In this document: positions 1 to 64,000 of the stretch, piece after piece
Layout: every line of letters begins with the position of its first letter
Numbering within the stretch: position 1 is the first letter of the stretch
Source of the DNA: Bacteroidota bacterium
Lineage (GTDB): Bacteria; Bacteroidota; Ignavibacteria; SZUA-365
Assembly: GCA_014860565.1 (NCBI GenBank)
Contig: JACZJN010000165.1
Span: 1 to 64,000, forward strand
DNA: 64,000 bases
Direction of reading: 5' to 3'
Position numbers and translations under genes: made by a program
The notes under the pieces: model-generated
What the model was told of the DNA's origin: nothing
What the model saw: the letters and a program-made list of their open reading frames with translations, nothing else
The model's database searches: none

Positions 1-91
1 ACTCGAATTCCCGGTTCAACTGCGCGTTCGCAGTCAGAGAACACAGGAAAGCGAGTGCCACCAACGCTGCGGATAGCCTAACAACTTTCAT
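1..91 (-). CDS. Secreted protein, N-terminal fragment (cut by window edge)
   Basis: Only the first 30 codons lie inside the window. The start is an ATG at 91 with a strong GGAGG Shine-Dalgarno sequence a few bases upstream. The peptide begins MKVVRLSAALVALAF and ends its hydrophobic stretch with A-N-A-Q, a typical signal peptidase I signal with predicted cleavage before the Gln. The product is therefore exported to the periplasm, outer membrane or surface. What follows the signal cannot be seen, so no function is proposed. Confidence 0.75.
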   Translation of the reverse strand, partial: MKVVRLSAALVALAFLCSLTANAQLNREFE

Positions 92-429
92 TGATTCCTC
101 CGATGGGGTTATGAATGATGAATAGGATGATGTCACATTTAATAAGAATGAGAAACTCATGATTAAAGCGTAAACTACCATTTACCTGATGGAAAGTCAA
201 GCAACTACGGGCTGTGGTACAGCACCGCAACAGCCGCTCAAAGATGACTCACTATAGGACTGTGAAGACGATGGAATCTTCCCGAATTCTCCTTGGCAGG
301 GAAATGAAACGGTAGAAGAATAGCACACGATGGCCACAATGTCAATAGATTTCGGGAAAAAGAATCCGTTATCCGACAAATCCTCTTGAGGCATCACCGG
401 CTTGCAATTCCAGCCTCGTATCGGCATCT
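92..429. other. Divergent intergenic region, no gene seen
   Basis: This stretch separates the minus-strand secreted protein from the plus-strand LpxH-like gene, so it should hold two divergent promoters. It is more AT-rich than its surroundings, especially 120-190. I see no convincing -35/-10 pair, RNA gene or operator. Short open frames here have no Shine-Dalgarno sequence and no recognisable product. Confidence 0.5.
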
Positions 430-1206
430 TTGAATGATATGCCCGCGAACGGTGCCATACCGCCAATCTATTTCGTCTCCGATGTCCACCTGGGTATCGG
501 AAGCGCGTCGGAAGAACAGCGAAAACTCAACCTGCTGCTCTCCCTGCTCGCAGATATCCGGAGCGAGCGCGGCGACCTGTATATCGTCGGCGATCTTTTC
601 GATTTCTGGTATGAGTACCGCAGCGTTGTGCCGCGCACCTACTACAGACTCTATCAGGCTCTCGAAGATCTGCGTCGGGATGGCTGCGCGGTCACGTATC
701 TTGCCGGCAACCATGATTTCGCCATCGGCGACTTTTTCTCCCGCGATCTCGACGTTACGGTGGTGCGCGATGACCTCGAATTCACCGCACAGGGACGTCG
801 GTTCTACCTGTTCCACGGCGACGGACTCGCGCTGCGCGACGGCGGCTACCGTTTGCTCAAGCGGGTGCTGCGTTCCCCCATTTCTCAAGGGCTTTACCGC
901 ATGCTGCATCCAGACCTCGCCTTCGCCATCGCCCGCCGCTTTTCCCATACAAGCCGCGATTATACGAGCACGCGTGACTACGGGGAGTCGGACGGAATGC
1001 GCGTCGAGGCGGAACGCCGCATCACCTCCGGGAGCGACATCGTCATCATGGGGCATCGCCACCTTCCGAAGCAGGAAACTATCGGTACCGGCGTGTACCT
1101 GAATCTCGGGGATTGGCTTTCTCACTATACATATGCCGTCTGCCGCGACGGCGCCATCGCCCTTTATACCATGCGCCAAGGAATCCAGGAGTTGTACGCC
1201 GCATGA
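430..1206 (+). CDS. lpxH: UDP-2,3-diacylglucosamine diphosphatase-like metallophosphoesterase (LpxH-like)
   Basis: Calcineurin-like phosphoesterase of about 258 residues, near the usual LpxH length. The metal-binding motifs appear in order: SDVHLG near residue 17, GDLFDFW near 54, GNHD near 93, HGDG near 129 and GHRH near 208. LpxH hydrolyses UDP-2,3-diacylglucosamine to lipid X in lipid A synthesis at the inner face of the cytoplasmic membrane. The frame opens with TTG at 430, and an ATG three codons later (439) is an equally possible start; neither has a strong Shine-Dalgarno sequence. The stop overlaps the ATG of the downstream penicillin-binding protein (ATGA), so the two are probably translationally coupled. 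Other UDP-sugar or phospho-lipid phosphatases of the same family cannot be excluded, but an acyltransferase and heptosyltransferase elsewhere in the window show that LPS is made. Confidence 0.85.
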   Translation: MNDMPANGAIPPIYFVSDVHLGIGSASEEQRKLNLLLSLLADIRSERGDLYIVGDLFDFWYEYRSVVPRTYYRLYQALEDLRRDGCAVTYLAGNHDFAIGDFFSRDLDVTVVRDDLEFTAQGRRFYLFHGDGLALRDGGYRLLKRVLRSPISQGLYRMLHPDLAFAIARRFSHTSRDYTSTRDYGESDGMRVEAERRITSGSDIVIMGHRHLPKQETIGTGVYLNLGDWLSHYTYAVCRDGAIALYTMRQGIQELYAA

Positions 1207-3407
1207 CTGTCACCCCACGTCAATTCTGGTCCATCGCATTACCCGCCATCATCATTGTTTTCGGCGGCTGGTGGTTCAGTTCCAGCATGACCGAGGGGCT
1301 GCCCTCGCTCGAGGAGCTTGAGAATCCCCGCCCGCCCTATGCGACGCGCGTGTTTTCCGCCGATGGTCTCGTCATCGATCGGTTTTTCGAGGAGAACCGC
1401 TCGCGCCTGACCTCGCTTGACAGCGTCCCCAAACCCTTTATCGAAGCGCTCCTCTCGACGGAGGACCGTCGCTTCTACGATCACTGGGGCGTCGACCTTC
1501 GTGGCGTCGCCCGCGTCATCATCGGTCGCGTGTTCAGCTTTACACTCCGGGGACCCGGGGCGAGCACGATCACTCAGCAGCTCGCACGCCTTCTGTACCT
1601 CACGCGCGAAGTGACAATCATGCGGAAGCTGCGTGAAATGCTTACTGCGGTACAGATCGAGCGGCGCTACACCAAAGATGAAATACTGATCATGTACCTG
1701 AACGTGGCACCGTTCGGACGGGGCGCGTACGGCCTGCAATCCGCGGCCGCAGTGTATTTTGACAAGAAACCGTCCGATCTCACGGTCAGCGAATGCGCCT
1801 TCCTTGTTGGCGCGCTCGCGAATCCCACGCATTACGATCCCCGCCGCAACTACGAAGGAGCGGTCTCGCGGCGCAATACGGTCCTGCTTAACATGATCGA
1901 TGAAGGGTTCATTACCGAATCCGATTATGCCGACTTCCGAAGCGATTCGATCGTGACGCGCTCACGTGAACAGTCGGCGGGGATTGCACCGCATTTCGTC
2001 GAATACGTGCGCCAGCAGCTTCGAGAGAAAGCGGAGAAATACGGGTTCAATCTGTATCGCGACGGGCTGAATGTCTACACGACCCTCGACAGCCGCATGC
2101 AGGAGCATGCCAACCGGGCGGTGTTGGAGCACCTTCTCTCTTTCCAGTCGCAGTTCGACAGTCGATGGAACTGGGACAATCCCGTGCGACGGGCAATTCT
2201 CGGCACCGCGCTGCGCATAGCCATTCGTGCAACCCCCGAATACAAGGCGGCCCGCAGCGCCACGGCGCAGGATGCGGTCAGTATCCGCTTTCGCACGAAT
2301 AGGCGCTTCATCGATTCGGTAAAGGCAACGTTGCAGCGCATCCAGGTGGGGTTTGTCGCCATTTCACCGCAGACCGGAGAGATCCAGGCCATGGTCGGGA
2401 ACGCCGCCATGAATTTCCGTTATGGCCTCAATCATGTGACCCAGATCACGCGCCAGCCGGGTTCGACGTTCAAACCCTTTATCTACACCGTCGCGATCGA
2501 TAACGGCTACTCTCCTGCTTACCAGATCTCCAACGATCCGATCTCCATCCCCGATGGTTCAGGCACGATCTGGCGGCCGCGAAATTTCGGTGGCGAGACG
2601 GGCGGAGTGTACACGTTGCGGCGCGGACTACAAAACTCCGTCAACCTCGTTGCAATCCGCACTATTCTCGAGATCGCGCCGGCGGAAGAAGTCGTGCGCT
2701 ATGCACGCCGCATGGGAATTGAAACCCCCTTGCGTCCCTTTCCCTCCCTCGCGATCGGGACCTCGGAAGTCGTCCCGCTGCAGCTCATCAGCGCCTATGG
2801 CGCATTCGCGAACGAGGGCATCTACGCGCAGCCCTTTGGCATCCTGCGCATTGAAGACCGCGACGGCCGTGTGATCGAAAACAATACCAGCGAAATTCGT
2901 GAAGTGCTGAGCAAGGAAACGGCGTTCATCATGTCGAGCATGCTTCGTTCTGTCATCAACGGTGGGACCGGGTCGGGCACACGCCGCTGGTTCAGCGGTC
3001 CCGCTGGCGGGAAGACGGGTACGACGCAGGATTATGCCGATGCCTGGTTCATCGGCTTCACACCGAATCTCGTCGCCGGCGTCTGGACTGGCTTCGATGA
3101 CCGACGCATCACCTTCACTGGCTCGTACGGCCAGGGAAGCGTCGCCGCGGCGCCGATCTGGGGACGCTTCATGAAGTATGTGTACGGTGATAAAAGAATC
3201 GGCCTTCCGATCAAGGATTTTGTCATGCCGGAAGGCGTCACGCAGGAAAGAATCTGTCTTGAATCGCAGAACCTGGCTAATCCTTTCTGCCCGCGCACGG
3301 TCGTTGAGTATATCAACAGAAAGTATTTCCCCGGGTACTGCACGATGCACACATCCTCCAGCGGCGGCGGCAACACCGAACCGAAGGAACGCACGATAGA
3401 GTATTGA
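1203..3407 (+). CDS. Class A penicillin-binding protein (PBP1A type)
   Basis: Bifunctional peptidoglycan glycosyltransferase and transpeptidase of 734 residues. A single N-terminal membrane anchor (about residues 8-26) is followed by the GT51 domain with catalytic Glu87 in the STEDRRFYDHWG motif and the GASTITQQLAR motif. The transpeptidase domain has the S421-T-F-K424 nucleophile motif, an S-V-N triad and K604-T-G606. The reading frame is open 30 codons further upstream, but the ATG at 1203 overlaps the LpxH stop by 4 nt and gives the membrane anchor directly, so I chose it. It polymerises lipid II and cross-links the stem peptides on the periplasmic side. A conserved C-terminal 'G-F-D-D' stretch precedes a short Cys-containing tail. 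Coupling to lpxH would join lipid A and murein synthesis. Confidence 0.93.
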   Translation: MTVTPRQFWSIALPAIIIVFGGWWFSSSMTEGLPSLEELENPRPPYATRVFSADGLVIDRFFEENRSRLTSLDSVPKPFIEALLSTEDRRFYDHWGVDLRGVARVIIGRVFSFTLRGPGASTITQQLARLLYLTREVTIMRKLREMLTAVQIERRYTKDEILIMYLNVAPFGRGAYGLQSAAAVYFDKKPSDLTVSECAFLVGALANPTHYDPRRNYEGAVSRRNTVLLNMIDEGFITESDYADFRSDSIVTRSREQSAGIAPHFVEYVRQQLREKAEKYGFNLYRDGLNVYTTLDSRMQEHANRAVLEHLLSFQSQFDSRWNWDNPVRRAILGTALRIAIRATPEYKAARSATAQDAVSIRFRTNRRFIDSVKATLQRIQVGFVAISPQTGEIQAMVGNAAMNFRYGLNHVTQITRQPGSTFKPFIYTVAIDNGYSPAYQISNDPISIPDGSGTIWRPRNFGGETGGVYTLRRGLQNSVNLVAIRTILEIAPAEEVVRYARRMGIETPLRPFPSLAIGTSEVVPLQLISAYGAFANEGIYAQPFGILRIEDRDGRVIENNTSEIREVLSKETAFIMSSMLRSVINGGTGSGTRRWFSGPAGGKTGTTQDYADAWFIGFTPNLVAGVWTGFDDRRITFTGSYGQGSVAAAPIWGRFMKYVYGDKRIGLPIKDFVMPEGVTQERICLESQNLANPFCPRTVVEYINRKYFPGYCTMHTSSSGGGNTEPKERTIEY

Positions 3408-3504
3408 TGTCCGTTCACACCGGCCTCTGCGCTGTGCGCCGTATCTGTGCGCGGTATGCCGTGCGCGATACACAGTGCCGTCCGTCAACGCTCCTCCCGC
3501 TCCC

Positions 3505-3533
3505 TTGCGTTCGTCCGCGATGCTCAGTAACTT
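3505..3533 (+). promoter_or_regulatory. Candidate promoter for the 3581 lipoprotein
   Basis: TTGCGT at 3505-3510 and TAACTT at 3528-3533 are separated by 17 bp and lie about 50 bp before the ATG at 3581. The -10 continues as TAACTTTA, close to the TAnnTTTG element of Bacteroidota. The rest of the 173-bp gap after the penicillin-binding protein gene holds nothing else I can identify. Confidence 0.4.
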
Positions 3534-3580
3534 TATGCATTCCCGAACATGACACATTGCCTCAACGAAAGGAGACGCGC

Positions 3581-4231
3581 ATGAAAAAAATACGGTCCCA
3601 TTCCATACTCGTCGCCGCGCTCAGCGTTCTGATTCTTGCCGGCTGCGGCGGGAAGAACAGCGATACGGCGAGCGAGGAGAAGAGCGCACTCGATCAACTC
3701 AGCGAGAGCGCACAGAATATGGCAACGGCCGCGGAGGAAGCGAGCAAGGGATTCTCCGAGGACCGCGAACCAGTGCCGCCCGTTTCATTCAAGGTACTAT
3801 TGGGATATCTGCCGATGCAGGTGCTTGAAATGAAACAGGAAAACAAGCGCGGTGAGACGTCGACCATGAGCGAATGGACCTTCTCTCAGGCGAGTGCTGA
3901 CTACAACGGCACCGAGGGAATATCTGCCCGCGTGGAAATTTTTGACTATGCATACATCGGAATGATGTACGCGCCGATACGTATGTGGCTGAAAATGAAA
4001 ATCAATCGCGAAAGCACCGAAGGGTATGAACGGACAACCGAAGTGGCCGGTTTCCCTGCATACGAAAAGTTCGAGAACGAGAGTCAGCACAGCGAAGTCA
4101 CGCTTCTTGTCGGCGATCGCTTCATCGTGACGATCAACACGAACAAGCTGCCGGAAAACATGCCGCGTCAGGTCGCGGAAGAAATGCGCCTGCAGCAGCT
4201 GGCAAAGGAATCGGGGAAAACGCCTGCGTAA
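3581..4231 (+). CDS. Putative lipoprotein of unknown function
   Basis: Product of 216 residues. The frame is open further upstream, but the ATG at 3581 has an AAAGGAG Shine-Dalgarno sequence and gives a clear lipoprotein signal: two basic residues, a hydrophobic core and the lipobox L-A-G-C near residue 24. The mature protein begins with a Gly/Lys/Asn linker and an Ala/Glu-rich probably helical segment (about residues 35-62). A globular alpha/beta part rich in aromatic residues follows. I do not recognise the family. It is expected to be anchored to a membrane facing the periplasm. It is followed at once by a strong terminator and appears monocistronic. Confidence 0.8.
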   Translation: MKKIRSHSILVAALSVLILAGCGGKNSDTASEEKSALDQLSESAQNMATAAEEASKGFSEDREPVPPVSFKVLLGYLPMQVLEMKQENKRGETSTMSEWTFSQASADYNGTEGISARVEIFDYAYIGMMYAPIRMWLKMKINRESTEGYERTTEVAGFPAYEKFENESQHSEVTLLVGDRFIVTINTNKLPENMPRQVAEEMRLQQLAKESGKTPA

Positions 4232-4252
4232 CTGGGCATCTGAACGTCATAA

Positions 4253-4286
4253 GGGGCTGCATCATTTGGTATGCGGCCCCTTTTTT
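4253..4286 (+). terminator. Rho-independent terminator
   Basis: A perfect 10-bp stem (GGGGCTGCAT at 4253-4262 with ATGCGGCCCC at 4271-4280, allowing one G-T pair) has an 8-nt loop and is followed by six T. It ends the plus-strand lipoprotein gene and lies between convergent genes. Confidence 0.88.
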
Positions 4287-4311
4287 CTTTCACCCACTCA
4301 TCTCCTGTCCG

Positions 4312-5220
4312 CTACCTGCGTGCAAGCATTTCCTGCAGTTGTGCCGCGGCCATAAAAACACGCGGCCCGGGCCGGAGAAAAAGATCCGCATTGATGCGAT
4401 ACACTGCGCCGCGCTTCATCGCATCGAGGTCGCGCCATTCCGGGAAACCACGACGCACCTGCGTTTCATCGACTCCCATGTCATCCGGATAGAGTACGAT
4501 GTCGGGATTCATGCGCAAAAGCAACTCCCTGTTCAACGTCGGATAGCTCCCCCGCAGCGCTTCTGCTGCGTTCCGTCCCCCGGCAAGCGTGATCACCTCA
4601 TCAATGAAGGTCGAATTCCCGGCCGCCATCAGCGGCTGAAGGGAGAGCAGCATCAGCACAGAGGGACGTCCTGTGCCGCGCAAGTCCCGCAGGCGTCCCT
4701 CCTCCGCATGAAGGGAATCGAGGATGCTTTTCGTCCGTTTCTCCTCCCCCAGCAGTGCGCCTATGTCACGCATCGATTTGTACACACCTTCGATATCGCG
4801 CGGATTGGAAACGAAGAGCCGTACACCGAGCTGCTCCAGCGACGAAAATGTGCGTTGGGAATTCCCTTCCACTGAAATGAGCACGAGATCCGGCTTGAGC
4901 GACAGGATGCGTTCGATATTCGGTGTGACCAGATCCCCTACGACCGTTTTTTGCGATACCTCCGGCGGATAGTCGCAGTACGACGTTACGCCGACCACCT
5001 GGGCGCCCGCCCCAACGGCATACAGCATCTCGGTAAGACTCGGCGCGAGGCTGACGATGCGCCTCGGTGCGCGATCGAGACGCACGTCTCGCCCCAGGTC
5101 ATCGCGAACAGATCGAGTACCGCGCGGCATTTCATGGGAAGGCCGGTTGCATGCCGCCATCTGCATCAGCAGCGTGACAAGCAGCACCGGCCGTATGATC
5201 GTGTAAAATCCGTGTCTCAA
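4312..5220 (-). CDS. BtuF-like periplasmic binding lipoprotein (vitamin B12 / siderophore / heme class)
   Basis: A 302-residue protein of the Peripla_BP_2 (TroA-like helical backbone) family. The N-terminus is a lipoprotein signal ending M-A-A-C near residue 24, so the protein would be lipid-anchored. Family hallmarks are R-I-V-S-L-A-P-S-L-T-E near residue 53, 'VVGVTSYCDYP' near 75 and 'ILSLKPDLVL' near 107. These proteins deliver cobalamin, heme or ferric siderophores to an ABC permease. No permease or ATPase gene is next to it, which is unusual. The start is TTG at 5220; the only in-frame Met residues before the lipobox would shorten the signal too far. It begins 4 nt after the proline dehydrogenase stop, so the two genes are co-transcribed. 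I see no cobalamin riboswitch upstream. Confidence 0.8.
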   Translation of the reverse strand: MRHGFYTIIRPVLLVTLLMQMAACNRPSHEMPRGTRSVRDDLGRDVRLDRAPRRIVSLAPSLTEMLYAVGAGAQVVGVTSYCDYPPEVSQKTVVGDLVTPNIERILSLKPDLVLISVEGNSQRTFSSLEQLGVRLFVSNPRDIEGVYKSMRDIGALLGEEKRTKSILDSLHAEEGRLRDLRGTGRPSVLMLLSLQPLMAAGNSTFIDEVITLAGGRNAAEALRGSYPTLNRELLLRMNPDIVLYPDDMGVDETQVRRGFPEWRDLDAMKRGAVYRINADLFLRPGPRVFMAAAQLQEMLARR

Positions 5221-5224
5221 TGCG

Positions 5225-6133
5225 TCATTTACCCATCCCCAGGACGGCCTTCAACACGTGCATGGCCATCGAGGGATTCTCTTTGAGTCTCCGGGTGGAA
5301 TATGCGTACCATTGGTCACCGAAGGGAACATAAACACGCAGATGATGCCCCATGCCCACGATCTCGTCGCGGCGGTTGTGGCGCACACCGAGCAGCATCT
5401 GAAATTCGTACTGCTCGCGCGTGAGACCGATCTTCTTCACCGTTTCCATTCCGTGCTCGAGAAGCACGTCGTCATGCGTGGCGATGCCGATGTAGACGCC
5501 ATCGGCAAGTCCGAGTTCAATGAGCCGTTTGTAATTGTCCTGCACCTCACCGCGCTGCTTGAATGCGATGGCTTCCGGTTCGACGTAAATGCCCTTGCAC
5601 AGACGGATATTGGTAACCCCGTCCGCCATCAGGTCGCGCAGATCCGCCTCCGTGCGGCGGAGATACGACTGCAGCACGACACCGACGTGACGTCCGTAAT
5701 CGCGACGTAGCTTCTTGTACATCTCGAGCGTCAGATCCGTGTAGGGGTGATCCTCCATGTCGAGACGAACGAAATTGTTGTACCCGCGCGCGATGTCGAG
5801 CAGGACACGCACGTTTTCCTCAAAAAAGGCCGGGTCGATGCTGAGACCCATCTGGGTCGGTTTGATGGACAGGTTGGCGTCGAGCTTGTGCTCGTTGATG
5901 GCGTGCAGCACATCCTCGCAGTGCTTGCGCATCGCCACCGTTTCTTCGCGTGAGTTGACGCTCTCACCGAGAACGTCCATGGTCGCCATTATCCCCTTTG
6001 CGTTGAGTTCCCTGACCACGCGGATGCCGTCGGCCAGCGTTTCACCGGCGATATACGGACGCGCAAAATAGCCCACGATGGGTTTGGGAACGAAGGGAAT
6101 GGACCAGGCAATGAGTTTTGAAAAGACTGACAT
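5225..6133 (-). CDS. Proline dehydrogenase (monofunctional, PutA-like TIM barrel)
   Basis: A 302-residue FAD-dependent proline dehydrogenase that oxidises proline to 1-pyrroline-5-carboxylate. The length fits the monofunctional short class. Visible family signatures are 'LSIKPTQMGL' near residue 92, 'VRLDMEDH' near 127, 'GVVLQSYLRRT', 'RLCKGIY.EP' and, near the C-terminus, 'YVPFG..WYAYSTRRLKENP', whose Y-x-x-R-R pair binds the proline carboxylate. The frame is open a further 60 codons upstream through the hairpin-rich gap, but the ATG at 6133 gives the usual N-terminus. Co-transcription with a BtuF-like gene is an odd pairing with no obvious metabolic link. The P5C dehydrogenase partner is not in the window. 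Confidence 0.9.
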   Translation of the reverse strand: MSVFSKLIAWSIPFVPKPIVGYFARPYIAGETLADGIRVVRELNAKGIMATMDVLGESVNSREETVAMRKHCEDVLHAINEHKLDANLSIKPTQMGLSIDPAFFEENVRVLLDIARGYNNFVRLDMEDHPYTDLTLEMYKKLRRDYGRHVGVVLQSYLRRTEADLRDLMADGVTNIRLCKGIYVEPEAIAFKQRGEVQDNYKRLIELGLADGVYIGIATHDDVLLEHGMETVKKIGLTREQYEFQMLLGVRHNRRDEIVGMGHHLRVYVPFGDQWYAYSTRRLKENPSMAMHVLKAVLGMGK

Positions 6134-6185
6134 GATACCACAACAATGTTGGCGAATGACACCGGACCGCGACGGGCGCCCCGAC

Positions 6186-6321
6186 CGGTACACAAAAGTA
6201 CCGCCGGACGGCGATGAAAACAAAGACACCGGACGAACACCTCCGATGCGAACAAGCCCCGCAGGGGCAACCCTCAAGAGCTCCGAAGGAGCGACATCCG
6301 CCCTCCTGGGGCGCAAGCCCC
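6186..6321. repeat. Cluster of short GC-rich hairpins in an intergenic gap
   Basis: Four small inverted repeats lie in the 192-bp gap between a glycosyltransferase and proline dehydrogenase. They are CGGTAC(6)GTACCG at 6186-6203, GCCCC-GCA-GGGGC at 6256-6268, GCTCC-GAA-GGAGC at 6280-6292 and GGGGC-GCAA-GCCCC at 6308-6321. The last three keep stem length and spacing while the stem bases change in a compensating way. The cluster may act as a terminator or processing site for the polysaccharide operon, or may be a dispersed palindromic repeat. Confidence 0.6.
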
Positions 6322-6325
6322 GGGA

Positions 6326-7450
6326 TCAGCCCGCGAGAAGCTCCTGATACACCGCCCATGTTTTTTCCGCGATGCGAGTATTGGTGAAATGCTCCAGTAC
6401 GCGTGTGCGTCCGCGGCGGCCGTATTCCGCGAGCAGCGCATCGTCGTCGAGCAGCGTCGAGAGCTTCGTCTGCAGATCAATCCAGTTTTTTTCTTCGAAA
6501 GTGAATCCGGCATCCCCGATGACGTTCGGAATCTCCGCGTGCGTGGATCCCAGCACGGGGACCTCCGACGCCATCGCCTGCACCAGCACTTGCCCGAACT
6601 GTTCCTTCCAATGCGGCACCGTGTATGATGGCAGCACGAGCAGATCCATCAGGTTGATGTACTTCGGCACTTCCGCATGGGGAATCGAAAGCACGATGCG
6701 CAGCCGGTCTGCGATGCCGAGTTCCTCCGCCCTGCGCCGGAGGTCGGCTTCCTGCGCTCCCCCGCCGATGAGCAGCAATGTGTATTCCCGGTCGAGGGTC
6801 GCCGCGGCCTCCAGCAGGTTCATCACCCCTTTCTCCGGGACGAAACGGCCGATGAATCCGATGACCTTGCCGCGCACGCCCAGCTCGGCGGCGAGTTCCG
6901 GCTGCGAACGCTTGCGGAACAGCTCCGCGTCGAGTCCCAGCAGCGGCATCACGTGTATCGGCTTTTCGTACCCCTTTTTCCGAAGTATGTCGCGCGCGTC
7001 GGCGTTCCCACAGATCGCCGCGTCGGAGCGGATGAGGTTGAAGCGTTCGAAAAAGGTGAAGGGGAAATTCAACGTCTTCTCGAAATTCATCCAGGTGAAA
7101 AACAGGGTCTTCGCCTGCGGTGCGAAGATACGTCGGTATACCAGCGCCTGGAAATAGGAAAATGCGTCGGTTCCCTCTTCCACATGAAGCACATCGGGTT
7201 TGAAATCGCGCATTTCGAGATAGGCCGATTTGTAGAAGTGTGCGGCTTCCTTGCCGCTGAACATCACGGGCAGGGCCTTCACGTCAAGCTCGTCGTCGCG
7301 ATGATCTTCGGCACGGATGGTGAAGAGATAGTCTTTCCACACCGACGGCACGATGATCCGCAGGTTGACGTCATGCAGGCGCGCAAGTTCGCGCCACTTC
7401 TCACGGCCGATGCGGGTTATGTACGTGTGACTGATGACGAGAACGTTCAC
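6326..7450 (-). CDS. GT4 family glycosyltransferase
   Basis: A GT-B fold glycosyltransferase of 374 residues. The N-terminal acceptor domain starts MNVLVISHTY and includes 'DVLHVEEGTDAFS'. The C-terminal donor domain has 'GFIGRFVPEKGV' near residue 197, 'LLIGGG' and the E-x7-E-like block 'KEQFGQVLVQAMASEVPVLGS' near 285, typical of retaining GT4 enzymes. It transfers a sugar from a nucleotide-sugar donor, probably to a growing surface glycan at the cytoplasmic membrane. It is the last gene of the minus-strand polysaccharide cluster, 30 nt behind another GT4 gene. Donor and acceptor cannot be told from sequence. Confidence 0.9.
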   Translation of the reverse strand: MNVLVISHTYITRIGREKWRELARLHDVNLRIIVPSVWKDYLFTIRAEDHRDDELDVKALPVMFSGKEAAHFYKSAYLEMRDFKPDVLHVEEGTDAFSYFQALVYRRIFAPQAKTLFFTWMNFEKTLNFPFTFFERFNLIRSDAAICGNADARDILRKKGYEKPIHVMPLLGLDAELFRKRSQPELAAELGVRGKVIGFIGRFVPEKGVMNLLEAAATLDREYTLLLIGGGAQEADLRRRAEELGIADRLRIVLSIPHAEVPKYINLMDLLVLPSYTVPHWKEQFGQVLVQAMASEVPVLGSTHAEIPNVIGDAGFTFEEKNWIDLQTKLSTLLDDDALLAEYGRRGRTRVLEHFTNTRIAEKTWAVYQELLAG

Positions 7451-7480
7451 GATGCGTCTTGCCGGATGTGGTATCGAAAA

Positions 7481-8641
7481 TCAGTGACGAAGCTTCCACC
7501 GCGTGATCGCGGTTTCGTAGACGACGGCCGTGCGGCGCGCGATCTCGGGCCAGGCGAATATCTCCTCCACGCGGCGGCGGGCGCCCGCGCCCAGACGCGC
7601 GCGGAGCTCGGGATCCTTCAGCAGAAGCAGATACGCGGCGGCGAGCTGCTCGGGACTGCGCGCTTCGACGAGCATCCCGCTCTCACCGTCTTCGATGATT
7701 TCCGGAATGCCGCCGACGTTCGTACCGACGAGCGGGAGGCCGCTGGCCATTGCCTCGAGACCGGAAATACTCGTCGCCTCCATCAGCGAGGGCAGCGTGG
7801 CGATGGTCGCCAGGGCGTAGAATTTCGGCATCGCGCTGTTGGGGACGTTGCCGGTGAAAAACACGTCATGCGCCTGTCCCGCATCCTTCAACAGCCCTTC
7901 GAAGCGCTTCCGTTCGTCGGGGAAGCCGCCGCCGACGATGAGAAACTGCACGTCGGGAATTTCCGCGCGCACCAGGGGCACGGCACGTATGAAATACTCG
8001 ACCCCGTTTTTCGGCTCGAGGCGCCGGGGACAGATGATCACCGGCCGCGCGGGATCGATGCCGTAATCCTTGTCGATCACGCCGAAGCTGTTCCCGGGCT
8101 GAAATTTCGCGGCGTCGACGCCGTTGGGGATGTAGAAGTTCCGCTCGGGCGCGATACCCGTGGCGGTGGATTTCTCGTACAGCTCGTTGCTCGGACTGAT
8201 GATCGCATCCGCGTGCCCGAGAAACAGCTTAATCTTTATGCGGCCGGCGCCGGTCTCGTACAGCTCGAGATAGTTCGACGTATGGTTGGTCCACACCAGC
8301 GGCAGGTCGTGCCGCAGCGTCCATGTGGTCCAGCAATTCGGTGTCAGATCATGCCAATGCAGCACGTCGAACGGCGACGACGTCTGCAGCTTCCGCACGT
8401 AATCGCGCACCTTGCGGATGTAGAGGATGTGCTTGACCTTCGGCGTCTGATTGTCGACGAAAAGCTTGTGCACGCGGAATCCCTCCATCTCCTCGATGTG
8501 GTCGGTGCCGGCACCGTGGACGGGATGGACGAGTTCGAGACGGTGGCCGTTCTGCACATGTGCGCGCGCAAGCTCAAGCGCATGGCTCGCCATGCCGCCG
8601 ATGTTGGGAAGAAAATCAGATGTGAGCAGAAGAATATTCAT
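7481..8641 (-). CDS. GT4 family glycosyltransferase
   Basis: A 386-residue GT-B enzyme. The N-terminus MNILLLTSDFLPNIGGMASH carries the glycine-rich acceptor-side loop, with 'DVLHWHDLTP' near residue 94. The donor domain has 'IICPRRLEPKNGVEYFI' near 202, 'LIVGGG', and 'PSLMEATSISGLEAMASGLPLVGTNVGGIPE' motifs near 287-315 including the conserved E-x7-E. Such enzymes often act as mannosyl, galactosyl or N-acetylhexosaminyl transferases in capsule or O-antigen synthesis. A 75-nt gap separates it from the CgeB-like gene upstream, wider than the other joints of the operon, but no terminator is seen there. Confidence 0.92.
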   Translation of the reverse strand: MNILLLTSDFLPNIGGMASHALELARAHVQNGHRLELVHPVHGAGTDHIEEMEGFRVHKLFVDNQTPKVKHILYIRKVRDYVRKLQTSSPFDVLHWHDLTPNCWTTWTLRHDLPLVWTNHTSNYLELYETGAGRIKIKLFLGHADAIISPSNELYEKSTATGIAPERNFYIPNGVDAAKFQPGNSFGVIDKDYGIDPARPVIICPRRLEPKNGVEYFIRAVPLVRAEIPDVQFLIVGGGFPDERKRFEGLLKDAGQAHDVFFTGNVPNSAMPKFYALATIATLPSLMEATSISGLEAMASGLPLVGTNVGGIPEIIEDGESGMLVEARSPEQLAAAYLLLLKDPELRARLGAGARRRVEEIFAWPEIARRTAVVYETAITRWKLRH

Positions 8642-8716
8642 GGATCGGGATGCAAGTGCGGAATCGCAGTCGCCTGCGGTGTCCGTTGGTCGCTGCGACC
8701 GTTGTTGGTTGTCGCG

Positions 8717-9748
8717 TCAGCTGCCGAGCAGCGCGCGTGTATCCTCGACGATGCGCTGGAGGCGGTGAATGGCCTGATGCTCGCGCACCGCCCTTTCGTG
8801 GCCAGCCCGTGCGATGTCAAGACGCTCGTCGTCGTGATCGAGATAGTAGGTGATTTTTTCCTTCAATTCTTCCACCGAATCGAAGCAGGCAATTTCCCTG
8901 CCTTCGACGTAGAGTTCCTCGGCCTGTTCCTGAGAGCGCTGCGTGAGAAGGAATCCGCCGTAGCCGGGAATTTCAAGCGTGCGAACGTTATGCGAATCCT
9001 TGTTCTGTTCGCGAAGGAAATTCAGGTGAATGCGCGAGACGGCAAACAGCTTCGAGATCTCGTCGCCGTACACTGCATTGCCTTTCCACCGCGCGCGCAG
9101 CGGCGTTCCCTCGGGCACACGTTCCCACATATTGCCCCAGACCGAAAGATCGAATGCGGTGACTTTCTCCAGCCACCACTCGCGCATCGGCTCCCATGTG
9201 CCCGCGAAGACGACATCGGTAGCGTATTTCGCACGGTCGGCGTCGCTGACGGCGTCGGGACGCTGCAGCATGGCGGGATCGTAGCAGAACGCCAGGTACT
9301 CGACACGCTGCGCCCCTGCATCCCGCAGGGGCTGCATGAGCGATTTCGCGTAGATGTAGTAGATGTCGAAAAGGGGAATGCTCGCGATGCTGTCGCGCGT
9401 CGCATTCCGGTTCTCGACGTTGAACGGCCCATCGGGATACCACTGCAGCAGCACCGGCTTGAAGCGTTGCTTCACTTCGCGGATAGCGCTTTCGTATATG
9501 GTCTCTCCCTTGAGGAACAGCACGGCGTCGGGACGAAACGCCTCCACCGCTGCGACGAAAGCCGCGTTCATCTGCCGCCTGTTGATGCGACGTGTGAGCG
9601 CACTGACAACGGGCAGTGTTCCGCCCGTTGTGAAAAACGGCTGGCGGAAATCGAAGACGCGCACCTCGCAGCCGAGCTGTTCGAGATAGCCCTTGTAAGA
9701 CCAGCCGCCGGTTCCATACCAGTATTCGCAGACGAGGAGAAGTTTCAT
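8717..9748 (-). CDS. CgeB-like glycosyltransferase (Glyco_trans_1_2)
   Basis: A 343-residue protein resembling the spore-maturation CgeB / Glyco_trans_1_2 group of GT-B glycosyltransferases. Visible features are an N-terminal Rossmann start 'MKLLLVCEYWYGTGGWSYKG', 'DAVLFLKGETI' near residue 94, 'WYPDGPFN' near 122, 'DVVFAGTWEPMREWW' near 193 and, near the C-terminus, 'HNVRTLEIPGYGGFLLT', the family's donor-binding block. Its start overlaps the methyltransferase stop by 4 nt, so both are translated from one message. In non-sporulating bacteria such genes sit in polysaccharide or glycoprotein loci, as here. The sugar transferred is unknown. Confidence 0.85.
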   Translation of the reverse strand: MKLLLVCEYWYGTGGWSYKGYLEQLGCEVRVFDFRQPFFTTGGTLPVVSALTRRINRRQMNAAFVAAVEAFRPDAVLFLKGETIYESAIREVKQRFKPVLLQWYPDGPFNVENRNATRDSIASIPLFDIYYIYAKSLMQPLRDAGAQRVEYLAFCYDPAMLQRPDAVSDADRAKYATDVVFAGTWEPMREWWLEKVTAFDLSVWGNMWERVPEGTPLRARWKGNAVYGDEISKLFAVSRIHLNFLREQNKDSHNVRTLEIPGYGGFLLTQRSQEQAEELYVEGREIACFDSVEELKEKITYYLDHDDERLDIARAGHERAVREHQAIHRLQRIVEDTRALLGS

Positions 9749-10506
9749 GCAGATTCAGGTAGACCAATTTTCCGCACATGGAAAACGAGTCCGGCCGAGG
9801 TGAGCGAGGGCCAGATGTTCTTTTTGGCGAGAAACCCGAGGCCGCCGGTGATCTTTCCGATGAATCCGAACAGCCAGCCGAAAGACGGGAAATATTCCGT
9901 GAGTGCGCCGGGAAAACCTGTATAGGTACCTTGGGTACGAACCACCTCGAAGCCCATGCGGAGGAGGAAGTCGCGGAGTGTCGCCTTCGTGAAATGCCGG
10001 ATGTGCATGTTGACTTCCACGGGATACGTGGGCGAGTGACCGAAACTCGTGATGCCGCAAAGCATCAGAGTGCGATGCGCCCACCAGGCGGCGTTCGGCG
10101 TGGAGATGAAGAGTTCGCCCCCGGGTTTGAGCACACGGTTGATCTCCTGCAGCGTCGATACGGGATCCATCAGATGCTCAATGACCTCGATGCACTGCGC
10201 ACGGTCGAATGTAGCGTCGGCAAAGGGGAACCCTGTCTCCGAATCGGCAACGATGACGTCCAAGCCACGCCTCCGTGCGCCCCGGGCGGCACTGAAAACG
10301 AGTTCGGAGCCGATGACCGTGTTCCCCGCGCGCTTGGAATGCACGGTGTAACGGCCGGTGCCACAGCCGATGTCGAGTACGAGATGACCGCTTCCGACGA
10401 CCTGGTGGAGGAATGCGCCGAAACGCGGTTCGACCGTGAGTGCTTCGCGCTCCAGGGACGATTCATCGTAAATGAATGCCTCGTTGTATTTTTCTTTGCT
10501 TTTCAT
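9745..10506 (-). CDS. Class I SAM-dependent methyltransferase (Methyltransf_11)
   Basis: A 253-residue Rossmann-fold methyltransferase. Motif I is 'VLDIGCGTGRYT' near residue 43, an acidic residue follows at 'VIVADSETGFPF', motif IV is 'FDRAQCIEVIEHL' and motif VI is 'INRVLKPGGELFIST'. The C-terminal third is hydrophobic ('FGWLFGFIGKITGGLGFL'), suggesting membrane contact or a lipid-linked substrate. The likely start is the ATG at 10506, which shares one base with the flippase TGA (TGATG), rather than the TTG one codon earlier. Within the operon it probably methylates a glycan residue or its carrier; the substrate cannot be deduced. Confidence 0.87.
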   Translation of the reverse strand: MKSKEKYNEAFIYDESSLEREALTVEPRFGAFLHQVVGSGHLVLDIGCGTGRYTVHSKRAGNTVIGSELVFSAARGARRRGLDVIVADSETGFPFADATFDRAQCIEVIEHLMDPVSTLQEINRVLKPGGELFISTPNAAWWAHRTLMLCGITSFGHSPTYPVEVNMHIRHFTKATLRDFLLRMGFEVVRTQGTYTGFPGALTEYFPSFGWLFGFIGKITGGLGFLAKKNIWPSLTSAGLVFHVRKIGLPESA

Positions 10507-12002
10507 CAATCGGTGTCTGATTCTGCGTGATGTTCCGCTGCGGCGTCCGCATCCGGCTCGATAGTGGGATTCCTGAGTAATCCCTTGAAATAGGAAAAAT
10601 GCTGAAGAAGGGTCTTTCCTTCAAACAGCATCTCGAAAGATAGGAAAATTGCGGCAATGAGAACAGAATTGACACCGAGTCCGACCAGATAGCTGCCGAA
10701 GACAGGCAGGGGCAGGAGATAATACACCCCGGCAGAGAGTATGCTGACAATCACTGGCATGGTGATGGTGCGGAGCACGGGATACGTGATGCTCCCCTTG
10801 GCACGCCAGGCGAACACCACGTACGTAACGATGATGCTCAGAAGCAGCGCCCACGCGGCACCTGTGATGCCCATCCATGCGACGAGCGCGAGGAGGATCG
10901 GAATAAACACGACGATCTGAATCACCCGCACCTTCGCCACCTCTTCCGGCTTGCCGAGCGAATAAAACAGCACGCGGAAATTCTCCACCATCGGATGAAG
11001 TACTGCGTATGCGGCGAGTATCCGGAGCACCGGCGCGGCGTTTATCCATTTTGCACCGAGAACGCCGGCCATGAAATAATCCGGTATCAGAAGGAAGATG
11101 AGTCCGAACGGAAGCAGCGTCCTGATAAGAAAATAGTTCACGAGTGTATAGGCTTCGGAAAGCTGCTGAACGTCGGATTTCATGCGCGAATACACCGGGA
11201 GCGCCACGTTGATGATGGCCGGGGTCACGACGCGCGCCGGATAACGCGCAGCCATGGCGGCACGGTCGTAGATGCCGACCTGAACATAGCTGTTCATCGA
11301 TTTGATCACGAGCCGGTCGAGCTCCGTGTAGACGACCTCGAGACCACGGGAACCGAGGAAGCGCCAGCCCAGCCTGAAAAACCAGCGCGCTGTTTCCGTG
11401 CTGTAGCGGAGATTGATTTTCCATCCCGCGAAATAATAGCTCCCCGATAAAAACACCAACCCTGCGGCAATCTGGCCCGCGACGATGCTCCATACGCCCG
11501 CCCCGAGAAAGGCCAGCAGCACGGCGACAGTCGGATTGATCAGATTCATGAAAAACGCGATCGCAGAAGTTTTCTTGAACTCGAGGTTCCGCTGGAGGAT
11601 CGCATCGAACAGCTGACCGAACAGGTTGAAGATGTTCGCGATCGCCAGCGAAAAAATGACGGCGATTTCGACGTGATTGAGTTCACGAAAAAGTGAATAG
11701 ATCCCGACGGTCGCAGTAGTCAGAAGCAGCGAAATGACGCTCAGGCCGATATTCAGCACAAAGGCGGTTGAGTAGAGCGATTCGTGCTCTTCCTGCGACT
11801 GGATGATCGACAGGTTGAACGAGAAGGCGGACAGAATGAAAATGAACTGTATGAGTGAATTCGCCGTGGCGACGAGCCCGAAATCTTCCTCGAGGAGCAG
11901 GCGGCCGAGAATGCCGACGGCAATGAAGCCGATGCCCTGACTGATGTAATTCGCACCGCTTGCCCACATGGCGCCGATAAGGGCCTTCCGCGCAATGCTC
12001 AC
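10506..12002 (-). CDS. Wzx-type polysaccharide flippase (MOP superfamily)
   Basis: A 498-residue integral membrane protein with about 12-14 hydrophobic helices, of the Polysacc_synt family. It begins VSIARKALIGAMWASGANYISQGIGF, the usual Wzx opening, and ends with a soluble acidic tail. It would move undecaprenyl-linked oligosaccharide units across the inner membrane. The frame is open far upstream, but the GTG at 12002 overlaps the preceding glycosyltransferase stop (GTGA, 4 nt) and matches family N-termini, so I chose it. The interior stretch 'ELDRLVIKSMNSYVQVGIYDRAAM' is typical of teichuronic/colanic-type exporters (WzxC/TuaB-like). Confidence 0.92.
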   Translation of the reverse strand: MSIARKALIGAMWASGANYISQGIGFIAVGILGRLLLEEDFGLVATANSLIQFIFILSAFSFNLSIIQSQEEHESLYSTAFVLNIGLSVISLLLTTATVGIYSLFRELNHVEIAVIFSLAIANIFNLFGQLFDAILQRNLEFKKTSAIAFFMNLINPTVAVLLAFLGAGVWSIVAGQIAAGLVFLSGSYYFAGWKINLRYSTETARWFFRLGWRFLGSRGLEVVYTELDRLVIKSMNSYVQVGIYDRAAMAARYPARVVTPAIINVALPVYSRMKSDVQQLSEAYTLVNYFLIRTLLPFGLIFLLIPDYFMAGVLGAKWINAAPVLRILAAYAVLHPMVENFRVLFYSLGKPEEVAKVRVIQIVVFIPILLALVAWMGITGAAWALLLSIIVTYVVFAWRAKGSITYPVLRTITMPVIVSILSAGVYYLLPLPVFGSYLVGLGVNSVLIAAIFLSFEMLFEGKTLLQHFSYFKGLLRNPTIEPDADAAAEHHAESDTD

Positions 12003-13135
12003 ATCCGTTCCTCCGGAAGAAGCGAACGATAGACGTCGATCACACTTCGGGCATACCGGTCCCAGGTGAAATCCTGAATGTATTCCGAGGCCCGCAGTCC
12101 CATCGCGCGTGCGTCTTCCTGATGCGCATGCATCCACGCGAGCTTCTCGGCGATGGCGTCGCTGCTGCGTATGGGGATGACGAAGCCGTGTTCGCCGTCG
12201 AGGGCGACGCTGCCGGTGTTGGTGCTGATGAGCAGAGGCAGACCACAGGCCATGGCTTCGTAGCTTACCAGCGCCGACCCTTCCTGCAGCGACGGCAGCA
12301 CGAACACCGATGCGTTTGCATATTCCTCCTGTAAACGATCGTGCGCGACGTGCCCGCGCAACGTGAACTGTCCTTCATATTTTGCAAGCAGGGGTCTGAT
12401 GCCCGCCTCGATGGCTCCGATGAAAACAAGTTCGGCATTTTTCAATCCAAGCCGTGACCAGGCTTCGAGCAGGTAATGGACGCCCTTCTGAATGCCGATG
12501 TTCCCGACGAAAAGGACGCGGAAGACGTCGTCCGTTTTTTCGCCGGGCTTGAAATGCGTCGGATCGAAGCCGTAGGGAATAACATGGAGTTTCGCAGCTG
12601 GAAATCCGGCATCAAGGAAGGTCCGTTCGACGAAGGCGGAAGGAATGATCACCGCATCAGCGAGGTCCATTTCCTTCAGGCCTTTCTCGATGATCTGAGG
12701 ATGCGCGCGTTCGACCTCGATCCCGAAGCGCTCGAATTCCTCGCGCAGAATGCTGTCCTGGAAATGCGGATGCGTCGAGCCCCGCTCGATCACCACCTTC
12801 GCGTGATGCTTCCGGGCATGGGGAATGGAAGCGAGCGCGTAGTTCCCCCAGGCGTGAAATACGTCGCAGGGAGGAATGTACTTTCGCGCAAGGGCGTCGA
12901 AGAGATTGTCCTTCACCCAGGAATAGTAGCCGTGCTGACGCAGCCACGGGATCTTTCTCACAAGGCTGCCGAGGTATTCCGGCACAGGGATCACGTGGAA
13001 ACGGCTCTGCGAAAACCGCTTCTTCACATACCAGCGCTTGGTCGTGATGATGCGTTCGAGATACCCGCGCTTGTCGAGTTGTTCGGCGAGCTCCAGCGCG
13101 TGGAATTTCCCGCCGACGGAGATGACGACATTCAC
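11999..13135 (-). CDS. GT4 family glycosyltransferase
   Basis: A 378-residue GT-B glycosyltransferase. The N-terminal domain reads MNVVISVGGKFHALELAEQL and has 'DVFHAWGNYAL' near residue 90. The donor domain has 'VLFVGNIGIQKGVHYLLEAW' near 208, 'ELVFIGAIE', and 'VFVLPSLQEGSALVSYEAMACGLPLL', the conserved E-x7-E block near 287. It overlaps both neighbours by 4 nt (YfhO-like gene upstream, flippase downstream), so all three are tightly coupled. Expected to act on a lipid-linked glycan on the cytoplasmic face. Confidence 0.91.
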   Translation of the reverse strand: MNVVISVGGKFHALELAEQLDKRGYLERIITTKRWYVKKRFSQSRFHVIPVPEYLGSLVRKIPWLRQHGYYSWVKDNLFDALARKYIPPCDVFHAWGNYALASIPHARKHHAKVVIERGSTHPHFQDSILREEFERFGIEVERAHPQIIEKGLKEMDLADAVIIPSAFVERTFLDAGFPAAKLHVIPYGFDPTHFKPGEKTDDVFRVLFVGNIGIQKGVHYLLEAWSRLGLKNAELVFIGAIEAGIRPLLAKYEGQFTLRGHVAHDRLQEEYANASVFVLPSLQEGSALVSYEAMACGLPLLISTNTGSVALDGEHGFVIPIRSSDAIAEKLAWMHAHQEDARAMGLRASEYIQDFTWDRYARSVIDVYRSLLPEERM

Positions 13136-15780
13136 GCCGTGGCTTGCTCTTCTCTATCGTGTGAAGACGCCGACGTTCCACCCTTCTTCTGCCGCTTGCG
13201 CAGCCAGAGGACGAGGGAAAGCAGAAGCACGAGGGCGAGGGTATAGTTGGTCACCGTTGTAACAATCAAACCGGCTTCGTAGGTCTTTGGCTGGAAATGC
13301 ATTTCCAGGCGATGCGTGCCCGCAGGTATTTCCACGGCACGGAGGACGTAGTCCGAACGCAGCACCTCCACCGGTTTCCCGTCAAGCGTCGCCGTCCAGC
13401 CGCTGGGATAATAGACTTCGCTGAGCTTGAGAATGGCGTCGACCGGTGTGTCGAGGTCGTAGGCGAATCCGTTGATGCCGAAATCGACCAGCGTCGCTTT
13501 CGCCCCGGCGAGTACGCTGTCGGGCAGCTGCGCAAGCTTCGTTTTCGGCTCCTCACTGAGGTAGGCGATCTGATCGGGACGATATCCCGGCAGCGTCCCG
13601 ACCTTCTTGAACATCTCGGCATCGTCTGTGATCACTTCATATTTGCCGACGAAGAAGGCGCGGGGGAGAACATACATGTTCTCGTACACAGTCTCCTGGT
13701 TGCCGAAAAACACCGGCTTGAGAAACGGCGCGGTAATCTGCCAGTCGCCCGGCACCACCACGTACTTCGTATCGAGCATGCTGAGCATCGCCCAGTTGAC
13801 CGACTGCAGGTGGTTGCCGTCCTGGAACTGGAACTGGTTGAACATACTGTTGCGCACGTCGTCGTACAGCTTCATTTTCGCGGGATGATAGCCGGCCACG
13901 TTCTGTATGCCGAAGGCGACGTACCAGTTGTCGTCGCTGTGATTGCCGGCGGGGAGAATGCGATACACGGTAGTATCCTGCTTGAGGAAATCCACTACGT
14001 CCGTTTTTGCCAGCGACTGCTCCTGCTGCCGAACCGAAACCATGTTCATGGGTTTGTAATCCACGATCCACCAGTCAGTGACCAGAAGCGCCAGCAGTAT
14101 CAGCTGCACGGCCACCACCCCGATCTTGCCTTTGATGAAGGCCCAGAGCGTCAATGCCGCCAGGAACATGAACAGAAGCGCGACCATCGCGTCGTCGAAC
14201 GCCATTTTGTAGATGCCGCCGAGCGTCAGGTTCTGGTATTCGGCCGGAAGTTCGGACATGCGTCCGGCCTGCTCGAACTGGCCGATCTGCTGCATCGCCT
14301 GGTAGGAGCGGGGCTGATTCTGCTGCATCATTTCCGACACGTGAGCCTCGTAGCCGCTTTCGGTTGCCATCAGCGCGATCACCAGCACCGCGGCGACGGC
14401 GACGGGAATCCAGATCACCTTCGTCAGACGCTTCGTCACGTCTTCCTCGCCTCGCTTGCGTTCCCGGATCAGACGCACGATCTCGGTGAGACCGACTCCG
14501 GCAAGCATGCCCAGACACAGTGCCTCGAGAAAGAGGATCATTGATGGAATGCGGAAATTGTTGAAGAATGGCACGTTGTTGAAAAACAGGTCGTACAGCA
14601 GGCTGAAATTCCTGCCGAAGGAAATCAGCAGCGCAATGAGGCCGAGGGCAACCCAGAGATGCACGAACTTGTCCTTGGGACGCAGCACGATGCCGATCAA
14701 CGCGAAAAAGCTGATGACAATACCAAGATAAATCGGGGATTCGGTGAAGGTCATCGTCCCCCAGTAAGTCGGCGAACCAAAGCCGACGAAGGAGGGCACA
14801 AAAAACGAAATCACCTCCACCGGAGAGAATGACCACAGCGTGGCGTAGTCGTAGTCGAGTCCGCCCGTGACGTTGCCGTGACCGGAGCCGCCCGAACCTG
14901 CGCCGCGAATGGAGAAGTCTTTGTATTCCCATGCCGCGAAATACGGCCCCGACAACATGAGGAAGGCGAATATCGCGCTGCCGACCGTAATGGCCGAGAT
15001 CAGCGCGACCTTGCCGAAGCTTTCGCCGGAGTACCATTTATACAGCACGTACAGCGCCACGGCCATCATGCTGTAGAACACCATCTGCACGTGGCCGGAA
15101 TTGAAGGAGAAATGCAGCGCCACGATCAGCAGCGCGACGCGCGGCAGCGTGCGTTTCTCGAAGAGCAGGTCCACCAGCAGCAGCACCGCGGGCAGAAAGG
15201 CGAACACGGTGATCTTGGTATTGTGTCCGGCCATGATCCAGTTCAACGAATACAGCGAAAACACTACCGAGACCGCGACCAGGAAGGCCACCCAGGGTTC
15301 GAAACTGCGCCGCTTCCCGAGGAAGAAAGTGAACACACCAAGCAGGAAGAAGTTGAAAATATCCCAGAACATCGGTGGCAGGGGCAGGATGTTGACGGCG
15401 GACTGCACCCATCCGTAGACCTGGTTGATCACCATCGGTTTGAGGGGATCAAGAAAGCTGTGGAGGTACATGCCGTGTCCGGGAGAGGAAGACCCCCACG
15501 TCGGCATTCCAGAAAATACATACGGATTCCAGAAAGGATTCACGCCGGCATCGTCGGCCTGCTTGAGATATCCTTCCTCATACACGATGGAAGAGACGTT
15601 GTCGGGAACGAAAAAGACCTTCCCCGAGAAAAACGCTTCGTGGAAAAACCCGATCAGCAGCAATGCAATCAATCCGATGAATATCGCATTGGCGTGCTGC
15701 TGAAGGAATCCCGGCTGCGCGAGATTCGTTGTCGATGCGCCCCGCGGGGCTTTCTTTTCGGCGCTGCGTGCTTTTGCCAT
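13132..15780 (-). CDS. YfhO-like large membrane protein (GT-C type fold candidate)
   Basis: An 882-residue protein matching the bacterial YfhO family. After a basic Ala/Lys-rich start there is a membrane helix near residue 33, then an extracytoplasmic loop with 'VFVPDNVSSIVYEE' and 'NPFWNPYVFSGMPTW', and about a dozen more helices. A soluble domain (about residues 590-840) follows, then a last helix and a basic tail. YfhO proteins are linked in Gram-positives to lipoteichoic-acid glycosylation and resemble GT-C transferases that use polyprenyl-phosphate sugars. It is the first gene of the operon and overlaps the next gene by 4 nt. Its exact reaction here is unknown; it could decorate the glycan in the periplasm after flipping. 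Confidence 0.8.
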   Translation of the reverse strand: MAKARSAEKKAPRGASTTNLAQPGFLQQHANAIFIGLIALLLIGFFHEAFFSGKVFFVPDNVSSIVYEEGYLKQADDAGVNPFWNPYVFSGMPTWGSSSPGHGMYLHSFLDPLKPMVINQVYGWVQSAVNILPLPPMFWDIFNFFLLGVFTFFLGKRRSFEPWVAFLVAVSVVFSLYSLNWIMAGHNTKITVFAFLPAVLLLVDLLFEKRTLPRVALLIVALHFSFNSGHVQMVFYSMMAVALYVLYKWYSGESFGKVALISAITVGSAIFAFLMLSGPYFAAWEYKDFSIRGAGSGGSGHGNVTGGLDYDYATLWSFSPVEVISFFVPSFVGFGSPTYWGTMTFTESPIYLGIVISFFALIGIVLRPKDKFVHLWVALGLIALLISFGRNFSLLYDLFFNNVPFFNNFRIPSMILFLEALCLGMLAGVGLTEIVRLIRERKRGEEDVTKRLTKVIWIPVAVAAVLVIALMATESGYEAHVSEMMQQNQPRSYQAMQQIGQFEQAGRMSELPAEYQNLTLGGIYKMAFDDAMVALLFMFLAALTLWAFIKGKIGVVAVQLILLALLVTDWWIVDYKPMNMVSVRQQEQSLAKTDVVDFLKQDTTVYRILPAGNHSDDNWYVAFGIQNVAGYHPAKMKLYDDVRNSMFNQFQFQDGNHLQSVNWAMLSMLDTKYVVVPGDWQITAPFLKPVFFGNQETVYENMYVLPRAFFVGKYEVITDDAEMFKKVGTLPGYRPDQIAYLSEEPKTKLAQLPDSVLAGAKATLVDFGINGFAYDLDTPVDAILKLSEVYYPSGWTATLDGKPVEVLRSDYVLRAVEIPAGTHRLEMHFQPKTYEAGLIVTTVTNYTLALVLLLSLVLWLRKRQKKGGTSASSHDREEQATA

Positions 15781-16023
15781 GGTTCCGTCTGAAGTGTGGA
15801 ATGTTCAAACGATGAATTTAGGCACGAACGCGCAGAGAAACAACGTCAAGAGCCGCGACCTGATGCGCTTCCCCCCAGTGCCGCGCCGCGACACCATCCA
15901 TCGGGAAATCCGATGACTCTCCGGAGGTATATTCGGGTATCCCTGCCTTTTTCATTGCTGTTTTTATTCTTTTTTCGTATCGTCCTGCATACGATTCTCA
16001 TCACGCAACACCCGGAGGCATCG

Positions 16024-17487
16024 ATGAGGCGAGGGTCTTTTGACAACGGTCTGGTAGCACTGGTTCTGCTATTCCTCGGATGGTTTCCTGTCACTGCTTT
16101 CGCTCAGGTTCCCATTGAATTCAGTTGGAAATCCGCACCGACGATTCTGCCGGAACGTTATTATCATACTGCCACGATGCTGCAGGATAACCGTCTGCTT
16201 GTCACGGGCGGACGGAGGGGGTACGATCCCTTGCGAACAGTCAGGGTGTTCGACCCATCCGCAAACAATGGTATCGGGACGTGGATATCATTTCCGGACA
16301 TGACCAACCGCCGGGAGCGGCATCAGGCGACCGTCCTGCCGATTGGCGGGGTACTCATCAGCGGCGGGCTTGATGGCGTGCCGATCCGCGGCTGCGAGTT
16401 GATTGATCCGGCAACGGCACAGATTCAGAAGCTCCCCGATCTTCTGGACGCGCGGTACGAACATACGGCCACGTATCTTTCCGCGGGGAAGGTTCTCGCT
16501 GTCGGTTCAAAAGATTACGACAGGGGACTTCCAACCTGCGAGATCTTCGAATCCCTCGAGGTCGCCAAGGCAGGAGATCCGAGATGGCGCTGGCGCCGCA
16601 CTGGTTCCTTGAACTTCGGACGAGGGAAGCATCGCGCCGTCAAGCTCCGTGACGGACGCATCCTGGTCATCGGGGGTGTGCACAACTATGTTCCGACGGC
16701 CACCTGTGAGACCTTCGATCCGAGGACCGAAGTATGGACACAGGTCGCCTCAATGTTCCTTGCGCGTGAGGGACATACCGCGACACTGCTACCCGACGGT
16801 AAAGTACTGGTCATCGGCGGCGATATCGGCGGAGAAGAAATCTCTTCCTGTGAACTCTTCGACCCCTCCGCGAATGGTGGATACGGCAAGTGGAACCTGC
16901 TGCCGGCGACGAATTTCGGCCGCAAAAATCATACTGCGACCCTGATAAATGGCCGCTTCATAGTGATTACAGGTGCGTGGCGGACCGGGCAAGGCGACCG
17001 CAGCACGGAAATAATGGATACGTGGCGCACGTCCCCACACTGGTATATCGGTCCGAGCATGCTCGTCGACCGCAGCAACCATTCCGCCACTCTCCTGCCA
17101 GATGGAAGACTGTTACTGGTGGGTGGCGAACTCTTCGGCAACCAGGAGGCCACCGGCGCATGTGACATCTCCGAAAAGACCCTCGACGTCAAGGAAATGG
17201 CCTCGCCTGCTGCATTCTCTATCGTTTCTATCGCCCCCAATCCTTTTACATCATGGACGTCCATCACCATTTCGATTCCCGGCAACACTCCGTTCAGTCT
17301 CACCATTCATGACGTCCTGGGCCGTATTATCCGTACACTCGACCCTGGTACCGGGTCGCAGGGGACATATGTTCTCGGATGGGACGGCAGAGACGATGCG
17401 GGTGTACCGGTCCCTGCAGGACTCTACTATTGCTCGCTGCGTTCGGCCGAGGGCGCCACAACGCTGCCCCTCCAGTATGTGAAGTGA
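16024..17487 (+). CDS. Secreted Kelch/galactose-oxidase-like beta-propeller protein with T9SS-type C-terminal domain
   Basis: A 487-residue exported protein. The ATG at 16024 has a GGAGG Shine-Dalgarno sequence and gives a signal peptide ending A-F-A-Q near residue 28; the frame is open further upstream but lacks this signal context. About seven Kelch-like blades follow, each with an 'H-x-A-T-x-L' strand, a 'Vx-x-G-G' strand and a 'C-E-x-F-D-P' turn. The last ~85 residues read 'SIAPNPFTSWTSITIS', 'DVLGR' and 'G-x-D-G-R-D-D-x-G-x-P-V-P-A-G-x-Y', the FlgD-like T9SS type A sorting domain. The protein should be exported by Sec, then carried across the outer membrane and attached to the cell surface or released. 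Ligand unknown. Confidence 0.88.
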   Translation: MRRGSFDNGLVALVLLFLGWFPVTAFAQVPIEFSWKSAPTILPERYYHTATMLQDNRLLVTGGRRGYDPLRTVRVFDPSANNGIGTWISFPDMTNRRERHQATVLPIGGVLISGGLDGVPIRGCELIDPATAQIQKLPDLLDARYEHTATYLSAGKVLAVGSKDYDRGLPTCEIFESLEVAKAGDPRWRWRRTGSLNFGRGKHRAVKLRDGRILVIGGVHNYVPTATCETFDPRTEVWTQVASMFLAREGHTATLLPDGKVLVIGGDIGGEEISSCELFDPSANGGYGKWNLLPATNFGRKNHTATLINGRFIVITGAWRTGQGDRSTEIMDTWRTSPHWYIGPSMLVDRSNHSATLLPDGRLLLVGGELFGNQEATGACDISEKTLDVKEMASPAAFSIVSIAPNPFTSWTSITISIPGNTPFSLTIHDVLGRIIRTLDPGTGSQGTYVLGWDGRDDAGVPVPAGLYYCSLRSAEGATTLPLQYVK

Positions 17488-17518
17488 CGCGGTCCGGTTC
17501 AGTATAATGGTGGAAACA

Positions 17519-17562
17519 ATAAACGAACAGCGCATCGGACATCCGATACGCTGTTCGTTTAT
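17519..17562. terminator. Bidirectional terminator between convergent genes
   Basis: A 20-bp stem with one mismatch (17519-17538 with 17543-17562) has an ACAT loop. AT-rich flanks give T-rich runs on either strand. It lies between the Kelch gene (plus) and the zinc-ribbon gene (minus) and can serve both. Confidence 0.85.
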
Positions 17563-17580
17563 ACTGAAGAACGAGTTGAC

Positions 17581-17820
17581 CTACGCCACCCGCTTCTGAC
17601 CACCCTTCTGGGTGACACTGCGGCTGGCACGCACGACGACTTCGACCTTGTCGAGATCAACGCTGACTTCCGCGTTGCAGTAAGGACAGAACTTGGCCGT
17701 CTGTATGTCGAAACTGATCGTATTCTTGCACATGGGACACTCGGTGATCACCATGCCGATGACTTTCCCTGTCTGCTTCACTTTCACCGGCTTCGGTGCG
17801 GTCTTCTCGGTTGTTTTCAT
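17581..17820 (-). CDS. Small zinc-ribbon protein
   Basis: A 79-residue basic protein. It contains two Cys pairs, C-P-M-C near residue 28 and C-P-Y-C near 45, spaced as in a rubredoxin-like zinc ribbon. The N-terminal segment is Lys/Thr/Pro-rich and the C-terminus is Arg/Lys-rich, suggesting nucleic-acid or protein contact. It follows lon by 41 nt on the same strand and is probably co-transcribed with it. No specific function is assigned. Confidence 0.75.
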   Translation of the reverse strand: MKTTEKTAPKPVKVKQTGKVIGMVITECPMCKNTISFDIQTAKFCPYCNAEVSVDLDKVEVVVRASRSVTQKGGQKRVA

Positions 17821-17861
17821 TGTCCACCAAATTATTGACAGTATTCCACTATCTTAACAAT

Positions 17862-20318
17862 TTAGGGAATTTCTGTAACAGATTCAATGGCATTTTTTGT
17901 ATCCTTCGCCTTTTTCTTGGATTTTTGCACTTTTTTAGGGAGCGCAATGTCCAAAACCTCATGCATTTCCTCCACGAGATGGAATGTTATCTCATTTCGC
18001 ACTGACTCTGGTATCTCCGCGAGATCGTCAGCATTGCGTTTCGGCAGGAGAACGGTGCGAATTCCGGCCCGATGCGCGGCGAGCACTTTTTCTTTCACAC
18101 CTCCGATCGGAAGTACCTGGCCACGAAGTGTAATTTCACCCGTCATGGCAAGATCGTTTCGCACAATGCGGTCGGTCAGAAGCGAAGTCAGGGCAGTCAG
18201 CATCGTCACACCGGCGGAGGGACCGTCTTTCGGCACAGCCCCTGCGGGGACATGGACGTGGATGTCAAGTGTCTCACGGAAATCCGGGTCGACCCCGAGC
18301 TCTTTTGCGTTCGAAGCGATATAACTCATCGCGGCCTGCACGCTTTCCTTCATCACGTCCCGCACCTGGCCTGTGATGATCAGACGGCCCTTCCCCTTCA
18401 TCTTCGTCGCCTCGATGAACAGGATGTCGCCGCCGACGGGCGTCCATGCCAGGCCGGTGGCGATGCCCGGACGGACGATGCGCTCCGCGACTTCAGGGAA
18501 AAACTTGCGCGAAGTGATGTAATCGGCCAGATCCGCGCTCGACACGGACACCATAGCGCTGCCGTCCTCTGCGATTTGGCGCGCGGCACCGCGGCAGATG
18601 TCCGCCAGCTTGCGCTCGAGATTACGGACACCTGATTCGCGAGTATATCGTTCGATAATGTCTTTGAGCACTTCATCGCTCAGCGTAAGCTGTTCATCGG
18701 ACAGCCCATGCTCTCGAAGCTGTTTCGGGAGGAGATGGCGGCGTGCGATATGTACTTTCTCGTCCATGATGTAGCTCGGTATTTCGATGATCTCCATGCG
18801 ATCACGAAGGGCCGGCTGAATCGTGTCGAGTGAATTCGCCGTTGCGATGAAAAGCACGTGGGAGAGGTCGAACGGCACTTCGAGGTAGTGGTCGCTGAAA
18901 TTCACGTTCTGCTCGGGGTCCAGCACCTCGAGCAGCGCCGATGTCGGATCGCCGCGAAAGTCCATCCCCACTTTGTCTATTTCATCGAGCACCAGCACCG
19001 GATTGTTCGAACCCGATTTCTTGATGTTCTGAATGATGCGTCCGGGCAATGCTCCGACGTAGGTGCGGCGATGTCCGCGGATCTCCGCTTCATCGCGCAC
19101 ACCGCCGAGTGAGAAACGCACGTACTTGCGTCCCATCGCATCGGCTATCGAGCGTCCGAGGGAGGTCTTACCGACTCCGGGCGGCCCGACAAAGCAGAGT
19201 ATGGGGCCGCGCATATCGTTTTTAAGCTTGCGTACTGCCAGATATTCAAGAACGCGTTTCTTGACGCTTTCGAGACCATAATGATCCTCGTCCAGCTTCG
19301 CGCGCACATGGGGTATTTCAATGTTGTCTTCGGTGGATATCATCCACGGCATCTCGAGTAGCCAGTCGACGTAATTGCGTGTGACCGAGTACTCCGCGGC
19401 GGCGGGACTCATCACGCTGAGCCGGCTGAGTTCCTTTTCCACGACCTTCCGGATCTCCTCCGGCATCTGCGTCTCCTCGACCTTCTTGCGCATTTCATCG
19501 ACCTCGAGCTGCTCTTTTTCCTCGCCGAGTTCTTTTTTGATAGCGCGCAGTTGCTCGCGCAGGAAGTACTCTCGCTGGGCCTTGTTGATGGATTCCTGCA
19601 CATCGGCCTGGATTTTCTGGCTCAGCTCCTGCCTCTGAATCATTTTGCTGAGGGCCACCACAAGCTTGTTGAGAAGATCCTTGAGTTCCATTGTCTCGAG
19701 CAGATCCTGCTTTTCGGGCACGGCAATGTTCAGCAGTGCCGTGACGAGGAAGGCGAAATTCGCCAGGTCCTGCGTATTCATGATCAGGTTCAGCTGCTCC
19801 GGGTTGAAATCAGGCAGCAATCCTTCCAGCTTTTTCAGTTGGCTGCGTACATTGGATACAAGCGCGCTGAGTTCCACGTCCTCTTCGCTGTGCGAATGTT
19901 CGGGCAGATGTTCGATCTCCGCGGTGAGGTAGGGCTCTTCGTTGAGCATGCTCAGAAACCGCGCGCGGTGCATGCCCTGAACGACGACGCTTTTACTGCC
20001 GTCGGGCATGGTGTAGATTTTCACGATGCGTACAACCGTGCCGATCTCATACAGATCGCTCGTGTGCGGCATGTCAATCGAGGAATCACGCTGCGTTAGT
20101 ACCAGCACCGGCCGCTGGGCCTGATGTGCTTCCTCGATTAAACGCACCGAACTCGGCCTTCCTATGAAGAGGGGCATTATCTGTCCGGGAAAAAAGACGA
20201 TATTACGCAACGGAAGGACGGCGAGGATGTCGCGCTGTTCTCCCCCCTCAGAGTCAGGCTGTCCCTGCGTCAGCGGTTCCATGTGTTCGTTCTCAGTATT
20301 ATCGAAATTTTCTGACAT
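17862..20318 (-). CDS. lon: ATP-dependent protease Lon
   Basis: Lon (LonA type), 818 residues, close to the family norm. The order is an N-terminal LON substrate-binding domain ('[19 protein letters not shown]' near residue 35), a long coiled-coil/helical region, the AAA+ module with Walker A G-P-P-G-V-G-K-T at 378-385 and Walker B 'VLVLDEIDK', and the S16 protease domain with nucleophile Ser701 in D-G-P-S-A-G and the catalytic Lys downstream in '[14 protein letters not shown]'. It degrades misfolded and regulatory proteins in the cytoplasm. The frame is open 38 codons upstream, but the ATG at 20318 is preceded by GAGGAAGC and starts the expected N-terminus. The C-terminal tail after the protease domain is Lys-rich. 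A zinc-ribbon gene follows in the same transcription unit. Confidence 0.97.
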
Positions 20319-20373
20319 GATGCTTCCTCGTTGGATTCCGTTCAATGGCGGCCCTGCGCTTGCCCACCGCAAT

Positions 20374-20404
20374 TTGACATTTCGGTAAAGGAGATACAAC
20401 TTTG
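20374..20404 (+). promoter_or_regulatory. Candidate promoter toward the Nudix gene
   Basis: TTGACA at 20374-20379 is followed after 17 bp by CAACTTTG at 20397-20404, one base away from the TAnnTTTG element seen elsewhere in the window. It lies in the 124-bp divergent gap between lon and the plus-strand Nudix region, so lon's own promoter must also be here; I could not define that one. Confidence 0.4.
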
Positions 20405-20442
20405 CAACATCCGTGCCATCCCTCGATTCCACAGGAAAATCT

Positions 20443-20550
20443 TATGAAATCTGCAGTTCTGTCACTCCTTCTTGCCCGGCCCGCTGACATTATGGCAGGG
20501 GCGCTGTCGATTGCGGTGTTGCCCTGGTTGCCGATGGGAAGGACGGCATG
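20443..20550 (+). CDS. Possible small hydrophobic leader peptide (35 aa)
   Basis: An ATG at 20443, preceded by AGGAAAA, opens a 35-codon frame rich in Leu, Ala, Val and Pro. It ends in a TGA that overlaps the Nudix ATG by 4 nt (ATGA). The overlap suggests translational coupling, either a tiny membrane peptide or a leader for the Nudix gene. There is no homology I can recognise, and chance cannot be excluded. Confidence 0.35.
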
Positions 20551-20985
20551 AGCGGCCTGGCTGTGACAATGATACAGGCGTATGTGTACCGCCGCCGGAC
20601 CACGGGCGTCATCGAGTATCTTCTCCTGCAGCGAGCGGCTGAGGAGGAACTGTATCCACGGCTCTGGCAAATGGTGACAGGACGCATTGAAAACGGTGAA
20701 ACGGCCTCTGCGGCCGCAATCCGCGAAATACGGGAGGAAACAGGCATCGAGGCGGCGCAGGTGGATGTTGTTCCCTATGTGGCTTCTTTTTATTTTGAGC
20801 CCGACGACTCCATTCATCATGTTCCCGTTTTCGCGGTTGAAGTTCCCGCAGGCGCCGGTGTCCGGCTGTCCGCCGAGCATTCCACCTCGGAATGGCTGGA
20901 GTATGACCACGCGTGGCAGCGACTGGTTTTTCCCGGCCACCGGGAGGGCCTGCGCGTTTTACGCGACTACATGCTTACTGCTTGA
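20548..20985 (+). CDS. Nudix hydrolase
   Basis: A 145-residue Nudix-fold protein. The Nudix box is complete, running from Gly47 through G-x5-E-x7-R-E-x2-E-E-x-G near residues 47-69 ('REIREETG'). The N-terminal strand 'MIQAYVYRRR' and 'YLLLQRA' are typical of dATP/diadenosine-type pyrophosphatases (NudB- or MutT-like). It would hydrolyse a nucleoside diphosphate linked to another moiety in the cytoplasm. NudB-like dihydroneopterin triphosphate pyrophosphatases share this 'LLLQR' start, so a folate role is possible, but the substrate is not decided by sequence. Confidence 0.88.
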   Translation: MSGLAVTMIQAYVYRRRTTGVIEYLLLQRAAEEELYPRLWQMVTGRIENGETASAAAIREIREETGIEAAQVDVVPYVASFYFEPDDSIHHVPVFAVEVPAGAGVRLSAEHSTSEWLEYDHAWQRLVFPGHREGLRVLRDYMLTA

Positions 20986-21053
20986 TGCAGTTTTTCTCTT
21001 TGAAACTGATCCATGACCCATAGAATCGCATGCCACTTTCGACGGAGGTTTTC

Positions 21054-21806
21054 ATGAACCGCATGTTTCCGATTGCAATCGCCGCGCTGCTACTACTCGT
21101 TGCGCAGGCCTGCACATTCACCACCGCCCACATCGAGCGCGCCGTTCTCGCTCACGGAGTCGACGCCGAAAGCAAGGAACCGCTGAGCGAGACGACGTCC
21201 TTCCACGGATCGGACGCAATGCTGCATTGCGCCGTGCTCATGGCGAACACGCCGAGCGGAACGGTGGTCAAGGCGCGCTGGTACGCCATTCTCGACGACA
21301 CCCAGGAAGTGCTCGACACGACCGAAATCACACTCGATAACAGCGGTTGGATTGATTTCAACCTGACACTGAGCAAAACCAGCCTCCCCTACGGCAAGTA
21401 TGCAGTCGATCTGTTTATCGACGGGAAGTTCGCCCAGACAGTGCCGTTCACCATCGAACCGGAGTTCCCCGACGGTGTGATCAAGGAAGCCGTGATCGCA
21501 CGTGCACTCAGCGACTCATATTTCCCGACGGAAGCCTCAACGTCCGTCCCCGCCGGTGCGGCGTATGTCTATGCGCCGGTCTATGTTTCAGGACAACCCG
21601 AAGGCACGGCGTTCGGCGCGAGTTGGTATCAGCACACGAGCGATGGCAATCGCGCTACAATCACCTCATTCGAAATCGATTTCGATCAGGAGGGATGGAT
21701 CGGATTTTCGCTTCATCTGCCGCAGGGCATTCCTGCCGGCTCTTACTCGGTCGATCTTCTCGTCAACGGTGAAGTCGCACATACGCTGGAATTCACCGCC
21801 GATTGA
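21054..21806 (+). CDS. Lipoprotein with two tandem copies of an uncharacterised beta domain
   Basis: A 250-residue protein whose ATG at 21054 has an ACGGAGG Shine-Dalgarno sequence. The signal peptide ends A-Q-A-C near residue 19, a lipobox. The mature part consists of two similar halves (about residues 25-135 and 140-250). Each starts with 'I-x-x-A-V-(L/I)-A', has a middle 'A-x-W-Y' strand and a 'G-W-I-x-F' strand, and ends with 'G-x-Y-x-V-D-L-x-(V/I)-(N/D)-G-(E/K)'. The repeat points to an internal duplication of a beta-sandwich unit. I do not recognise the family. It sits directly upstream of the CIRCE/hrcA heat-shock operon but is separated from it by a terminator. Confidence 0.8.
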   Translation: MNRMFPIAIAALLLLVAQACTFTTAHIERAVLAHGVDAESKEPLSETTSFHGSDAMLHCAVLMANTPSGTVVKARWYAILDDTQEVLDTTEITLDNSGWIDFNLTLSKTSLPYGKYAVDLFIDGKFAQTVPFTIEPEFPDGVIKEAVIARALSDSYFPTEASTSVPAGAAYVYAPVYVSGQPEGTAFGASWYQHTSDGNRATITSFEIDFDQEGWIGFSLHLPQGIPAGSYSVDLLVNGEVAHTLEFTAD

Positions 21807-21828
21807 GGTTTCCGCCACCGTTCCCACG

Positions 21829-21866
21829 CCCGCAGGCAGTGACACTCCACCCTGCGGGCTTTTTTT
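21829..21866 (+). terminator. Rho-independent terminator
   Basis: CCCGCAGG at 21829-21836 pairs with CCTGCGGG at 21851-21858 and is followed by C and seven T. It separates the lipoprotein gene from the heat-shock operon. Confidence 0.87.
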
Positions 21867-21897
21867 GTTTTCTTATAACTGCTTTTACTGCAACAGA

Positions 21898-21924
21898 TTA
21901 GCACTCATGGTCACGGAGTGCTAC
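21898..21924 (+). promoter_or_regulatory. CIRCE operator (HrcA binding site)
   Basis: TTAGCACTC at 21898-21906, a 9-bp spacer and GAGTGCTAC at 21916-21924 match the CIRCE consensus TTAGCACTC-N9-GAGTGCTAA except for the last base. It lies 68 bp before the hrcA ATG, so HrcA should repress its own hrcA-grpE-dnaJ operon and release it on heat stress. I could not define a clear -35/-10 pair next to it. Confidence 0.95.
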
Positions 21925-21991
21925 CTTGCGCATGATGTAGATGCGTCGTATTTTTCGGGATTATATGAGGTAATCGAACCGATTACGAAAA

Positions 21992-23041
21992 ATGCAAGAG
22001 TCCGAACAACATAACAGCAGCCTTGAATCGCTCTCCGAGCGTGAGAAGCAGGTCTTGCTCTACATCGTCGAGCAACATGTGAGCACGGCTTCGCCGATCG
22101 GTTCGCGCACGCTTTCAAAATTCACCGACCTGAATCTGAGTCCGGCTTCGATCCGCAATGTAATGTCCGATCTCGAGGAACGCGGACTCATCGGTCACCC
22201 GCACACTTCCGCCGGACGCATTCCAACGGATCTCGGATATCGCTATTACGTGAACTCCATGATGCAGGAGACACGGTTGACCGACGACGAGCGTATATAC
22301 CTCGAATCACAATTCGACAGCGACGTCCCGTCGGCTATCCAGGAACTGATCCGCACGAGTTCGCATATTCTGAGCCGCATCTCCCAACAGCTTGCTATTG
22401 TAGCCGCGCCTTCGCTCGGCAAAGGCGTGCTGCAGCGGCTCGAGCTGGTGCAGGTAGCGACGAATAAGATCATGGTGATCCTGTCGATACGATCCGGGAT
22501 CGTCAAATCCATTATCCTCCAGATTCACTCCGAGATCAGCCGCGAACAGCTCGAGCAGATCAGCGTCATGCTCAATGAACGGCTGGCAGGGCTGACGCTG
22601 CAGGAGATTCGCGAGACCTTCGCCGATCGCATGCGGGAGACCGATGCGGGCGACGGCGAGATTATCCGCCTCTTCATCGACTCATCGGAACGGCTGTTCT
22701 CCGAGCGCCTCGAAACAGACGGCATCAGCATCGACGGCATTATGACGATGACGCAGCAGCCGGAGTTCGGCGACGCACACCGCATGCGCAACATCATCGA
22801 ACTCGTAGAGAATCAAAATGTGATCGTGCACGTGCTCGACTCCATCAGCGGAGGACAGTCGGTCACGATCCGCATCGGACGCGAGATCAAGGACGAATGC
22901 CTGTCCGACTACAGCATCATCGCGTCCCCATACCATTTCGGACAGCTGAGCGGCGCCATCAGCATCATCGGTCCGAAGCGAATGAATTATCCGCGCATGA
23001 TCGCCATCGTGGATTACCTGGCAAAATTGATGTCGACGTGA
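21992..23041 (+). CDS. hrcA: Heat-inducible transcription repressor HrcA
   Basis: A 349-residue HrcA of normal length. The N-terminal winged helix contains 'LSEREKQVLLYIVEQHVSTASPIGSRTL' near residues 13-40 and 'SPASIRNVMSDLEERGLIGHPHTSAGRIPTDLGYRYYV' near 50-88, the most conserved HrcA blocks. The GAF-like core and the C-terminal 'GAISIIGPKRMNYPRMIAIVDYLA' dimerisation block are present. It binds CIRCE, found just upstream, and is normally stabilised by GroEL. It is the first gene of hrcA-grpE-dnaJ. The ATG at 21992 has only a weak Shine-Dalgarno sequence. Confidence 0.96.
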   Translation: MQESEQHNSSLESLSEREKQVLLYIVEQHVSTASPIGSRTLSKFTDLNLSPASIRNVMSDLEERGLIGHPHTSAGRIPTDLGYRYYVNSMMQETRLTDDERIYLESQFDSDVPSAIQELIRTSSHILSRISQQLAIVAAPSLGKGVLQRLELVQVATNKIMVILSIRSGIVKSIILQIHSEISREQLEQISVMLNERLAGLTLQEIRETFADRMRETDAGDGEIIRLFIDSSERLFSERLETDGISIDGIMTMTQQPEFGDAHRMRNIIELVENQNVIVHVLDSISGGQSVTIRIGREIKDECLSDYSIIASPYHFGQLSGAISIIGPKRMNYPRMIAIVDYLAKLMST

Positions 23042-23078
23042 TCGCGCCGGATCACTTGAAACGTAATACAGGAGCACC

Positions 23079-23620
23079 ATGTCTGATAAAGAAAACAGCG
23101 GCATCCCGGATGACGAATCCCGGGAAATGACGGACACTCAGGCGGCGGAACTTGAAGCCGCGCGCACCGAGATCGCACAGCTCAAGGATCAACTGCTGCG
23201 TAAGGCGGCGGAGTTTGAAAATTTCAAACGCCGCACGCGCGAAGAAAAAGACCTGCTGATGAAATACGGCGCCGAGGGCGTTATTCTCGATCTGCTGCCG
23301 GTCATCGACGATTTCGAACGCTCGCTCAGCTCGGGCAAGGAACATCCCGACTTCGAGGCAACCTATAAAGGCGTCGAGATCATTTACGGCAAGCTTGTCC
23401 GCATACTTGAAAACCGGGGGCTGCGTCCTATCGACGCCGTCGGCAAGCCCTTCGATGTGGACTACCACGACGCGCTGCTTCAGATCCCCTCTGCAGAGGT
23501 CGAACCGGGCACGGTACTCGACGTCGCGGAAAAAGGCTATATGCTGTATGAAAAAGTGATCCGGCATGCGAAGGTCACGGTTTCTCGAGAATCTGACGCC
23601 ACCAGCATGGAAACGGACAG

Positions 23621-23624
<4 letters not shown>
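23079..23624 (+). CDS. grpE: GrpE nucleotide exchange factor
   Basis: A 181-residue GrpE. An acidic disordered N-terminus leads into a long coiled coil ('[29 protein letters not shown]') and the four-helix/beta-wing domain with '[12 protein letters not shown]', 'GVEIIYGKL' and 'HDALLQ'. It releases ADP from DnaK in the folding cycle. The ATG at 23079 has an AGGAG Shine-Dalgarno sequence. It overlaps dnaJ by 4 nt (ATGA). dnaK itself is not in this cluster. Confidence 0.96.
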
Positions 23625-24775
<1,151 letters not shown>

Positions 24776-24834
24776 CCTCGGGCGATATCATGCGGTTTTT
24801 ATAAATACATGCACTTCCCTATTTTGCATATGAT

Positions 24835-25359
24835 GTGATTGAAGTGCCGAATCCATCCTCAATATGGAAACGGGTGCTCTCCGTCGCGCATCGATCCGGC
24901 TTCACACAAAATGAAGCGGGCGTGATCGTCTTCCTTGCTGTAGCCATGCTCACCGGCGGGACGATTGAGGCGTTTCGCGACGACGGAGCGCAGGCCCAGC
25001 GCTTGCCTGGCGGTCAGGATGTCCGCAAGGTGCTTGCAGCTCAGGATTCGGTTTTTGCCGCCCGGTCGTCGCAAACGGGATCGACCTCATCGACGACGGA
25101 AGGAGCAGGTGCGGAAGCACCTATCCATGAAGTCGTGACGGGACAATCCCAAAACGCACCGGCGGCGAGCATCAACATCAACCGTGCATCGGAAGGCGAT
25201 CTTCTGGAGCTCCCCGGCATCGGACCCGCGACTGCGAAAAAAATCGTCGCGCACCGGAAGGAGCAAGGCCCCTTCGAACGCATCGAAGACATCATGCTCG
25301 TCAAGAGCATCGGGCCGAAGAAGTTCGAGAAGCTTCGGCAATTCATTAGAGTGGAATAA
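24835..25359 (+). CDS. ComEA-like membrane-anchored helix-hairpin-helix protein
   Basis: A 174-residue protein with one N-terminal membrane helix ('AGVIVFLAVAMLTGG', about residues 28-42), a low-complexity linker and a C-terminal ComEA-type domain. That domain reads 'INRASEGDLLELPGIGPATAKKIVAHRKEQGPF' near 118-150 and has a second HhH, 'LVKSIGPKKFEKLRQFI'. ComEA proteins bind double-stranded DNA non-specifically during natural transformation; related HhH domains also occur in other helical proteins. The start is GTG at 24835, because the nearby ATG codons run at once into TGA. It stands next to a pseudopilin-like and a PilM-like gene, which fits a DNA-uptake or envelope role. Confidence 0.8.
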   Translation: MIEVPNPSSIWKRVLSVAHRSGFTQNEAGVIVFLAVAMLTGGTIEAFRDDGAQAQRLPGGQDVRKVLAAQDSVFAARSSQTGSTSSTTEGAGAEAPIHEVVTGQSQNAPAASININRASEGDLLELPGIGPATAKKIVAHRKEQGPFERIEDIMLVKSIGPKKFEKLRQFIRVE

Positions 25360-25398
25360 TATTCGCAGGCTGCACTGCACCATTTTCTGGAGGCATTC

Positions 25399-25863
25399 AT
25401 GGCACACAAACAGCCATTTGGAATTGTTGACGTACTGCTTATCGTCGTGATCGTCGGCCTGACGTTTGGCTTGTGGTATGTGATCTGGAGTCCGGGACGC
25501 GAACTCGCACGCCAGGAGGATTTGAAATGGGAATCGCGTGCGCGCATGTCGGCACTTCGTACCGCACAGAACGAATACTACAGTTCCCAAAAGAGGTACA
25601 CCGCAAATGTCGATTCCCTTCTTATGTTCGTGCAGGACAGCCTGCCCAAGAATCGTATCGACAGCCTGTTCACCAAGCTGTACCTGACCGGATTCTCCTT
25701 CGATTCCCTGCGCCACGCACCGAAATCCCTGCAGCCGTATATCGTTGCCGTCAACGATACCTCGGCAGTGCCACGCTACAGCATCACCGACCCTGACGGG
25801 TATGGCTACATCAGCTCACTGTCGAATCCCGACGAGCACAACAAGGCATCCTGGGAGCAGTAA
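25399..25863 (+). CDS. Pseudopilin-like membrane protein with degenerate prepilin motif
   Basis: A 154-residue protein with one N-terminal membrane helix. The segment 'GIVDVLLIVVIVGL' at residues 8-21 resembles the prepilin signature 'GFTLIELLIVVAIIGIL', but the +5 Glu is replaced, an Asp sits one place earlier, and the residue before the hydrophobic stretch is not a clean Gly-Phe cleavage site. Downstream, 'ALRTAQNEYYSSQKRYTANVDSLL' (about 51-74) closely matches the N-terminal helix of pilins and pseudopilins ('...A-x-Y-Y-x-x-x-x-x-Y-T...'). It could be an uncleaved pseudopilin-like membrane anchor, perhaps a component of a secretion or DNA-uptake pseudopilus. The ATG at 25399 has a GGAGG Shine-Dalgarno sequence. 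Confidence 0.65.
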   Translation: MAHKQPFGIVDVLLIVVIVGLTFGLWYVIWSPGRELARQEDLKWESRARMSALRTAQNEYYSSQKRYTANVDSLLMFVQDSLPKNRIDSLFTKLYLTGFSFDSLRHAPKSLQPYIVAVNDTSAVPRYSITDPDGYGYISSLSNPDEHNKASWEQ

Positions 25864-25890
25864 TATGGCGTCTACCGTCGATTGTGACGC

Positions 25891-26808
25891 ATGAGCGTAA
25901 CGCATCATATCGGACTCGAAATCGCGGAACATTCGTTTCGTTTTGTTGAAATGCAGAAGCAGGATCGTCACACGACGATCCTGCGTGCTGATATACTTCA
26001 AACCGTCCACGACTACGCATCCCCCCTTCTCTTCGATATTCCATTCGACAGCGGACTCGCACGCGACTTCATACGCGACCTGGCCACCGTCTTCCACCGG
26101 CATACAGTCTATGCCAGCAGCCTTTCACTCGTGCTGCCGTCGATGCTCCCACTCGTCACGATGCTGCCCGTTGACGACGCCGTTCCACGCGCGATACAGC
26201 GCAGTCAGCTGCAATGGGAATGCGAATCGCTCGGCGGACATGTGGCCGATACCCCGCTGACCATTCTCACGTACGGGCTCGAACGGATGAAAAAGACGCT
26301 GGCGGTCGCCCTCCCTACCGCATGTGTCGACTTCCTCAACAACACCTGTGAGCACCTGACCCTTGATCTGACCGCGATCGACACGAACCATTTCATCATG
26401 GAAAATGTGGTCGGACAACTCTATCCACACAATGCCACGGGGACCTTTGCCGTCCTCGGGCTGTTCACCGACCACTGTTCCGCCGGTTTGTATCACCACG
26501 GTGAGTATCGTGGATTCCGTCAAACAGCCGTGACGTACAAACAGCATTTTGCCGCGCAGGCAGTGCAATTGCTCGAAAACCTCCCCGGTTTTTATAGCAC
26601 CGGGCAACCTGATCATGTATTTGTGTTCGGAAGCGCCGCAGGTGACGATGTGATCGATGCGCTTGATGGCATCCTGAAAAGCACCGTCGTTCGCTGTATT
26701 CCACTTGCAGATACTCGAATTCCTGATCCCCTCCTTCGTTCCATTCAGGATACCGGAGAAAGCCTGTTCGACGTCGCTGCCTCGGCAGCCCTTCTGGGAC
26801 TGGCATGA
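25891..26808 (+). CDS. PilM-like / actin-fold protein (divergent)
   Basis: A 305-residue protein without signal or membrane helix. 'HIGLEIAEHSFRFVEMQ' (residues 6-22) matches the first phosphate loop of PilM/FtsA-type actin folds ('IGIDIGSSSIKAVEL') but lacks its small glycine/serine residues. 'AVLGLFTDHCSAGLYHHGEYRGFRQT' near 189-214 resembles the second loop with a hydroxyl/His change. 'HVFVFGSAAGDDVIDALD' near 244-261 fits the third ('LTGGGA') position. The order and spacing support a PilM-like protein with weakened nucleotide-binding loops. The pseudopilin-like gene lies just upstream. It overlaps rsmD by 4 nt. Confidence 0.55.
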   Translation: MSVTHHIGLEIAEHSFRFVEMQKQDRHTTILRADILQTVHDYASPLLFDIPFDSGLARDFIRDLATVFHRHTVYASSLSLVLPSMLPLVTMLPVDDAVPRAIQRSQLQWECESLGGHVADTPLTILTYGLERMKKTLAVALPTACVDFLNNTCEHLTLDLTAIDTNHFIMENVVGQLYPHNATGTFAVLGLFTDHCSAGLYHHGEYRGFRQTAVTYKQHFAAQAVQLLENLPGFYSTGQPDHVFVFGSAAGDDVIDALDGILKSTVVRCIPLADTRIPDPLLRSIQDTGESLFDVAASAALLGLA

Positions 26809-27359
26809 GAATCATCACCGGAGAGCTTCGCGGACGAACATTGCGTGTGCCTCGTGATGCAGCATTCCGCCCTACGACCGACCGTGTCAAGGAATCAATA
26901 TTTAATATTCTCGGGGGGATCGTTGACTGGGAGAGCACCTCGGCATGCGATCTGTTCGCCGGCAGCGGGAATCTCGGCATCGAAGCGTTGAGCCGCGGCG
27001 CACAGCGTTGCAGTTTTGTGGAACAGAGCCGCGACAGTCTCGTTGTGCTCGACCGGAATATTGCCGAGCTCGGGCTTTCCTCCCGTGCACAGATCGTGAG
27101 AAGAAGTGTGGAGCAATTTCTCCGGCAACACAGTGAACGCTTCGGGCTGATCCTGGCCGATCCCCCCTACCGGTACACGCGTGTTGAAGAGATGCTTGCC
27201 GGCATCGCACCGTTGCTGGAGCCAGGCGGGATCGTGGTGCTCGAACATGAAGGTGAACGCCCCTCCGTCGATACCGATACTCTGCGCATCATCGACCGAA
27301 GGGAATACGGCACCACTGCCGTTACTTTCTATCACTTTGCGAACGGAGAGCAGTCATGA
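26805..27359 (+). CDS. rsmD: 16S rRNA (guanine966-N2)-methyltransferase RsmD
   Basis: A 184-residue RsmD of normal size. The N-terminus 'MRIITGELRGRTLRVP' and 'RPTTDRVKESIFNIL' are diagnostic. The SAM-binding motif is 'CDLFAGSGNLGIEALSRGA' near residue 48, and the catalytic D-P-P-Y is at 119-122. It methylates G966 of 16S rRNA in the assembled small subunit. It overlaps the upstream PilM-like gene and the downstream coaD by 4 nt each. An rsmD-coaD pair is widespread in bacteria. Confidence 0.96.
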   Translation: MRIITGELRGRTLRVPRDAAFRPTTDRVKESIFNILGGIVDWESTSACDLFAGSGNLGIEALSRGAQRCSFVEQSRDSLVVLDRNIAELGLSSRAQIVRRSVEQFLRQHSERFGLILADPPYRYTRVEEMLAGIAPLLEPGGIVVLEHEGERPSVDTDTLRIIDRREYGTTAVTFYHFANGEQS

Positions 27360-27853
27360 AAATTGCCGTGTACCCCGGTTCGTTCGACCCTGTCACGTTT
27401 GGTCACATCGATGTTCTCGAGCGAGCGACGGAAATTTTCGACAAGGTGATCATCACCGTTGCGAAGAACTCGTCCAAGCAGCCGATTTTCACGACCGGGG
27501 AACGCGTCGCCCTCCTTACGGAAGCCGTGGCAGGCAACAATAAGACGGAGATCGACACATTCGAGGGATTGATTGTCGATTACGCGCGCAGGAAAAACGC
27601 GGTGGCGCTCGTACGCGGGCTCCGCGCCATGTCGGATTTTGAGTACGAATTCCAGATGGCGCTGATGAACCGAAAACTCGCCAGTGAAATCGCCACGGTA
27701 TTTCTCATGCCGAACGAAAAATTCACCTACTTGAATTCATCCATTGTTCGTGAATTGGCGCGGCACCGTACGAGCGTTGCGGACTTTGTTCCCGATAATG
27801 TCCGTCGCGCCCTGGAAGAACGTTTCGGCGCCCCGCATCCTGACCGGCAGTAA
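27356..27853 (+). CDS. coaD: Phosphopantetheine adenylyltransferase
   Basis: A 165-residue CoaD, the fourth enzyme of coenzyme A synthesis, which joins 4'-phosphopantetheine to ATP to give dephospho-CoA. The nucleotidyltransferase motif 'YPGSFDPVTFGHID' is at residues 6-19 and the second motif 'NSSIVRELA' is near 128. 'LVRGLRAMSDFEYEFQMALMNR' in between binds phosphopantetheine. It overlaps rsmD by 4 nt (ATGA). Confidence 0.97.
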   Translation: MKIAVYPGSFDPVTFGHIDVLERATEIFDKVIITVAKNSSKQPIFTTGERVALLTEAVAGNNKTEIDTFEGLIVDYARRKNAVALVRGLRAMSDFEYEFQMALMNRKLASEIATVFLMPNEKFTYLNSSIVRELARHRTSVADFVPDNVRRALEERFGAPHPDRQ

Positions 27854-27915
27854 ACGCATCTTACTTGAGATGTGTTCTATGAACATGAAGCGATACACAG
27901 TTTTCAAGGAATCCC

Positions 27916-28242
27916 ATGCCAACCTATGATTATGCCTGCAAGGAATGTGGGCACCGTTTCGAAGCATTTCAATCGATGAGCGAACCTGTTCTCACGCATT
28001 GTCCAAAATGTGAGGCCGAGGCGTTGCAGCGTCTGATCGGTGCCGGCGCGGGACTGGTGTTCAAAGGCTCCGGGTTCTATCTCACCGATTACAAAAAAAC
28101 CGGATCCACACCCGCGAACGGTAGTGCATCAGGTAAGAGCAGCAACGGCAGTTCATCGTCTGCCAGCGAAGCTCCCTCCGCTGCTCCTTCGAAGGAGTCT
28201 GGCACCCCGAGCTCTTCCCGTACCGAAAAGTCCTCATCCTGA
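27916..28242 (+). CDS. FmdB-family zinc-ribbon protein
   Basis: A 108-residue protein. The first ~65 residues are the FmdB/regulatory zinc ribbon: 'MPTYDYACKECGHRFEAFQSMSEP', C-P-K-C near residue 35, 'LQRLIGAG' and the conserved 'FKGSGFYLTDYK'. The remaining ~45 residues are a Ser/Ala/Pro/Lys-rich disordered tail. The family is named after a putative formamidase regulator, but its role is unknown in most bacteria. It follows coaD by 62 nt and is closed by a terminator. Confidence 0.88.
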   Translation: MPTYDYACKECGHRFEAFQSMSEPVLTHCPKCEAEALQRLIGAGAGLVFKGSGFYLTDYKKTGSTPANGSASGKSSNGSSSSASEAPSAAPSKESGTPSSSRTEKSSS

Positions 28243-28266
28243 TCTATCGGGACATCCTATTGCGGG

Positions 28267-28292
28267 AAAGGCAGCCTCAGGGCTGCCTTTCT
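28267..28292 (+). terminator. Rho-independent terminator between convergent genes
   Basis: AAAGGCAGCC at 28267-28276 pairs with GGCTGCCTTT at 28281-28290 around a 4-nt loop. The A and T ends make it usable from either side. It ends the rsmD-coaD-fmdB run and faces the minus-strand heptosyltransferase gene. Confidence 0.82.
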
Positions 28293-28312
28293 CCATTTAT
28301 ACCGGCTTTCAT

Positions 28313-29395
28313 TCACCCGTTTAAAAGTTCTTCCGCCGCCTCTATAACGAACCGCGCTTCGAGGCCCTTCATGCACGCGAAAGTATGAATCGGACATTCA
28401 TTTCCCCCGTGAATGGCGCAGGGGCGACAGTCGAGATCCTCCCGCTGCACAATGCGATGAGGAACGCCAAACGGCGTGAATCCATAGGCCGGTACCGTCG
28501 CGCCGTAGATTTCCACCACCGGCGTACCCATTGCCGAGGCGAGATGCACAGGCGCACTGTCATTGCTGATCAGAACCCCCGCTCCCTCGATGAGTGCAGC
28601 GGACGCAAGAAAACCGAGATCTCCGGCGGTGTTCACGATGCGCCCGCGCGCGCCCTCCGAAACGCCTTCCCTGCTTCCATCTGGCGCCGCCTCCGCGGTA
28701 CTGCCGTGAAGGATGTCTATGCCGGCGCGTTGGGCTATGACCTCGCACAAATCCCGGTCCTCGCTCCCACCGAGAAGAAAGACGGTGCGCGTAGCAGCGA
28801 AATACCGCAGCACTTCGACAAAACCCTCTTCGATCCAACGCTTGGTCGCCCACACCGAACCGGGTGCGATGCAGACGTAGGCGCCCCCGGAGACGTGCTG
28901 CTGCAGCGCTTCGCTCGCGGAGCGGTCCTGCGTCGACGGGAACAGCCTCGGACGGTAGCGCCCGGATTCCGGCTGTTTCCCATGATGCAGTAGAGACCGC
29001 ACACGATCTACTTCATGCCACCCCTGTTCATACCGCACGGTCTCGGTGAACAGCCAGGGAGCAGCCGAGCGATCAAACGCGATGCGGCGTGGCGCCTGTG
29101 TGGCGCGTGCCAGCAATGCGCTGCGCATCGACCGATGCGGACTGAGGCAGAGGCTGTAGCGTTGCTTCCTCAGAATTCGCATGAGTGTCGGCAGCGACGG
29201 ATTTCCGTTTTTCTTGTCGTAGACGATGCAGCGCCGGAGCTGCGGATGGTTTTCGAGCAGCGGCGCGGTGGAGGGAATACAGAGCATGTCAATGGCTGCG
29301 CCCGGAAACATGGCCGCGGCTTCTTCGATCAGGGGCGTCGTCAGGATGAGATCCCCGGCGAACGCTGTTTGAATGATGAGGATGGCGTCTGTCAT
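28313..29395 (-). CDS. GT9 family LPS heptosyltransferase
   Basis: A 360-residue ADP-heptose:LPS heptosyltransferase-like protein. The N-terminus 'ILIIQTAFAGDLILTTPL' has the Asp expected in GT9 enzymes. 'IAPGSVWATKRW' near residue 170 and 'LISNDSAPVHLASAMGTPVVEIYGAT' near 277 are the donor-binding blocks, and 'CRPC..HGGNECP' is the Cys-containing C-terminal block. It adds L-glycero-D-manno-heptose to the LPS inner core at the cytoplasmic membrane. It overlaps the LpxL-like gene upstream by 4 nt, linking lipid A acylation to core assembly. WaaF- and WaaC-type cannot be told apart with certainty; the Cys block favours WaaF-like. Confidence 0.9.
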   Translation of the reverse strand: MTDAILIIQTAFAGDLILTTPLIEEAAAMFPGAAIDMLCIPSTAPLLENHPQLRRCIVYDKKNGNPSLPTLMRILRKQRYSLCLSPHRSMRSALLARATQAPRRIAFDRSAAPWLFTETVRYEQGWHEVDRVRSLLHHGKQPESGRYRPRLFPSTQDRSASEALQQHVSGGAYVCIAPGSVWATKRWIEEGFVEVLRYFAATRTVFLLGGSEDRDLCEVIAQRAGIDILHGSTAEAAPDGSREGVSEGARGRIVNTAGDLGFLASAALIEGAGVLISNDSAPVHLASAMGTPVVEIYGATVPAYGFTPFGVPHRIVQREDLDCRPCAIHGGNECPIHTFACMKGLEARFVIEAAEELLNG

Positions 29396-30303
29396 GCTGC
29401 TGGATCTTCGACGATGATATTATCCTTCCCGGGAGTGTGCTTCCATCTTTTATGCTGCCACAACCAGAACGAGGGGTGTTCGGTCACCATGCGTTCCAGA
29501 GCGCGCACGTGCCGGCGCGTGAGCTCGCGCACGTTGGCGTCCGTGAATCCCTGCAGATCCTGCGTGGGAATTTCCTCGACGATCACATCATAATTGCCGT
29601 CCTCACGCCGGAGGGAATACCCGATGATGATCGGCGCTCCGATGCGCAGGGCGAATGTGGCCGGACCTTCGTATGTCGCGGCAGGTCTGCCGAACAGACG
29701 CACGTACACTGATCCGCTGGGACCGCTCTGATCGGCCAGCATCGCCACCGCCCCGCGATTCCGCAGCGTGGTTATCACCTCGCGTATCGAAACACCCATC
29801 GGTATGGTGCGATTACCGAATTGCCTGCGCCATCCTTCCACAAGATCATCGACTGCAGTGTTGTGAATGGGATGGACGATGACGGTAAACGGGATTCCCA
29901 TCATGCGCGCGACACCGATGGAGAGCCACTCCCAGTTCCCGAAATGTCCCGACATGAACACAACGCCGGTTCCCCTGCGTGCAGCCTGCTCGATGACTTC
30001 CGGATTCCGCATGTGAATCACGCGCGCGATCGATTCATCGTCGAGACGTGGAGTCCACATCAATTCGAAAATGGTCGTGACAAGGTTGGTGTACGCATCC
30101 CGGGCAATACGCCGGATGTCCGTATCAGCGCGGTCGGGAAACGCCACCCGCAGCTGCATCAGCGTCAGGGATTTGCGGATAGGCACGCAATACCATGCAA
30201 AGCCGGCGCCGATACGCGCCATCCGCCTCACCACCCCGAGGGGAAGCAGTTGGAGCAGGCGCGCGATACCGGCAAAAAGCGCGTATTCGAGAAACGATTT
30301 CAC
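29392..30303 (-). CDS. Lipid A biosynthesis acyltransferase (LpxL/HtrB family)
   Basis: A 303-residue member of the LpxL/LpxM acyltransferase family. It has an N-terminal hydrophobic segment, the catalytic H-x4-E motif in 'SGHFGNWEWL' near residue 118, 'MLADQSGPSGSVYVRLFGRPA' near 188 and 'GPATFALRIGAPIIIGYSLR' near 213. It transfers a secondary acyl chain to the lipid A precursor at the inner membrane. It is followed by the overlapping heptosyltransferase gene and preceded, 19 nt away, by a GWxTD protein gene on the same strand. Confidence 0.92.
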   Translation of the reverse strand: MKSFLEYALFAGIARLLQLLPLGVVRRMARIGAGFAWYCVPIRKSLTLMQLRVAFPDRADTDIRRIARDAYTNLVTTIFELMWTPRLDDESIARVIHMRNPEVIEQAARRGTGVVFMSGHFGNWEWLSIGVARMMGIPFTVIVHPIHNTAVDDLVEGWRRQFGNRTIPMGVSIREVITTLRNRGAVAMLADQSGPSGSVYVRLFGRPAATYEGPATFALRIGAPIIIGYSLRREDGNYDVIVEEIPTQDLQGFTDANVRELTRRHVRALERMVTEHPSFWLWQHKRWKHTPGKDNIIVEDPAA

Positions 30304-30321
30304 AGGACGATGCTGCGCGGC

Positions 30322-31686
30322 TCAACGGGTCGAAGCCGAGCGTTCCCAGTCAGGATTGTTGATCTCGTTGCGTTTGGTGGAATGGACCAGTTCGAAATTG
30401 TTGAACCCGGAGCGGTCGACAAAGATGAAGTCCACGCCTCCCTCGATGTAATCGTATCGCCAGATTTCGTGCGGCTTCATGTCGCTCTCACTATACTTCC
30501 GCTCGATGTAATCGGGCGATCCGTAGAGGATGTAGACTCTGCCGCGATCGGAACGCCACCCGGTCCGATATGCCGTCCGGAATTGCTCGTTGCAGAGCGC
30601 CACGCGCTGTTTGTATTCGGCATAGTACTCGTTGAATGGGGTGCTCTGGTCCTGGTCACGATCGCGCCAGAATTTGGTCAGGAATTTTCTCTTTGATTCG
30701 GAACCCGAGAGCGAACCCCAGATATCCTTCTCGCCTTTTGTGGCAATGTATCGCGCCATGTCGAAGTTTTCGTTGAGCTCGTCTTCTCCCATCGAGGTAA
30801 ATTCGCTGGCGATCATGTCCGCGATCTGTGCAGCCTCGAGACTGTCGAAGGGAACATCTGGATTGAAAACATAGAATGCCTTGCTCTGCGAGAGTTTGAA
30901 TTTCGTCGAGTCGCCATAGGAAAGGATCAGCGTGTACACGCCCGAGGGAAGTGCCCCGAGATTGAGTGTACCCACCTCCACCCGGGAGGCGTATTTGCCG
31001 TTCCGCTTTTGCGTCTTGCTCGTCATCGTGCGTCCGTAGGAACTTACCACTTCGCTTTTGACAAGAAAGTCGTCGGCGTCCACGTTATAGAGCTCGGCGT
31101 AGTACATCAGATTCGGCATCGGTTTGCCATAGAGCAGCGGAGGATTCGGGATGATCTCAAGAGTATTCTTGAAGAAAATATTCGCGGGGTCTTCATCTAT
31201 TTTCCTGATCGATGATGCGAGTTCGATATCGCTGTAGCGCAGCGCGCTCGTGCTGAAATCCCTCACTTCGAATGGAATCTCCAGGCTGTCAGCCACGTCG
31301 GCACGCGCTTCATCACGGCTGATGACGGCAAAACGATATTTCCCGGGCTCGAGCAGGTAATTCACCCTCCCGATAAGCGCCTTGTCGGCGAGGTTGGCCG
31401 TATCCGCCAGCGTCACGGGAACGCGCCAGTTCTTTATCACAGGGTCCTGCTTTTCATCATCCCGGCGGATGATCGTATGCACGACAATGGCGCCCGTGTA
31501 TGTGCCGTTATCCCTGGTGTATGTCAGGCCTGTCCGCGAGAACGAGTAATACAGCTCGACGTAGCTCATATCCTTGTCGTATTGGAATGCCGCCAGATCG
31601 ATATTCGTGCGGAAGGCGGAATGCTGTTGAGCCGAGACGGAGAGCGTTGCGAACAGGAATACCGTGATTATTTGACGAGCGCTCAT
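30322..31686 (-). CDS. GWxTD domain-containing exported protein
   Basis: A 454-residue protein with a signal peptide ending S-V-S-A-Q. The middle part is beta-rich. The C-terminal ~120 residues form the GWxTD domain: 'IWGSLSGSESKRKFLTKFWRDRD', 'Y.ERV..CNEQFR'-like helix, and 'GWRSDRGRVYILYGSPDYIE', where the family's Thr is Ser here. It ends with 'EIWRYDY.....FIFVDRSGFNNFELVHST'. GWxTD proteins are typical of FCB bacteria and their function is unknown. It is transcribed toward the lipid A/core genes, so an envelope role is likely. Confidence 0.88.
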   Translation of the reverse strand: MSARQIITVFLFATLSVSAQQHSAFRTNIDLAAFQYDKDMSYVELYYSFSRTGLTYTRDNGTYTGAIVVHTIIRRDDEKQDPVIKNWRVPVTLADTANLADKALIGRVNYLLEPGKYRFAVISRDEARADVADSLEIPFEVRDFSTSALRYSDIELASSIRKIDEDPANIFFKNTLEIIPNPPLLYGKPMPNLMYYAELYNVDADDFLVKSEVVSSYGRTMTSKTQKRNGKYASRVEVGTLNLGALPSGVYTLILSYGDSTKFKLSQSKAFYVFNPDVPFDSLEAAQIADMIASEFTSMGEDELNENFDMARYIATKGEKDIWGSLSGSESKRKFLTKFWRDRDQDQSTPFNEYYAEYKQRVALCNEQFRTAYRTGWRSDRGRVYILYGSPDYIERKYSESDMKPHEIWRYDYIEGGVDFIFVDRSGFNNFELVHSTKRNEINNPDWERSASTR

Positions 31687-31739
31687 GATGATGTCCTGAA
31701 ATGAAGGTGCAGCAGATTTCGAGGCGTATACGCTTTCCT

Positions 31740-31767
31740 AAAGTAGCAAACCACCTGTATTATGCAA
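31740..31767 (-). promoter_or_regulatory. Candidate promoter of the GWxTD gene
   Basis: Read on the minus strand, TTGCAT (31767-31762) is followed after 16 bp by TACTTT (31745-31740), about 55 bp before the ATG at 31686. It resembles the other TTG / TAnnTTT pairs in this window. Confidence 0.35.
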
Positions 31768-31787
31768 CCCGATTTGCTCCCCCCGGT

Positions 31788-31830
31788 GCGCGGGAGCCTT
31801 CGGCGCGGGAGCCTTCGGCGCGGGAGCAGG
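31788..31830. repeat. Tandem 15-bp GC-rich repeat
   Basis: The unit GCGCGGGAGCCTTCG occurs twice perfectly (31788-31802, 31803-31817), followed by a partial third copy that diverges after GCGCGGGAGC. The 206-bp gap holding it also contains the GWxTD promoter candidate and a strong hairpin. The unit contains a GCC-TTC-GGC mini-hairpin. Confidence 0.75.
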
Positions 31831-31843
31831 ACCTGGTACAACG

Positions 31844-31872
31844 GGAAGGGCTCGCCGACGGCGAGCCCTTCC
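31844..31872. terminator. Strong hairpin, probable terminator of the PorV-like gene
   Basis: GGAAGGGCTCGCC at 31844-31856 pairs perfectly with GGCGAGCCCTTCC at 31860-31872 around a 3-nt loop. It lies 21 bp past the stop of the minus-strand PorV-like gene. There is no clear T run on the minus strand, so it may work as a 3'-end stabiliser rather than a classical terminator. Confidence 0.65.
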
Positions 31873-31892
31873 AGATTGTTCGATGACCCGGA

Positions 31893-32942
31893 TCAGAATC
31901 CGAGATTGACCGTAATCACGTGATTGCCGTCAAAGGTCACCATGTCGCGATAGGCATAGTCCACACCGATGTTCATGTCACCCGCGTCGAAATTGACACC
32001 GGCACCGAACGCCGCACCGTACTGATAGGCTGTCTCGCCAAAGGCATCGTCGAATCCTGTACCTGCAACGTTGTAGGAACCGCGCAGGAAGAAGAAATTC
32101 TTGAAGCCATACTCGACGCCCAGACGATACTGGTCGGAGAGGAAGTTATTATTCTCGAACGCACCGGAGAAGGTGAGCGCGTGCAGGTCGGCGAAGGACT
32201 GTGCGTAGGAGGCAGACAGTTCCAGCGAGGTCGGCATGCTGAAACCAGCGGCTTCGACGCGCAGAAGCTGCGGATCGCGCTTGCTGTCGAGTTCGTCCAC
32301 CCGACGGGTGAGTCCCGACCCGGTGTACTGCATGTTGCCGCCGAGGTGACGCAACGTCACGCCGATGGAGAGACCGCGGAGGCCCGCAAGGCCCTGGTAC
32401 TGCACACCGATGTCGAACACCGCCGAGGAGGCCGATACGCGATACTGATCTTCGCTGACGAGATACGCGGTCACACCGGCGCGGATGCGATCGGTGAGTG
32501 CGCGGGAATAGGTCAGGCCGAGAGCGACGAAGGTCGGAGACCAGGTCGCGCCGGTGCCGTCGGGATTCCGTTCGTCGGTCAGATCGATATCGCCGAACGA
32601 GAGGGATTTCAGGGAGAAGGCGAGGTAGCCGAATCCGGAGAACTGTGCTCCGACCGCGGCATAATCGACGCCCATATCACCGAAGCTCTGCATATGGGAA
32701 AACATGGCTTCGGCTGATTGCCTGCTTGCCGAAAGGCCCGCAGGATTGTAATAGATGGCATTGAGCCCGGAGATGCCGGCACTGTTGGAGCTGCCGAGCG
32801 CGATACCGCGCGCCCCCACGGGGATCAGCAACTGGGATGCCCCCGCGGTTCCGGTACGGTCGCCACCTCCGGCTGTCGCCGTGGCGCTGAGCAATGCGAG
32901 CGCCATTACAACTGCCAGGAAAGATGAAAGCGTAGTACGCAT
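31893..32942 (-). CDS. PorV/PorQ-family outer-membrane beta-barrel protein (UPF0164-like)
   Basis: A 349-residue exported protein. The ATG at 32942 has an AGGAGATAC Shine-Dalgarno sequence and a signal peptide ending A-T-A-G. 'GASQLLIPVGARGIALGSS' and 'G..A.YYNPAGLS' near residues 35-70 are the PorV/UPF0164 signature. The rest alternates in the manner of a FadL-like barrel and closes with an aromatic residue ('HVITVNLGF'), the outer-membrane insertion signal. PorV-like proteins shuttle T9SS cargo or serve as its outer-membrane partner. It follows the large sorting-domain protein by 74 nt on the same strand, which supports a dedicated pair. Confidence 0.88.
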   Translation of the reverse strand: MRTTLSSFLAVVMALALLSATATAGGGDRTGTAGASQLLIPVGARGIALGSSNSAGISGLNAIYYNPAGLSASRQSAEAMFSHMQSFGDMGVDYAAVGAQFSGFGYLAFSLKSLSFGDIDLTDERNPDGTGATWSPTFVALGLTYSRALTDRIRAGVTAYLVSEDQYRVSASSAVFDIGVQYQGLAGLRGLSIGVTLRHLGGNMQYTGSGLTRRVDELDSKRDPQLLRVEAAGFSMPTSLELSASYAQSFADLHALTFSGAFENNNFLSDQYRLGVEYGFKNFFFLRGSYNVAGTGFDDAFGETAYQYGAAFGAGVNFDAGDMNIGVDYAYRDMVTFDGNHVITVNLGF

Positions 32943-33016
32943 GATGTATCTCCTTTGATGTATCTGATTCACAACTTTTCGTAATTCATATGCGTCGTGT
33001 CTTGCGACAGACCTGG

Positions 33017-36000
33017 TTAGATGCGATCGAGATATTGTGCTTCGCTGACAACGCCAAGCTTGAGCACTTTCTCGACGCCCAGATCAGGCATCTCGATATG
33101 AATAATGTACATGCCGCTGGCAACGGGGAGGCCGTTGTCGTTCTGGAGATTCCAGGTGGCAAGCTGTGAACCGTCATTCTTCTCAAAGGAACGCACCAGC
33201 GTGCCGTCCACGGTAAAGACGCGGAACTTGGCGTACGGGGGCAGATGATTGAAGGTCACAAAGCGCTGATACTTGTTCAGCTCCTGCTCGTTGGAACCCA
33301 GATACGGATTCGGGAAGACCTGGACATTGTTGATGTCCTCCTTCGCCGCGTCCACGCTGTAGCTGGCTTTCGGGGTTGTGAATGTGAATACATCCGTTGC
33401 ATCGAACGCGACGTTCGGAGTCCAGCGCCAGATGTCGCCGTCCTTCCACGGGAAGTCGCTGCCATCCGCCGTTGCGTTCTGGATCATCCATGCCGCATAC
33501 AGGATGGGCATTTCACCAGCGCCATCGATGAATAGGAAGTCGCCGGTGTAATTGGGATTCGGGGTGTCGCTATACGGTTCGTCGATAAGGAAGAGGTACT
33601 CGCGATCGCCGGCGGATGCCGTCGGCGTCCACTGGTTGTTCTGCGCGGACGAGCCGTTCTGCTCGACGATGGCAAAACAAATCTGCCTGGGATTTGCTTT
33701 GTCCGTCACATCCCAGATGGTCATCGGCGAATCATAATAGCCTGCGTAACCATAGTTCGGTGTGCCACCACGGAGATAGACATAGCCCTTCGATGCCGTG
33801 TTGCGATCAAAACGCACTTCGACAACCTTTTTGACATCATACGGCATGATCGAACTGCCGAAGAAATCCCAACCGGTTATTTCGTAGCCTGCATAGGCTT
33901 CGTACACCGGCGGACCGCCGATCCAGTCGACCGAAAGGATCTCATGCCCGGTCTCATAGTGACCGGAGCCGAGCAGACCGATCTGGAAGCCGTCGAGAGT
34001 GTAGTAACCCGTCTCCAGGCCGCCGTAATCGGAGGCATTGGTAATGAGGCGCTGATTCTTCGACGTGTTCGTCAGATTCCATCCGTAATTATCGAATTCG
34101 AGAATGTCGCCATAGAAATCCACTTCGACCTTGCCGAGTGACTCGAAGGTCACAGCGTAGCTGTCACCGGTGAGTTTGGCCTGGTCGATGACCTTCACCA
34201 GCACGGAACCGGTGGAGAGACCCTGCGTGTGGAGGACCTGCAGGTTCTCGCCGTAATCGGCGCCGGCACGGTACCCGGGATCCATGGTCTTCGGACGCAC
34301 CTCGATGACCGTGGGGGTCGATTCGAGCTGACGCGGCGTCGCTTCCGGATCCGCATTGTAGGAATATGCCGTCACGGCAAAGTAATACGGCTGGTTATTG
34401 ACAAGTGGACGGTCGACGATGGCGTCGTTGACCACCTCGAGCATGCGCTCAATGCCGGAATCCGTACCGAACTGCACAGGCAGAACGACCACGGCGCCGG
34501 TTTTATCATCGATCACTTCATCGAAAATCGTCGCGATGTTGTTGATGACATCGAAGGTCGCAATACGCTTCGCTTCGTTGATCGTCGCGCTGCTGGAGGG
34601 GAACTGATACACATTGTACCCCTCGAAGGCATACCCGCGATCGTCAAAGTTTTCGGTCGCATTGACACCATCCGGATTTCCCCAGCTGAGCAACACCGTG
34701 TTGGGCTGCAGCGACGTCTCCACGCGCGGCGCGGGAGGAGCCTTGGGAAGATCGAAGTTGTTGTCGAATGCAAGCTGCGCGAAACGATCGTAGTAGCGAA
34801 GAACCTGCAGCGAGGAAATACGATCGGAACCGCGTCCGATGATGCGGGCCACAACGACTTCCTGCGTGTTGATCTTCCCGGCTGCCATGTCGGTGCTCTT
34901 GTTCAGAGTGAACGGGCCGGTGGTCATCATCATGCGGCGATCGTCGGGAGCATTCACAATACCGTCGATCCAGCCTTCTTTCGTGACCGGGTCGCCGGCA
35001 AGTGTAATCTTCACTTCGAGTCCCGTCGTGGGATCGATGAACGGGGAGCCGTCATACAGTTTGGAGGTCAGGTAATTGTACATCTGCACCGACCCTTCCG
35101 CGGTCCCCTGATCGGGATCCTGATAGATAGGATCGGAATTGATATAGAATGCGAAGGAAGACACGGGAAGATTCTTCCATCCTGCGAGTTTCTCGAAATT
35201 GTAGATCGCCTCGTCACCGGCATCACCCGGGACGATCGGTCCCTGGAAGAAATCATACCCGACCGCGGGGGGAATGCCATAGACATCGTCCTTCGCCAGA
35301 CCGTTGTAGCAGTATCCGAGTGAAAGGGTGGTGTCGATACCGACGAGATCATCGGCAGCGTCGCCAAGGTCGGGATCAGACCACTGCGCGAAGTACGCAT
35401 TTTCCAGGTCATCCGTGCCCTTGTTAATCACCGTGTATTTCGTGAACACCATGTTGCCCAGAGGACCGGTCTGATTGTAGCCCCAGACCAGCGTCTGCAC
35501 TTCCACGCCGATGGGCGCGGTGCCGTACAGGTTGCTGGTGCGGGAGCCGTCCATGTCGTTGGACACGAACCACAGCACCTCATCGCCGATGAACCAGGGG
35601 CAGTCGGCATTGGGATCGCCGTTCAGCCATTCCTGGAAGCGCGGGTTGTAGCTTCCGTTGTTGTCGTTGTCCTTGTACGGCGCGCCCAATTGAACGGGCC
35701 AGTCATTGAAGTCAGATTCCAGCCGCGCTTTTTCAGCCGCCGAAAGCAGACTGAATCCGTTCGCGTCGACCTTCCGCACCTTGTAGATGTGATGCATAGG
35801 ATCGTTCGGATCCGCGGGTGTTCCATCACCCTTGATGTTTCCCGCCTGCAGGCCTTGCCGGTATGCGGAGCCGCCGATGCGGATTTCACCCTGCACCGTG
35901 CCGCCCCAGATGAGACCATCCTGGAAGATGGCATACTTGGCGGAGCCCTGCGGCCACTCGAGACCCGAACCGTCACTGCCCGGATTATGGGACGTGGAAC

Positions 36001-36175
36001 CGTTGTTGGAGATCCACATCAGGATATTGTTTATCGATATAAAATCGTACGCATCATTATCTGCAGTTTTCTGCAGCTTGTTTTTGTCCTTGCCGCCTTC
36101 ATGTTCTCCGGCCTGTAGATTGACCGCGAAACAGAGCAGGGCGAGCAACAGGAACAACCTTCCAATGATTTTCAT
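33017..36175 (-). CDS. Large secreted protein with T9SS-like C-terminal domain
   Basis: A 1052-residue protein. The ATG at 36175 has an AAGGAGAC Shine-Dalgarno sequence and a signal peptide ending N-L-Q-A-G near residue 23. The mature part is beta-rich and aromatic. It includes 'FVSNDMDGSRT' and 'MVFTKYTVINKG' regions and fibronectin-III-like strands ('RVETSLQPNTVLLSWGNPDG' near residue 500, then 'FEGYNVYQ'). The C-terminal ~90 residues resemble a FlgD/T9SS module: 'VQVFPNPYLGSNE', 'FRVFTVDGTLVRSFEK', and 'NDNGLPVASGMYIIHIE'. After it comes an unusual short tail ending Y-L-D-R-I. It lies between a TonB-dependent receptor and a PorV-like gene. Probably a surface protein; partner or ligand unknown. 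Confidence 0.8.
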   Translation of the reverse strand: MKIIGRLFLLLALLCFAVNLQAGEHEGGKDKNKLQKTADNDAYDFISINNILMWISNNGSTSHNPGSDGSGLEWPQGSAKYAIFQDGLIWGGTVQGEIRIGGSAYRQGLQAGNIKGDGTPADPNDPMHHIYKVRKVDANGFSLLSAAEKARLESDFNDWPVQLGAPYKDNDNNGSYNPRFQEWLNGDPNADCPWFIGDEVLWFVSNDMDGSRTSNLYGTAPIGVEVQTLVWGYNQTGPLGNMVFTKYTVINKGTDDLENAYFAQWSDPDLGDAADDLVGIDTTLSLGYCYNGLAKDDVYGIPPAVGYDFFQGPIVPGDAGDEAIYNFEKLAGWKNLPVSSFAFYINSDPIYQDPDQGTAEGSVQMYNYLTSKLYDGSPFIDPTTGLEVKITLAGDPVTKEGWIDGIVNAPDDRRMMMTTGPFTLNKSTDMAAGKINTQEVVVARIIGRGSDRISSLQVLRYYDRFAQLAFDNNFDLPKAPPAPRVETSLQPNTVLLSWGNPDGVNATENFDDRGYAFEGYNVYQFPSSSATINEAKRIATFDVINNIATIFDEVIDDKTGAVVVLPVQFGTDSGIERMLEVVNDAIVDRPLVNNQPYYFAVTAYSYNADPEATPRQLESTPTVIEVRPKTMDPGYRAGADYGENLQVLHTQGLSTGSVLVKVIDQAKLTGDSYAVTFESLGKVEVDFYGDILEFDNYGWNLTNTSKNQRLITNASDYGGLETGYYTLDGFQIGLLGSGHYETGHEILSVDWIGGPPVYEAYAGYEITGWDFFGSSIMPYDVKKVVEVRFDRNTASKGYVYLRGGTPNYGYAGYYDSPMTIWDVTDKANPRQICFAIVEQNGSSAQNNQWTPTASAGDREYLFLIDEPYSDTPNPNYTGDFLFIDGAGEMPILYAAWMIQNATADGSDFPWKDGDIWRWTPNVAFDATDVFTFTTPKASYSVDAAKEDINNVQVFPNPYLGSNEQELNKYQRFVTFNHLPPYAKFRVFTVDGTLVRSFEKNDGSQLATWNLQNDNGLPVASGMYIIHIEMPDLGVEKVLKLGVVSEAQYLDRI

Positions 36176-36236
36176 GCCCAGTCTCCTTGTATTGCTTCTA
36201 CGTTTGTTCGTTTCATGACTGCTACCTGAACGGGAC

Positions 36237-39200
36237 TCAGAAATCAATACGCAGACCGACACGCACCTGCCGCGGCGGGCCGAAGAGGTTCGCGTTCATG
36301 ATGTTGGTCTGGTAGTAGTAATCCCGATACAGATTCTCGAATGCCGTGCCGTACTGTGCGTATGTCTGCAGCTGCTGGCGACCCTGGACAGTCGAGAGAT
36401 AGCCATCATCGGAAGCGCTGCCGGACTGGATAAACACGTCGGTGACATTCTTGGTGTCAAGCAGGTTGATCACCCAGATGTAGAAGTTGACATCGAGACC
36501 AGCGATATCCACCGTCTTGTCGAGACGGGCATCGATCTGGAAGGTCCACGGAGTAGTGGATTCGTTCAGCACCTCGACGGGCTGCCGACGGTTGTCGTAG
36601 CTGTTTTCATCCACGCGGGTGTAGGGGTGACCGCTGTTGAACGTAAACAGCATATTCAGGCCGGTACGCTCGAGGAAGGAAACGCCGCCGAGCACAGGGC
36701 CGTCTCCGCGACCGAAGCGATAATCGAGGTTGATCGAACCACGATGGGTCTGGTTGAAATTGAGCAACGTCGTGTACTTGGGCAGATACGGGGTCTCGGT
36801 CGGAGCCAGCCAGATGGCGCGGAACGCCGTCGAAGGGGCCGAACCAGTGCCGCGTGCATCGGAGTACGTATAGTCGACCGAGGCCTGCACGCGCTCGACG
36901 CGGCGCAGGTCGATTTTCATCGACACACCCGATGTGGTGGCAAAGTCGCCGTTTACCCATGCATAGTATGCGAGATGCTGGGCCCCCGCCGCTGCAGGAA
37001 TCTGCTGCTGCTGAATCTGATCGCGGATGTCTTTATAGAAAGCTCCGAGATCAAATGCCAGGAAGTCGCCGATCTGCTGACGGAAACCGAAATCATACTG
37101 CAACGTTGTCTCGGGCTTGAGGCCGAAACCGACGGGGTTCTCGATCGCATAGCCGCCGCGGATATTGCTGGCGGAGGTGGCGTTTCCGAGATACACATCA
37201 CGCAGACGTGTCTGCTGTACGAACTTTCCATACTGTGCATAAAACACGGTCTGGTCGGTCACCGGGAAGGAGAAACCGATACGCGGGCTGAAGGTGACGG
37301 AGGCGGGTACGTCTTTCATGTTGTCCGAAGACTGATCGATCATGCCGTTCGCGTCGAACTTCACATTATTCGGATCGATGAATTCCTTCGTGTCGGTATT
37401 GATGTAATCGTAGCGCATACCGACGTTGATGACAAGATCCTCGAGCTCGATTTTATCGAGCACGAAAGCGGAAGCAAACACGGGATTGCGCGGGCCGTCG
37501 AGTTCTCCGTCGGAGAGAGCGCCCCACTGATCGTACCCGAAGTTGTTGGTGCGCGAATTGACCGCCTGCTGGATCGGGTTCGCATCCGGATTACTGCGGA
37601 AGAAACTCTTCAGCGTGAAAGCCGTGATGTCGAACTGGCGCACGACGTACTGCTGCGCTTCCGCGCCGACCTTGATTTCATGCGTGCGGCCAATCTGGTG
37701 CACGAAGTTGATTTTTCCGGAAATCGAGGAGTAGCGGTCCTTCTGATATGCATACCCGGCATCGCCTGCGCCATAGACAGCGTAGTTGTCGCCAAACATC
37801 TGGATCGGAAGAGGACCAAGACCATCAGCGCGGAAGTCATATCCGTACTGCGCGTTGGCGATAGAATCACCGTAGGCGAAAATATCGTGCTGATGATCTG
37901 CATCCATGAGCACATTGAAGTTTCCGAAATAATTCAGGAACACTTCATAAAATGTGTTCTGGCTGAGGAGATGCGTCATTTTCAGGTTGACGGCATAATT
38001 CTCCCCCTCGGTCATAAGTGCACGCTGCTGATTGGCGAGATACAGGCTATTCGTGTTGTATACGAGCTGGCCGTTGACGACCTCGGCGGTCCTGCCGACC
38101 TGATAGCCGGAGGTGATCCCCGACCCGTTGCGCCCGGAGCTGTAGTTGTAGCTTCCACCCACGCGGATATTGATCGGATTGAGATCGAAGGTCATGTTGC
38201 CCGAGAAGGTCCAGGCCTGATCCGCGGTATTGACGACGTAGCCGCCGGGATAGGTGTAATCGACCTTGCGGGCCGCCGCCCCGAGACGCGGATCGAAGAT
38301 GCCGACCTTGGCCTGCTCTTCCGGCGCCAGCAGCGCATGAGCCGCCGTGTTGCGAAGCTGCGCATCGTATGTATCGGCGAGTGTGTATGCACTGCGATAC
38401 TGCGCGGGCGTGCGCACGAATGAATTCTGCGCGGCCACGAAGAAACGCACCGGGCCGAACAGCGGTCCGCCGGCGGTCAGGGCATAGAGACTGTTGCCAT
38501 AGTTATAGGAGCCGAGGAAGTTCTCCTGACCGGACTCGGACCAGCTGTCGGTAAACGCTTCGAAACCGACCTGGAACTGGCGTCCGCCGGAGCGAGTCGT
38601 GGTCATGATGAGACCACCATTGGCGCCGCCGAACTCGGCGGAATAGCCGCCCGCCTGGAAGTTGACTTCCGCGATCGCGTTGTTGATGACGCTGAGCGCA
38701 CGTCCGCCATAGACCGGATCGTTGACGTTGACGCCATCGACGACATAGCCCGTGGCATCGCCGCGGCTGCCGCGCACGTAGATCGTTCCGCCCTGGCTGA
38801 CGATGCCCGCCTGCAGGGCGACAATGCCCTCGACGCCGCGCACCGGCAGGTTTTCAATTTCTTCCTGCGTCACCGTGGATTTGCTGTTGGTGACGTTCTT
38901 GTCGACCATCGGCTTCTCCGCGATGATTTCCACCTCGCCCACCTTGAATGCTTCACTGGGCAGTTGGAAATCAGCAGCAGTCGTTTCGTTGCTTTTAATA
39001 AGCACGTCACGCAGGGTTATCTGCTGATAACCGATATAGCTCGCGACGAGAGTGACTTTGCCAATGGGGACATTCAGAATGACGAACTCACCATTGATAT
39101 TGGATGCCGCGCCACGATCAGACCCATCGATCATGACGTTTGCACCAATCAGCGGCTCTCCTGTCTCGCGATCTGTAACCTTTCCGGCGATTTTGCCGTT

Positions 39201-39263
39201 TTGTGCCATTGCGGCAGCCGGGAACAGGATACAGAGGACTGCAATCAGGAACCATTTATGCAT
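36237..39263 (-). CDS. TonB-dependent receptor with N-terminal carboxypeptidase-regulatory domain
   Basis: A 1008-residue outer-membrane receptor with a GGAGGATATT Shine-Dalgarno sequence and a signal peptide ending A-M-A-Q. Residues ~24-100 form a CarboxypepD_reg-like beta-sandwich ('GKVTDRETGEPLIGANVMI', 'YIGYQQITLRDV'). Then come the plug domain ('ENLPVRGVEGIVALQAGIVSQGGTIYVRGSR' near residue 138; 'YVVDGVNVND') and a 22-strand-type barrel ending 'PRQVRVGLRIDF', with the terminal Phe signal. Such receptors import or bind large substrates using TonB energy, or act as SusC-like partners. It is the first of a minus-strand set: receptor, large sorting-domain protein, PorV-like protein. No SusD gene is present, so a classical polysaccharide utilisation locus is not supported. 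Confidence 0.92.
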   Translation of the reverse strand: MHKWFLIAVLCILFPAAAMAQNGKIAGKVTDRETGEPLIGANVMIDGSDRGAASNINGEFVILNVPIGKVTLVASYIGYQQITLRDVLIKSNETTAADFQLPSEAFKVGEVEIIAEKPMVDKNVTNSKSTVTQEEIENLPVRGVEGIVALQAGIVSQGGTIYVRGSRGDATGYVVDGVNVNDPVYGGRALSVINNAIAEVNFQAGGYSAEFGGANGGLIMTTTRSGGRQFQVGFEAFTDSWSESGQENFLGSYNYGNSLYALTAGGPLFGPVRFFVAAQNSFVRTPAQYRSAYTLADTYDAQLRNTAAHALLAPEEQAKVGIFDPRLGAAARKVDYTYPGGYVVNTADQAWTFSGNMTFDLNPINIRVGGSYNYSSGRNGSGITSGYQVGRTAEVVNGQLVYNTNSLYLANQQRALMTEGENYAVNLKMTHLLSQNTFYEVFLNYFGNFNVLMDADHQHDIFAYGDSIANAQYGYDFRADGLGPLPIQMFGDNYAVYGAGDAGYAYQKDRYSSISGKINFVHQIGRTHEIKVGAEAQQYVVRQFDITAFTLKSFFRSNPDANPIQQAVNSRTNNFGYDQWGALSDGELDGPRNPVFASAFVLDKIELEDLVINVGMRYDYINTDTKEFIDPNNVKFDANGMIDQSSDNMKDVPASVTFSPRIGFSFPVTDQTVFYAQYGKFVQQTRLRDVYLGNATSASNIRGGYAIENPVGFGLKPETTLQYDFGFRQQIGDFLAFDLGAFYKDIRDQIQQQQIPAAAGAQHLAYYAWVNGDFATTSGVSMKIDLRRVERVQASVDYTYSDARGTGSAPSTAFRAIWLAPTETPYLPKYTTLLNFNQTHRGSINLDYRFGRGDGPVLGGVSFLERTGLNMLFTFNSGHPYTRVDENSYDNRRQPVEVLNESTTPWTFQIDARLDKTVDIAGLDVNFYIWVINLLDTKNVTDVFIQSGSASDDGYLSTVQGRQQLQTYAQYGTAFENLYRDYYYQTNIMNANLFGPPRQVRVGLRIDF

Positions 39264-39335
39264 AATATCCTCCTTCAGAACTTGAGAAAACGTTTGTTAC
39301 GAAGTGCTTCCTCCAGTGTAAACCTTCTCAGCAAG

Positions 39336-39382
39336 CGATCGGGACGGTCCTTCCAATTGTTCCACCAATCCTGCCCCGATCG
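39336..39382. repeat. Inverted repeat between DUF4397 and receptor genes
   Basis: CGATCGGG at 39336-39343 and CCCGATCG at 39375-39382 form an 8-bp inverted repeat with a 31-nt loop in the 128-bp gap before the receptor gene. It could be an attenuator or an operator. There is no T run. Confidence 0.4.
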
Positions 39383-39391
39383 GGAGCTTCA

Positions 39392-40114
39392 TCAGTTTGT
39401 TGGTTCATCCTGGAGAGTGAGAACCTCAAGTCCGCCCGAGTTACCGACTGCGATAAAGGAGTAACGATATCCCGGTGTGCTGAGCGCATGGTTGAATTCA
39501 AAGGCGCGCGAACCGTTCGAGCGTGCGATGAAAAGATCCATTGTGCCGGCAGCGACGCGATTGTAGGCGGAAAGGGAACCGGCGTTGACCGGGGCCACAA
39601 GTTCTTTGCTGGTCTGCTCGTCAATTTTCTGCTCGAGGCTGTATGCCTCACCGGTTCCGGCGAGATTGATCAGCTTGACATCCGTGCTGTCGACCAGCAT
39701 GCTGGTCTCATCGGCGTACGTGAAACGTTCCTGGGTGATCAGCAGATTCACCTCCGCGACGGAGTTGAAAAATGCCATGGTCATCTTGGTCAGTGAACGC
39801 ACAGCCACGAGTTGGCGGAAAATCGCTGCACTGGAGTCGGCACCTGCCGGCACAACACGAAGAAATCGGTTGCCGGAATTGACCGTCAGATACCCCGAAT
39901 AGCCCTTGAAGCCCACATTTGTGGCAACGGGTGCACCGTCGACCCAAATATCCACGGCCGGACCATCAGGTACTGCATGAACAAAGCGCACTTGCGAGGT
40001 GACGCGATCCAGAACAGGCGGGTTTGGCTCCTCGATGCAGCCGGACAGAAATACCCCTGTCGCAAGCAACATGAGGCTCAGCAACCCGGCTTTCTGTAGC
40101 AGCTTTTGTCGCAT
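39392..40114 (-). CDS. DUF4397 domain lipoprotein
   Basis: A 240-residue protein with an AGGAGGAAC Shine-Dalgarno sequence and a lipoprotein signal ending L-S-G-C near residue 26. The start of the mature domain, 'SQVRFVHAVPDGPAVDIWVDG' near residues 40-60, is the DUF4397 hallmark, followed by 'YLTVNSGNRFLRVVPAG' and a second, similar half. DUF4397 proteins are secreted or lipid-anchored proteins of unknown role. It lies upstream of the TonB-dependent receptor on the same strand, separated by 128 nt. Confidence 0.88.
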   Translation of the reverse strand: MRQKLLQKAGLLSLMLLATGVFLSGCIEEPNPPVLDRVTSQVRFVHAVPDGPAVDIWVDGAPVATNVGFKGYSGYLTVNSGNRFLRVVPAGADSSAAIFRQLVAVRSLTKMTMAFFNSVAEVNLLITQERFTYADETSMLVDSTDVKLINLAGTGEAYSLEQKIDEQTSKELVAPVNAGSLSAYNRVAAGTMDLFIARSNGSRAFEFNHALSTPGYRYSFIAVGNSGGLEVLTLQDEPTN

Positions 40115-40536
40115 AGTTCCTCCTATAAAGGTTTAAGGAATAAAGTGTGAAAAGAAATCGCTCTATGGTTATTCATTGCATGCACAATCAAGGAATTGCA
40201 GAATGCAACCATAATAGAAAACGGTTCCGTCCCCAAAACGATGTGGTAGATGTAGCTGAAATAGTGCTCATTCTCGCCGTGAATACTAAGCTGAATGTCG
40301 CGCCGCATGTGTCAATCAGTAGTGGAGAACTTACGACCGAACCTTCTAAAATGCAACCGTTTTGTCTTATGCAAGCGCTTCCAAACCCTCGACAGCTCTG
40401 CGACTGGGACGTGTCGCCCGTATCGTTATAGCTCCGGGGGGCAACGGACGTTAATATACGATTTTTCACTTCACCGACACTGCTTCTCCGTGAAAAAAGC
40501 TGACCGAAAAAAAACCGTTCCGAACCTGGAAAAATC
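40115..40536. other. AT-rich intergenic region upstream of DUF4397 gene and tRNA-Asn
   Basis: About 420 bp with no convincing gene. It must hold the promoter for the minus-strand DUF4397 gene. I see short palindromic bits (TGCATGCA near 40188) and a recurring ATGCAACC (near 40204 and 40351), but no terminator, riboswitch or known RNA. Confidence 0.5.
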
Positions 40537-40567
40537 TTGACAACATTGCGGATTTGCACTATCTTTG
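40537..40567 (+). promoter_or_regulatory. Strong promoter of tRNA-Asn
   Basis: TTGACA at 40537-40542, a 17-bp spacer and TATCTTTG at 40560-40567 combine a perfect sigma-70 -35 with a perfect TAnnTTTG -10. The tRNA starts 11 bp after it. Confidence 0.82.
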
Positions 40568-40578
40568 AAGTCTGTAAT

Positions 40579-40650
40579 TCCTCGGTAGCTCAATGGTAGA
40601 GCATGCGGCTGTTAACCGCAGGGTTGCAAGTTCGAGTCTTGCCCGGGGAG
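40579..40650 (+). tRNA. tRNA-Asn (GTT)
   Basis: A full cloverleaf. The acceptor stem is TCCTCGG with CCGGGGA, the D arm GCTC...GAGC, and the anticodon stem TGCGG/CCGCA has loop CTGTTAA giving anticodon GTT at 40611-40613. The T arm is GCAAG-TTCGAGT-CTTGC, and G is the discriminator base. The 3' CCA is not encoded. It decodes AAC/AAU. Confidence 0.95.
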
Positions 40651-40652
40651 CA

Positions 40653-40680
40653 AAAACGCGGCGTAACGCCGCGTTTTGTC
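40653..40680 (+). terminator. Terminator after tRNA-Asn
   Basis: AAAACGCGGCG at 40653-40663 and CGCCGCGTTTT at 40667-40677 form a perfect 11-bp stem with a 3-nt loop, directly after the tRNA and ending in TTTT. Confidence 0.85.
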
Positions 40681-40695
40681 TTAAGGACACCTGCA

Positions 40696-41340
40696 ATGCT
40701 CATTCACCACATCGAATCCGGCCCCGTCGAAACGATCGGCTACCTCGTCGCCGATGAAGCGTCGCGGGAAGTGCTCATTATTGATGTTCCGATGCAATCG
40801 CGCGAGCGGATGAAACGGTGGATCTCCGATCATGCGTTCACCGCGGTAGGCATCATTCTCACGCATGGACATTTCGATCATGTCGGGGATGTCGCAGCGC
40901 TTGCACGCGATCTCAGCGTCCCGGTGCATATCCATCCGCTCGACGCCCCGATGCTCGAACAGCCTGCCAGCCTCTTTCCAGACCTCGCACGCCTTGTTGA
41001 AGGCATGCGGGCCGATGCCTTGCTCGAAGCGGGAGAGGTGCTCGAATGCGGGCGGCTGAGGCTCCGCATCATCCATGCCCCAGGCCATACACCAGGACAC
41101 GTCGTGCTTTATGAAATGCGTGAGGGGGTCCTCTTTTCAGGCGACGTCCTCTTCCACAGCAGCGTCGGCAGGACCGACCTGCCGGGTGGCGATTACGAAA
41201 CACTCATGCAGAGTATTACGAAAAAACTGTTCACGCTTCCGGAAGATACGGTCGTCTATCCCGGACACGGGGAAAGCACGACAATCGGCTTTGAACGCGC
41301 GCACAACCCCTATGTCCTCGAGTACCTCGATCACTACTGA
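40696..41340 (+). CDS. Metallo-beta-lactamase-fold hydrolase (glyoxalase II-like)
   Basis: A 214-residue MBL-fold protein. The metal motif T-H-G-H-F-D-H lies at residues 56-62, 'HAPGHTPGH' near 133, 'LFSGDVLF' near 153 and a final His in 'VYPGHGESTTIG' near 192. This pattern is that of the short glyoxalase II-like/YcbL group, thioester or related hydrolases in the cytoplasm. The frame is open back through the tRNA, so the ATG at 40696, preceded by AAGGACAC, is the real start. Substrate not determined. Confidence 0.92.
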   Translation: MLIHHIESGPVETIGYLVADEASREVLIIDVPMQSRERMKRWISDHAFTAVGIILTHGHFDHVGDVAALARDLSVPVHIHPLDAPMLEQPASLFPDLARLVEGMRADALLEAGEVLECGRLRLRIIHAPGHTPGHVVLYEMREGVLFSGDVLFHSSVGRTDLPGGDYETLMQSITKKLFTLPEDTVVYPGHGESTTIGFERAHNPYVLEYLDHY

Positions 41341-41413
41341 AGCCACCAATGACACCCGCTGCCACCGGCCCGGCACACCCTCCCGCGGATCTGCCTTGCT
41401 CGCTGCGGCCCCC

Positions 41414-41443
41414 TTGGCGGAGAACAAAAGTTTCGTATATTTG
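41414..41443 (+). promoter_or_regulatory. Promoter of tRNA-Arg
   Basis: TTGGCG at 41414-41419, a 16-bp spacer and TATATTTG at 41436-41443, a perfect TAnnTTTG element. A 10-bp inverted repeat (CGAACGG...CCGTTCG, about 41458-41487) lies between it and the tRNA. Confidence 0.65.
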
Positions 41444-41497
41444 TGTTTGCATCATTCGCGAACGGTCTTTCCGACAATATCCGTTCGCTGGAATTTT

Positions 41498-41571
<74 letters not shown>

Positions 41572-41617
41572 CGAGCAGTTTTATTCACCAGCCATTTATG
41601 TCAACCGGAGAGCGTCT

Positions 41618-42316
41618 GTGTTAACCGCGAAGAAAAAGATTTCTGTCCGCCAAGCCGTTCCGCAATCGTCCTCGGCCGATTTCTTCTACAACCTGCAGGA
41701 TTGGTTCAAAGCCAATACCAAAATCGTAGGCGGAGTGGCGCTCGGCATCGCCGCTATCGTTATTATCGGATATCTCTACACCACGGGCAAGGCCGCCGAC
41801 GAACTCGCGGCCAACCTCGAACTCCGCAAGGTGCAGCAGCTGTACCAGCAGCAGCAGTATCGCCTCGCCATTACCGGTGATCCCGCGCAGAAGATCATGG
41901 GACTCGAGGAAATCGTCGAGAAATACGGCGGCACACCAACTGGAGACGTCGCGATGCTCTACCTCGGCAACTCGTATCTTTACGCCGGAGAACTCGACAA
42001 AGCGATGTCGACCTTTGAAGACGCCTCCCCTGACACCGATATGCTGCGCGCCGCCGTCATTGCTGGCCAAGCCGCCGTGCTCGAAGCGCGCGGCAACAGC
42101 GCTGAAGCCGCCGAGTTGTTTGAAAAGTCTGCTTTGACGTTCGAAAACGAGCTTCTCTCCACCGAACGATTCCTGATCGCAGGGCGCAACTACGCCGAAG
42201 CCGGGAATATGGAGAAGGCCAAGGAAATGCTTGACAAAGTCAAGGAATCCAAGAACACAAAGTACCAACCCGATGCGGACCGCCTCCTCGCACAGTACAA
42301 TTTGACCGAGGAATAA
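41618..42316 (+). CDS. Membrane-anchored TPR protein (YfgM/TPR_21-like)
   Basis: A 232-residue protein. The start is GTG at 41618 with an upstream CCGGAGAG; the ATG at 41598 hits a stop after eight codons. There is a basic cytoplasmic N-terminus, one membrane helix ('IVGGVALGIAAIVIIGYLY', about residues 36-54), and then repeated TPR-like helices ('DVAMLYLGNSYLYAGELDKAMSTFEDA', 'AAVIAGQAAVLEARGNSAEAAELFEKSA'). It resembles the YfgM/TPR_21 family, which in E. coli is linked to the Sec translocon and periplasmic chaperones; an exact equivalent role is inference. It is closed by a duplicated terminator. Confidence 0.82.
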   Translation: MLTAKKKISVRQAVPQSSSADFFYNLQDWFKANTKIVGGVALGIAAIVIIGYLYTTGKAADELAANLELRKVQQLYQQQQYRLAITGDPAQKIMGLEEIVEKYGGTPTGDVAMLYLGNSYLYAGELDKAMSTFEDASPDTDMLRAAVIAGQAAVLEARGNSAEAAELFEKSALTFENELLSTERFLIAGRNYAEAGNMEKAKEMLDKVKESKNTKYQPDADRLLAQYNLTEE

Positions 42317-42329
42317 CACCCGTATCCAT

Positions 42330-42407
42330 CCGGTTTCAAGGCTGTCCTCCCGGGCAGCCTTTTTTTTCCGGTTTCAAGGCTGTCCTCCCGGGTAGCCTTT
42401 TTTTTTT
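42330..42407 (+). terminator. Tandemly duplicated rho-independent terminator
   Basis: Two ~38-bp copies (about 42330-42367 and 42368-42407) each contain CCGGTTTCAAGGCTG, an 8-10 nt loop, the return strand and a run of 8-10 T. Copy 1 has a clean AAGGCTG/CAGCCTT stem. Copy 2 has TAGCCTT, replacing one G-C pair by a G-T pair. The duplication gives a double stop after the TPR gene and insulates the sigma-54 promoter downstream. Confidence 0.92.
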
Positions 42408-42537
42408 CGGCCTCCCCACATCCCTCACTTTCTCCATGCTCTATCTCTTCACGCGAATCGTCCTCTGCAGTAGACACCAGGGCCCAATGATCATAGCGAA
42501 TCGCTGAAATAGGGGCGAATTCGTCCGGTCCGGAAAT

Positions 42538-42553
42538 TGGCACTCTCTTTGCA
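42538..42553 (+). promoter_or_regulatory. Sigma-54 (RpoN) -24/-12 promoter
   Basis: TGGCAC at 42538-42543, five bases, then TTGCA at 42549-42553. The invariant GG and GC are exactly 10 nt apart, and the preceding base is T (YTGGCAC). The site lies 36 bp before the lipoprotein ATG at 42590, a good distance for a short leader. No enhancer-binding protein gene is in the window. Confidence 0.75.
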
Positions 42554-42589
42554 AGTAGTGATGCAGAACACATTCCAGGAGATACGACA

Positions 42590-43402
42590 ATGAAACCCCG
42601 GTACCTTATCATCATCCTCTCTCTCATTATCCTCTCAGCTTGCGACAATCGTCGCGACAACATCGTCTACATCGATGATACCGCGCCGCTCCCCCCCGTT
42701 GGCATAGTCTCGATTTCGCTCGACAATGCGGTGGAACTGCAGTGGATCGAGAACCAGGAAATCGACATCGACGGCTACTTCATCTATGTCAGCGATCGCT
42801 ACGACGGGCGATACGAATATATCGGCAACACGCGTGCGACGACGTTTGTTGACCGCGGCGCGCGAAACGGATTTACTTCGTATTACGCGGTGAGCGCCTA
42901 TGACTTCGATGGCAACGAAAGCGAACTGAGCCGTGATGTGGTGTATGATACCCCTCGTCCCGAGGGACGCGACGTTGCGCTGGTGGATCGTTTCGTCATG
43001 CCCCACCGCTCAGGCTATGACTTCTCGGAATATTCGGTGCTCCACTTCGACACCGATTTCACGGATTTCTTTTTCGAGGTGACGGCCGAGGGAATCCCCT
43101 ATCTGGTCGTGTGGGACGACAGCGAAATCCAGGACATGGGCTTCACATCCAACCTCGATGAAATCAATTCCGCCCCCAATAGCGGCTGGAATCCCACTGG
43201 CGACGCGCTCGCCGTTCGTGGACACACCTACGTCATCAAGACCTTCGACAATCACTACGCAAAAATTCGCCTCGTCGACATCAGCACCAGCGGCATGATT
43301 TTCGACTGGGCATACCAGGTAGCCCGCGGCAATCCCGAACTGCTCCGCGCACAGCAACAGTCACTGCAGAAACGGCATCGCAGCCTGTCGCAGAGACACT
43401 GA
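42590..43402 (+). CDS. Fibronectin-III-like lipoprotein
   Basis: A 270-residue protein with an AGGAGATAC Shine-Dalgarno sequence. The signal ends L-S-A-C near residue 18, a lipobox. Residues ~33-115 form one fibronectin type III-like domain ('APLPPVGIVSISLDNAVELQWIEN', 'DGYFIYVSD', 'YYAVSAYDFDGNESELS'). A second beta domain of unknown kind follows, and the C-terminus is Gln/Arg/His-rich. It is expected on the periplasmic or outer face of a membrane. It is the first gene behind the sigma-54 promoter. Confidence 0.82.
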   Translation: MKPRYLIIILSLIILSACDNRRDNIVYIDDTAPLPPVGIVSISLDNAVELQWIENQEIDIDGYFIYVSDRYDGRYEYIGNTRATTFVDRGARNGFTSYYAVSAYDFDGNESELSRDVVYDTPRPEGRDVALVDRFVMPHRSGYDFSEYSVLHFDTDFTDFFFEVTAEGIPYLVVWDDSEIQDMGFTSNLDEINSAPNSGWNPTGDALAVRGHTYVIKTFDNHYAKIRLVDISTSGMIFDWAYQVARGNPELLRAQQQSLQKRHRSLSQRH

Positions 43403-43475
43403 ACATACCACGACAAACGACGCGACCCTGACACCCATGAATTCCCGACTCACTATTCCTCAATGGAGGCAGGCC

Positions 43476-44894
43476 ATGAAACGCATCCTTCTCATCCTTG
43501 CAGTCACACTGGCATTCATGCCCTTACTGAAGTCGACGGCGTCTGGCCGCCCCCTTTCCTCAATCGGTCCGGTCGTAAGTCCTAACCGCGGCCTCAGTGT
43601 TGATCTCTGGTCAGATCGGAACCAGGACGAGGTATACTACCCCGGCGATGCGGTCGATCTCTTTTTCCGCGCAAACGACGATTGCTTTGTGAGCATCTAC
43701 AGCATCGGTTCCGACGGCGATGTGGAACTGCTGTTCCCGCGCTATCCGGACGACGGCTTCGTCTTCGGCGGCATGACATACCGACTGCCGGAATACTACG
43801 ATGATTGGGGCTACCGCATCAGCGGTCCCACCGGCGTCGAATATCTGCACGCCGTTGCCAGCCGCACCCCGCGCTCATTCCGCTACGGAAGCTCTAATGG
43901 CCGGTATCATCTCGGCATCGATCCCGTGGTGGGCGACCCCTTTCTTGCCATCAATACGATCAACAACCGGCTGATCCGCTCGAACCGCATCCACGCAACG
44001 GCAACGCTGTCATTTTTCATAGGAAGCCGCGTCTGGTATCCACGCTATATGTGCTACGACTGCCACGGACGCAGTGCGCGCTTCGACCCCTACGCGGTCG
44101 CTTGCCCGCGATACAGTGTGCGGCTCTCGCACGATTACGACTACTGGTGGGCCTACGATTACCACCCGGTCTCGAGACTATTCGTGTTTGGCGGCCCGTT
44201 CTGGCGCTTCGAGCTTCGCACGACATCTCCCCACAAGTATTACAGTGGACGCTATATAGATTACGCACTTGGTCATCGCAACTACTACCCGATCCGCACC
44301 ATCGTGCGCGCACCGAAAACCGTTGTGTACAAATCACCGGTCATCACGACGCGACGCAGCTACCAGACATCCCGAGAGCGCGTCACCTATAGTGAGACAC
44401 GCACACGTACGGTACTCCGTGAAGATGGAACCCGCGTGCGCACCACGGGCAATTCCCGCACCGTGAGTCCGGCCGAGGGCGCCACCAGGTCGCGCACCGA
44501 AAGCAGCTCCGTCACCGCGCCCGCCACCAGGTCGCGCACCGAAAGCAGCACTGTCACCGCGCCCGCCACCAGGTCGCGCACCGAAAGCAGTACTGTCACC
44601 GCGCCCGCCACCAGGTCGCGCACCGAAAGCAGTACTGTCACCGCGCCCGCCACGCGAAATATTTCCGTTCCCTCCCAGGCACCCCGTGAGAACCCGAGCG
44701 TCGGGCGATCCACCCCTTCCTCCAGCACAACGCGGTCCATGACACGGTCCTCTTCCAGCTCCAGCCCCGACCGCGAAAGCTCCGTCTCGCGGGAACGCCA
44801 GGACGATGCCGCAAGCGGAGGCAGCTCTCGCGAAAGCGGGAGCTCCTCCGGCGGCACGCGTTCAATCAATCGCGGCAGCACACGAAGCCGGTAA
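43476..44894 (+). CDS. DUF4384-like exported protein with Arg/Ser/Thr-rich repeat tail
   Basis: A 472-residue protein. The ATG at 43476 has a GGAGGC Shine-Dalgarno sequence and gives a signal peptide; the frame is open 13 codons further up. Residues ~45-140 resemble DUF4384 ('VDLWSDRNQDEVYYPGDAVDLFFRANDDCFVSIYSIGSDGDVELLFPR'). A middle part is very rich in Tyr, Arg, His and Trp, with C-Y-D-C near residue 193. From ~290 on, the protein is low complexity: four 14-residue repeats rich in T-R-S-R-T-E-S-S, then Ser/Arg/Gly-rich to the end. The basic tail suggests contact with acidic glycans, DNA or LPS. Probably envelope-located. Confidence 0.78.
   Translation: MKRILLILAVTLAFMPLLKSTASGRPLSSIGPVVSPNRGLSVDLWSDRNQDEVYYPGDAVDLFFRANDDCFVSIYSIGSDGDVELLFPRYPDDGFVFGGMTYRLPEYYDDWGYRISGPTGVEYLHAVASRTPRSFRYGSSNGRYHLGIDPVVGDPFLAINTINNRLIRSNRIHATATLSFFIGSRVWYPRYMCYDCHGRSARFDPYAVACPRYSVRLSHDYDYWWAYDYHPVSRLFVFGGPFWRFELRTTSPHKYYSGRYIDYALGHRNYYPIRTIVRAPKTVVYKSPVITTRRSYQTSRERVTYSETRTRTVLREDGTRVRTTGNSRTVSPAEGATRSRTESSSVTAPATRSRTESSTVTAPATRSRTESSTVTAPATRSRTESSTVTAPATRNISVPSQAPRENPSVGRSTPSSSTTRSMTRSSSSSSPDRESSVSRERQDDAASGGSSRESGSSSGGTRSINRGSTRSR
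44481..44648 (+). repeat. Four tandem 42-bp repeats inside the DUF4384 gene
   Basis: Units at 44481, 44523, 44565 and 44607 are nearly identical and in frame, each encoding 14 residues beginning A-T-R-S-R-T-E-S-S. Differences are single silent or conservative bases (Ser/Thr at residue 10). Near-identity at DNA level suggests recent slippage, so copy number may vary between strains. Confidence 0.95.
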
Positions 44895-45074
44895 TCCCAG
44901 CTCGCAGGAGCTAATACTATGCCGCACGACAATAACACCCTCCCCACGTTTCCAGCCGACCGGGTGCCACAGGCGCCCGGTCGCTGCGCAATGCGTCTTC
45001 GGGAGACCTCCTCCCCGCACCGCCGATTGCACCTGCGGTTGCATTCCGGACACTTTGCATTTATGTTCGTACAC

Positions 45075-45548
45075 ATGCGCACACGCAGAATGATTCCCTT
45101 GTTCATCCTTGCCGCGATGCTCTTCGCGGAAGGATTGTCGATGGCTGGCTCCAACCCGAGGGCGCTGAGCCATGGGAGTTCCGTTCAGGAGGATCCTGAA
45201 CGCGAAGCGCGTGAGCTGCTGCTCGGAGCAAAGGATGCGCTCTCCTCGGGCAACATCCGCTATCTCCGACCTCATCTCGGACAGAAAATCTACCTGAACC
45301 TGTTCACTGGCATCAATGGCTATTACAGCAGCGAACAGGCATTCCTGATTCTTGAGTCTCTTTTTTCAACCTATCAGCCAATCAGTTTTTCATTCAGCAG
45401 CAGAAATTTCTCCATCCGCAATCCCTACGGTTTCGGTCCTCTTACGTACGAACACCGCGGGAAACGAGAGACGGCGGAGATGTTTCTCAGCCTGGCGAAC
45501 GTGCGCGGCAAATGGGTGATCAACCAGATCACCATTGCCACGCGCTGA
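45075..45548 (+). CDS. DUF4783 domain exported protein
   Basis: A protein of about 157 residues from the ATG at 45075; ATG codons at 45063 and 45090 are alternatives and none has a clear Shine-Dalgarno sequence. The N-terminus is a basic-hydrophobic signal ('MIPLFILAAMLFAEGLSMAGS'). The core 'AKDALSSGNIRYLRPHLGQKIYLNLFTGINGYYSSEQAFLILESLF' and the end 'ANVRGKWVINQITI' match DUF4783, a NTF2/cystatin-like small family of Bacteroidota. Function unknown. It is the third gene behind the sigma-54 promoter and lies 21 nt before the sensor kinase. Confidence 0.82.
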   Translation: MRTRRMIPLFILAAMLFAEGLSMAGSNPRALSHGSSVQEDPEREARELLLGAKDALSSGNIRYLRPHLGQKIYLNLFTGINGYYSSEQAFLILESLFSTYQPISFSFSSRNFSIRNPYGFGPLTYEHRGKRETAEMFLSLANVRGKWVINQITIATR

Positions 45549-45569
45549 GCGGCGCAGATATCAACCGCG

Positions 45570-48500
45570 ATGAACAGGCAACTCTCCTGGCTCAGACGGG
45601 AACAGCGGTGGCTCTATGCGACGGCGGTCTTACTCGTCATGCTGGCGCTGGTGTTCGCCGCACGGGAGTACTTTCTCCGCACAGTAGTAAGCGACTGGCC
45701 TGCTCTGCAGCGCGATGTCAATGAGGGACAGTCCCGGCTGATAACACGCCGCCTCAATGCACAACGCGATGCGCTGCTTCGGCAATGCGCCTCGATGATG
45801 AAAGATCTGCCTGGAGGCATGCGCGGCTTAACGGGCACGAATTCTGTCCGTGCGCGCACAGAAGAGCGTCTCATAGAAAGATCCGGCGAGGAGGATTACT
45901 CCTTTGAACTGCGCGACGGCAACGGCCGGCTGCGGGCCTTTGGCGGCGAGCCCATACTGCCGCGTGCCATCGCATCGCCACTCCCTGCACTTACCGTCCT
46001 CGACCGAACGCCCTACCTGCTGCTCGTTGCGACGCGTGCGGTTCAGGACAGCAGCGGGAAGCACGACGGATTTCTGTCGGTCGCGACACCGCTGGGGACC
46101 AATGTCCCGGTGAGCAGACGCTTTCTCAACAGCGAAGGATTTCTCGGAGCTCTTTCCTCCGAACTGGAACTTGAACTGAACTTCACACGCGAGCGTCCTG
46201 CCCAATTGCCTGCAGGGCGGCTGCTTCTTCCTTATACCGCGGAGCGCGACACACTGGGCTTCATTTCATTCGAGGGCATTGTCCGGGAAACCTGGCTCGC
46301 GCAGGTAACCGCGGAATTCAACCGCATCCTCCTGCTTCTGCTCCTCAGCCTCGTGATCATCATTTCGATCCCGCTTTTCCGAATCTACGCAAGCTGGCCA
46401 GGCCTGGCCGCTTCCGCGATCATGGTGCTCCACATCTGGGTTATCCGATTTGGAATGCTTTTCATAGGCTTCGCGGAGGGGGTGGTCCCCGCCTCTCTGC
46501 TCGATCCCTCCTATTTTGCTTCCACCTTCGGATGGGGGTTGAGCAGTTCACCGGCGGAATTGACACTCTCGGTCATGGCCTTGCTTCTTTCCGCCGTCGC
46601 TGTGTACCGCGTGACAACGGGACAGGATCAGCAGCGGTCGCACCGCGTCTTTTTACTTCTGCTGATCCCCGTATTCGTACTGCTTCCCTTCACCCTCCGG
46701 GGATTTGCCGCCTGCATACGCAGCTTCGTCGTGGATTCAACATTCAATTTCGATAGCATCGACAGCCTGCTCGAAGAGCCCATGCTTCTGCTGATGATCA
46801 GCAACAGTTACCTGCTTTCCCTGGCCCTGGGATTCGGCCTCCTGAGCATGTACCTCCTGGTCAAACGGGCACTGGGAAGCGTGCAGCACTGGATGGAAAA
46901 AGCGTTGTGGCTGCTTGGCGGCATGCTGTTATCCCTCGGCGCGCTTGTGCTGACAACGCACAGCCTTCTGCTCCCGCTCTGGGCGTATGCTCTGTACGCG
47001 ATCTGCTTCAGCATTCCCGTCATCCTCCGCATTCCTCCTGTGAAGGGGCGCTCAGGCACATTGCTGGCGCCATTGATGGCGACGGTGGTTTTCGGATCGG
47101 TGCTGACGATCATGTTTTTCGGACGCTCGATGGACGCCAAGCGATACAGTGAAATTGAAGCCATCGCGATCGATTTTGCCCGTCCGGTAGACGGCTGGTC
47201 GCAGGTGCTGATGGAGCAAACGCTCCAGTATGTATCCCGCACCACCGTCCCGTCGCTTCCCCGCAGGGGCGAGAGGGAGACGATCGATTACGAGGCAGCG
47301 TTCCGCATCTGGTCGGGCTCTCCTCTCAGCAGACTGCAGAACAACAGCGCCATCCTGTTGCTGGATTCGAGCGGTGCGCCCGTCTCCCGCTTTGCCGTCG
47401 GCAACGACCCCTTTCTTCTTTCCATGCACACACTGTCCGCGACCATCGCGCGTACGGAGGGAATCGTGCAGAGCGCCGACCGCCAGTTGGAGACGCGGGA
47501 AAGACGTTACTACCGCGGGTATACAGATATCGTCCCACGCAACCACGAGAAGCTTGTCGCAGTGGTGATCCTCGAGGCGCTCGATCCGATGGAAATGACG
47601 GGGCAAGGGATCGATCTCCTGCGGAACGCACCGGCAAAACTGAGTTCCGCACCCGAAGACCGTTTTATTATCTCGCGATTCCGCGGCAGCCACATGGTCC
47701 AGACATCGGACCGGACGCTGGAGCGTTCGATTCAGCTCCCTGCCGAAGTGCACGCCGCATTCGACGATGGCAACGAAACAGTGTGGAGCACGCTCCCCGT
47801 CGAGGGAGAACAGCTGCAGACCTATTTCATGCGTCTCCCCGAGCCAGGCCAGGAAGTGCTCGCCATCACGCGAGGGAAGTCTGACGCCCTGCTCGGCGCG
47901 TACCGGGCCCTGCGCATCGTCGTGCTTTATCTCTTCTTCAGCGCACTGATCTGGGTATTCGCCGCAATTGTCACCGGACGCCTTGGCGGCTGGTCGCGCA
48001 TGACCTTCGCGCGGAAGCTTCAACTGGCCCTGCTCGGTGTCGCGGCCATTCCCCTGCTGCTCATCTGGGTGACGGGTCGGGAGTTCGTGCTTGAAAACAC
48101 GCTCGATGAGATCGAGCGGCAAGTGAGCGATGATCTCGACGTGCTCCGCTCCAATATCCTCGAGCAGTTGCCCGACAGCATTCCCCTGAGCGACCTGGCT
48201 TCCCAGGTCAACGATCAATTGTGCCAGGAAATCCGCTTGCGCACCGGCAGGGATCTGAACATCTATCTCGGCACGGAGCTGCGCGCGACCAGCAAACCAG
48301 AACTCTATCACGTCGGGTTGCTCAACAACCGGCTGAATCCTTTCGCCTGGCTGCATATCGTACAGCGCGGACGCGACGCGTGGTTCGACACCGAGCAGAT
48401 CGGCGACTTTTCCTATCAGGTCGGCTACCGGGCGATCCGAGGCCCCGACGGGACACTGGCGGCCGTTATTTCCACTCCGACTCTATTTCAGCGCGAGCAG

Positions 48501-49430
48501 ATCGACGAAGGGTATACGCGCGCCTCGGCGACCATCTTCCTGTGGATCATCTTTATCGCACTTCTCGTGCTTTTGGCGAGCGCGGCGCTCGCGCGGCAGA
48601 TTTCGCGGCCCTTGAACGAACTGCTGCGCGCGACGCGCGATATCACCGCCGGCGACCTCGACCGCCGGGTGCAAGTCGCAGGCTCCGCTGAACTCGTGGA
48701 TCTCATGGATGCCTTCAACACCATGACGGCCCGTCTGCGTCGAAGCCAGGAAGAACTCGCCGCTGCCGAACGCGAGCTGGCTTGGAAGGAAATGGCGAAG
48801 CAGGTGGCACATGAGATCCGGAATCCCCTCACCCCGATGAAGCTCGCCGTGCAGCATCTGCAACGTGCCTGGCTGGACGGGGCCGAGCACATTGGCGATA
48901 TCTTCGATAAGGTGACGCGGACACTGATCGACCAGATAGAGAGGCTCTCGCGCATCAGCGACGAATTCTCCCGTTTCGGACGCATGCCGCGCAGAAGCAC
49001 GGCCCGGGTCGATGCCGGGGAAACGCTCGCCGAAACCGTGTCGCTTTTCGGCAGTCATGCCGAGGTGCATTTTTCCCTCGACATTGAGGCAAATCTGCCG
49101 CATGTGGTCGCCGACAGGGAAGAGCTGGCACGGGCATTCACCAATCTGCTGCGCAACGCAGTGCAGGCGATCCAGGAGCGCGGCACGATATCCATCAGCG
49201 CGCGCCGCGCCGCGCAGACACTGTGCATCAGTATCACCGACGACGGCAGCGGTATTCCGCCTGAACTTCTGCCGCGGATATTCGAGCCGAACTTCTCGAC
49301 GAAAACCGAAGGCATGGGACTCGGCCTTGCGATCGTCAAGAAAATCATTGACGATGCGGGAGGCGACATCGTCATTGAAAGCATGCCCGGAGAGGGGACG
49401 TCGGTCACTATCACCCTGCCGGCTGCCTGA
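45570..49430 (+). CDS. Very large NtrY-like membrane sensor histidine kinase
   Basis: A 1286-residue sensor kinase. One membrane helix is near residue 25, followed by an extracytoplasmic segment to ~245, then about seven helices (245-510), a second large extracytoplasmic domain (~515-785), two helices, a short loop, and a last helix near 990. A HAMP ('ALARQISRPLNELLRATRDITAGDLDRRV') comes next. The phospho-acceptor is His1081 in A-H-E-I-R-N-P-L-T-P-M-K-L, typical of NtrY. The ATPase boxes are N 'NLLRNAVQAI', G1 'DDGSGI' and G2 'GMGLGLAIV'. NtrY-type kinases signal to sigma-54 activators of the NtrX class. No response regulator gene adjoins it. The size and double sensory part are unusual. Confidence 0.92.
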   Translation: MNRQLSWLRREQRWLYATAVLLVMLALVFAAREYFLRTVVSDWPALQRDVNEGQSRLITRRLNAQRDALLRQCASMMKDLPGGMRGLTGTNSVRARTEERLIERSGEEDYSFELRDGNGRLRAFGGEPILPRAIASPLPALTVLDRTPYLLLVATRAVQDSSGKHDGFLSVATPLGTNVPVSRRFLNSEGFLGALSSELELELNFTRERPAQLPAGRLLLPYTAERDTLGFISFEGIVRETWLAQVTAEFNRILLLLLLSLVIIISIPLFRIYASWPGLAASAIMVLHIWVIRFGMLFIGFAEGVVPASLLDPSYFASTFGWGLSSSPAELTLSVMALLLSAVAVYRVTTGQDQQRSHRVFLLLLIPVFVLLPFTLRGFAACIRSFVVDSTFNFDSIDSLLEEPMLLLMISNSYLLSLALGFGLLSMYLLVKRALGSVQHWMEKALWLLGGMLLSLGALVLTTHSLLLPLWAYALYAICFSIPVILRIPPVKGRSGTLLAPLMATVVFGSVLTIMFFGRSMDAKRYSEIEAIAIDFARPVDGWSQVLMEQTLQYVSRTTVPSLPRRGERETIDYEAAFRIWSGSPLSRLQNNSAILLLDSSGAPVSRFAVGNDPFLLSMHTLSATIARTEGIVQSADRQLETRERRYYRGYTDIVPRNHEKLVAVVILEALDPMEMTGQGIDLLRNAPAKLSSAPEDRFIISRFRGSHMVQTSDRTLERSIQLPAEVHAAFDDGNETVWSTLPVEGEQLQTYFMRLPEPGQEVLAITRGKSDALLGAYRALRIVVLYLFFSALIWVFAAIVTGRLGGWSRMTFARKLQLALLGVAAIPLLLIWVTGREFVLENTLDEIERQVSDDLDVLRSNILEQLPDSIPLSDLASQVNDQLCQEIRLRTGRDLNIYLGTELRATSKPELYHVGLLNNRLNPFAWLHIVQRGRDAWFDTEQIGDFSYQVGYRAIRGPDGTLAAVISTPTLFQREQIDEGYTRASATIFLWIIFIALLVLLASAALARQISRPLNELLRATRDITAGDLDRRVQVAGSAELVDLMDAFNTMTARLRRSQEELAAAERELAWKEMAKQVAHEIRNPLTPMKLAVQHLQRAWLDGAEHIGDIFDKVTRTLIDQIERLSRISDEFSRFGRMPRRSTARVDAGETLAETVSLFGSHAEVHFSLDIEANLPHVVADREELARAFTNLLRNAVQAIQERGTISISARRAAQTLCISITDDGSGIPPELLPRIFEPNFSTKTEGMGLGLAIVKKIIDDAGGDIVIESMPGEGTSVTITLPAA

Positions 49431-49492
49431 ATTCGGGCGAGGAACTCACACACTGACGCCAGAGATCGCCGACGCGCAAGTGCTTCATTTCC

Positions 49493-49521
49493 TTGCTTCT
49501 CAGTCCGCCTGTGGCTAACTT
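49493..49521 (+). promoter_or_regulatory. Candidate dnaX promoter
   Basis: TTGCTT at 49493-49498 and TAACTT at 49516-49521 with 17 bp between. The -10 extends to TAACTTTT. It lies 29 bp before the dnaX ATG at 49551, within the 120-bp gap after the kinase gene. Confidence 0.45.
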
Positions 49522-49550
49522 TTATGGTTGAAAGATCAACAAAGGCATTC

Positions 49551-51182
49551 ATGTCATTTCTTGTTACTGCCCGGAAATACCGGCCTTCCACGTTCCAGGA
49601 AGTCGTAGCACAGGGACACGTCGTCAACACCTTGCTGAACTCGATTCGGCTGGGACGCATCGCGCATGCCTACCTGTTTTCAGGTCCGCGCGGAGTGGGC
49701 AAGACGACCACCGCTCGCATCTTTGCCAAGGCGCTCAACTGCCCCAATGCAAAGGAAGGCGAGCCCTGCAATACCTGCGACACCTGCGTGGAAATCTCCC
49801 AGGGACGCTGCATCGATATCATTGAAATCGATGGTGCGTCGAATAACGGCGTGGAGCAGGTTCGAACCATCCGTGATTCGGTCCGCTACATGCCGAGCCG
49901 GGAGAAATACAAGATGTACATCATTGACGAAGTTCACATGCTCAGCAAGGGAGCGTTCAATGCCCTGCTGAAAACGCTGGAAGAGCCGCCGGCGCATGCG
50001 ATTTTCATTTTTGCGACCACGGAACCGCACCGGCTCCCGCCGACCGTTATTTCGCGCTGCCAGCGTTATGATTTCCGGCGCATCGCTCTTGAAGATATTG
50101 TAGGTCAACTCAAGCACATCTGTCTGCTGGAGGGCATCGAGGCGGAAGATACGGCGCTCTTCGCCATCGCGCGTAAGGGTGACGGATCCATGCGGGATTC
50201 GGAAAGCATCTTCGACCAGGTAGTCGCATTCAGCGGCAACCAGTTGACGTACGAATCGGTACGGCACGTGCTGCACGTTGTTGACCAGGAAACGTTTTTT
50301 CAACTCACAGATCTGATCATCACCAATAATTCCAGCGGAGGGTTCGCTCTCGCCGAGGAAATCGTGATGAGCGGGTACGATATTCAGGATTTTCTTACGG
50401 GAATCGAAGAGCATTACCGCAATCTGCTGGTAGCACGGGCTACCGGCGATACGCGTCTCATCGAAGCCCCCGAAGACGTCCGCGAGCGCTATTCGCGTGT
50501 CGCGGAGCAGTTCAGCGAAGGCGATCTGCTGCGTTTGCTCAAAATCACAGCGCAGACGATGCAGGCAGTCAAATTCAGTCCCCAGCCACGCCTCAAGTTC
50601 GAAGTGGCGCTGATCGACATGATCAAGATGGATTCCACGATCGAGATCAGCACTCTTCTATCGAACATGGGGCAGGGCGGAAGCATCCCCCCGTCACGTT
50701 CGCCCGGGGAAAAGCATCCCGGCAGCACGTCTGCCGGACGTTCTTCCCAGCACTCTGCTCCCACGGCAGCAGCCGCGGCCACATCCGCCGTTGCGGTGAC
50801 GCCGAAAGCTGCCTCGACGGGCGAGCAGATGGAAACGACTTCCCCCGAGGCGGTACCGTCCCCGGTACGCTCTTCCGGCCCCTTCTCCGACGCCGATGCG
50901 CCCGGAAACGTGACACGGAAGACGAATGGCCGTACAGTGGACGCTGGGGAAACGTGGGAGACGCGTTTCGGCCCCCCGACGGGCATGCGTTCCGCCGTGA
51001 CGGATGTGACTGAACCACTGCGAGAAGCGGAAGAGCGGTTCCGACAGGCTCTGACTTCCGCGTCGCTTTCCGCCGCCGGGTCACATCGGGCCCAGCCTGC
51101 CTCTTCGCAACCTCTGCCGACCCATCCTATCGTACAGCTCCTCATCGACAAGCTCGACGCTGTGGTCCTGCCGAAACACTAA
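49551..51182 (+). CDS. dnaX: DNA polymerase III subunit gamma/tau
   Basis: A 543-residue clamp-loader ATPase. The frame is open nine codons further upstream, but the ATG at 49551 gives the usual 'MSFLVTARKYRPSTF' start. Walker A is G-P-R-G-V-G-K-T at 45-52, and zinc-binding cysteines are in 'CPNAKEGEPCNTCDTC' near 64-79. Walker B is 'MYIIDEVHML', followed by 'TTEPHRLPPTVISRCQRYDF' with the arginine finger. After domain III (~365) comes a Ser/Ala/Pro-rich linker and a short conserved C-terminal stretch. It loads the beta clamp. I see no A-rich slippery site of the kind that makes a separate gamma form in E. coli. Confidence 0.96.
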   Translation: MSFLVTARKYRPSTFQEVVAQGHVVNTLLNSIRLGRIAHAYLFSGPRGVGKTTTARIFAKALNCPNAKEGEPCNTCDTCVEISQGRCIDIIEIDGASNNGVEQVRTIRDSVRYMPSREKYKMYIIDEVHMLSKGAFNALLKTLEEPPAHAIFIFATTEPHRLPPTVISRCQRYDFRRIALEDIVGQLKHICLLEGIEAEDTALFAIARKGDGSMRDSESIFDQVVAFSGNQLTYESVRHVLHVVDQETFFQLTDLIITNNSSGGFALAEEIVMSGYDIQDFLTGIEEHYRNLLVARATGDTRLIEAPEDVRERYSRVAEQFSEGDLLRLLKITAQTMQAVKFSPQPRLKFEVALIDMIKMDSTIEISTLLSNMGQGGSIPPSRSPGEKHPGSTSAGRSSQHSAPTAAAAATSAVAVTPKAASTGEQMETTSPEAVPSPVRSSGPFSDADAPGNVTRKTNGRTVDAGETWETRFGPPTGMRSAVTDVTEPLREAEERFRQALTSASLSAAGSHRAQPASSQPLPTHPIVQLLIDKLDAVVLPKH

Positions 51183-51249
51183 CTCAATGGCAACGGATCG
51201 CGCCGTCTTTCCCCAGCAGCTGGATTAATACAACCACGGGATTCCCTGT

Positions 51250-53940
51250 ATGTTTATCAGTAGTATTTCCGGGATCGTCAGCGAGCTGACCCCGAACAAC
51301 CAGACGCGTTTTCAGTGCACCGTCACGCTCACCCTCCCGCTCGAGGAACTTTCCTCGATCGAGCCGGGTCGCCTGATCGCGACCGAAAACGTCTTTTCCT
51401 CAGCGCGCGACAAGCGCTACACCGTGCTGCAGATCGTAAACGTCTTCCCCGTCGCCCCGGAAGATAAAAGCGCAAAGCGCGGCAAGGCGATGCTCAGCTG
51501 CACCGCGACCCCTATCGGCCAGGAACTTCAGTACAAGTCGGCGAAAACAGGAATCGAAATCGTTCCCGCTGACACGTACCCGGCATTCGACGGCGCCGTT
51601 GAGGTGCTCGACGACGACACGACGCGTGACGTCATCCACCACATCGCACCCGACAGCCGCGTCGAGGACAACGGAACGCGGATCGATATCGGCACCTATC
51701 GCAGCAACCCGAACGTGAACGTGGGCATGGATGCCGCCACGCTTCTCCGCGGCAACGCCGTGGTGATCAGCGCACGGCCCCGCGCACGCACCACGATCAC
51801 CAACACCATCGTCCAGGCACTCCTGCAGGATGCCGACCATCCTGTACACATTGTCTACTGCGACGTCAACAACACCGGGACGATGAGCCTCGCACCCGTG
51901 CTCTCGCAGTTCCCGCGCTCGAGCGTGCTCTGCCTCAACGACAAATTCGTACCGGCCAGCGTTTTCTCGGCGATGAAGACTCCGGGTGACCGTTCCGCGC
52001 ATAAACGCGCCGTGCTCGATTATCTCGACATGATGATTCTCCCCTCGGTGCTCGAACAGCGCCGCCATGACTTCAGCTATGCGGTGTCGAACTGGATGCG
52101 CGAAAACCGCATCGCCATCTTCCGTCCGAATGAACAGACGGTGGACGGATTCATCAACGACATCCGCGTCGATATCCTCGACGGCGTCGATGAGGATGTC
52201 GAAGAGTACATCTCCGGATTGATGAACGGCATAGCCGATACCTTCCGCGGCGAGCGCTTCTCGGAAAAGAACACGCGCGACATGCTCGACATGGTGGAGG
52301 AATTCAGCCAGGAATCGAAAAGTCATTCGGCACGACGGACGCTCTATGACCTGAAGGCGGAAATCCAGTCGGTGTTCGAAACGTATTCGAAAGACATTCC
52401 CGGCGCGGCGCGCAGGTCGATGCAGGACGTGATCAACGAACTGAACAACGACACGCAGTCCAGTCTGCTCGTGGTGCAGGGGCAGAAACCGACAGACATT
52501 CTCCGCTTTGTCAACAACCTTACGCAGACGCTGATCGAAGAACGCCTCAAGCGGCTCAAGATTCGCACACCGGTGCTGTTCATCTTCAACAACGTCGACG
52601 AGTATGTCGGCCGCAACGGATCGATGACCCGGGAAGCCGGCTCCGATCGCTTCTACGAAGCGGTGCAGACCCTGCTGGCCAACGGCCGCCGCCACGGACT
52701 CGGGTTCTGCCTGACGCTCGAAAACGCAGCTGCGCTCGACAGGGCTCTTGCACGTCGTGTCCAGTCCTATTTCATCGGCCCGATCACATTCGTCGAGGAG
52801 CCTGCGCGCATCGCTGATCTTCTCAACCTGTCTGAAGATCTCGTCCGTCCCGCAGTGCGGTATGAGGACGGAGAATTCCTCTTCACATCGGCCGACTCGC
52901 CCTATCACCGCCGCGTCCCCCTCCCTGTCCTTGCGAAGAAAAACACCACGGTGATCCATGCCTGGCTCGATGATCTGATGGTCGAGCAGGAGCGCCGTCG
53001 CCAGGAATACATTGCGCAGGAAGAAGAGCGCAGAAAACGGGCCGACCAGGAGCGCGAGGAACGACGTCGGCAGCAGGAAAAAGCTGCCGAGGAAAAAGCC
53101 CGAGCGGATGCCGCCAGGGCCAAGGCCGAGGAAGAACGCGCGCTCGCCGAAGCGCAGAAGTACCCTGCGGGGAGGGACCTCGATACTCCGGATATGGATC
53201 CGATCGCAAAGGATGACGAGGGTGATCTGGATCTGGACCGCAAAGCATCCGATGCAAGCAAGTCCAGGGCCGCCAAAACCACACGTGATCGAAGAAAGCG
53301 TGGTGGACGCCGCGAGAAGGACGATGACCAGGATGCGGATGACGAGCAGAACGACGTTTCCCGCGATGACGCGGAAGCGGCCATGCAATCCGATGAACCC
53401 TTCGGCTACGACGCACCCGTGACCGCTGACAGCGAAGCGGAGGCACACGAGGAACCGGACAGCGATCATTCCATGCAGGAAGCTGCCACGCGGAAGGACG
53501 ATGGGCAGACACGGAAAACACCCCGTGGCCGCCGCGGCCGTGGGCGCGGAAAATCAGGGAAGAAAGACGCCGTTGCTCCTCCCGCAGCAGAGACGCACTC
53601 CGAAGAAAAACCGTCGCCCCGAAAAGAGACTCCCCCCAGCGAACCCGCACCCATCGCCTCGACCGGACGGACGCTGATTGTCGAGGATTTCGACCCGCAT
53701 GCCGGGAAACGCAGCGCAGACAGCACAGCCGATAGCGCAACCTCGTCTCGCACCGCGGCGGCAAAACCCGCGGAAGGCAGCGCTGACTCTGGCGAGGCCC
53801 CCAAGGCTCCCGCCAAAGAAGACAAGCCCGCTGAGGATAAAAAGAAAGCGGCCCGTCGCCCCGTACGGCGCCGTGGTACGCGTGGAAAGAAATCGGACGA
53901 AGGAAAAAAATCGGACGAAGGAAAGGGCTCCGAAGAATAA
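51250..53940 (+). CDS. HerA-like pseudo-ATPase with long charged C-terminal tail
   Basis: An 896-residue protein with no signal or membrane helix. Residues 1-70 ('ISGIVSELTPNNQTRFQCTV', 'GRLIATENV') resemble the HAS barrel of HerA translocases. 'GNAVVISARPRARTTITNTIVQALL' (168-192) sits where HerA has its Walker A, but S174-A-R-P-R-A-R-T181 replaces G-x4-G-K-S/T, so all Gly are lost and Lys becomes Arg. 'PVLFIFNNVDEYV' (441-453) fills the Walker B place with N447-N448 for the acidic pair. 'NGRRHGLGFCLTLENAAALD' (478-497) fits HerA's 'EGRKFGVGL..SQRP' block without the sensor Gln. A helical, then Lys/Arg/Asp/Glu-rich tail (~575-896) follows. Assignment is by my own alignment; a VirB4- or FtsK-like relative is the main alternative. 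It lies between dnaX and xth, 24 nt before the latter. Confidence 0.62.
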   Translation: MFISSISGIVSELTPNNQTRFQCTVTLTLPLEELSSIEPGRLIATENVFSSARDKRYTVLQIVNVFPVAPEDKSAKRGKAMLSCTATPIGQELQYKSAKTGIEIVPADTYPAFDGAVEVLDDDTTRDVIHHIAPDSRVEDNGTRIDIGTYRSNPNVNVGMDAATLLRGNAVVISARPRARTTITNTIVQALLQDADHPVHIVYCDVNNTGTMSLAPVLSQFPRSSVLCLNDKFVPASVFSAMKTPGDRSAHKRAVLDYLDMMILPSVLEQRRHDFSYAVSNWMRENRIAIFRPNEQTVDGFINDIRVDILDGVDEDVEEYISGLMNGIADTFRGERFSEKNTRDMLDMVEEFSQESKSHSARRTLYDLKAEIQSVFETYSKDIPGAARRSMQDVINELNNDTQSSLLVVQGQKPTDILRFVNNLTQTLIEERLKRLKIRTPVLFIFNNVDEYVGRNGSMTREAGSDRFYEAVQTLLANGRRHGLGFCLTLENAAALDRALARRVQSYFIGPITFVEEPARIADLLNLSEDLVRPAVRYEDGEFLFTSADSPYHRRVPLPVLAKKNTTVIHAWLDDLMVEQERRRQEYIAQEEERRKRADQEREERRRQQEKAAEEKARADAARAKAEEERALAEAQKYPAGRDLDTPDMDPIAKDDEGDLDLDRKASDASKSRAAKTTRDRRKRGGRREKDDDQDADDEQNDVSRDDAEAAMQSDEPFGYDAPVTADSEAEAHEEPDSDHSMQEAATRKDDGQTRKTPRGRRGRGRGKSGKKDAVAPPAAETHSEEKPSPRKETPPSEPAPIASTGRTLIVEDFDPHAGKRSADSTADSATSSRTAAAKPAEGSADSGEAPKAPAKEDKPAEDKKKAARRPVRRRGTRGKKSDEGKKSDEGKGSEE

Positions 53941-53964
53941 TCACTGAGCAAGGAAAGGACACGG

Positions 53965-54726
53965 ATGAAGCTCGTTTCGTGGAACGTCAACGGCATCCGC
54001 GCCATCGTGAAAAAAAACTTCTTCGAGTACCTCGAAGGAACCTCTCCCGACATCCTCTGCCTGCAGGAGACGAAGGCTCATGAGGAGCAGCTCGATGAGA
54101 CCCTCATCACACCGCCAGGGTATTACACCTACTGGCATGCAGGGGAACGCAAAGGCTACAGCGGCGTGGCGACGTTCACCAAACGTCGCCCCACCGCGGT
54201 CCGCCGCGGCACGGAGATTCTCGCGATGGACACCGAAGGGCGCATCCTGCGCACCGACTTCGACGACTTTGCACTCTACAACATCTACTTCCCCAACGGG
54301 GGACGCGGCGAAGAACGTCTCAGGTTCAAGCTGGAATTCTACGACCGTATCCTCGAACATTTCGAGAAAGAACGGAAGAAAGGCATCCCACTCGTGATTT
54401 GCGGAGATGTCAACACCGCGCACAACGAGATCGATCTGAAAAACCCGAAGCAGAATGAAAAGACCTCCGGGTTCATGCCCATAGAACGCGCCTGGCTCGA
54501 CCGCATCACCGCGCTGGGCTACGTCGACACCTTCCGACATTTCCATCCCGACGCGGCGGACCACTATTCATGGTGGGATATGCGCACCCGAGCGCGCGAC
54601 AGAAACGCGGGCTGGCGCATCGATTATTTCATCGTGACGCCCGATTTCATTCCGCGCTGCAAGGACGCCTCCATCGAAATGGAAGTGACGGGCTCGGACC
54701 ATGCTCCGGTGGTACTCGAAATATGA
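53965..54726 (+). CDS. Exodeoxyribonuclease III (AP endonuclease, Xth family)
   Basis: A 253-residue exonuclease III. All EEP-family motifs are visible: 'MKLVSWNVNGIRA', 'LCLQETKA' with the metal Glu near residue 35, 'GYSGVATF', 'NIYFPNGG', 'VICGDVNTAHNEIDL' with D-x-N, 'SWWDMRTRARDRNAGWRIDYF' and 'GSDHAPVVLE' with the catalytic Asp-His. It cleaves DNA at abasic sites and has 3'-5' exonuclease and 3'-phosphatase activity. It has an AAGGA Shine-Dalgarno sequence and follows the HerA-like gene by 24 nt, probably in one transcript that ends at the strong terminator downstream. Confidence 0.96.
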   Translation: MKLVSWNVNGIRAIVKKNFFEYLEGTSPDILCLQETKAHEEQLDETLITPPGYYTYWHAGERKGYSGVATFTKRRPTAVRRGTEILAMDTEGRILRTDFDDFALYNIYFPNGGRGEERLRFKLEFYDRILEHFEKERKKGIPLVICGDVNTAHNEIDLKNPKQNEKTSGFMPIERAWLDRITALGYVDTFRHFHPDAADHYSWWDMRTRARDRNAGWRIDYFIVTPDFIPRCKDASIEMEVTGSDHAPVVLEI

Positions 54727-54743
54727 GCTTCAGACCAACGATC

Positions 54744-54781
54744 AAAGTAAAAGGGAATCCCACCGGATTCCCTTTTACTTT
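54744..54781. terminator. Strong bidirectional terminator
   Basis: A perfect 17-bp stem (54744-54760 with 54765-54781) has a 4-nt loop. Its AAAGTAAAA / TTTTACTTT ends give U-rich 3' sides on both strands. It lies between convergent xth and the LamG protein gene. Confidence 0.9.
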
Positions 54782-54801
54782 GGGAGCAGGGCAACGGCGG
54801 T

Positions 54802-57588
54802 CTATTCCCGCTGTGCGGAAGGATAGCGAAGCAAATTCCGGGCCGGAGATGTGTGTTCTTCTTCCATGCCGCGGATGAGTAATTCACCACCCGCACTGAT
54901 TTTCACGAAGAGCCCCCTGCCCGGTACCATGACTCCGTCGGCCGGATATACGTATCCGTAAAGCGGATCGTACTCATAGGCCGAGAGCAGCATGCCTGGG
55001 GGATTCTGCCCGACTCCGCTCACGGCACACGCGCCGCTGGGCATACCGATCATTTGCCAGCCGGCCTCTCCTGCCGCGAAGTGCAACAGCAGATCCCTCT
55101 GGAATCGGCCGCGAAGCATGACGCCGCCGGATCTGGCAAACTTGATCCAGTAGGCGGTGAACGGTTCCAACTGGTAGCGTCGCACATATCCCGAATCGGG
55201 ATTCCACGCAAACGCAGGCATCATCGCGTCCGGGAGATACTGCGCAACATCCGGCTGGTCAGGAATCAACGGCAGCGAAACGAGATTCCACCCTTCCTGA
55301 TAACTGAACTGCATGCTGCCCCATGAAGGATGCAGTATGAAATGCGTACTGGGTTCGAAATTGTTGAGCGGCGTGAAACTCCGCTCAAGCGGGACGCTGG
55401 TATAGTAGAAGCTGTGCGGAGTGATAGTGTAATCGCCGGAGGGAAGATCCGGCAGATCGTAGGCCCCATCAGGACCGCTCAATGCTTGACTCTCGGTCTC
55501 TCCGGAGGCGTGCACGGGAATGTCCGGAATTCCACCTCCGAGTGTGTCGCGGATGAACCCGGAAACGCCATACACTTTCTTCGCGGTCACGTACAGGGCG
55601 ACAGGAATCTGCAGGCCCTTATTGACGGCATTCCCTCCGATCGTGATCACTTCACTGTAGCGGCTTTCGGGGATATCCGTGGTCGTCAGTCCGACGTACA
55701 TCGTGTCATCGTTCGCGATTCCCTGCATGGGGGTTACTTCGAGCCAGGCGGCGCCGCCATGCGAGGCCACCCAGGAGAGGAGACTGCCTCCCGTGTTGTG
55801 TATCGCCACGGGGATCGGCGGCGGCATGGGCGCGCCACGGGAAATCGTTATCGTCACGGAAACGGGTTGGACGGAGAGCACTGGCGGTGGCTCGTGAATG
55901 TCGATATCACCGGATTCATCCTCGAGCGGAGTCGGACTGGTCGTGCGCACGCGGACACGGGCATTTGCTGTCTCAGGACCGCTTATCGGCCAGTTCAATG
56001 CGCCGCTGGAGGCGTCTCCGCCGTTGAGAAGCACTTCGGGCCAGGTCGCCCCCCCGTCGCGTGAGAGTTCGACGGTGACAAAATGCAGGCCCACGGCAGA
56101 CCAGCGAACCGTGGCCGTGCTGCCGATGACCCAGTCTTCCCCGCCTTTGGGCGTGACAAGGCTGAGCGTCGGTTCTGTCGGGAGGTCTGTCGTACGATAG
56201 AAATACCATTCAGAGTAGCCGTACTGGTTGTTGCCATGGCGGTTTCCACCCGAAGCATCCAGCACATCGCCGTCGAAGCGATAGGCCCCGACAAGGCCGG
56301 TGAGCGGTCCGCTGAATTCACGTCGATAGTTGTCCGCGATTTCCATGTCGCTGCGCGCCAGACTCCACAGCCGCAGCTCATCCAGGATGCCGTTGTAACC
56401 GTAGGTGGTCTGGATATCGAGATTCGTCCACGTGGTGCCGAGCACAATCGGGACCTGCGCCGGGGAGCCCGGCGAGGTGTATGTTTTTTGACCCGCAGGC
56501 AGCCCGTCTATGAAAAGCGTCGCGGTATAGCTGTTGCCGCTGCCGGCGAAGCGCGCGGCCACATGCGACCACTGCCCCTCCGGAACCGCCCTGCTGCTTT
56601 CCAGAGCGTTCTGCGCATCACCGTTGGGGATGAAGCGAAGGCGGTCATTACTTTTGTTCAGCCCCAGCCAGACTGGGAAAATCAGCGCGACGACACCGGT
56701 GGTTTTACTCAGGATCGTCTGATACGTGCTGTGTCCCCCCGTCGCGGAGGGCTTCACCCAGCACTCGATCGTATAGTTCCCGTTCAGGCTCAGTCCGTTG
56801 TAATACGGAATGGAAAGATAATCCGCGGAATTCGCCCCCACGGAAGCGTTGCGAAACCAGACGCCGATGCGCGGGTACAACGGCGGATCCGGGTCAATGA
56901 CCCATGTACCCGAACCGACCAGCGCGCCATTGTGTGAAGCGACTGCATCCGCGGCGCTGCCATTCAGCCTCCAGGCCGCGACGAGATACTGTCCATACAG
57001 ACCGCCTTCGACGACATGCGGAATTTTGAAGAGATCCCCGGACGCCGATGCGAAATTGATCGCTGCTTTCCAGATGCGCACTTCGTCGAGCCTCCCGCGC
57101 CAGTAATCCGCCGGATTGTTGCCCGAGCGGTCGGCTCCGATGCGCAGATCGTTGTAACTCCAGCCGATCCAGCCTTGGGGAACGTTGATCAGCCGGTCGA
57201 GATTTCCATTGATGAAAAATCGTATCGCGGAGGCTTCCTGATCGTAGGAGACTGCGATATGCGTCCATGCGTTGAGCGACACCCCTCCGTTGCTTTCGAA
57301 GGCCGTGGAGGGATTGGATTTATATCGCACTTTCCCCTGTGCGGAAAGACCGAACCAGTAGCCGGTCGTCACGTCGTTGCCGACCACCGCCATATTGCTC
57401 CCGCTCTGCGTGGGATACACCCAGGCATCGATGGACATGCGGCCGAAATAGTTGAGGTCCGTGCTGTTCGGCACCGAAATATATCCTGACCCGGACAGCT
57501 GGAGCTGCTGATTCACCGCGCTGTATTGCGCGGACATGCAGAATGGAATCAACAGCAGAACCGCGAAGAACATCCTCATGCGTTTCAT
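54802..57588 (-). CDS. Secreted LamG/concanavalin-like protein with BACON-type and carboxypeptidase-regulatory modules
   Basis: A 928-residue protein with a signal peptide ending M-S-A-Q. Two LamG-type lectin folds are seen: 'SGYISVPNSTDLNYFGRMSIDAWVYP' near residue 33 and 'ADYLSIPYYNGLSLNGNYTIECWVKP' near 255, each ending 'LDEVRIW/LDELRLW'. Next come an Ig-like part ('VTPKGGEDWVIGSTATVRWSAVG'), a BACON-like domain ('LSWVASHGGAAWLEVTPMQG') and a carboxypeptidase-regulatory repeat ('GVSGFIRDTLGGGIPDIPVHASG'). The C-terminal ~170 residues form a 'GWNLVSLPL' module shared with the metalloprotease. There is no FlgD-like sorting domain at the end, so its export route past the periplasm is unclear. 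Probably binds glycans. Confidence 0.82.
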   Translation of the reverse strand: MKRMRMFFAVLLLIPFCMSAQYSAVNQQLQLSGSGYISVPNSTDLNYFGRMSIDAWVYPTQSGSNMAVVGNDVTTGYWFGLSAQGKVRYKSNPSTAFESNGGVSLNAWTHIAVSYDQEASAIRFFINGNLDRLINVPQGWIGWSYNDLRIGADRSGNNPADYWRGRLDEVRIWKAAINFASASGDLFKIPHVVEGGLYGQYLVAAWRLNGSAADAVASHNGALVGSGTWVIDPDPPLYPRIGVWFRNASVGANSADYLSIPYYNGLSLNGNYTIECWVKPSATGGHSTYQTILSKTTGVVALIFPVWLGLNKSNDRLRFIPNGDAQNALESSRAVPEGQWSHVAARFAGSGNSYTATLFIDGLPAGQKTYTSPGSPAQVPIVLGTTWTNLDIQTTYGYNGILDELRLWSLARSDMEIADNYRREFSGPLTGLVGAYRFDGDVLDASGGNRHGNNQYGYSEWYFYRTTDLPTEPTLSLVTPKGGEDWVIGSTATVRWSAVGLHFVTVELSRDGGATWPEVLLNGGDASSGALNWPISGPETANARVRVRTTSPTPLEDESGDIDIHEPPPVLSVQPVSVTITISRGAPMPPPIPVAIHNTGGSLLSWVASHGGAAWLEVTPMQGIANDDTMYVGLTTTDIPESRYSEVITIGGNAVNKGLQIPVALYVTAKKVYGVSGFIRDTLGGGIPDIPVHASGETESQALSGPDGAYDLPDLPSGDYTITPHSFYYTSVPLERSFTPLNNFEPSTHFILHPSWGSMQFSYQEGWNLVSLPLIPDQPDVAQYLPDAMMPAFAWNPDSGYVRRYQLEPFTAYWIKFARSGGVMLRGRFQRDLLLHFAAGEAGWQMIGMPSGACAVSGVGQNPPGMLLSAYEYDPLYGYVYPADGVMVPGRGLFVKISAGGELLIRGMEEEHTSPARNLLRYPSAQRE

Positions 57589-57620
57589 TGTGTTGCTCCG
57601 GTTACACTGAGGGAATCAGA

Positions 57621-57653
57621 AACCGTCCCGCGCATAATGGACGCGGGACGGTT
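57621..57653 (-). terminator. Hairpin terminator after the BACON/T9SS gene
   Basis: AACCGTCCCGCG at 57621-57632 pairs perfectly with CGCGGGACGGTT at 57642-57653 around a 9-nt loop, 12 bp past the minus-strand stop at 57665. The T run on the minus strand is short (TTTC), so termination may be partial and allow read-through into the LamG gene. Confidence 0.65.
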
Positions 57654-57664
57654 CCGGGTCAGAG

Positions 57665-58759
57665 TTATTTCAGCAGCAGCATGCTGGTGGTGAACACGTT
57701 GCCGTCCACCGTGAGACGGCAGGTGTACGTTCCCGGCGGAAGCTCCGCTGCATGGAACGGCACTGCCTGCACTGCTCCAGTGTGCTGCACACGTGCGCTG
57801 AGGTCCGCCACCTGGCGGCCCAGCGCGTCATATATACGCAATGACAGCGGCCGATTCGCGGCTGAACCGAGCTGCAATTGCAGTACCGTCTGTTCCGTAA
57901 AGGGATTCGGGTAACTGCGATGCAGATACGGTTCTCCCGGAATAGGAGGGTCGTTGATCCCAACCGTCATCGACATTGTAACAGGGATATCGAGCTGCGC
58001 ACCGTATACGGGAGAACGAAGCTCCAGGGTCGTCGAGTAGTTTCCCGCCGGCTCCGAGGACGAAATCACCGAGACCCGGATGGTCCCGGCGCCATTACCG
58101 CTGGTGGGATTCACGTAGAGCCATGGAGCATCGTATTGCAGCGTCCAGGCTGCGTTTGCATCGCCCTCCGTCACGATCTGTACATCGACGTACGGGAGGG
58201 GATCCTTGTTGTTGACGTTGAAATTGATGCTTGCCGGCGTTGCCGAGAATGTAAGGGGCACATAATTGAAGCGTACTTCGACCGTGACCTGCCCCTGGGG
58301 GAAAGAGCTCGACCAGCTCTGCTTGCCGTTCATGTCCACACCGTCGATCACCATACTGGTGATGCGTGCAGGGTAGGGATCGGGCCACGTCACTTCGATG
58401 CCGGTGCTCCCCACACCGCATTGCCATGCGATCGTGTAGTTCAGCGTAAACGGTGAGGTGGTGCTTTTGACGTCGCGATAGTCACGATAGGACCCAAGTC
58501 CAAGCTGCGACTGTCCGGGCGTGCTGACAACACGGACGTCGAAGATTTCATTGGGCGGCATCGGGGGAAGTTCGTACTCCTCGTACGCCATATCCAGGCC
58601 GTCAGTGCATCCTTCGCGCACTCCGAGAACGAGATACGCAGATCGGTCGGCTCCGTTGCTGACAAACAGGTCGATTTCCGCACCGCGAAATTCCTGCGCC
58701 TGCAGCGACAGGGCTGCGGTGAGAAGAAGAGAAAGCAAAGTGAGAATGGTAGTTTTCAT
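57665..58759 (-). CDS. Secreted protein with BACON-like domain and T9SS sorting domain
   Basis: A 364-residue protein with a signal peptide ending S-L-Q-A-Q. Residues ~28-170 form a module with 'GCTDGLDMAYEEYELPPMPPNEIFDVR' that recurs in the neighbouring metalloprotease. Residues ~172-270 are BACON/Ig-like ('PLTFSATPASINFNVNN', 'APWLYVNPTSGNGAGTIRVSV'). The last ~80 residues are a clear T9SS type A sorting domain: 'RSYPNPFTEQTVLQL', 'LRIYDALGRQVADL', 'LPPGTYTCRLTVDG'. It would be exported to the cell surface. It starts 11 nt after the metalloprotease stop, so both share a message. Confidence 0.87.
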   Translation of the reverse strand: MKTTILTLLSLLLTAALSLQAQEFRGAEIDLFVSNGADRSAYLVLGVREGCTDGLDMAYEEYELPPMPPNEIFDVRVVSTPGQSQLGLGSYRDYRDVKSTTSPFTLNYTIAWQCGVGSTGIEVTWPDPYPARITSMVIDGVDMNGKQSWSSSFPQGQVTVEVRFNYVPLTFSATPASINFNVNNKDPLPYVDVQIVTEGDANAAWTLQYDAPWLYVNPTSGNGAGTIRVSVISSSEPAGNYSTTLELRSPVYGAQLDIPVTMSMTVGINDPPIPGEPYLHRSYPNPFTEQTVLQLQLGSAANRPLSLRIYDALGRQVADLSARVQHTGAVQAVPFHAAELPPGTYTCRLTVDGNVFTTSMLLLK

Positions 58760-58769
58760 GATATGCTCC

Positions 58770-61700
58770 TTACCTGAGTATCGAACAACGACGAGTGAGT
58801 ACCTGGCCGTCCGATTCGAGACGGTACATATAGACGCCCGAGGGCAGGAAGCCGCCGCGGTCGTCCGTGCCTGTCCAGGTCACCGAATACTGTCCGGCAC
58901 TCCGCGCACCGTTGGCGAGGGTGGCGACGCAGCGTCCAAGCAGATCGTAGACATCAAGACGAACGGAGGCATCCCTCGCAATACTGTATTGCAGAACGGT
59001 CTGCTCGCCGGCATGCAGGGGATTCGGATAGTTCTGCTGCAATGCGAATGTCAGCGGCTGATCCGTTGCTGCATATTCCAGTCGGAGGGTGCGGGTTCCA
59101 TTCACCGCGACGGATATGCTGCTCGCGGCGTCAGTGCGGAAGTTGTGCAGGATGCTGCCGGTCTCGTCACGGAGGACGAGCGACTGCAGTGCCAGCCGCG
59201 GCGGATGCAGCGTGAGGGTTACGTCTCCTCGATGCTGTAGCTTGAGTTCGTTATTTCCGGGGGAGAGGAACAGAGTGCCGTTGCCGCAGCGTGCATCGAA
59301 CAGTTCCGCGGGTGGCTGCAGTGGCAGGGAAAGTATGTCCAGTTCCTCCGAGGTTAACGCGCGTGCGGCAAGCGCCAGGTTCTGTCCGCCGGTTTCCCCG
59401 GGCTGAATTGTAAGCGTGCCGATTGTGGAAAGCGATGCCGCGGTGTTCTCATACACGGTCGTACCCGTGGGCGGTGCGCCGCTTGTACCCGAGAGCGTGA
59501 ATGTCGCCCCCGGATCGCTGCGGAACCAGTATCCATAGCTCGGGTCGATCCTGGTCGGGATGACATACCCCGACGTCGCATTCCAGCCGAACAACGCGCG
59601 CAGACTCCCGGCGGGATTCTGCACGATGCTGCCAACAGCCACGGGATGCGAAATGCTTCCGACCAGGTTCCAGCCGTAACCCTTCGGTTCGCCAATTCCA
59701 CTGAGGCCCGAAAGCGTATGCGTCGTGACTTCATTGCCGACGAAGAGCGTACTCTTCGTCTTGGTTTTCAACCAGTATCCTTCACCCAGAACCATTGCAT
59801 CAATGCCGGTATACATCCCGGTCGTCACATCGAAACGGAACAGTTTGGTGTCCGGATCCGGGTACAGCGATCCGAGAAGTGCACCGGTCATCTCCACCGG
59901 CACCGAAACCATTTCCCAGTCACCGGTATTCTGGTGAATGAAACGGAACATGTTCCCGGTCACATCAGGAATGAATGGCGGGAGCGTGATGCGCGTCGTG
60001 TCTTTGATTTTATCGGGATCATCTTCTTCAGGAATGATGACGATCTCGCGGTTGGGATCATCCTCGTCAGGATCGCTGCAGAGACGCAGCAGAAGCGTAG
60101 AATCGAGCTGTGTCATCTCCGTGATGCGCGCAGGGATGGACTGCCCGCTGGAATTGCGGTCGTAGAGTTTCAGATGGAATGGATTGCCGTATGCGAGCGG
60201 TTCCCCTGTCGGCCGATTCTTGAGCAGCAGCTCGAGTTCGACGCAGGGATATTCCTTCGGATCGATGCGCTGAATATCGACGATCATGTCGCTCTCTTCG
60301 GTCGGCGGAGGACAGTCGGGCTCCTTCACCGTCACGGTGAACGTATAGACTCCTTCGTCGGGAAAGACATACTCCGACGTCGTATGTATATTCATTTCCG
60401 GAGTGCTTCCCACCTTGAGCAGCATGGTAAAGGAGGAAGAGAGTCCCGGGGCGGACCAGGTCAAGCGGGCGGGCGCCATGCCCGTGCCGATCTGGATGCG
60501 GCCCTGATACACATGCGAGGCCTTGATGGCGCGAATGTCCGTCACGCTGCCCTGGGATCCGGGGATGTTGAGCCAGCGCACGTCAAAGGTCCCCGGTGGT
60601 GGGACGGGAGGCAGGTCCACCTGCCCGGCTTCGAGTCCGTCACCTGCTCCCCCCTGCATACCGTAGGTGAGTTGAATCGAACCCTGTTTGGCGTTGACAA
60701 CGGTGAGGAGGTGTTCCCACTGTGGCATTTTCTCAGGGACACAGGGTTTCTGTCGGTAATAGGCAATCAGCGTTTTGTGCTTCCACATCACGACGGGCAG
60801 TGGATTGGTTATCGCGCTGGAGTCGCCTCCCCAGCCCACGAACACGTATCCTGTGGGTGCCATGGCTTCCGCATCGACCAGCGTACCATAGGGTTTGCTG
60901 ATGCGCAGTTCAAGCGGCCCGCCCGGTCCTTCAGGATTGATGATCACCAGTTCACATGTACTGGGCGGGAAATCTCTTGTCTTGGGATACAGCGTGTGTT
61001 CGCCAGCCGGAGTGTTGGGATTGATTTCCACTGGCAGCGGATTCTGCGTTCCTCCGAAGAGGTCGCCGTCGAAGCCGTCGAAAATCAATCCTGCCGGGGC
61101 GATATAATGCAGATTTAGTTGGAGCGTTCCACCTTTCTTGTATCCCGGCCGCGTGGGAAGCACGAGGTCCGGCGGGGGGGGCGGGTCGATCACGACGAGA
61201 CCCGGATAGGGATGCGGCAGCCTGAGCCGTACGCAAGTGGGACAGATGACACGCACCAGCGGATTCGAAGCTTCGATATCAATGCCAATGCTATATTCCC
61301 CAAATCCGAATTTTTTTGTGTACCTGTCGGCCAGATCGTACATCCCCCCGATATTGGTGATGGAAGCGTCGACCTGGATCAGATATTCGCCGTCGTTGCC
61401 GAGAGACAGGATGTATTCGTCGGTGCCACTGTTGTACGAGCTGCTCAGCCACGATGTCGTCCCTGCGCGCTGTGCGCGGAAGATCGGTTTGAAGTCGGAT
61501 CCGTCCAGAACTTTCAGCCGGAGACGAAGTTTGTCGCCAAACGTTGAGCTCGACAGGCCGATAGCGGTTATGCGATACACATCCGGTTTCGGGCGATACC
61601 AGCTGAACTCACCGGATGCGCCGTCTATGGTCAATGCGCCGCGAACGGAATAGCCGTCGATGCCGGGTCCCATTGACGGCAGCACCTTCGGCGACGTCAG

Positions 61701-63815
61701 CGAATTCGGCTCGTTGAGGTCGCGGCAAAAGATCGTGTCAGTGGGCACATCGGGGCGTGTGCGTATACTGGCCGCGACGGACGGATTTCCACGAACCGTG
61801 TTGAATTCCCCGACGATCCGGAAGCGGTATTCCCGATCAGGCTGAATGGGTTGAATAGCTCCTGTCGCGAGGGGAATGGAGTGGACGCGCAGACCGGTCC
61901 AATATCCCTGGGGGACATAGTTCGGATGATACAATACGATACAACTGGTGGGTACTTCAACCCACGTGCCGCTGCGATCATATTCGATCAGCGTTTTTAC
62001 TTCGTTCATATCATATTTCGTGCGCCAGCGGAGCGCGATGTTCGGTGCAGGATACTGCGCGTGACCGTAATGCGACAACCATGCTTCCAGGGTGGTGTTA
62101 CTGGTCATGAAGTCGGGAGGAGTGTTCGTGTAGTGCGCGATCACCTGCTGGATCGGGTCGTAGAGGGTCGAGCTCAGCATGTAGGAAGGCAGGGACGGTC
62201 CGTAAGTGGTATATTCAACGGCACCGGAGTTTAATCTGCGTATTTCCCATTTTTCGAAAAACCATGTCGTGCTTCCGACGACGTGCGTCGGTTCCGCTGC
62301 GACCGTCATGCAATAATCATGCGAGATGGGAAGATACGTCGCGGTGTAGAGTTCCCGGCTGCCGCCGTCGCAATTCGATACCGTGAGGTGATATCCCTCC
62401 GGTATGGTGCGGAAAAGACGCCGCGGCACGGCATCGACCGCGGCGAGCACGCCGGTGTGTACCGGTGTGCCCCGGCTCGTACCACCCGTGTAATTGCCCT
62501 TCATGATGCCGTCGAAGCCGCGCATTTTATATGCGCCATAGGTCTGTTCTCTCTGGCAGTTGTCGTTCTTCATCCCCCGGTATGTGAAATCACAGGATGC
62601 CTGTGTATCGTAGTATTCGTCGGGGGCTCCCCACAGATGCCCGATCTCATGCGCGATGACATTGCGCAGCGGATTCGCGAGCGGGTCGGGCACCGCCTGC
62701 CAGTATTGATTGTCGAGAGCGAAGTAGAGTCCTTCTTTTTTGCCGTCGTTCCAGTTGATCGAGGACGCATGCGGCCAGATGCCTTCACCCGCGGTGCCCT
62801 TGTAGGCGATGAATCCGCAGATCGACTGGGCATGCCCGGTTGAGGAGCGCATGCCGCTGTTGTACTTCAGCACCCACTCATGCCGCGGCTCGAGTCCGCC
62901 GATATCCTCGGGACTGCCGGACGTTATCCTGTCGATAACGATGGGAATGAACGTGGCTTCTCCGATGGTCACGGCCTCCCCGTTCAGCTGGCAGGCACTG
63001 TGCGTGCGGCCGTAAAGATGCCAGTGCGTGACCATCGACCGACCGTACTTGGACGCCTGGGAGGTCCAAAATGCAAGTGCATTGGTGTACAGCGTCTTGT
63101 AGTCATTATACACCGTCGTTGGCCAGTTCCATGAACCGGTTCCGGACTGGCTTTCGAGGAAGAAGCTAGTGTGGTCGACATGTCCATACGCCGCGGAGGC
63201 GAATGAAGTCGCCATGATCTGATCACCCGATTGCTCGCCGATATGAATGGGTGTGACCATATCCACCGGTTCGTCGTTGGGCAGTTGGTCTCGCAGTGCC
63301 TCGTAGCGGAGTTCGGCCTGCTCCAGCGCCAGCTGTCGTTCAGGCGTCATGGGGCTTCGCACCCAGGCGAGGTAATCCCGGATTGCCTCGTCAGCTTCGT
63401 TGTACTCCCGTTTCGAAAATGCCTGCAGACTCTCCGCTTGACGTAATTCGTCAACCGTATAGGCAATGGCCTGCACCCCAATTCTTCCCTGGGCCGTCTC
63501 CAGACGCGCGGCTTTCACAAATGCACGCGCCTCGGGAGGCACCCAGCCCAGCATGCGCTGTGGTGAAGAAATAATGGCGACAAGCGCTCCCTGCCTGATA
63601 AGCTCGTCGGCGAGAAGCGTCGCTTCCGCATCCGTTCGGCAGTCGGTCTCGACGACGGCCAGATCGCGGTAATGCGCATCCATTCCCTCGATGCTGATAT
63701 CAGGCGGTACGTATCGTGGTGCGAAAGGCGCCTGTTGAGCCGGGAGCGAGCCCACACTGAGCAGGACCGCGAGCGGTAGAAGAACAAGTGCCTGTAAATA
63801 TGCTCGATGTTTCAT
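58770..63815 (-). CDS. Giant secreted zinc metalloprotease with T9SS sorting domain
   Basis: A 1681-residue exported protein. The ATG at 63815 has a CAGGATG Shine-Dalgarno sequence and a signal peptide ending L-P-A-Q; the frame is open further upstream. The metalloprotease motif is H389-E-I-G-H393-L-W-G-A-P-D399-E, the HExxHxxGxxD metzincin pattern. Then come a fibronectin-like region, divergent InlB-type beta repeats ('APTGYVFVGWGGDSSAITNPLPVVM' near 1010), the module 'GAGDGLEAGQVDLPPVPPPGTFDVRW' (~1070), Ig/PKD-like strands and two 'W-x-(L/M)-V-(S/G)' modules. A T9SS domain ends it ('QQNYPNPLHAGEQTVLQYSI', 'VYDLLGRCVATL', 'FLPSGVYMYRLE'). A secreted peptidase for nutrient acquisition or host/neighbour proteins is likely. 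Confidence 0.88.
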   Translation of the reverse strand: MKHRAYLQALVLLPLAVLLSVGSLPAQQAPFAPRYVPPDISIEGMDAHYRDLAVVETDCRTDAEATLLADELIRQGALVAIISSPQRMLGWVPPEARAFVKAARLETAQGRIGVQAIAYTVDELRQAESLQAFSKREYNEADEAIRDYLAWVRSPMTPERQLALEQAELRYEALRDQLPNDEPVDMVTPIHIGEQSGDQIMATSFASAAYGHVDHTSFFLESQSGTGSWNWPTTVYNDYKTLYTNALAFWTSQASKYGRSMVTHWHLYGRTHSACQLNGEAVTIGEATFIPIVIDRITSGSPEDIGGLEPRHEWVLKYNSGMRSSTGHAQSICGFIAYKGTAGEGIWPHASSINWNDGKKEGLYFALDNQYWQAVPDPLANPLRNVIAHEIGHLWGAPDEYYDTQASCDFTYRGMKNDNCQREQTYGAYKMRGFDGIMKGNYTGGTSRGTPVHTGVLAAVDAVPRRLFRTIPEGYHLTVSNCDGGSRELYTATYLPISHDYCMTVAAEPTHVVGSTTWFFEKWEIRRLNSGAVEYTTYGPSLPSYMLSSTLYDPIQQVIAHYTNTPPDFMTSNTTLEAWLSHYGHAQYPAPNIALRWRTKYDMNEVKTLIEYDRSGTWVEVPTSCIVLYHPNYVPQGYWTGLRVHSIPLATGAIQPIQPDREYRFRIVGEFNTVRGNPSVAASIRTRPDVPTDTIFCRDLNEPNSLTSPKVLPSMGPGIDGYSVRGALTIDGASGEFSWYRPKPDVYRITAIGLSSSTFGDKLRLRLKVLDGSDFKPIFRAQRAGTTSWLSSSYNSGTDEYILSLGNDGEYLIQVDASITNIGGMYDLADRYTKKFGFGEYSIGIDIEASNPLVRVICPTCVRLRLPHPYPGLVVIDPPPPPDLVLPTRPGYKKGGTLQLNLHYIAPAGLIFDGFDGDLFGGTQNPLPVEINPNTPAGEHTLYPKTRDFPPSTCELVIINPEGPGGPLELRISKPYGTLVDAEAMAPTGYVFVGWGGDSSAITNPLPVVMWKHKTLIAYYRQKPCVPEKMPQWEHLLTVVNAKQGSIQLTYGMQGGAGDGLEAGQVDLPPVPPPGTFDVRWLNIPGSQGSVTDIRAIKASHVYQGRIQIGTGMAPARLTWSAPGLSSSFTMLLKVGSTPEMNIHTTSEYVFPDEGVYTFTVTVKEPDCPPPTEESDMIVDIQRIDPKEYPCVELELLLKNRPTGEPLAYGNPFHLKLYDRNSSGQSIPARITEMTQLDSTLLLRLCSDPDEDDPNREIVIIPEEDDPDKIKDTTRITLPPFIPDVTGNMFRFIHQNTGDWEMVSVPVEMTGALLGSLYPDPDTKLFRFDVTTGMYTGIDAMVLGEGYWLKTKTKSTLFVGNEVTTHTLSGLSGIGEPKGYGWNLVGSISHPVAVGSIVQNPAGSLRALFGWNATSGYVIPTRIDPSYGYWFRSDPGATFTLSGTSGAPPTGTTVYENTAASLSTIGTLTIQPGETGGQNLALAARALTSEELDILSLPLQPPAELFDARCGNGTLFLSPGNNELKLQHRGDVTLTLHPPRLALQSLVLRDETGSILHNFRTDAASSISVAVNGTRTLRLEYAATDQPLTFALQQNYPNPLHAGEQTVLQYSIARDASVRLDVYDLLGRCVATLANGARSAGQYSVTWTGTDDRGGFLPSGVYMYRLESDGQVLTRRCSILR

Positions 63816-64000
63816 GATAGCATCCTGATGATTCAATGAAGCGTGATTTCGGCAGCGCGAATGAAAGCTGCTAGCAGCTGAATGCAGCATGAGCCGCCCG
63901 GAGCGACGGGTTGCATACAGGATGAACGGTTCCGGGAAGAACCGGAGAAGGACAGGTTTTTACGGCCCGGCGGGTTCACGCGGTCAAACGGTTTTCGGGT
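63816..64000. other. Upstream region of the metalloprotease gene, cut by window edge
   Basis: No complete gene. A plus-strand ATG at 63922 opens a frame to the edge, but it has no recognisable product. The region should carry the metalloprotease promoter; I see no convincing -35/-10 pair. It holds a 14-bp palindrome and a small CGGTTC(6)GAACCG inverted repeat. Confidence 0.4.
63866..63879. promoter_or_regulatory. Perfect 14-bp palindrome upstream of the metalloprotease gene
   Basis: AGCTGCTAGCAGCT is a perfect palindrome 51 bp upstream of the metalloprotease ATG. It could be an operator for a dimeric regulator. Confidence 0.35.

Follow-up and report, generated by a model that had tools for sequence, protein, structure and literature searches.

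Introduction

The closest described proteins are HerA DNA translocases of the DUF87/HAS-barrel type, known from the HerA-NurA, DUF4297-HerA and SIR2-HerA systems (8yhx, 8xav, 8zis and 4d2i), which gave the best fold and profile matches to the protein analyzed here. In HerA, ATP lies between subunits, and this is the premise of the interface proposal made below. In a characterised HerA, K157/S158 and E426/E427 make up the cis site, and R455/K456 act in trans from the neighbouring subunit as an arginine finger (PMC11291478). By residue counting along the 8xau sequence, R455-K456 fall in the GRKYG motif.

The nearest precedent for an inactive relative is the DUF domain of EccC/EssC from type VII secretion, a member of the FtsK/HerA superfamily (PMC11154593). 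The EccC DUF is degenerate, a helix is extended into the P-loop position, and no ATP is bound (PMC11154593). A further analogue is delta-prime (HolB) of the DNA polymerase III clamp loader, a P-loop ATPase relative that has no ATP site of its own and has an arginine finger. No description of stand-alone, order-wide pseudo-ATPases of the HerA/FtsK superfamily was found in the open-access literature searched. Here, we analyzed such a candidate, named pseudo-HerA below, which is encoded in the window (the whole 64,000-nucleotide stretch).

Results and Discussion

Gene and annotation

The gene and its two flanking genes are as follows.

49524 to 51182, + strand: dnaX, clamp-loader gamma/tau subunit (Pfam DNA_pol3_delta2 and gamma3; synteny)
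51250 to 53940, + strand: pseudo-HerA gene, 896 aa (open reading frame and HerA homology)
53965 to 54726, + strand: downstream xth-type exonuclease III/AP endonuclease gene (Pfam Exo_endo_phos; synteny)

The 896-codon frame was intact, starting 67 bases past dnaX and ending 24 bases ahead of the exonuclease III-type gene, and it was single-copy in the window genome. Pfam, NCBIfam and PDB sequence searches with the window protein gave no significant match, so that its standard annotation would read hypothetical. The Pfam DUF87/HerA_C and NCBIfam models do not detect pseudo-HerA, in which it differs from HerA, and proteins of this kind are thereby left as hypothetical. As a separate observation, an open frame of 689 aa lies antisense to the gene (window 51400-53469, − strand), apparently as a side effect of codon composition.

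Fold and profile comparison

Next, we compared pseudo-HerA with known proteins by structure prediction and profile searches. Two AlphaFold models were used, namely model 1 of the window protein (pLDDT 65.8, pTM 0.57) and model 2 of a 53%-identical orthologue (pLDDT 72.6). When 575 residues of model 1 were searched against PDB with Foldseek, HerA or HerA-type translocases filled the first 50 places (8yhx best, E 2.1e-14), and the alignments to HerA spanned ~570-600 columns. Similarly, the first 30 matches of model 2 were HerA-type (best E 5.7e-13), with all others far weaker. A clamp-loader AAA+ fold was not supported, as the fold matches of both models were HerA and not clamp-loader subunits. 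Model confidence was moderate (pLDDT 66 and 73; about 55-69 in the former P-loop region), and global TM-scores to HerA were only 0.3-0.4, indicating that the relative placement of domains in the models is unreliable.

The PADLOC HerA profile PDLC01055 matched residues 83-563 of the window protein colinearly (E 1.9e-8) and matched 12 of the 14 orthologues, with the best E-value (1.2e-15) in the order's other family. In a scan of the class with the same profile, the better-scoring pseudo-HerAs fell among the scores of genuine HerAs. Furthermore, hhalign of the pseudo-HerA family against same-class HerAs aligned residues 106-556 over 366 columns with a score of about 40.5, compared with at most 24.7 for 40 column shuffles and 18.7 for the reversed profile. 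A second HerA-like set (A3) gave a short, weak match only. Two domain features were recognized in the models.

51250 to 51567, + strand: beta-rich, HAS-barrel-like domain at the N-terminus, covering residues ~1-106 (strands present in both AlphaFold models)
51955 to 52443, + strand: long insertion of helices between strands of the core, residues ~236-398 (AlphaFold helices, much at pLDDT 80-92)

The N-terminal domain aligned to HerA in the models, where closure of the barrel was not inspected, and the insertion was the positional counterpart of the HerA helix bundle. Pseudo-HerA resembles HerA in domain order, in its RecA-like core with a long helical insertion, in the order and spacing of motifs, and in the GRKYG block, which reads GRRHG. 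As the fold search, the HerA profile HMM and the profile-profile alignment agree, the 896-aa protein is very probably a divergent HerA homologue; the resemblance to HerA that the initial annotation had proposed by eye held in all three.

The former ATPase site

The motifs of the 14 orthologues were then aligned with those of 45 HerA-type proteins of the same class, and they paired without gaps. Canonical motifs were intact in nearly all of the 45 (two are fragments and misaligned in places), whereas they were replaced in 14/14 orthologues, in the same way at the Walker A, Walker B and sensor positions.

51769 to 51792, + strand: former Walker A, S174-A-R-P-R-A-R-T181 replacing GxxGxGK[ST] (gap-free alignment to GSSGSGKS)
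52588 to 52593, + strand: acidic pair of the former Walker B, now N447-N448 (pairs with the E-E of FEEAH in HerA)
52717 to 52728, + strand: former sensor SQRP, now L490-E491-N492-A493 (motif alignment; E491 invariant)

Across all 14 orthologues, the former Walker A reads SA[RK]PRART, in which seven of the eight positions are invariant, with either Arg or Lys at position 176; the Thr is retained and the Lys is changed to Arg. F446-N447-N448-V-D pairs with HerA FEEAH, with N-N in every orthologue, and E491 replaces the sensor Gln in every orthologue. No GxxxxGK[ST] was found elsewhere in the protein on reading the sequence. In both models, at only moderate local confidence, a strand precedes the former Walker A, followed by two residues and then a helix; in model 1 the strand covers 170-174 and the helix starts at 177. 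As modelled, the two residues leave no room for a phosphate loop.

From these replacements we infer that ATP hydrolysis has very likely been lost in pseudo-HerA and that ATP binding has probably been lost as well. Nevertheless, weak nucleotide binding remains possible, given the retained Thr and the Arg in place of Lys. The initial annotation had read the Walker A place 174-181 as SARPRART and the Walker B pair as N447-N448, and both held as stated. Its change of the sensor from SQRP to LENA held too, at residues 490-493 instead of 488-491, two residues off. Its claim that all ATPase motifs are lost was slightly too strong, in that the Walker A Thr is kept, the Lys has become Arg, and the GRKYG pair is kept as GRRHG. 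It had also called the three losses independent; independence cannot be demonstrated, as each was already in place when the sampled families of the order split.

The pattern resembles that of the EccC/EssC DUF domain, where degenerate Walker A and B motifs are likewise conserved family-wide; pseudo-HerA shares with EccC DUF the helix, here predicted, that reaches into the P-loop place, and an Arg at the former site. In contrast, EccC is a membrane-complex protein with several ATPase domains, the DUF among them, whereas this domain is the only ATPase-like one of pseudo-HerA, which is stand-alone and encoded beside dnaX.

A less likely alternative is a non-canonical site, in which the Arg-rich former P-loop still binds a nucleotide, a nucleic-acid backbone phosphate or another ligand and, with no hydrolysis involved, functions as a sensor or switch. 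In its favour, R178, R180, T181, N447, N448, D450 and E491 are invariant in the orthologues, suggesting a defined site and not filler, and a Lys-to-Arg change with Thr kept is the mildest Walker A loss. Against it, both glycines that a phosphate loop needs are gone (Ser and Ala), a Pro lies inside, the model places a helix there, and the EccC DUF domains, which are comparable, do not bind ATP (PMC11154593).

Conservation and distribution

Orthologues were found in 14/16 genomes of the order, the window genome counted, with 52-91% identity over residues 1-575. In the other two (G002 and G012), neither pseudo-HerA nor dnaX was detected; because dnaX is also undetectable there, these genomes are taken as incomplete at the locus. 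Outside the order, neither the 294 class genomes nor the 395 phylum genomes yielded relatives, and only weak chance matches appeared. GTDB contigs held seven close relatives, all of the same lineage, and the closest public records were metagenome-assembled genomes named Ignavibacteria or Bacteroidetes. A mobile-element or phage origin was considered and rejected, since there were no IMG/VR or plasmid relatives, the distribution is vertical, and synteny is fixed. Pseudo-HerA is likely to be vertically inherited and restricted to a single order of Ignavibacteria-related Bacteroidota.

The gene is under strong purifying selection, with dN/dS of about 0.06-0.08 (pairwise dN 0.05-0.13 against dS 0.8-1.5). 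Most motif codons varied only synonymously, and both Asn codons (447 and 448) showed AAC/AAT variation. Eight-residue stretches with at least seven invariant positions started only at 174, 259, 439-443 and 479. Therefore, three of the four conserved cores (174, 439-443 and 479) belong to the former active site, namely Walker A, Walker B and the finger. Because few parts of the protein are as strictly conserved, the former active site has probably taken on a new function.

Decay of the gene, or damage to an otherwise normal HerA in one lineage, is all but excluded. Nothing speaks for it beyond the substitutions themselves, and these are common to 14 orthologues with full-length frames and a fixed position; we rejected it on the dN/dS of about 0.06 and the invariance of the substituted sites. 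The earlier proposal of a purposeful pseudo-ATPase was thus supported, and none of three outcomes that would have refuted it was met: the fold is that of HerA, no other P-loop is present, and no orthologue has intact motifs. Because the substituted sites share one order-wide state, we regard pseudo-HerA with high confidence as an order-wide pseudo-ATPase and not a damaged copy. It is best filed as a HerA-derived pseudo-ATPase rather than a HerA translocase, being a homologue that fails the ATPase-defining features: unlike in HerA, the Walker A, Walker B and sensor motifs are replaced throughout.

Arginine-finger block and candidate partners

One block of the former active site is kept.

52684 to 52707, + strand: GRRHGLGF 479-486, equivalent of HerA GRKYG, with R480-R481 kept (motif alignment)

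GRRHG was present in 14/14 orthologues, with R480-R481 invariant. Replacement of the cis residues beside an invariant R480-R481 fits either a subunit that serves the ATP site of a partner or an interface frozen without nucleotide. The former is an unlikely rival reading, in which pseudo-HerA is a hetero-oligomer partner whose R480-R481 finger reaches in trans into the ATP site of an active subunit, much as delta-prime serves DnaX in the bacterial clamp loader. The selective loss, where Walker A, Walker B and sensor are replaced whereas the GRKYG equivalent is invariant, speaks for it, as do the trans action of R455/K456 in a characterised HerA (PMC11291478) and the adjoining dnaX. However, a conserved active HerA-type partner was not found in the order when DUF87, HerA_C, NurA and the window genome's own HerA-like protein were searched. 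A strong DUF87 match (E 1e-8) was present in 2/7 order genomes tested, only one being an ordinary full-length HerA; HerA_C was found in 1/16 and NurA in 0/16 order genomes, and the HerA-like protein on contig C164 had a counterpart in 6/16. Also, the finger block may persist for interface reasons. This makes a hetero-ring with an active HerA improbable as the general mode. The likeness to delta-prime is a works-like analogy in DNA replication only, as delta-prime is AAA+ and not HerA/FtsK, and there is no evidence that pseudo-HerA binds DnaX. A dedicated nuclease partner such as NurA was not found either, which again differs from HerA; the adjoining xth encodes a general repair enzyme. If a partner exists, DnaX would be the first candidate to consider among the conserved proteins.

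Separately, the C164 protein (L017:1-1740, genome G000) is itself a divergent HerA-like protein with an intact Walker A (GMTGSGKT) and a patchy occurrence in the order.

Gene neighbourhood

At every orthologous locus examined, dnaX lay directly upstream of pseudo-HerA. In the main family, the order was histidine kinase, dnaX, pseudo-HerA and xth where the flank was long enough, and in genome G007 it was dnaX, pseudo-HerA and xth. In the second family (L083:2059-10512), it was dnaX, pseudo-HerA, a carboxymuconolactone-decarboxylase (CMD)-family gene, xth and polA. In eight sampled genomes from other families of the class, the neighbours of dnaX differed, and lon was directly upstream of dnaX in the four where the upstream gene was identified. 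The dnaX/pseudo-HerA arrangement is therefore particular to this order. Bacterial gene neighbours need not share a pathway, and in family f3 a CMD-family gene separates pseudo-HerA from xth, which limits what can be inferred on role from the dnaX-xth location.

Two further observations concern the neighbours. The L083:2059-10512 cluster has the appearance of a replication/repair grouping. The histidine kinase directly upstream of dnaX (window 45570-49430) is unusually long at 1286 aa, with a long membrane-rich N-terminal part of no clear family match, followed by HAMP-HisKA-HATPase.

Proposed role

Without ATP cycling, which is inferred, pseudo-HerA would not be a translocase. We propose that the Arg-rich former P-loop, N-N and E491 probably make up, together with the kept R480-R481, a subunit interface that is permanent and independent of nucleotide. 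On this proposal, pseudo-HerA would build a static ring, complete or partial, which holds DNA and serves as a scaffold. The location in a dnaX-xth(-polA) cluster may point to replication or base-excision repair. As a whole, this explanation, an ATPase-dead HerA serving as a static ring or scaffold in replication/repair, could as easily be wrong as right. Two of its parts are less secure: we lean slightly against a homo-oligomeric ring, which is inferred without direct oligomer evidence, and the case for a DNA replication/repair scaffold, inferred from location and ancestry with no DNA-binding or partner data, falls a little short of persuasive. The initial annotation had suggested a scaffold or ring partner in DNA processing; this stays inference only, and its ring-partner version is weakened by the absence of a conserved active HerA, HerA_C or NurA.

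The motor fold was probably retained for a task in DNA replication or repair that needs no motor; a concrete hypothesis of this kind follows from the gene cluster, and the case is testable. In a bolder reading, which is no more than a possibility, a HerA translocase ring has turned into a permanent nucleotide-independent DNA ring or scaffold working with DnaX, or with ExoIII and PolI. If true, one bacterial order would have a further core factor in its replication or repair.

C-terminal region

The part beyond the HerA-like body, a long Arg-rich tail that HerA does not have, contains the following features.

52975 to 53937, + strand: charged C-terminal region 576-896 (tail alignment and composition)
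53674 to 53709, + strand: short motif LIVEDFDPHAGK, LxIEEFDPxAGK in relatives (tail alignment)

Region 576-896 starts with an E/R/K-rich, likely helical stretch, followed by a low-complexity charged tail with recurring Arg-rich patches. Across orthologues, the tail contained 21-28% K+R and 16-28% D+E. The LxIEEFDPxAGK-like motif occurred in 9/13 full-length tails, only in the main clade of the family.

An RNA-directed scaffold is an unlikely alternative, in which the Arg/Gly-rich tail recruits RNA, the HerA-fold body works in RNA metabolism, and the dnaX location is incidental. Tail patches such as RGRRGRGRGK favour it; bacterial RNA helicases and RNases have RNA-binding tails that such patches resemble. 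However, characterised HerA proteins act on dsDNA (PMC11291478), and the dnaX, xth and polA neighbours encode DNA enzymes. Under the preferred reading of a static DNA ring or scaffold, the C-terminal helical stretch and Arg-rich tail would bind nucleic acid and the LxIEEFDPxAGK motif would bind a partner; both functions are possibilities inferred without binding data. As an observation apart from this proposal, LIVEDFDPHAGK stands out as conserved in an otherwise variable charged tail.
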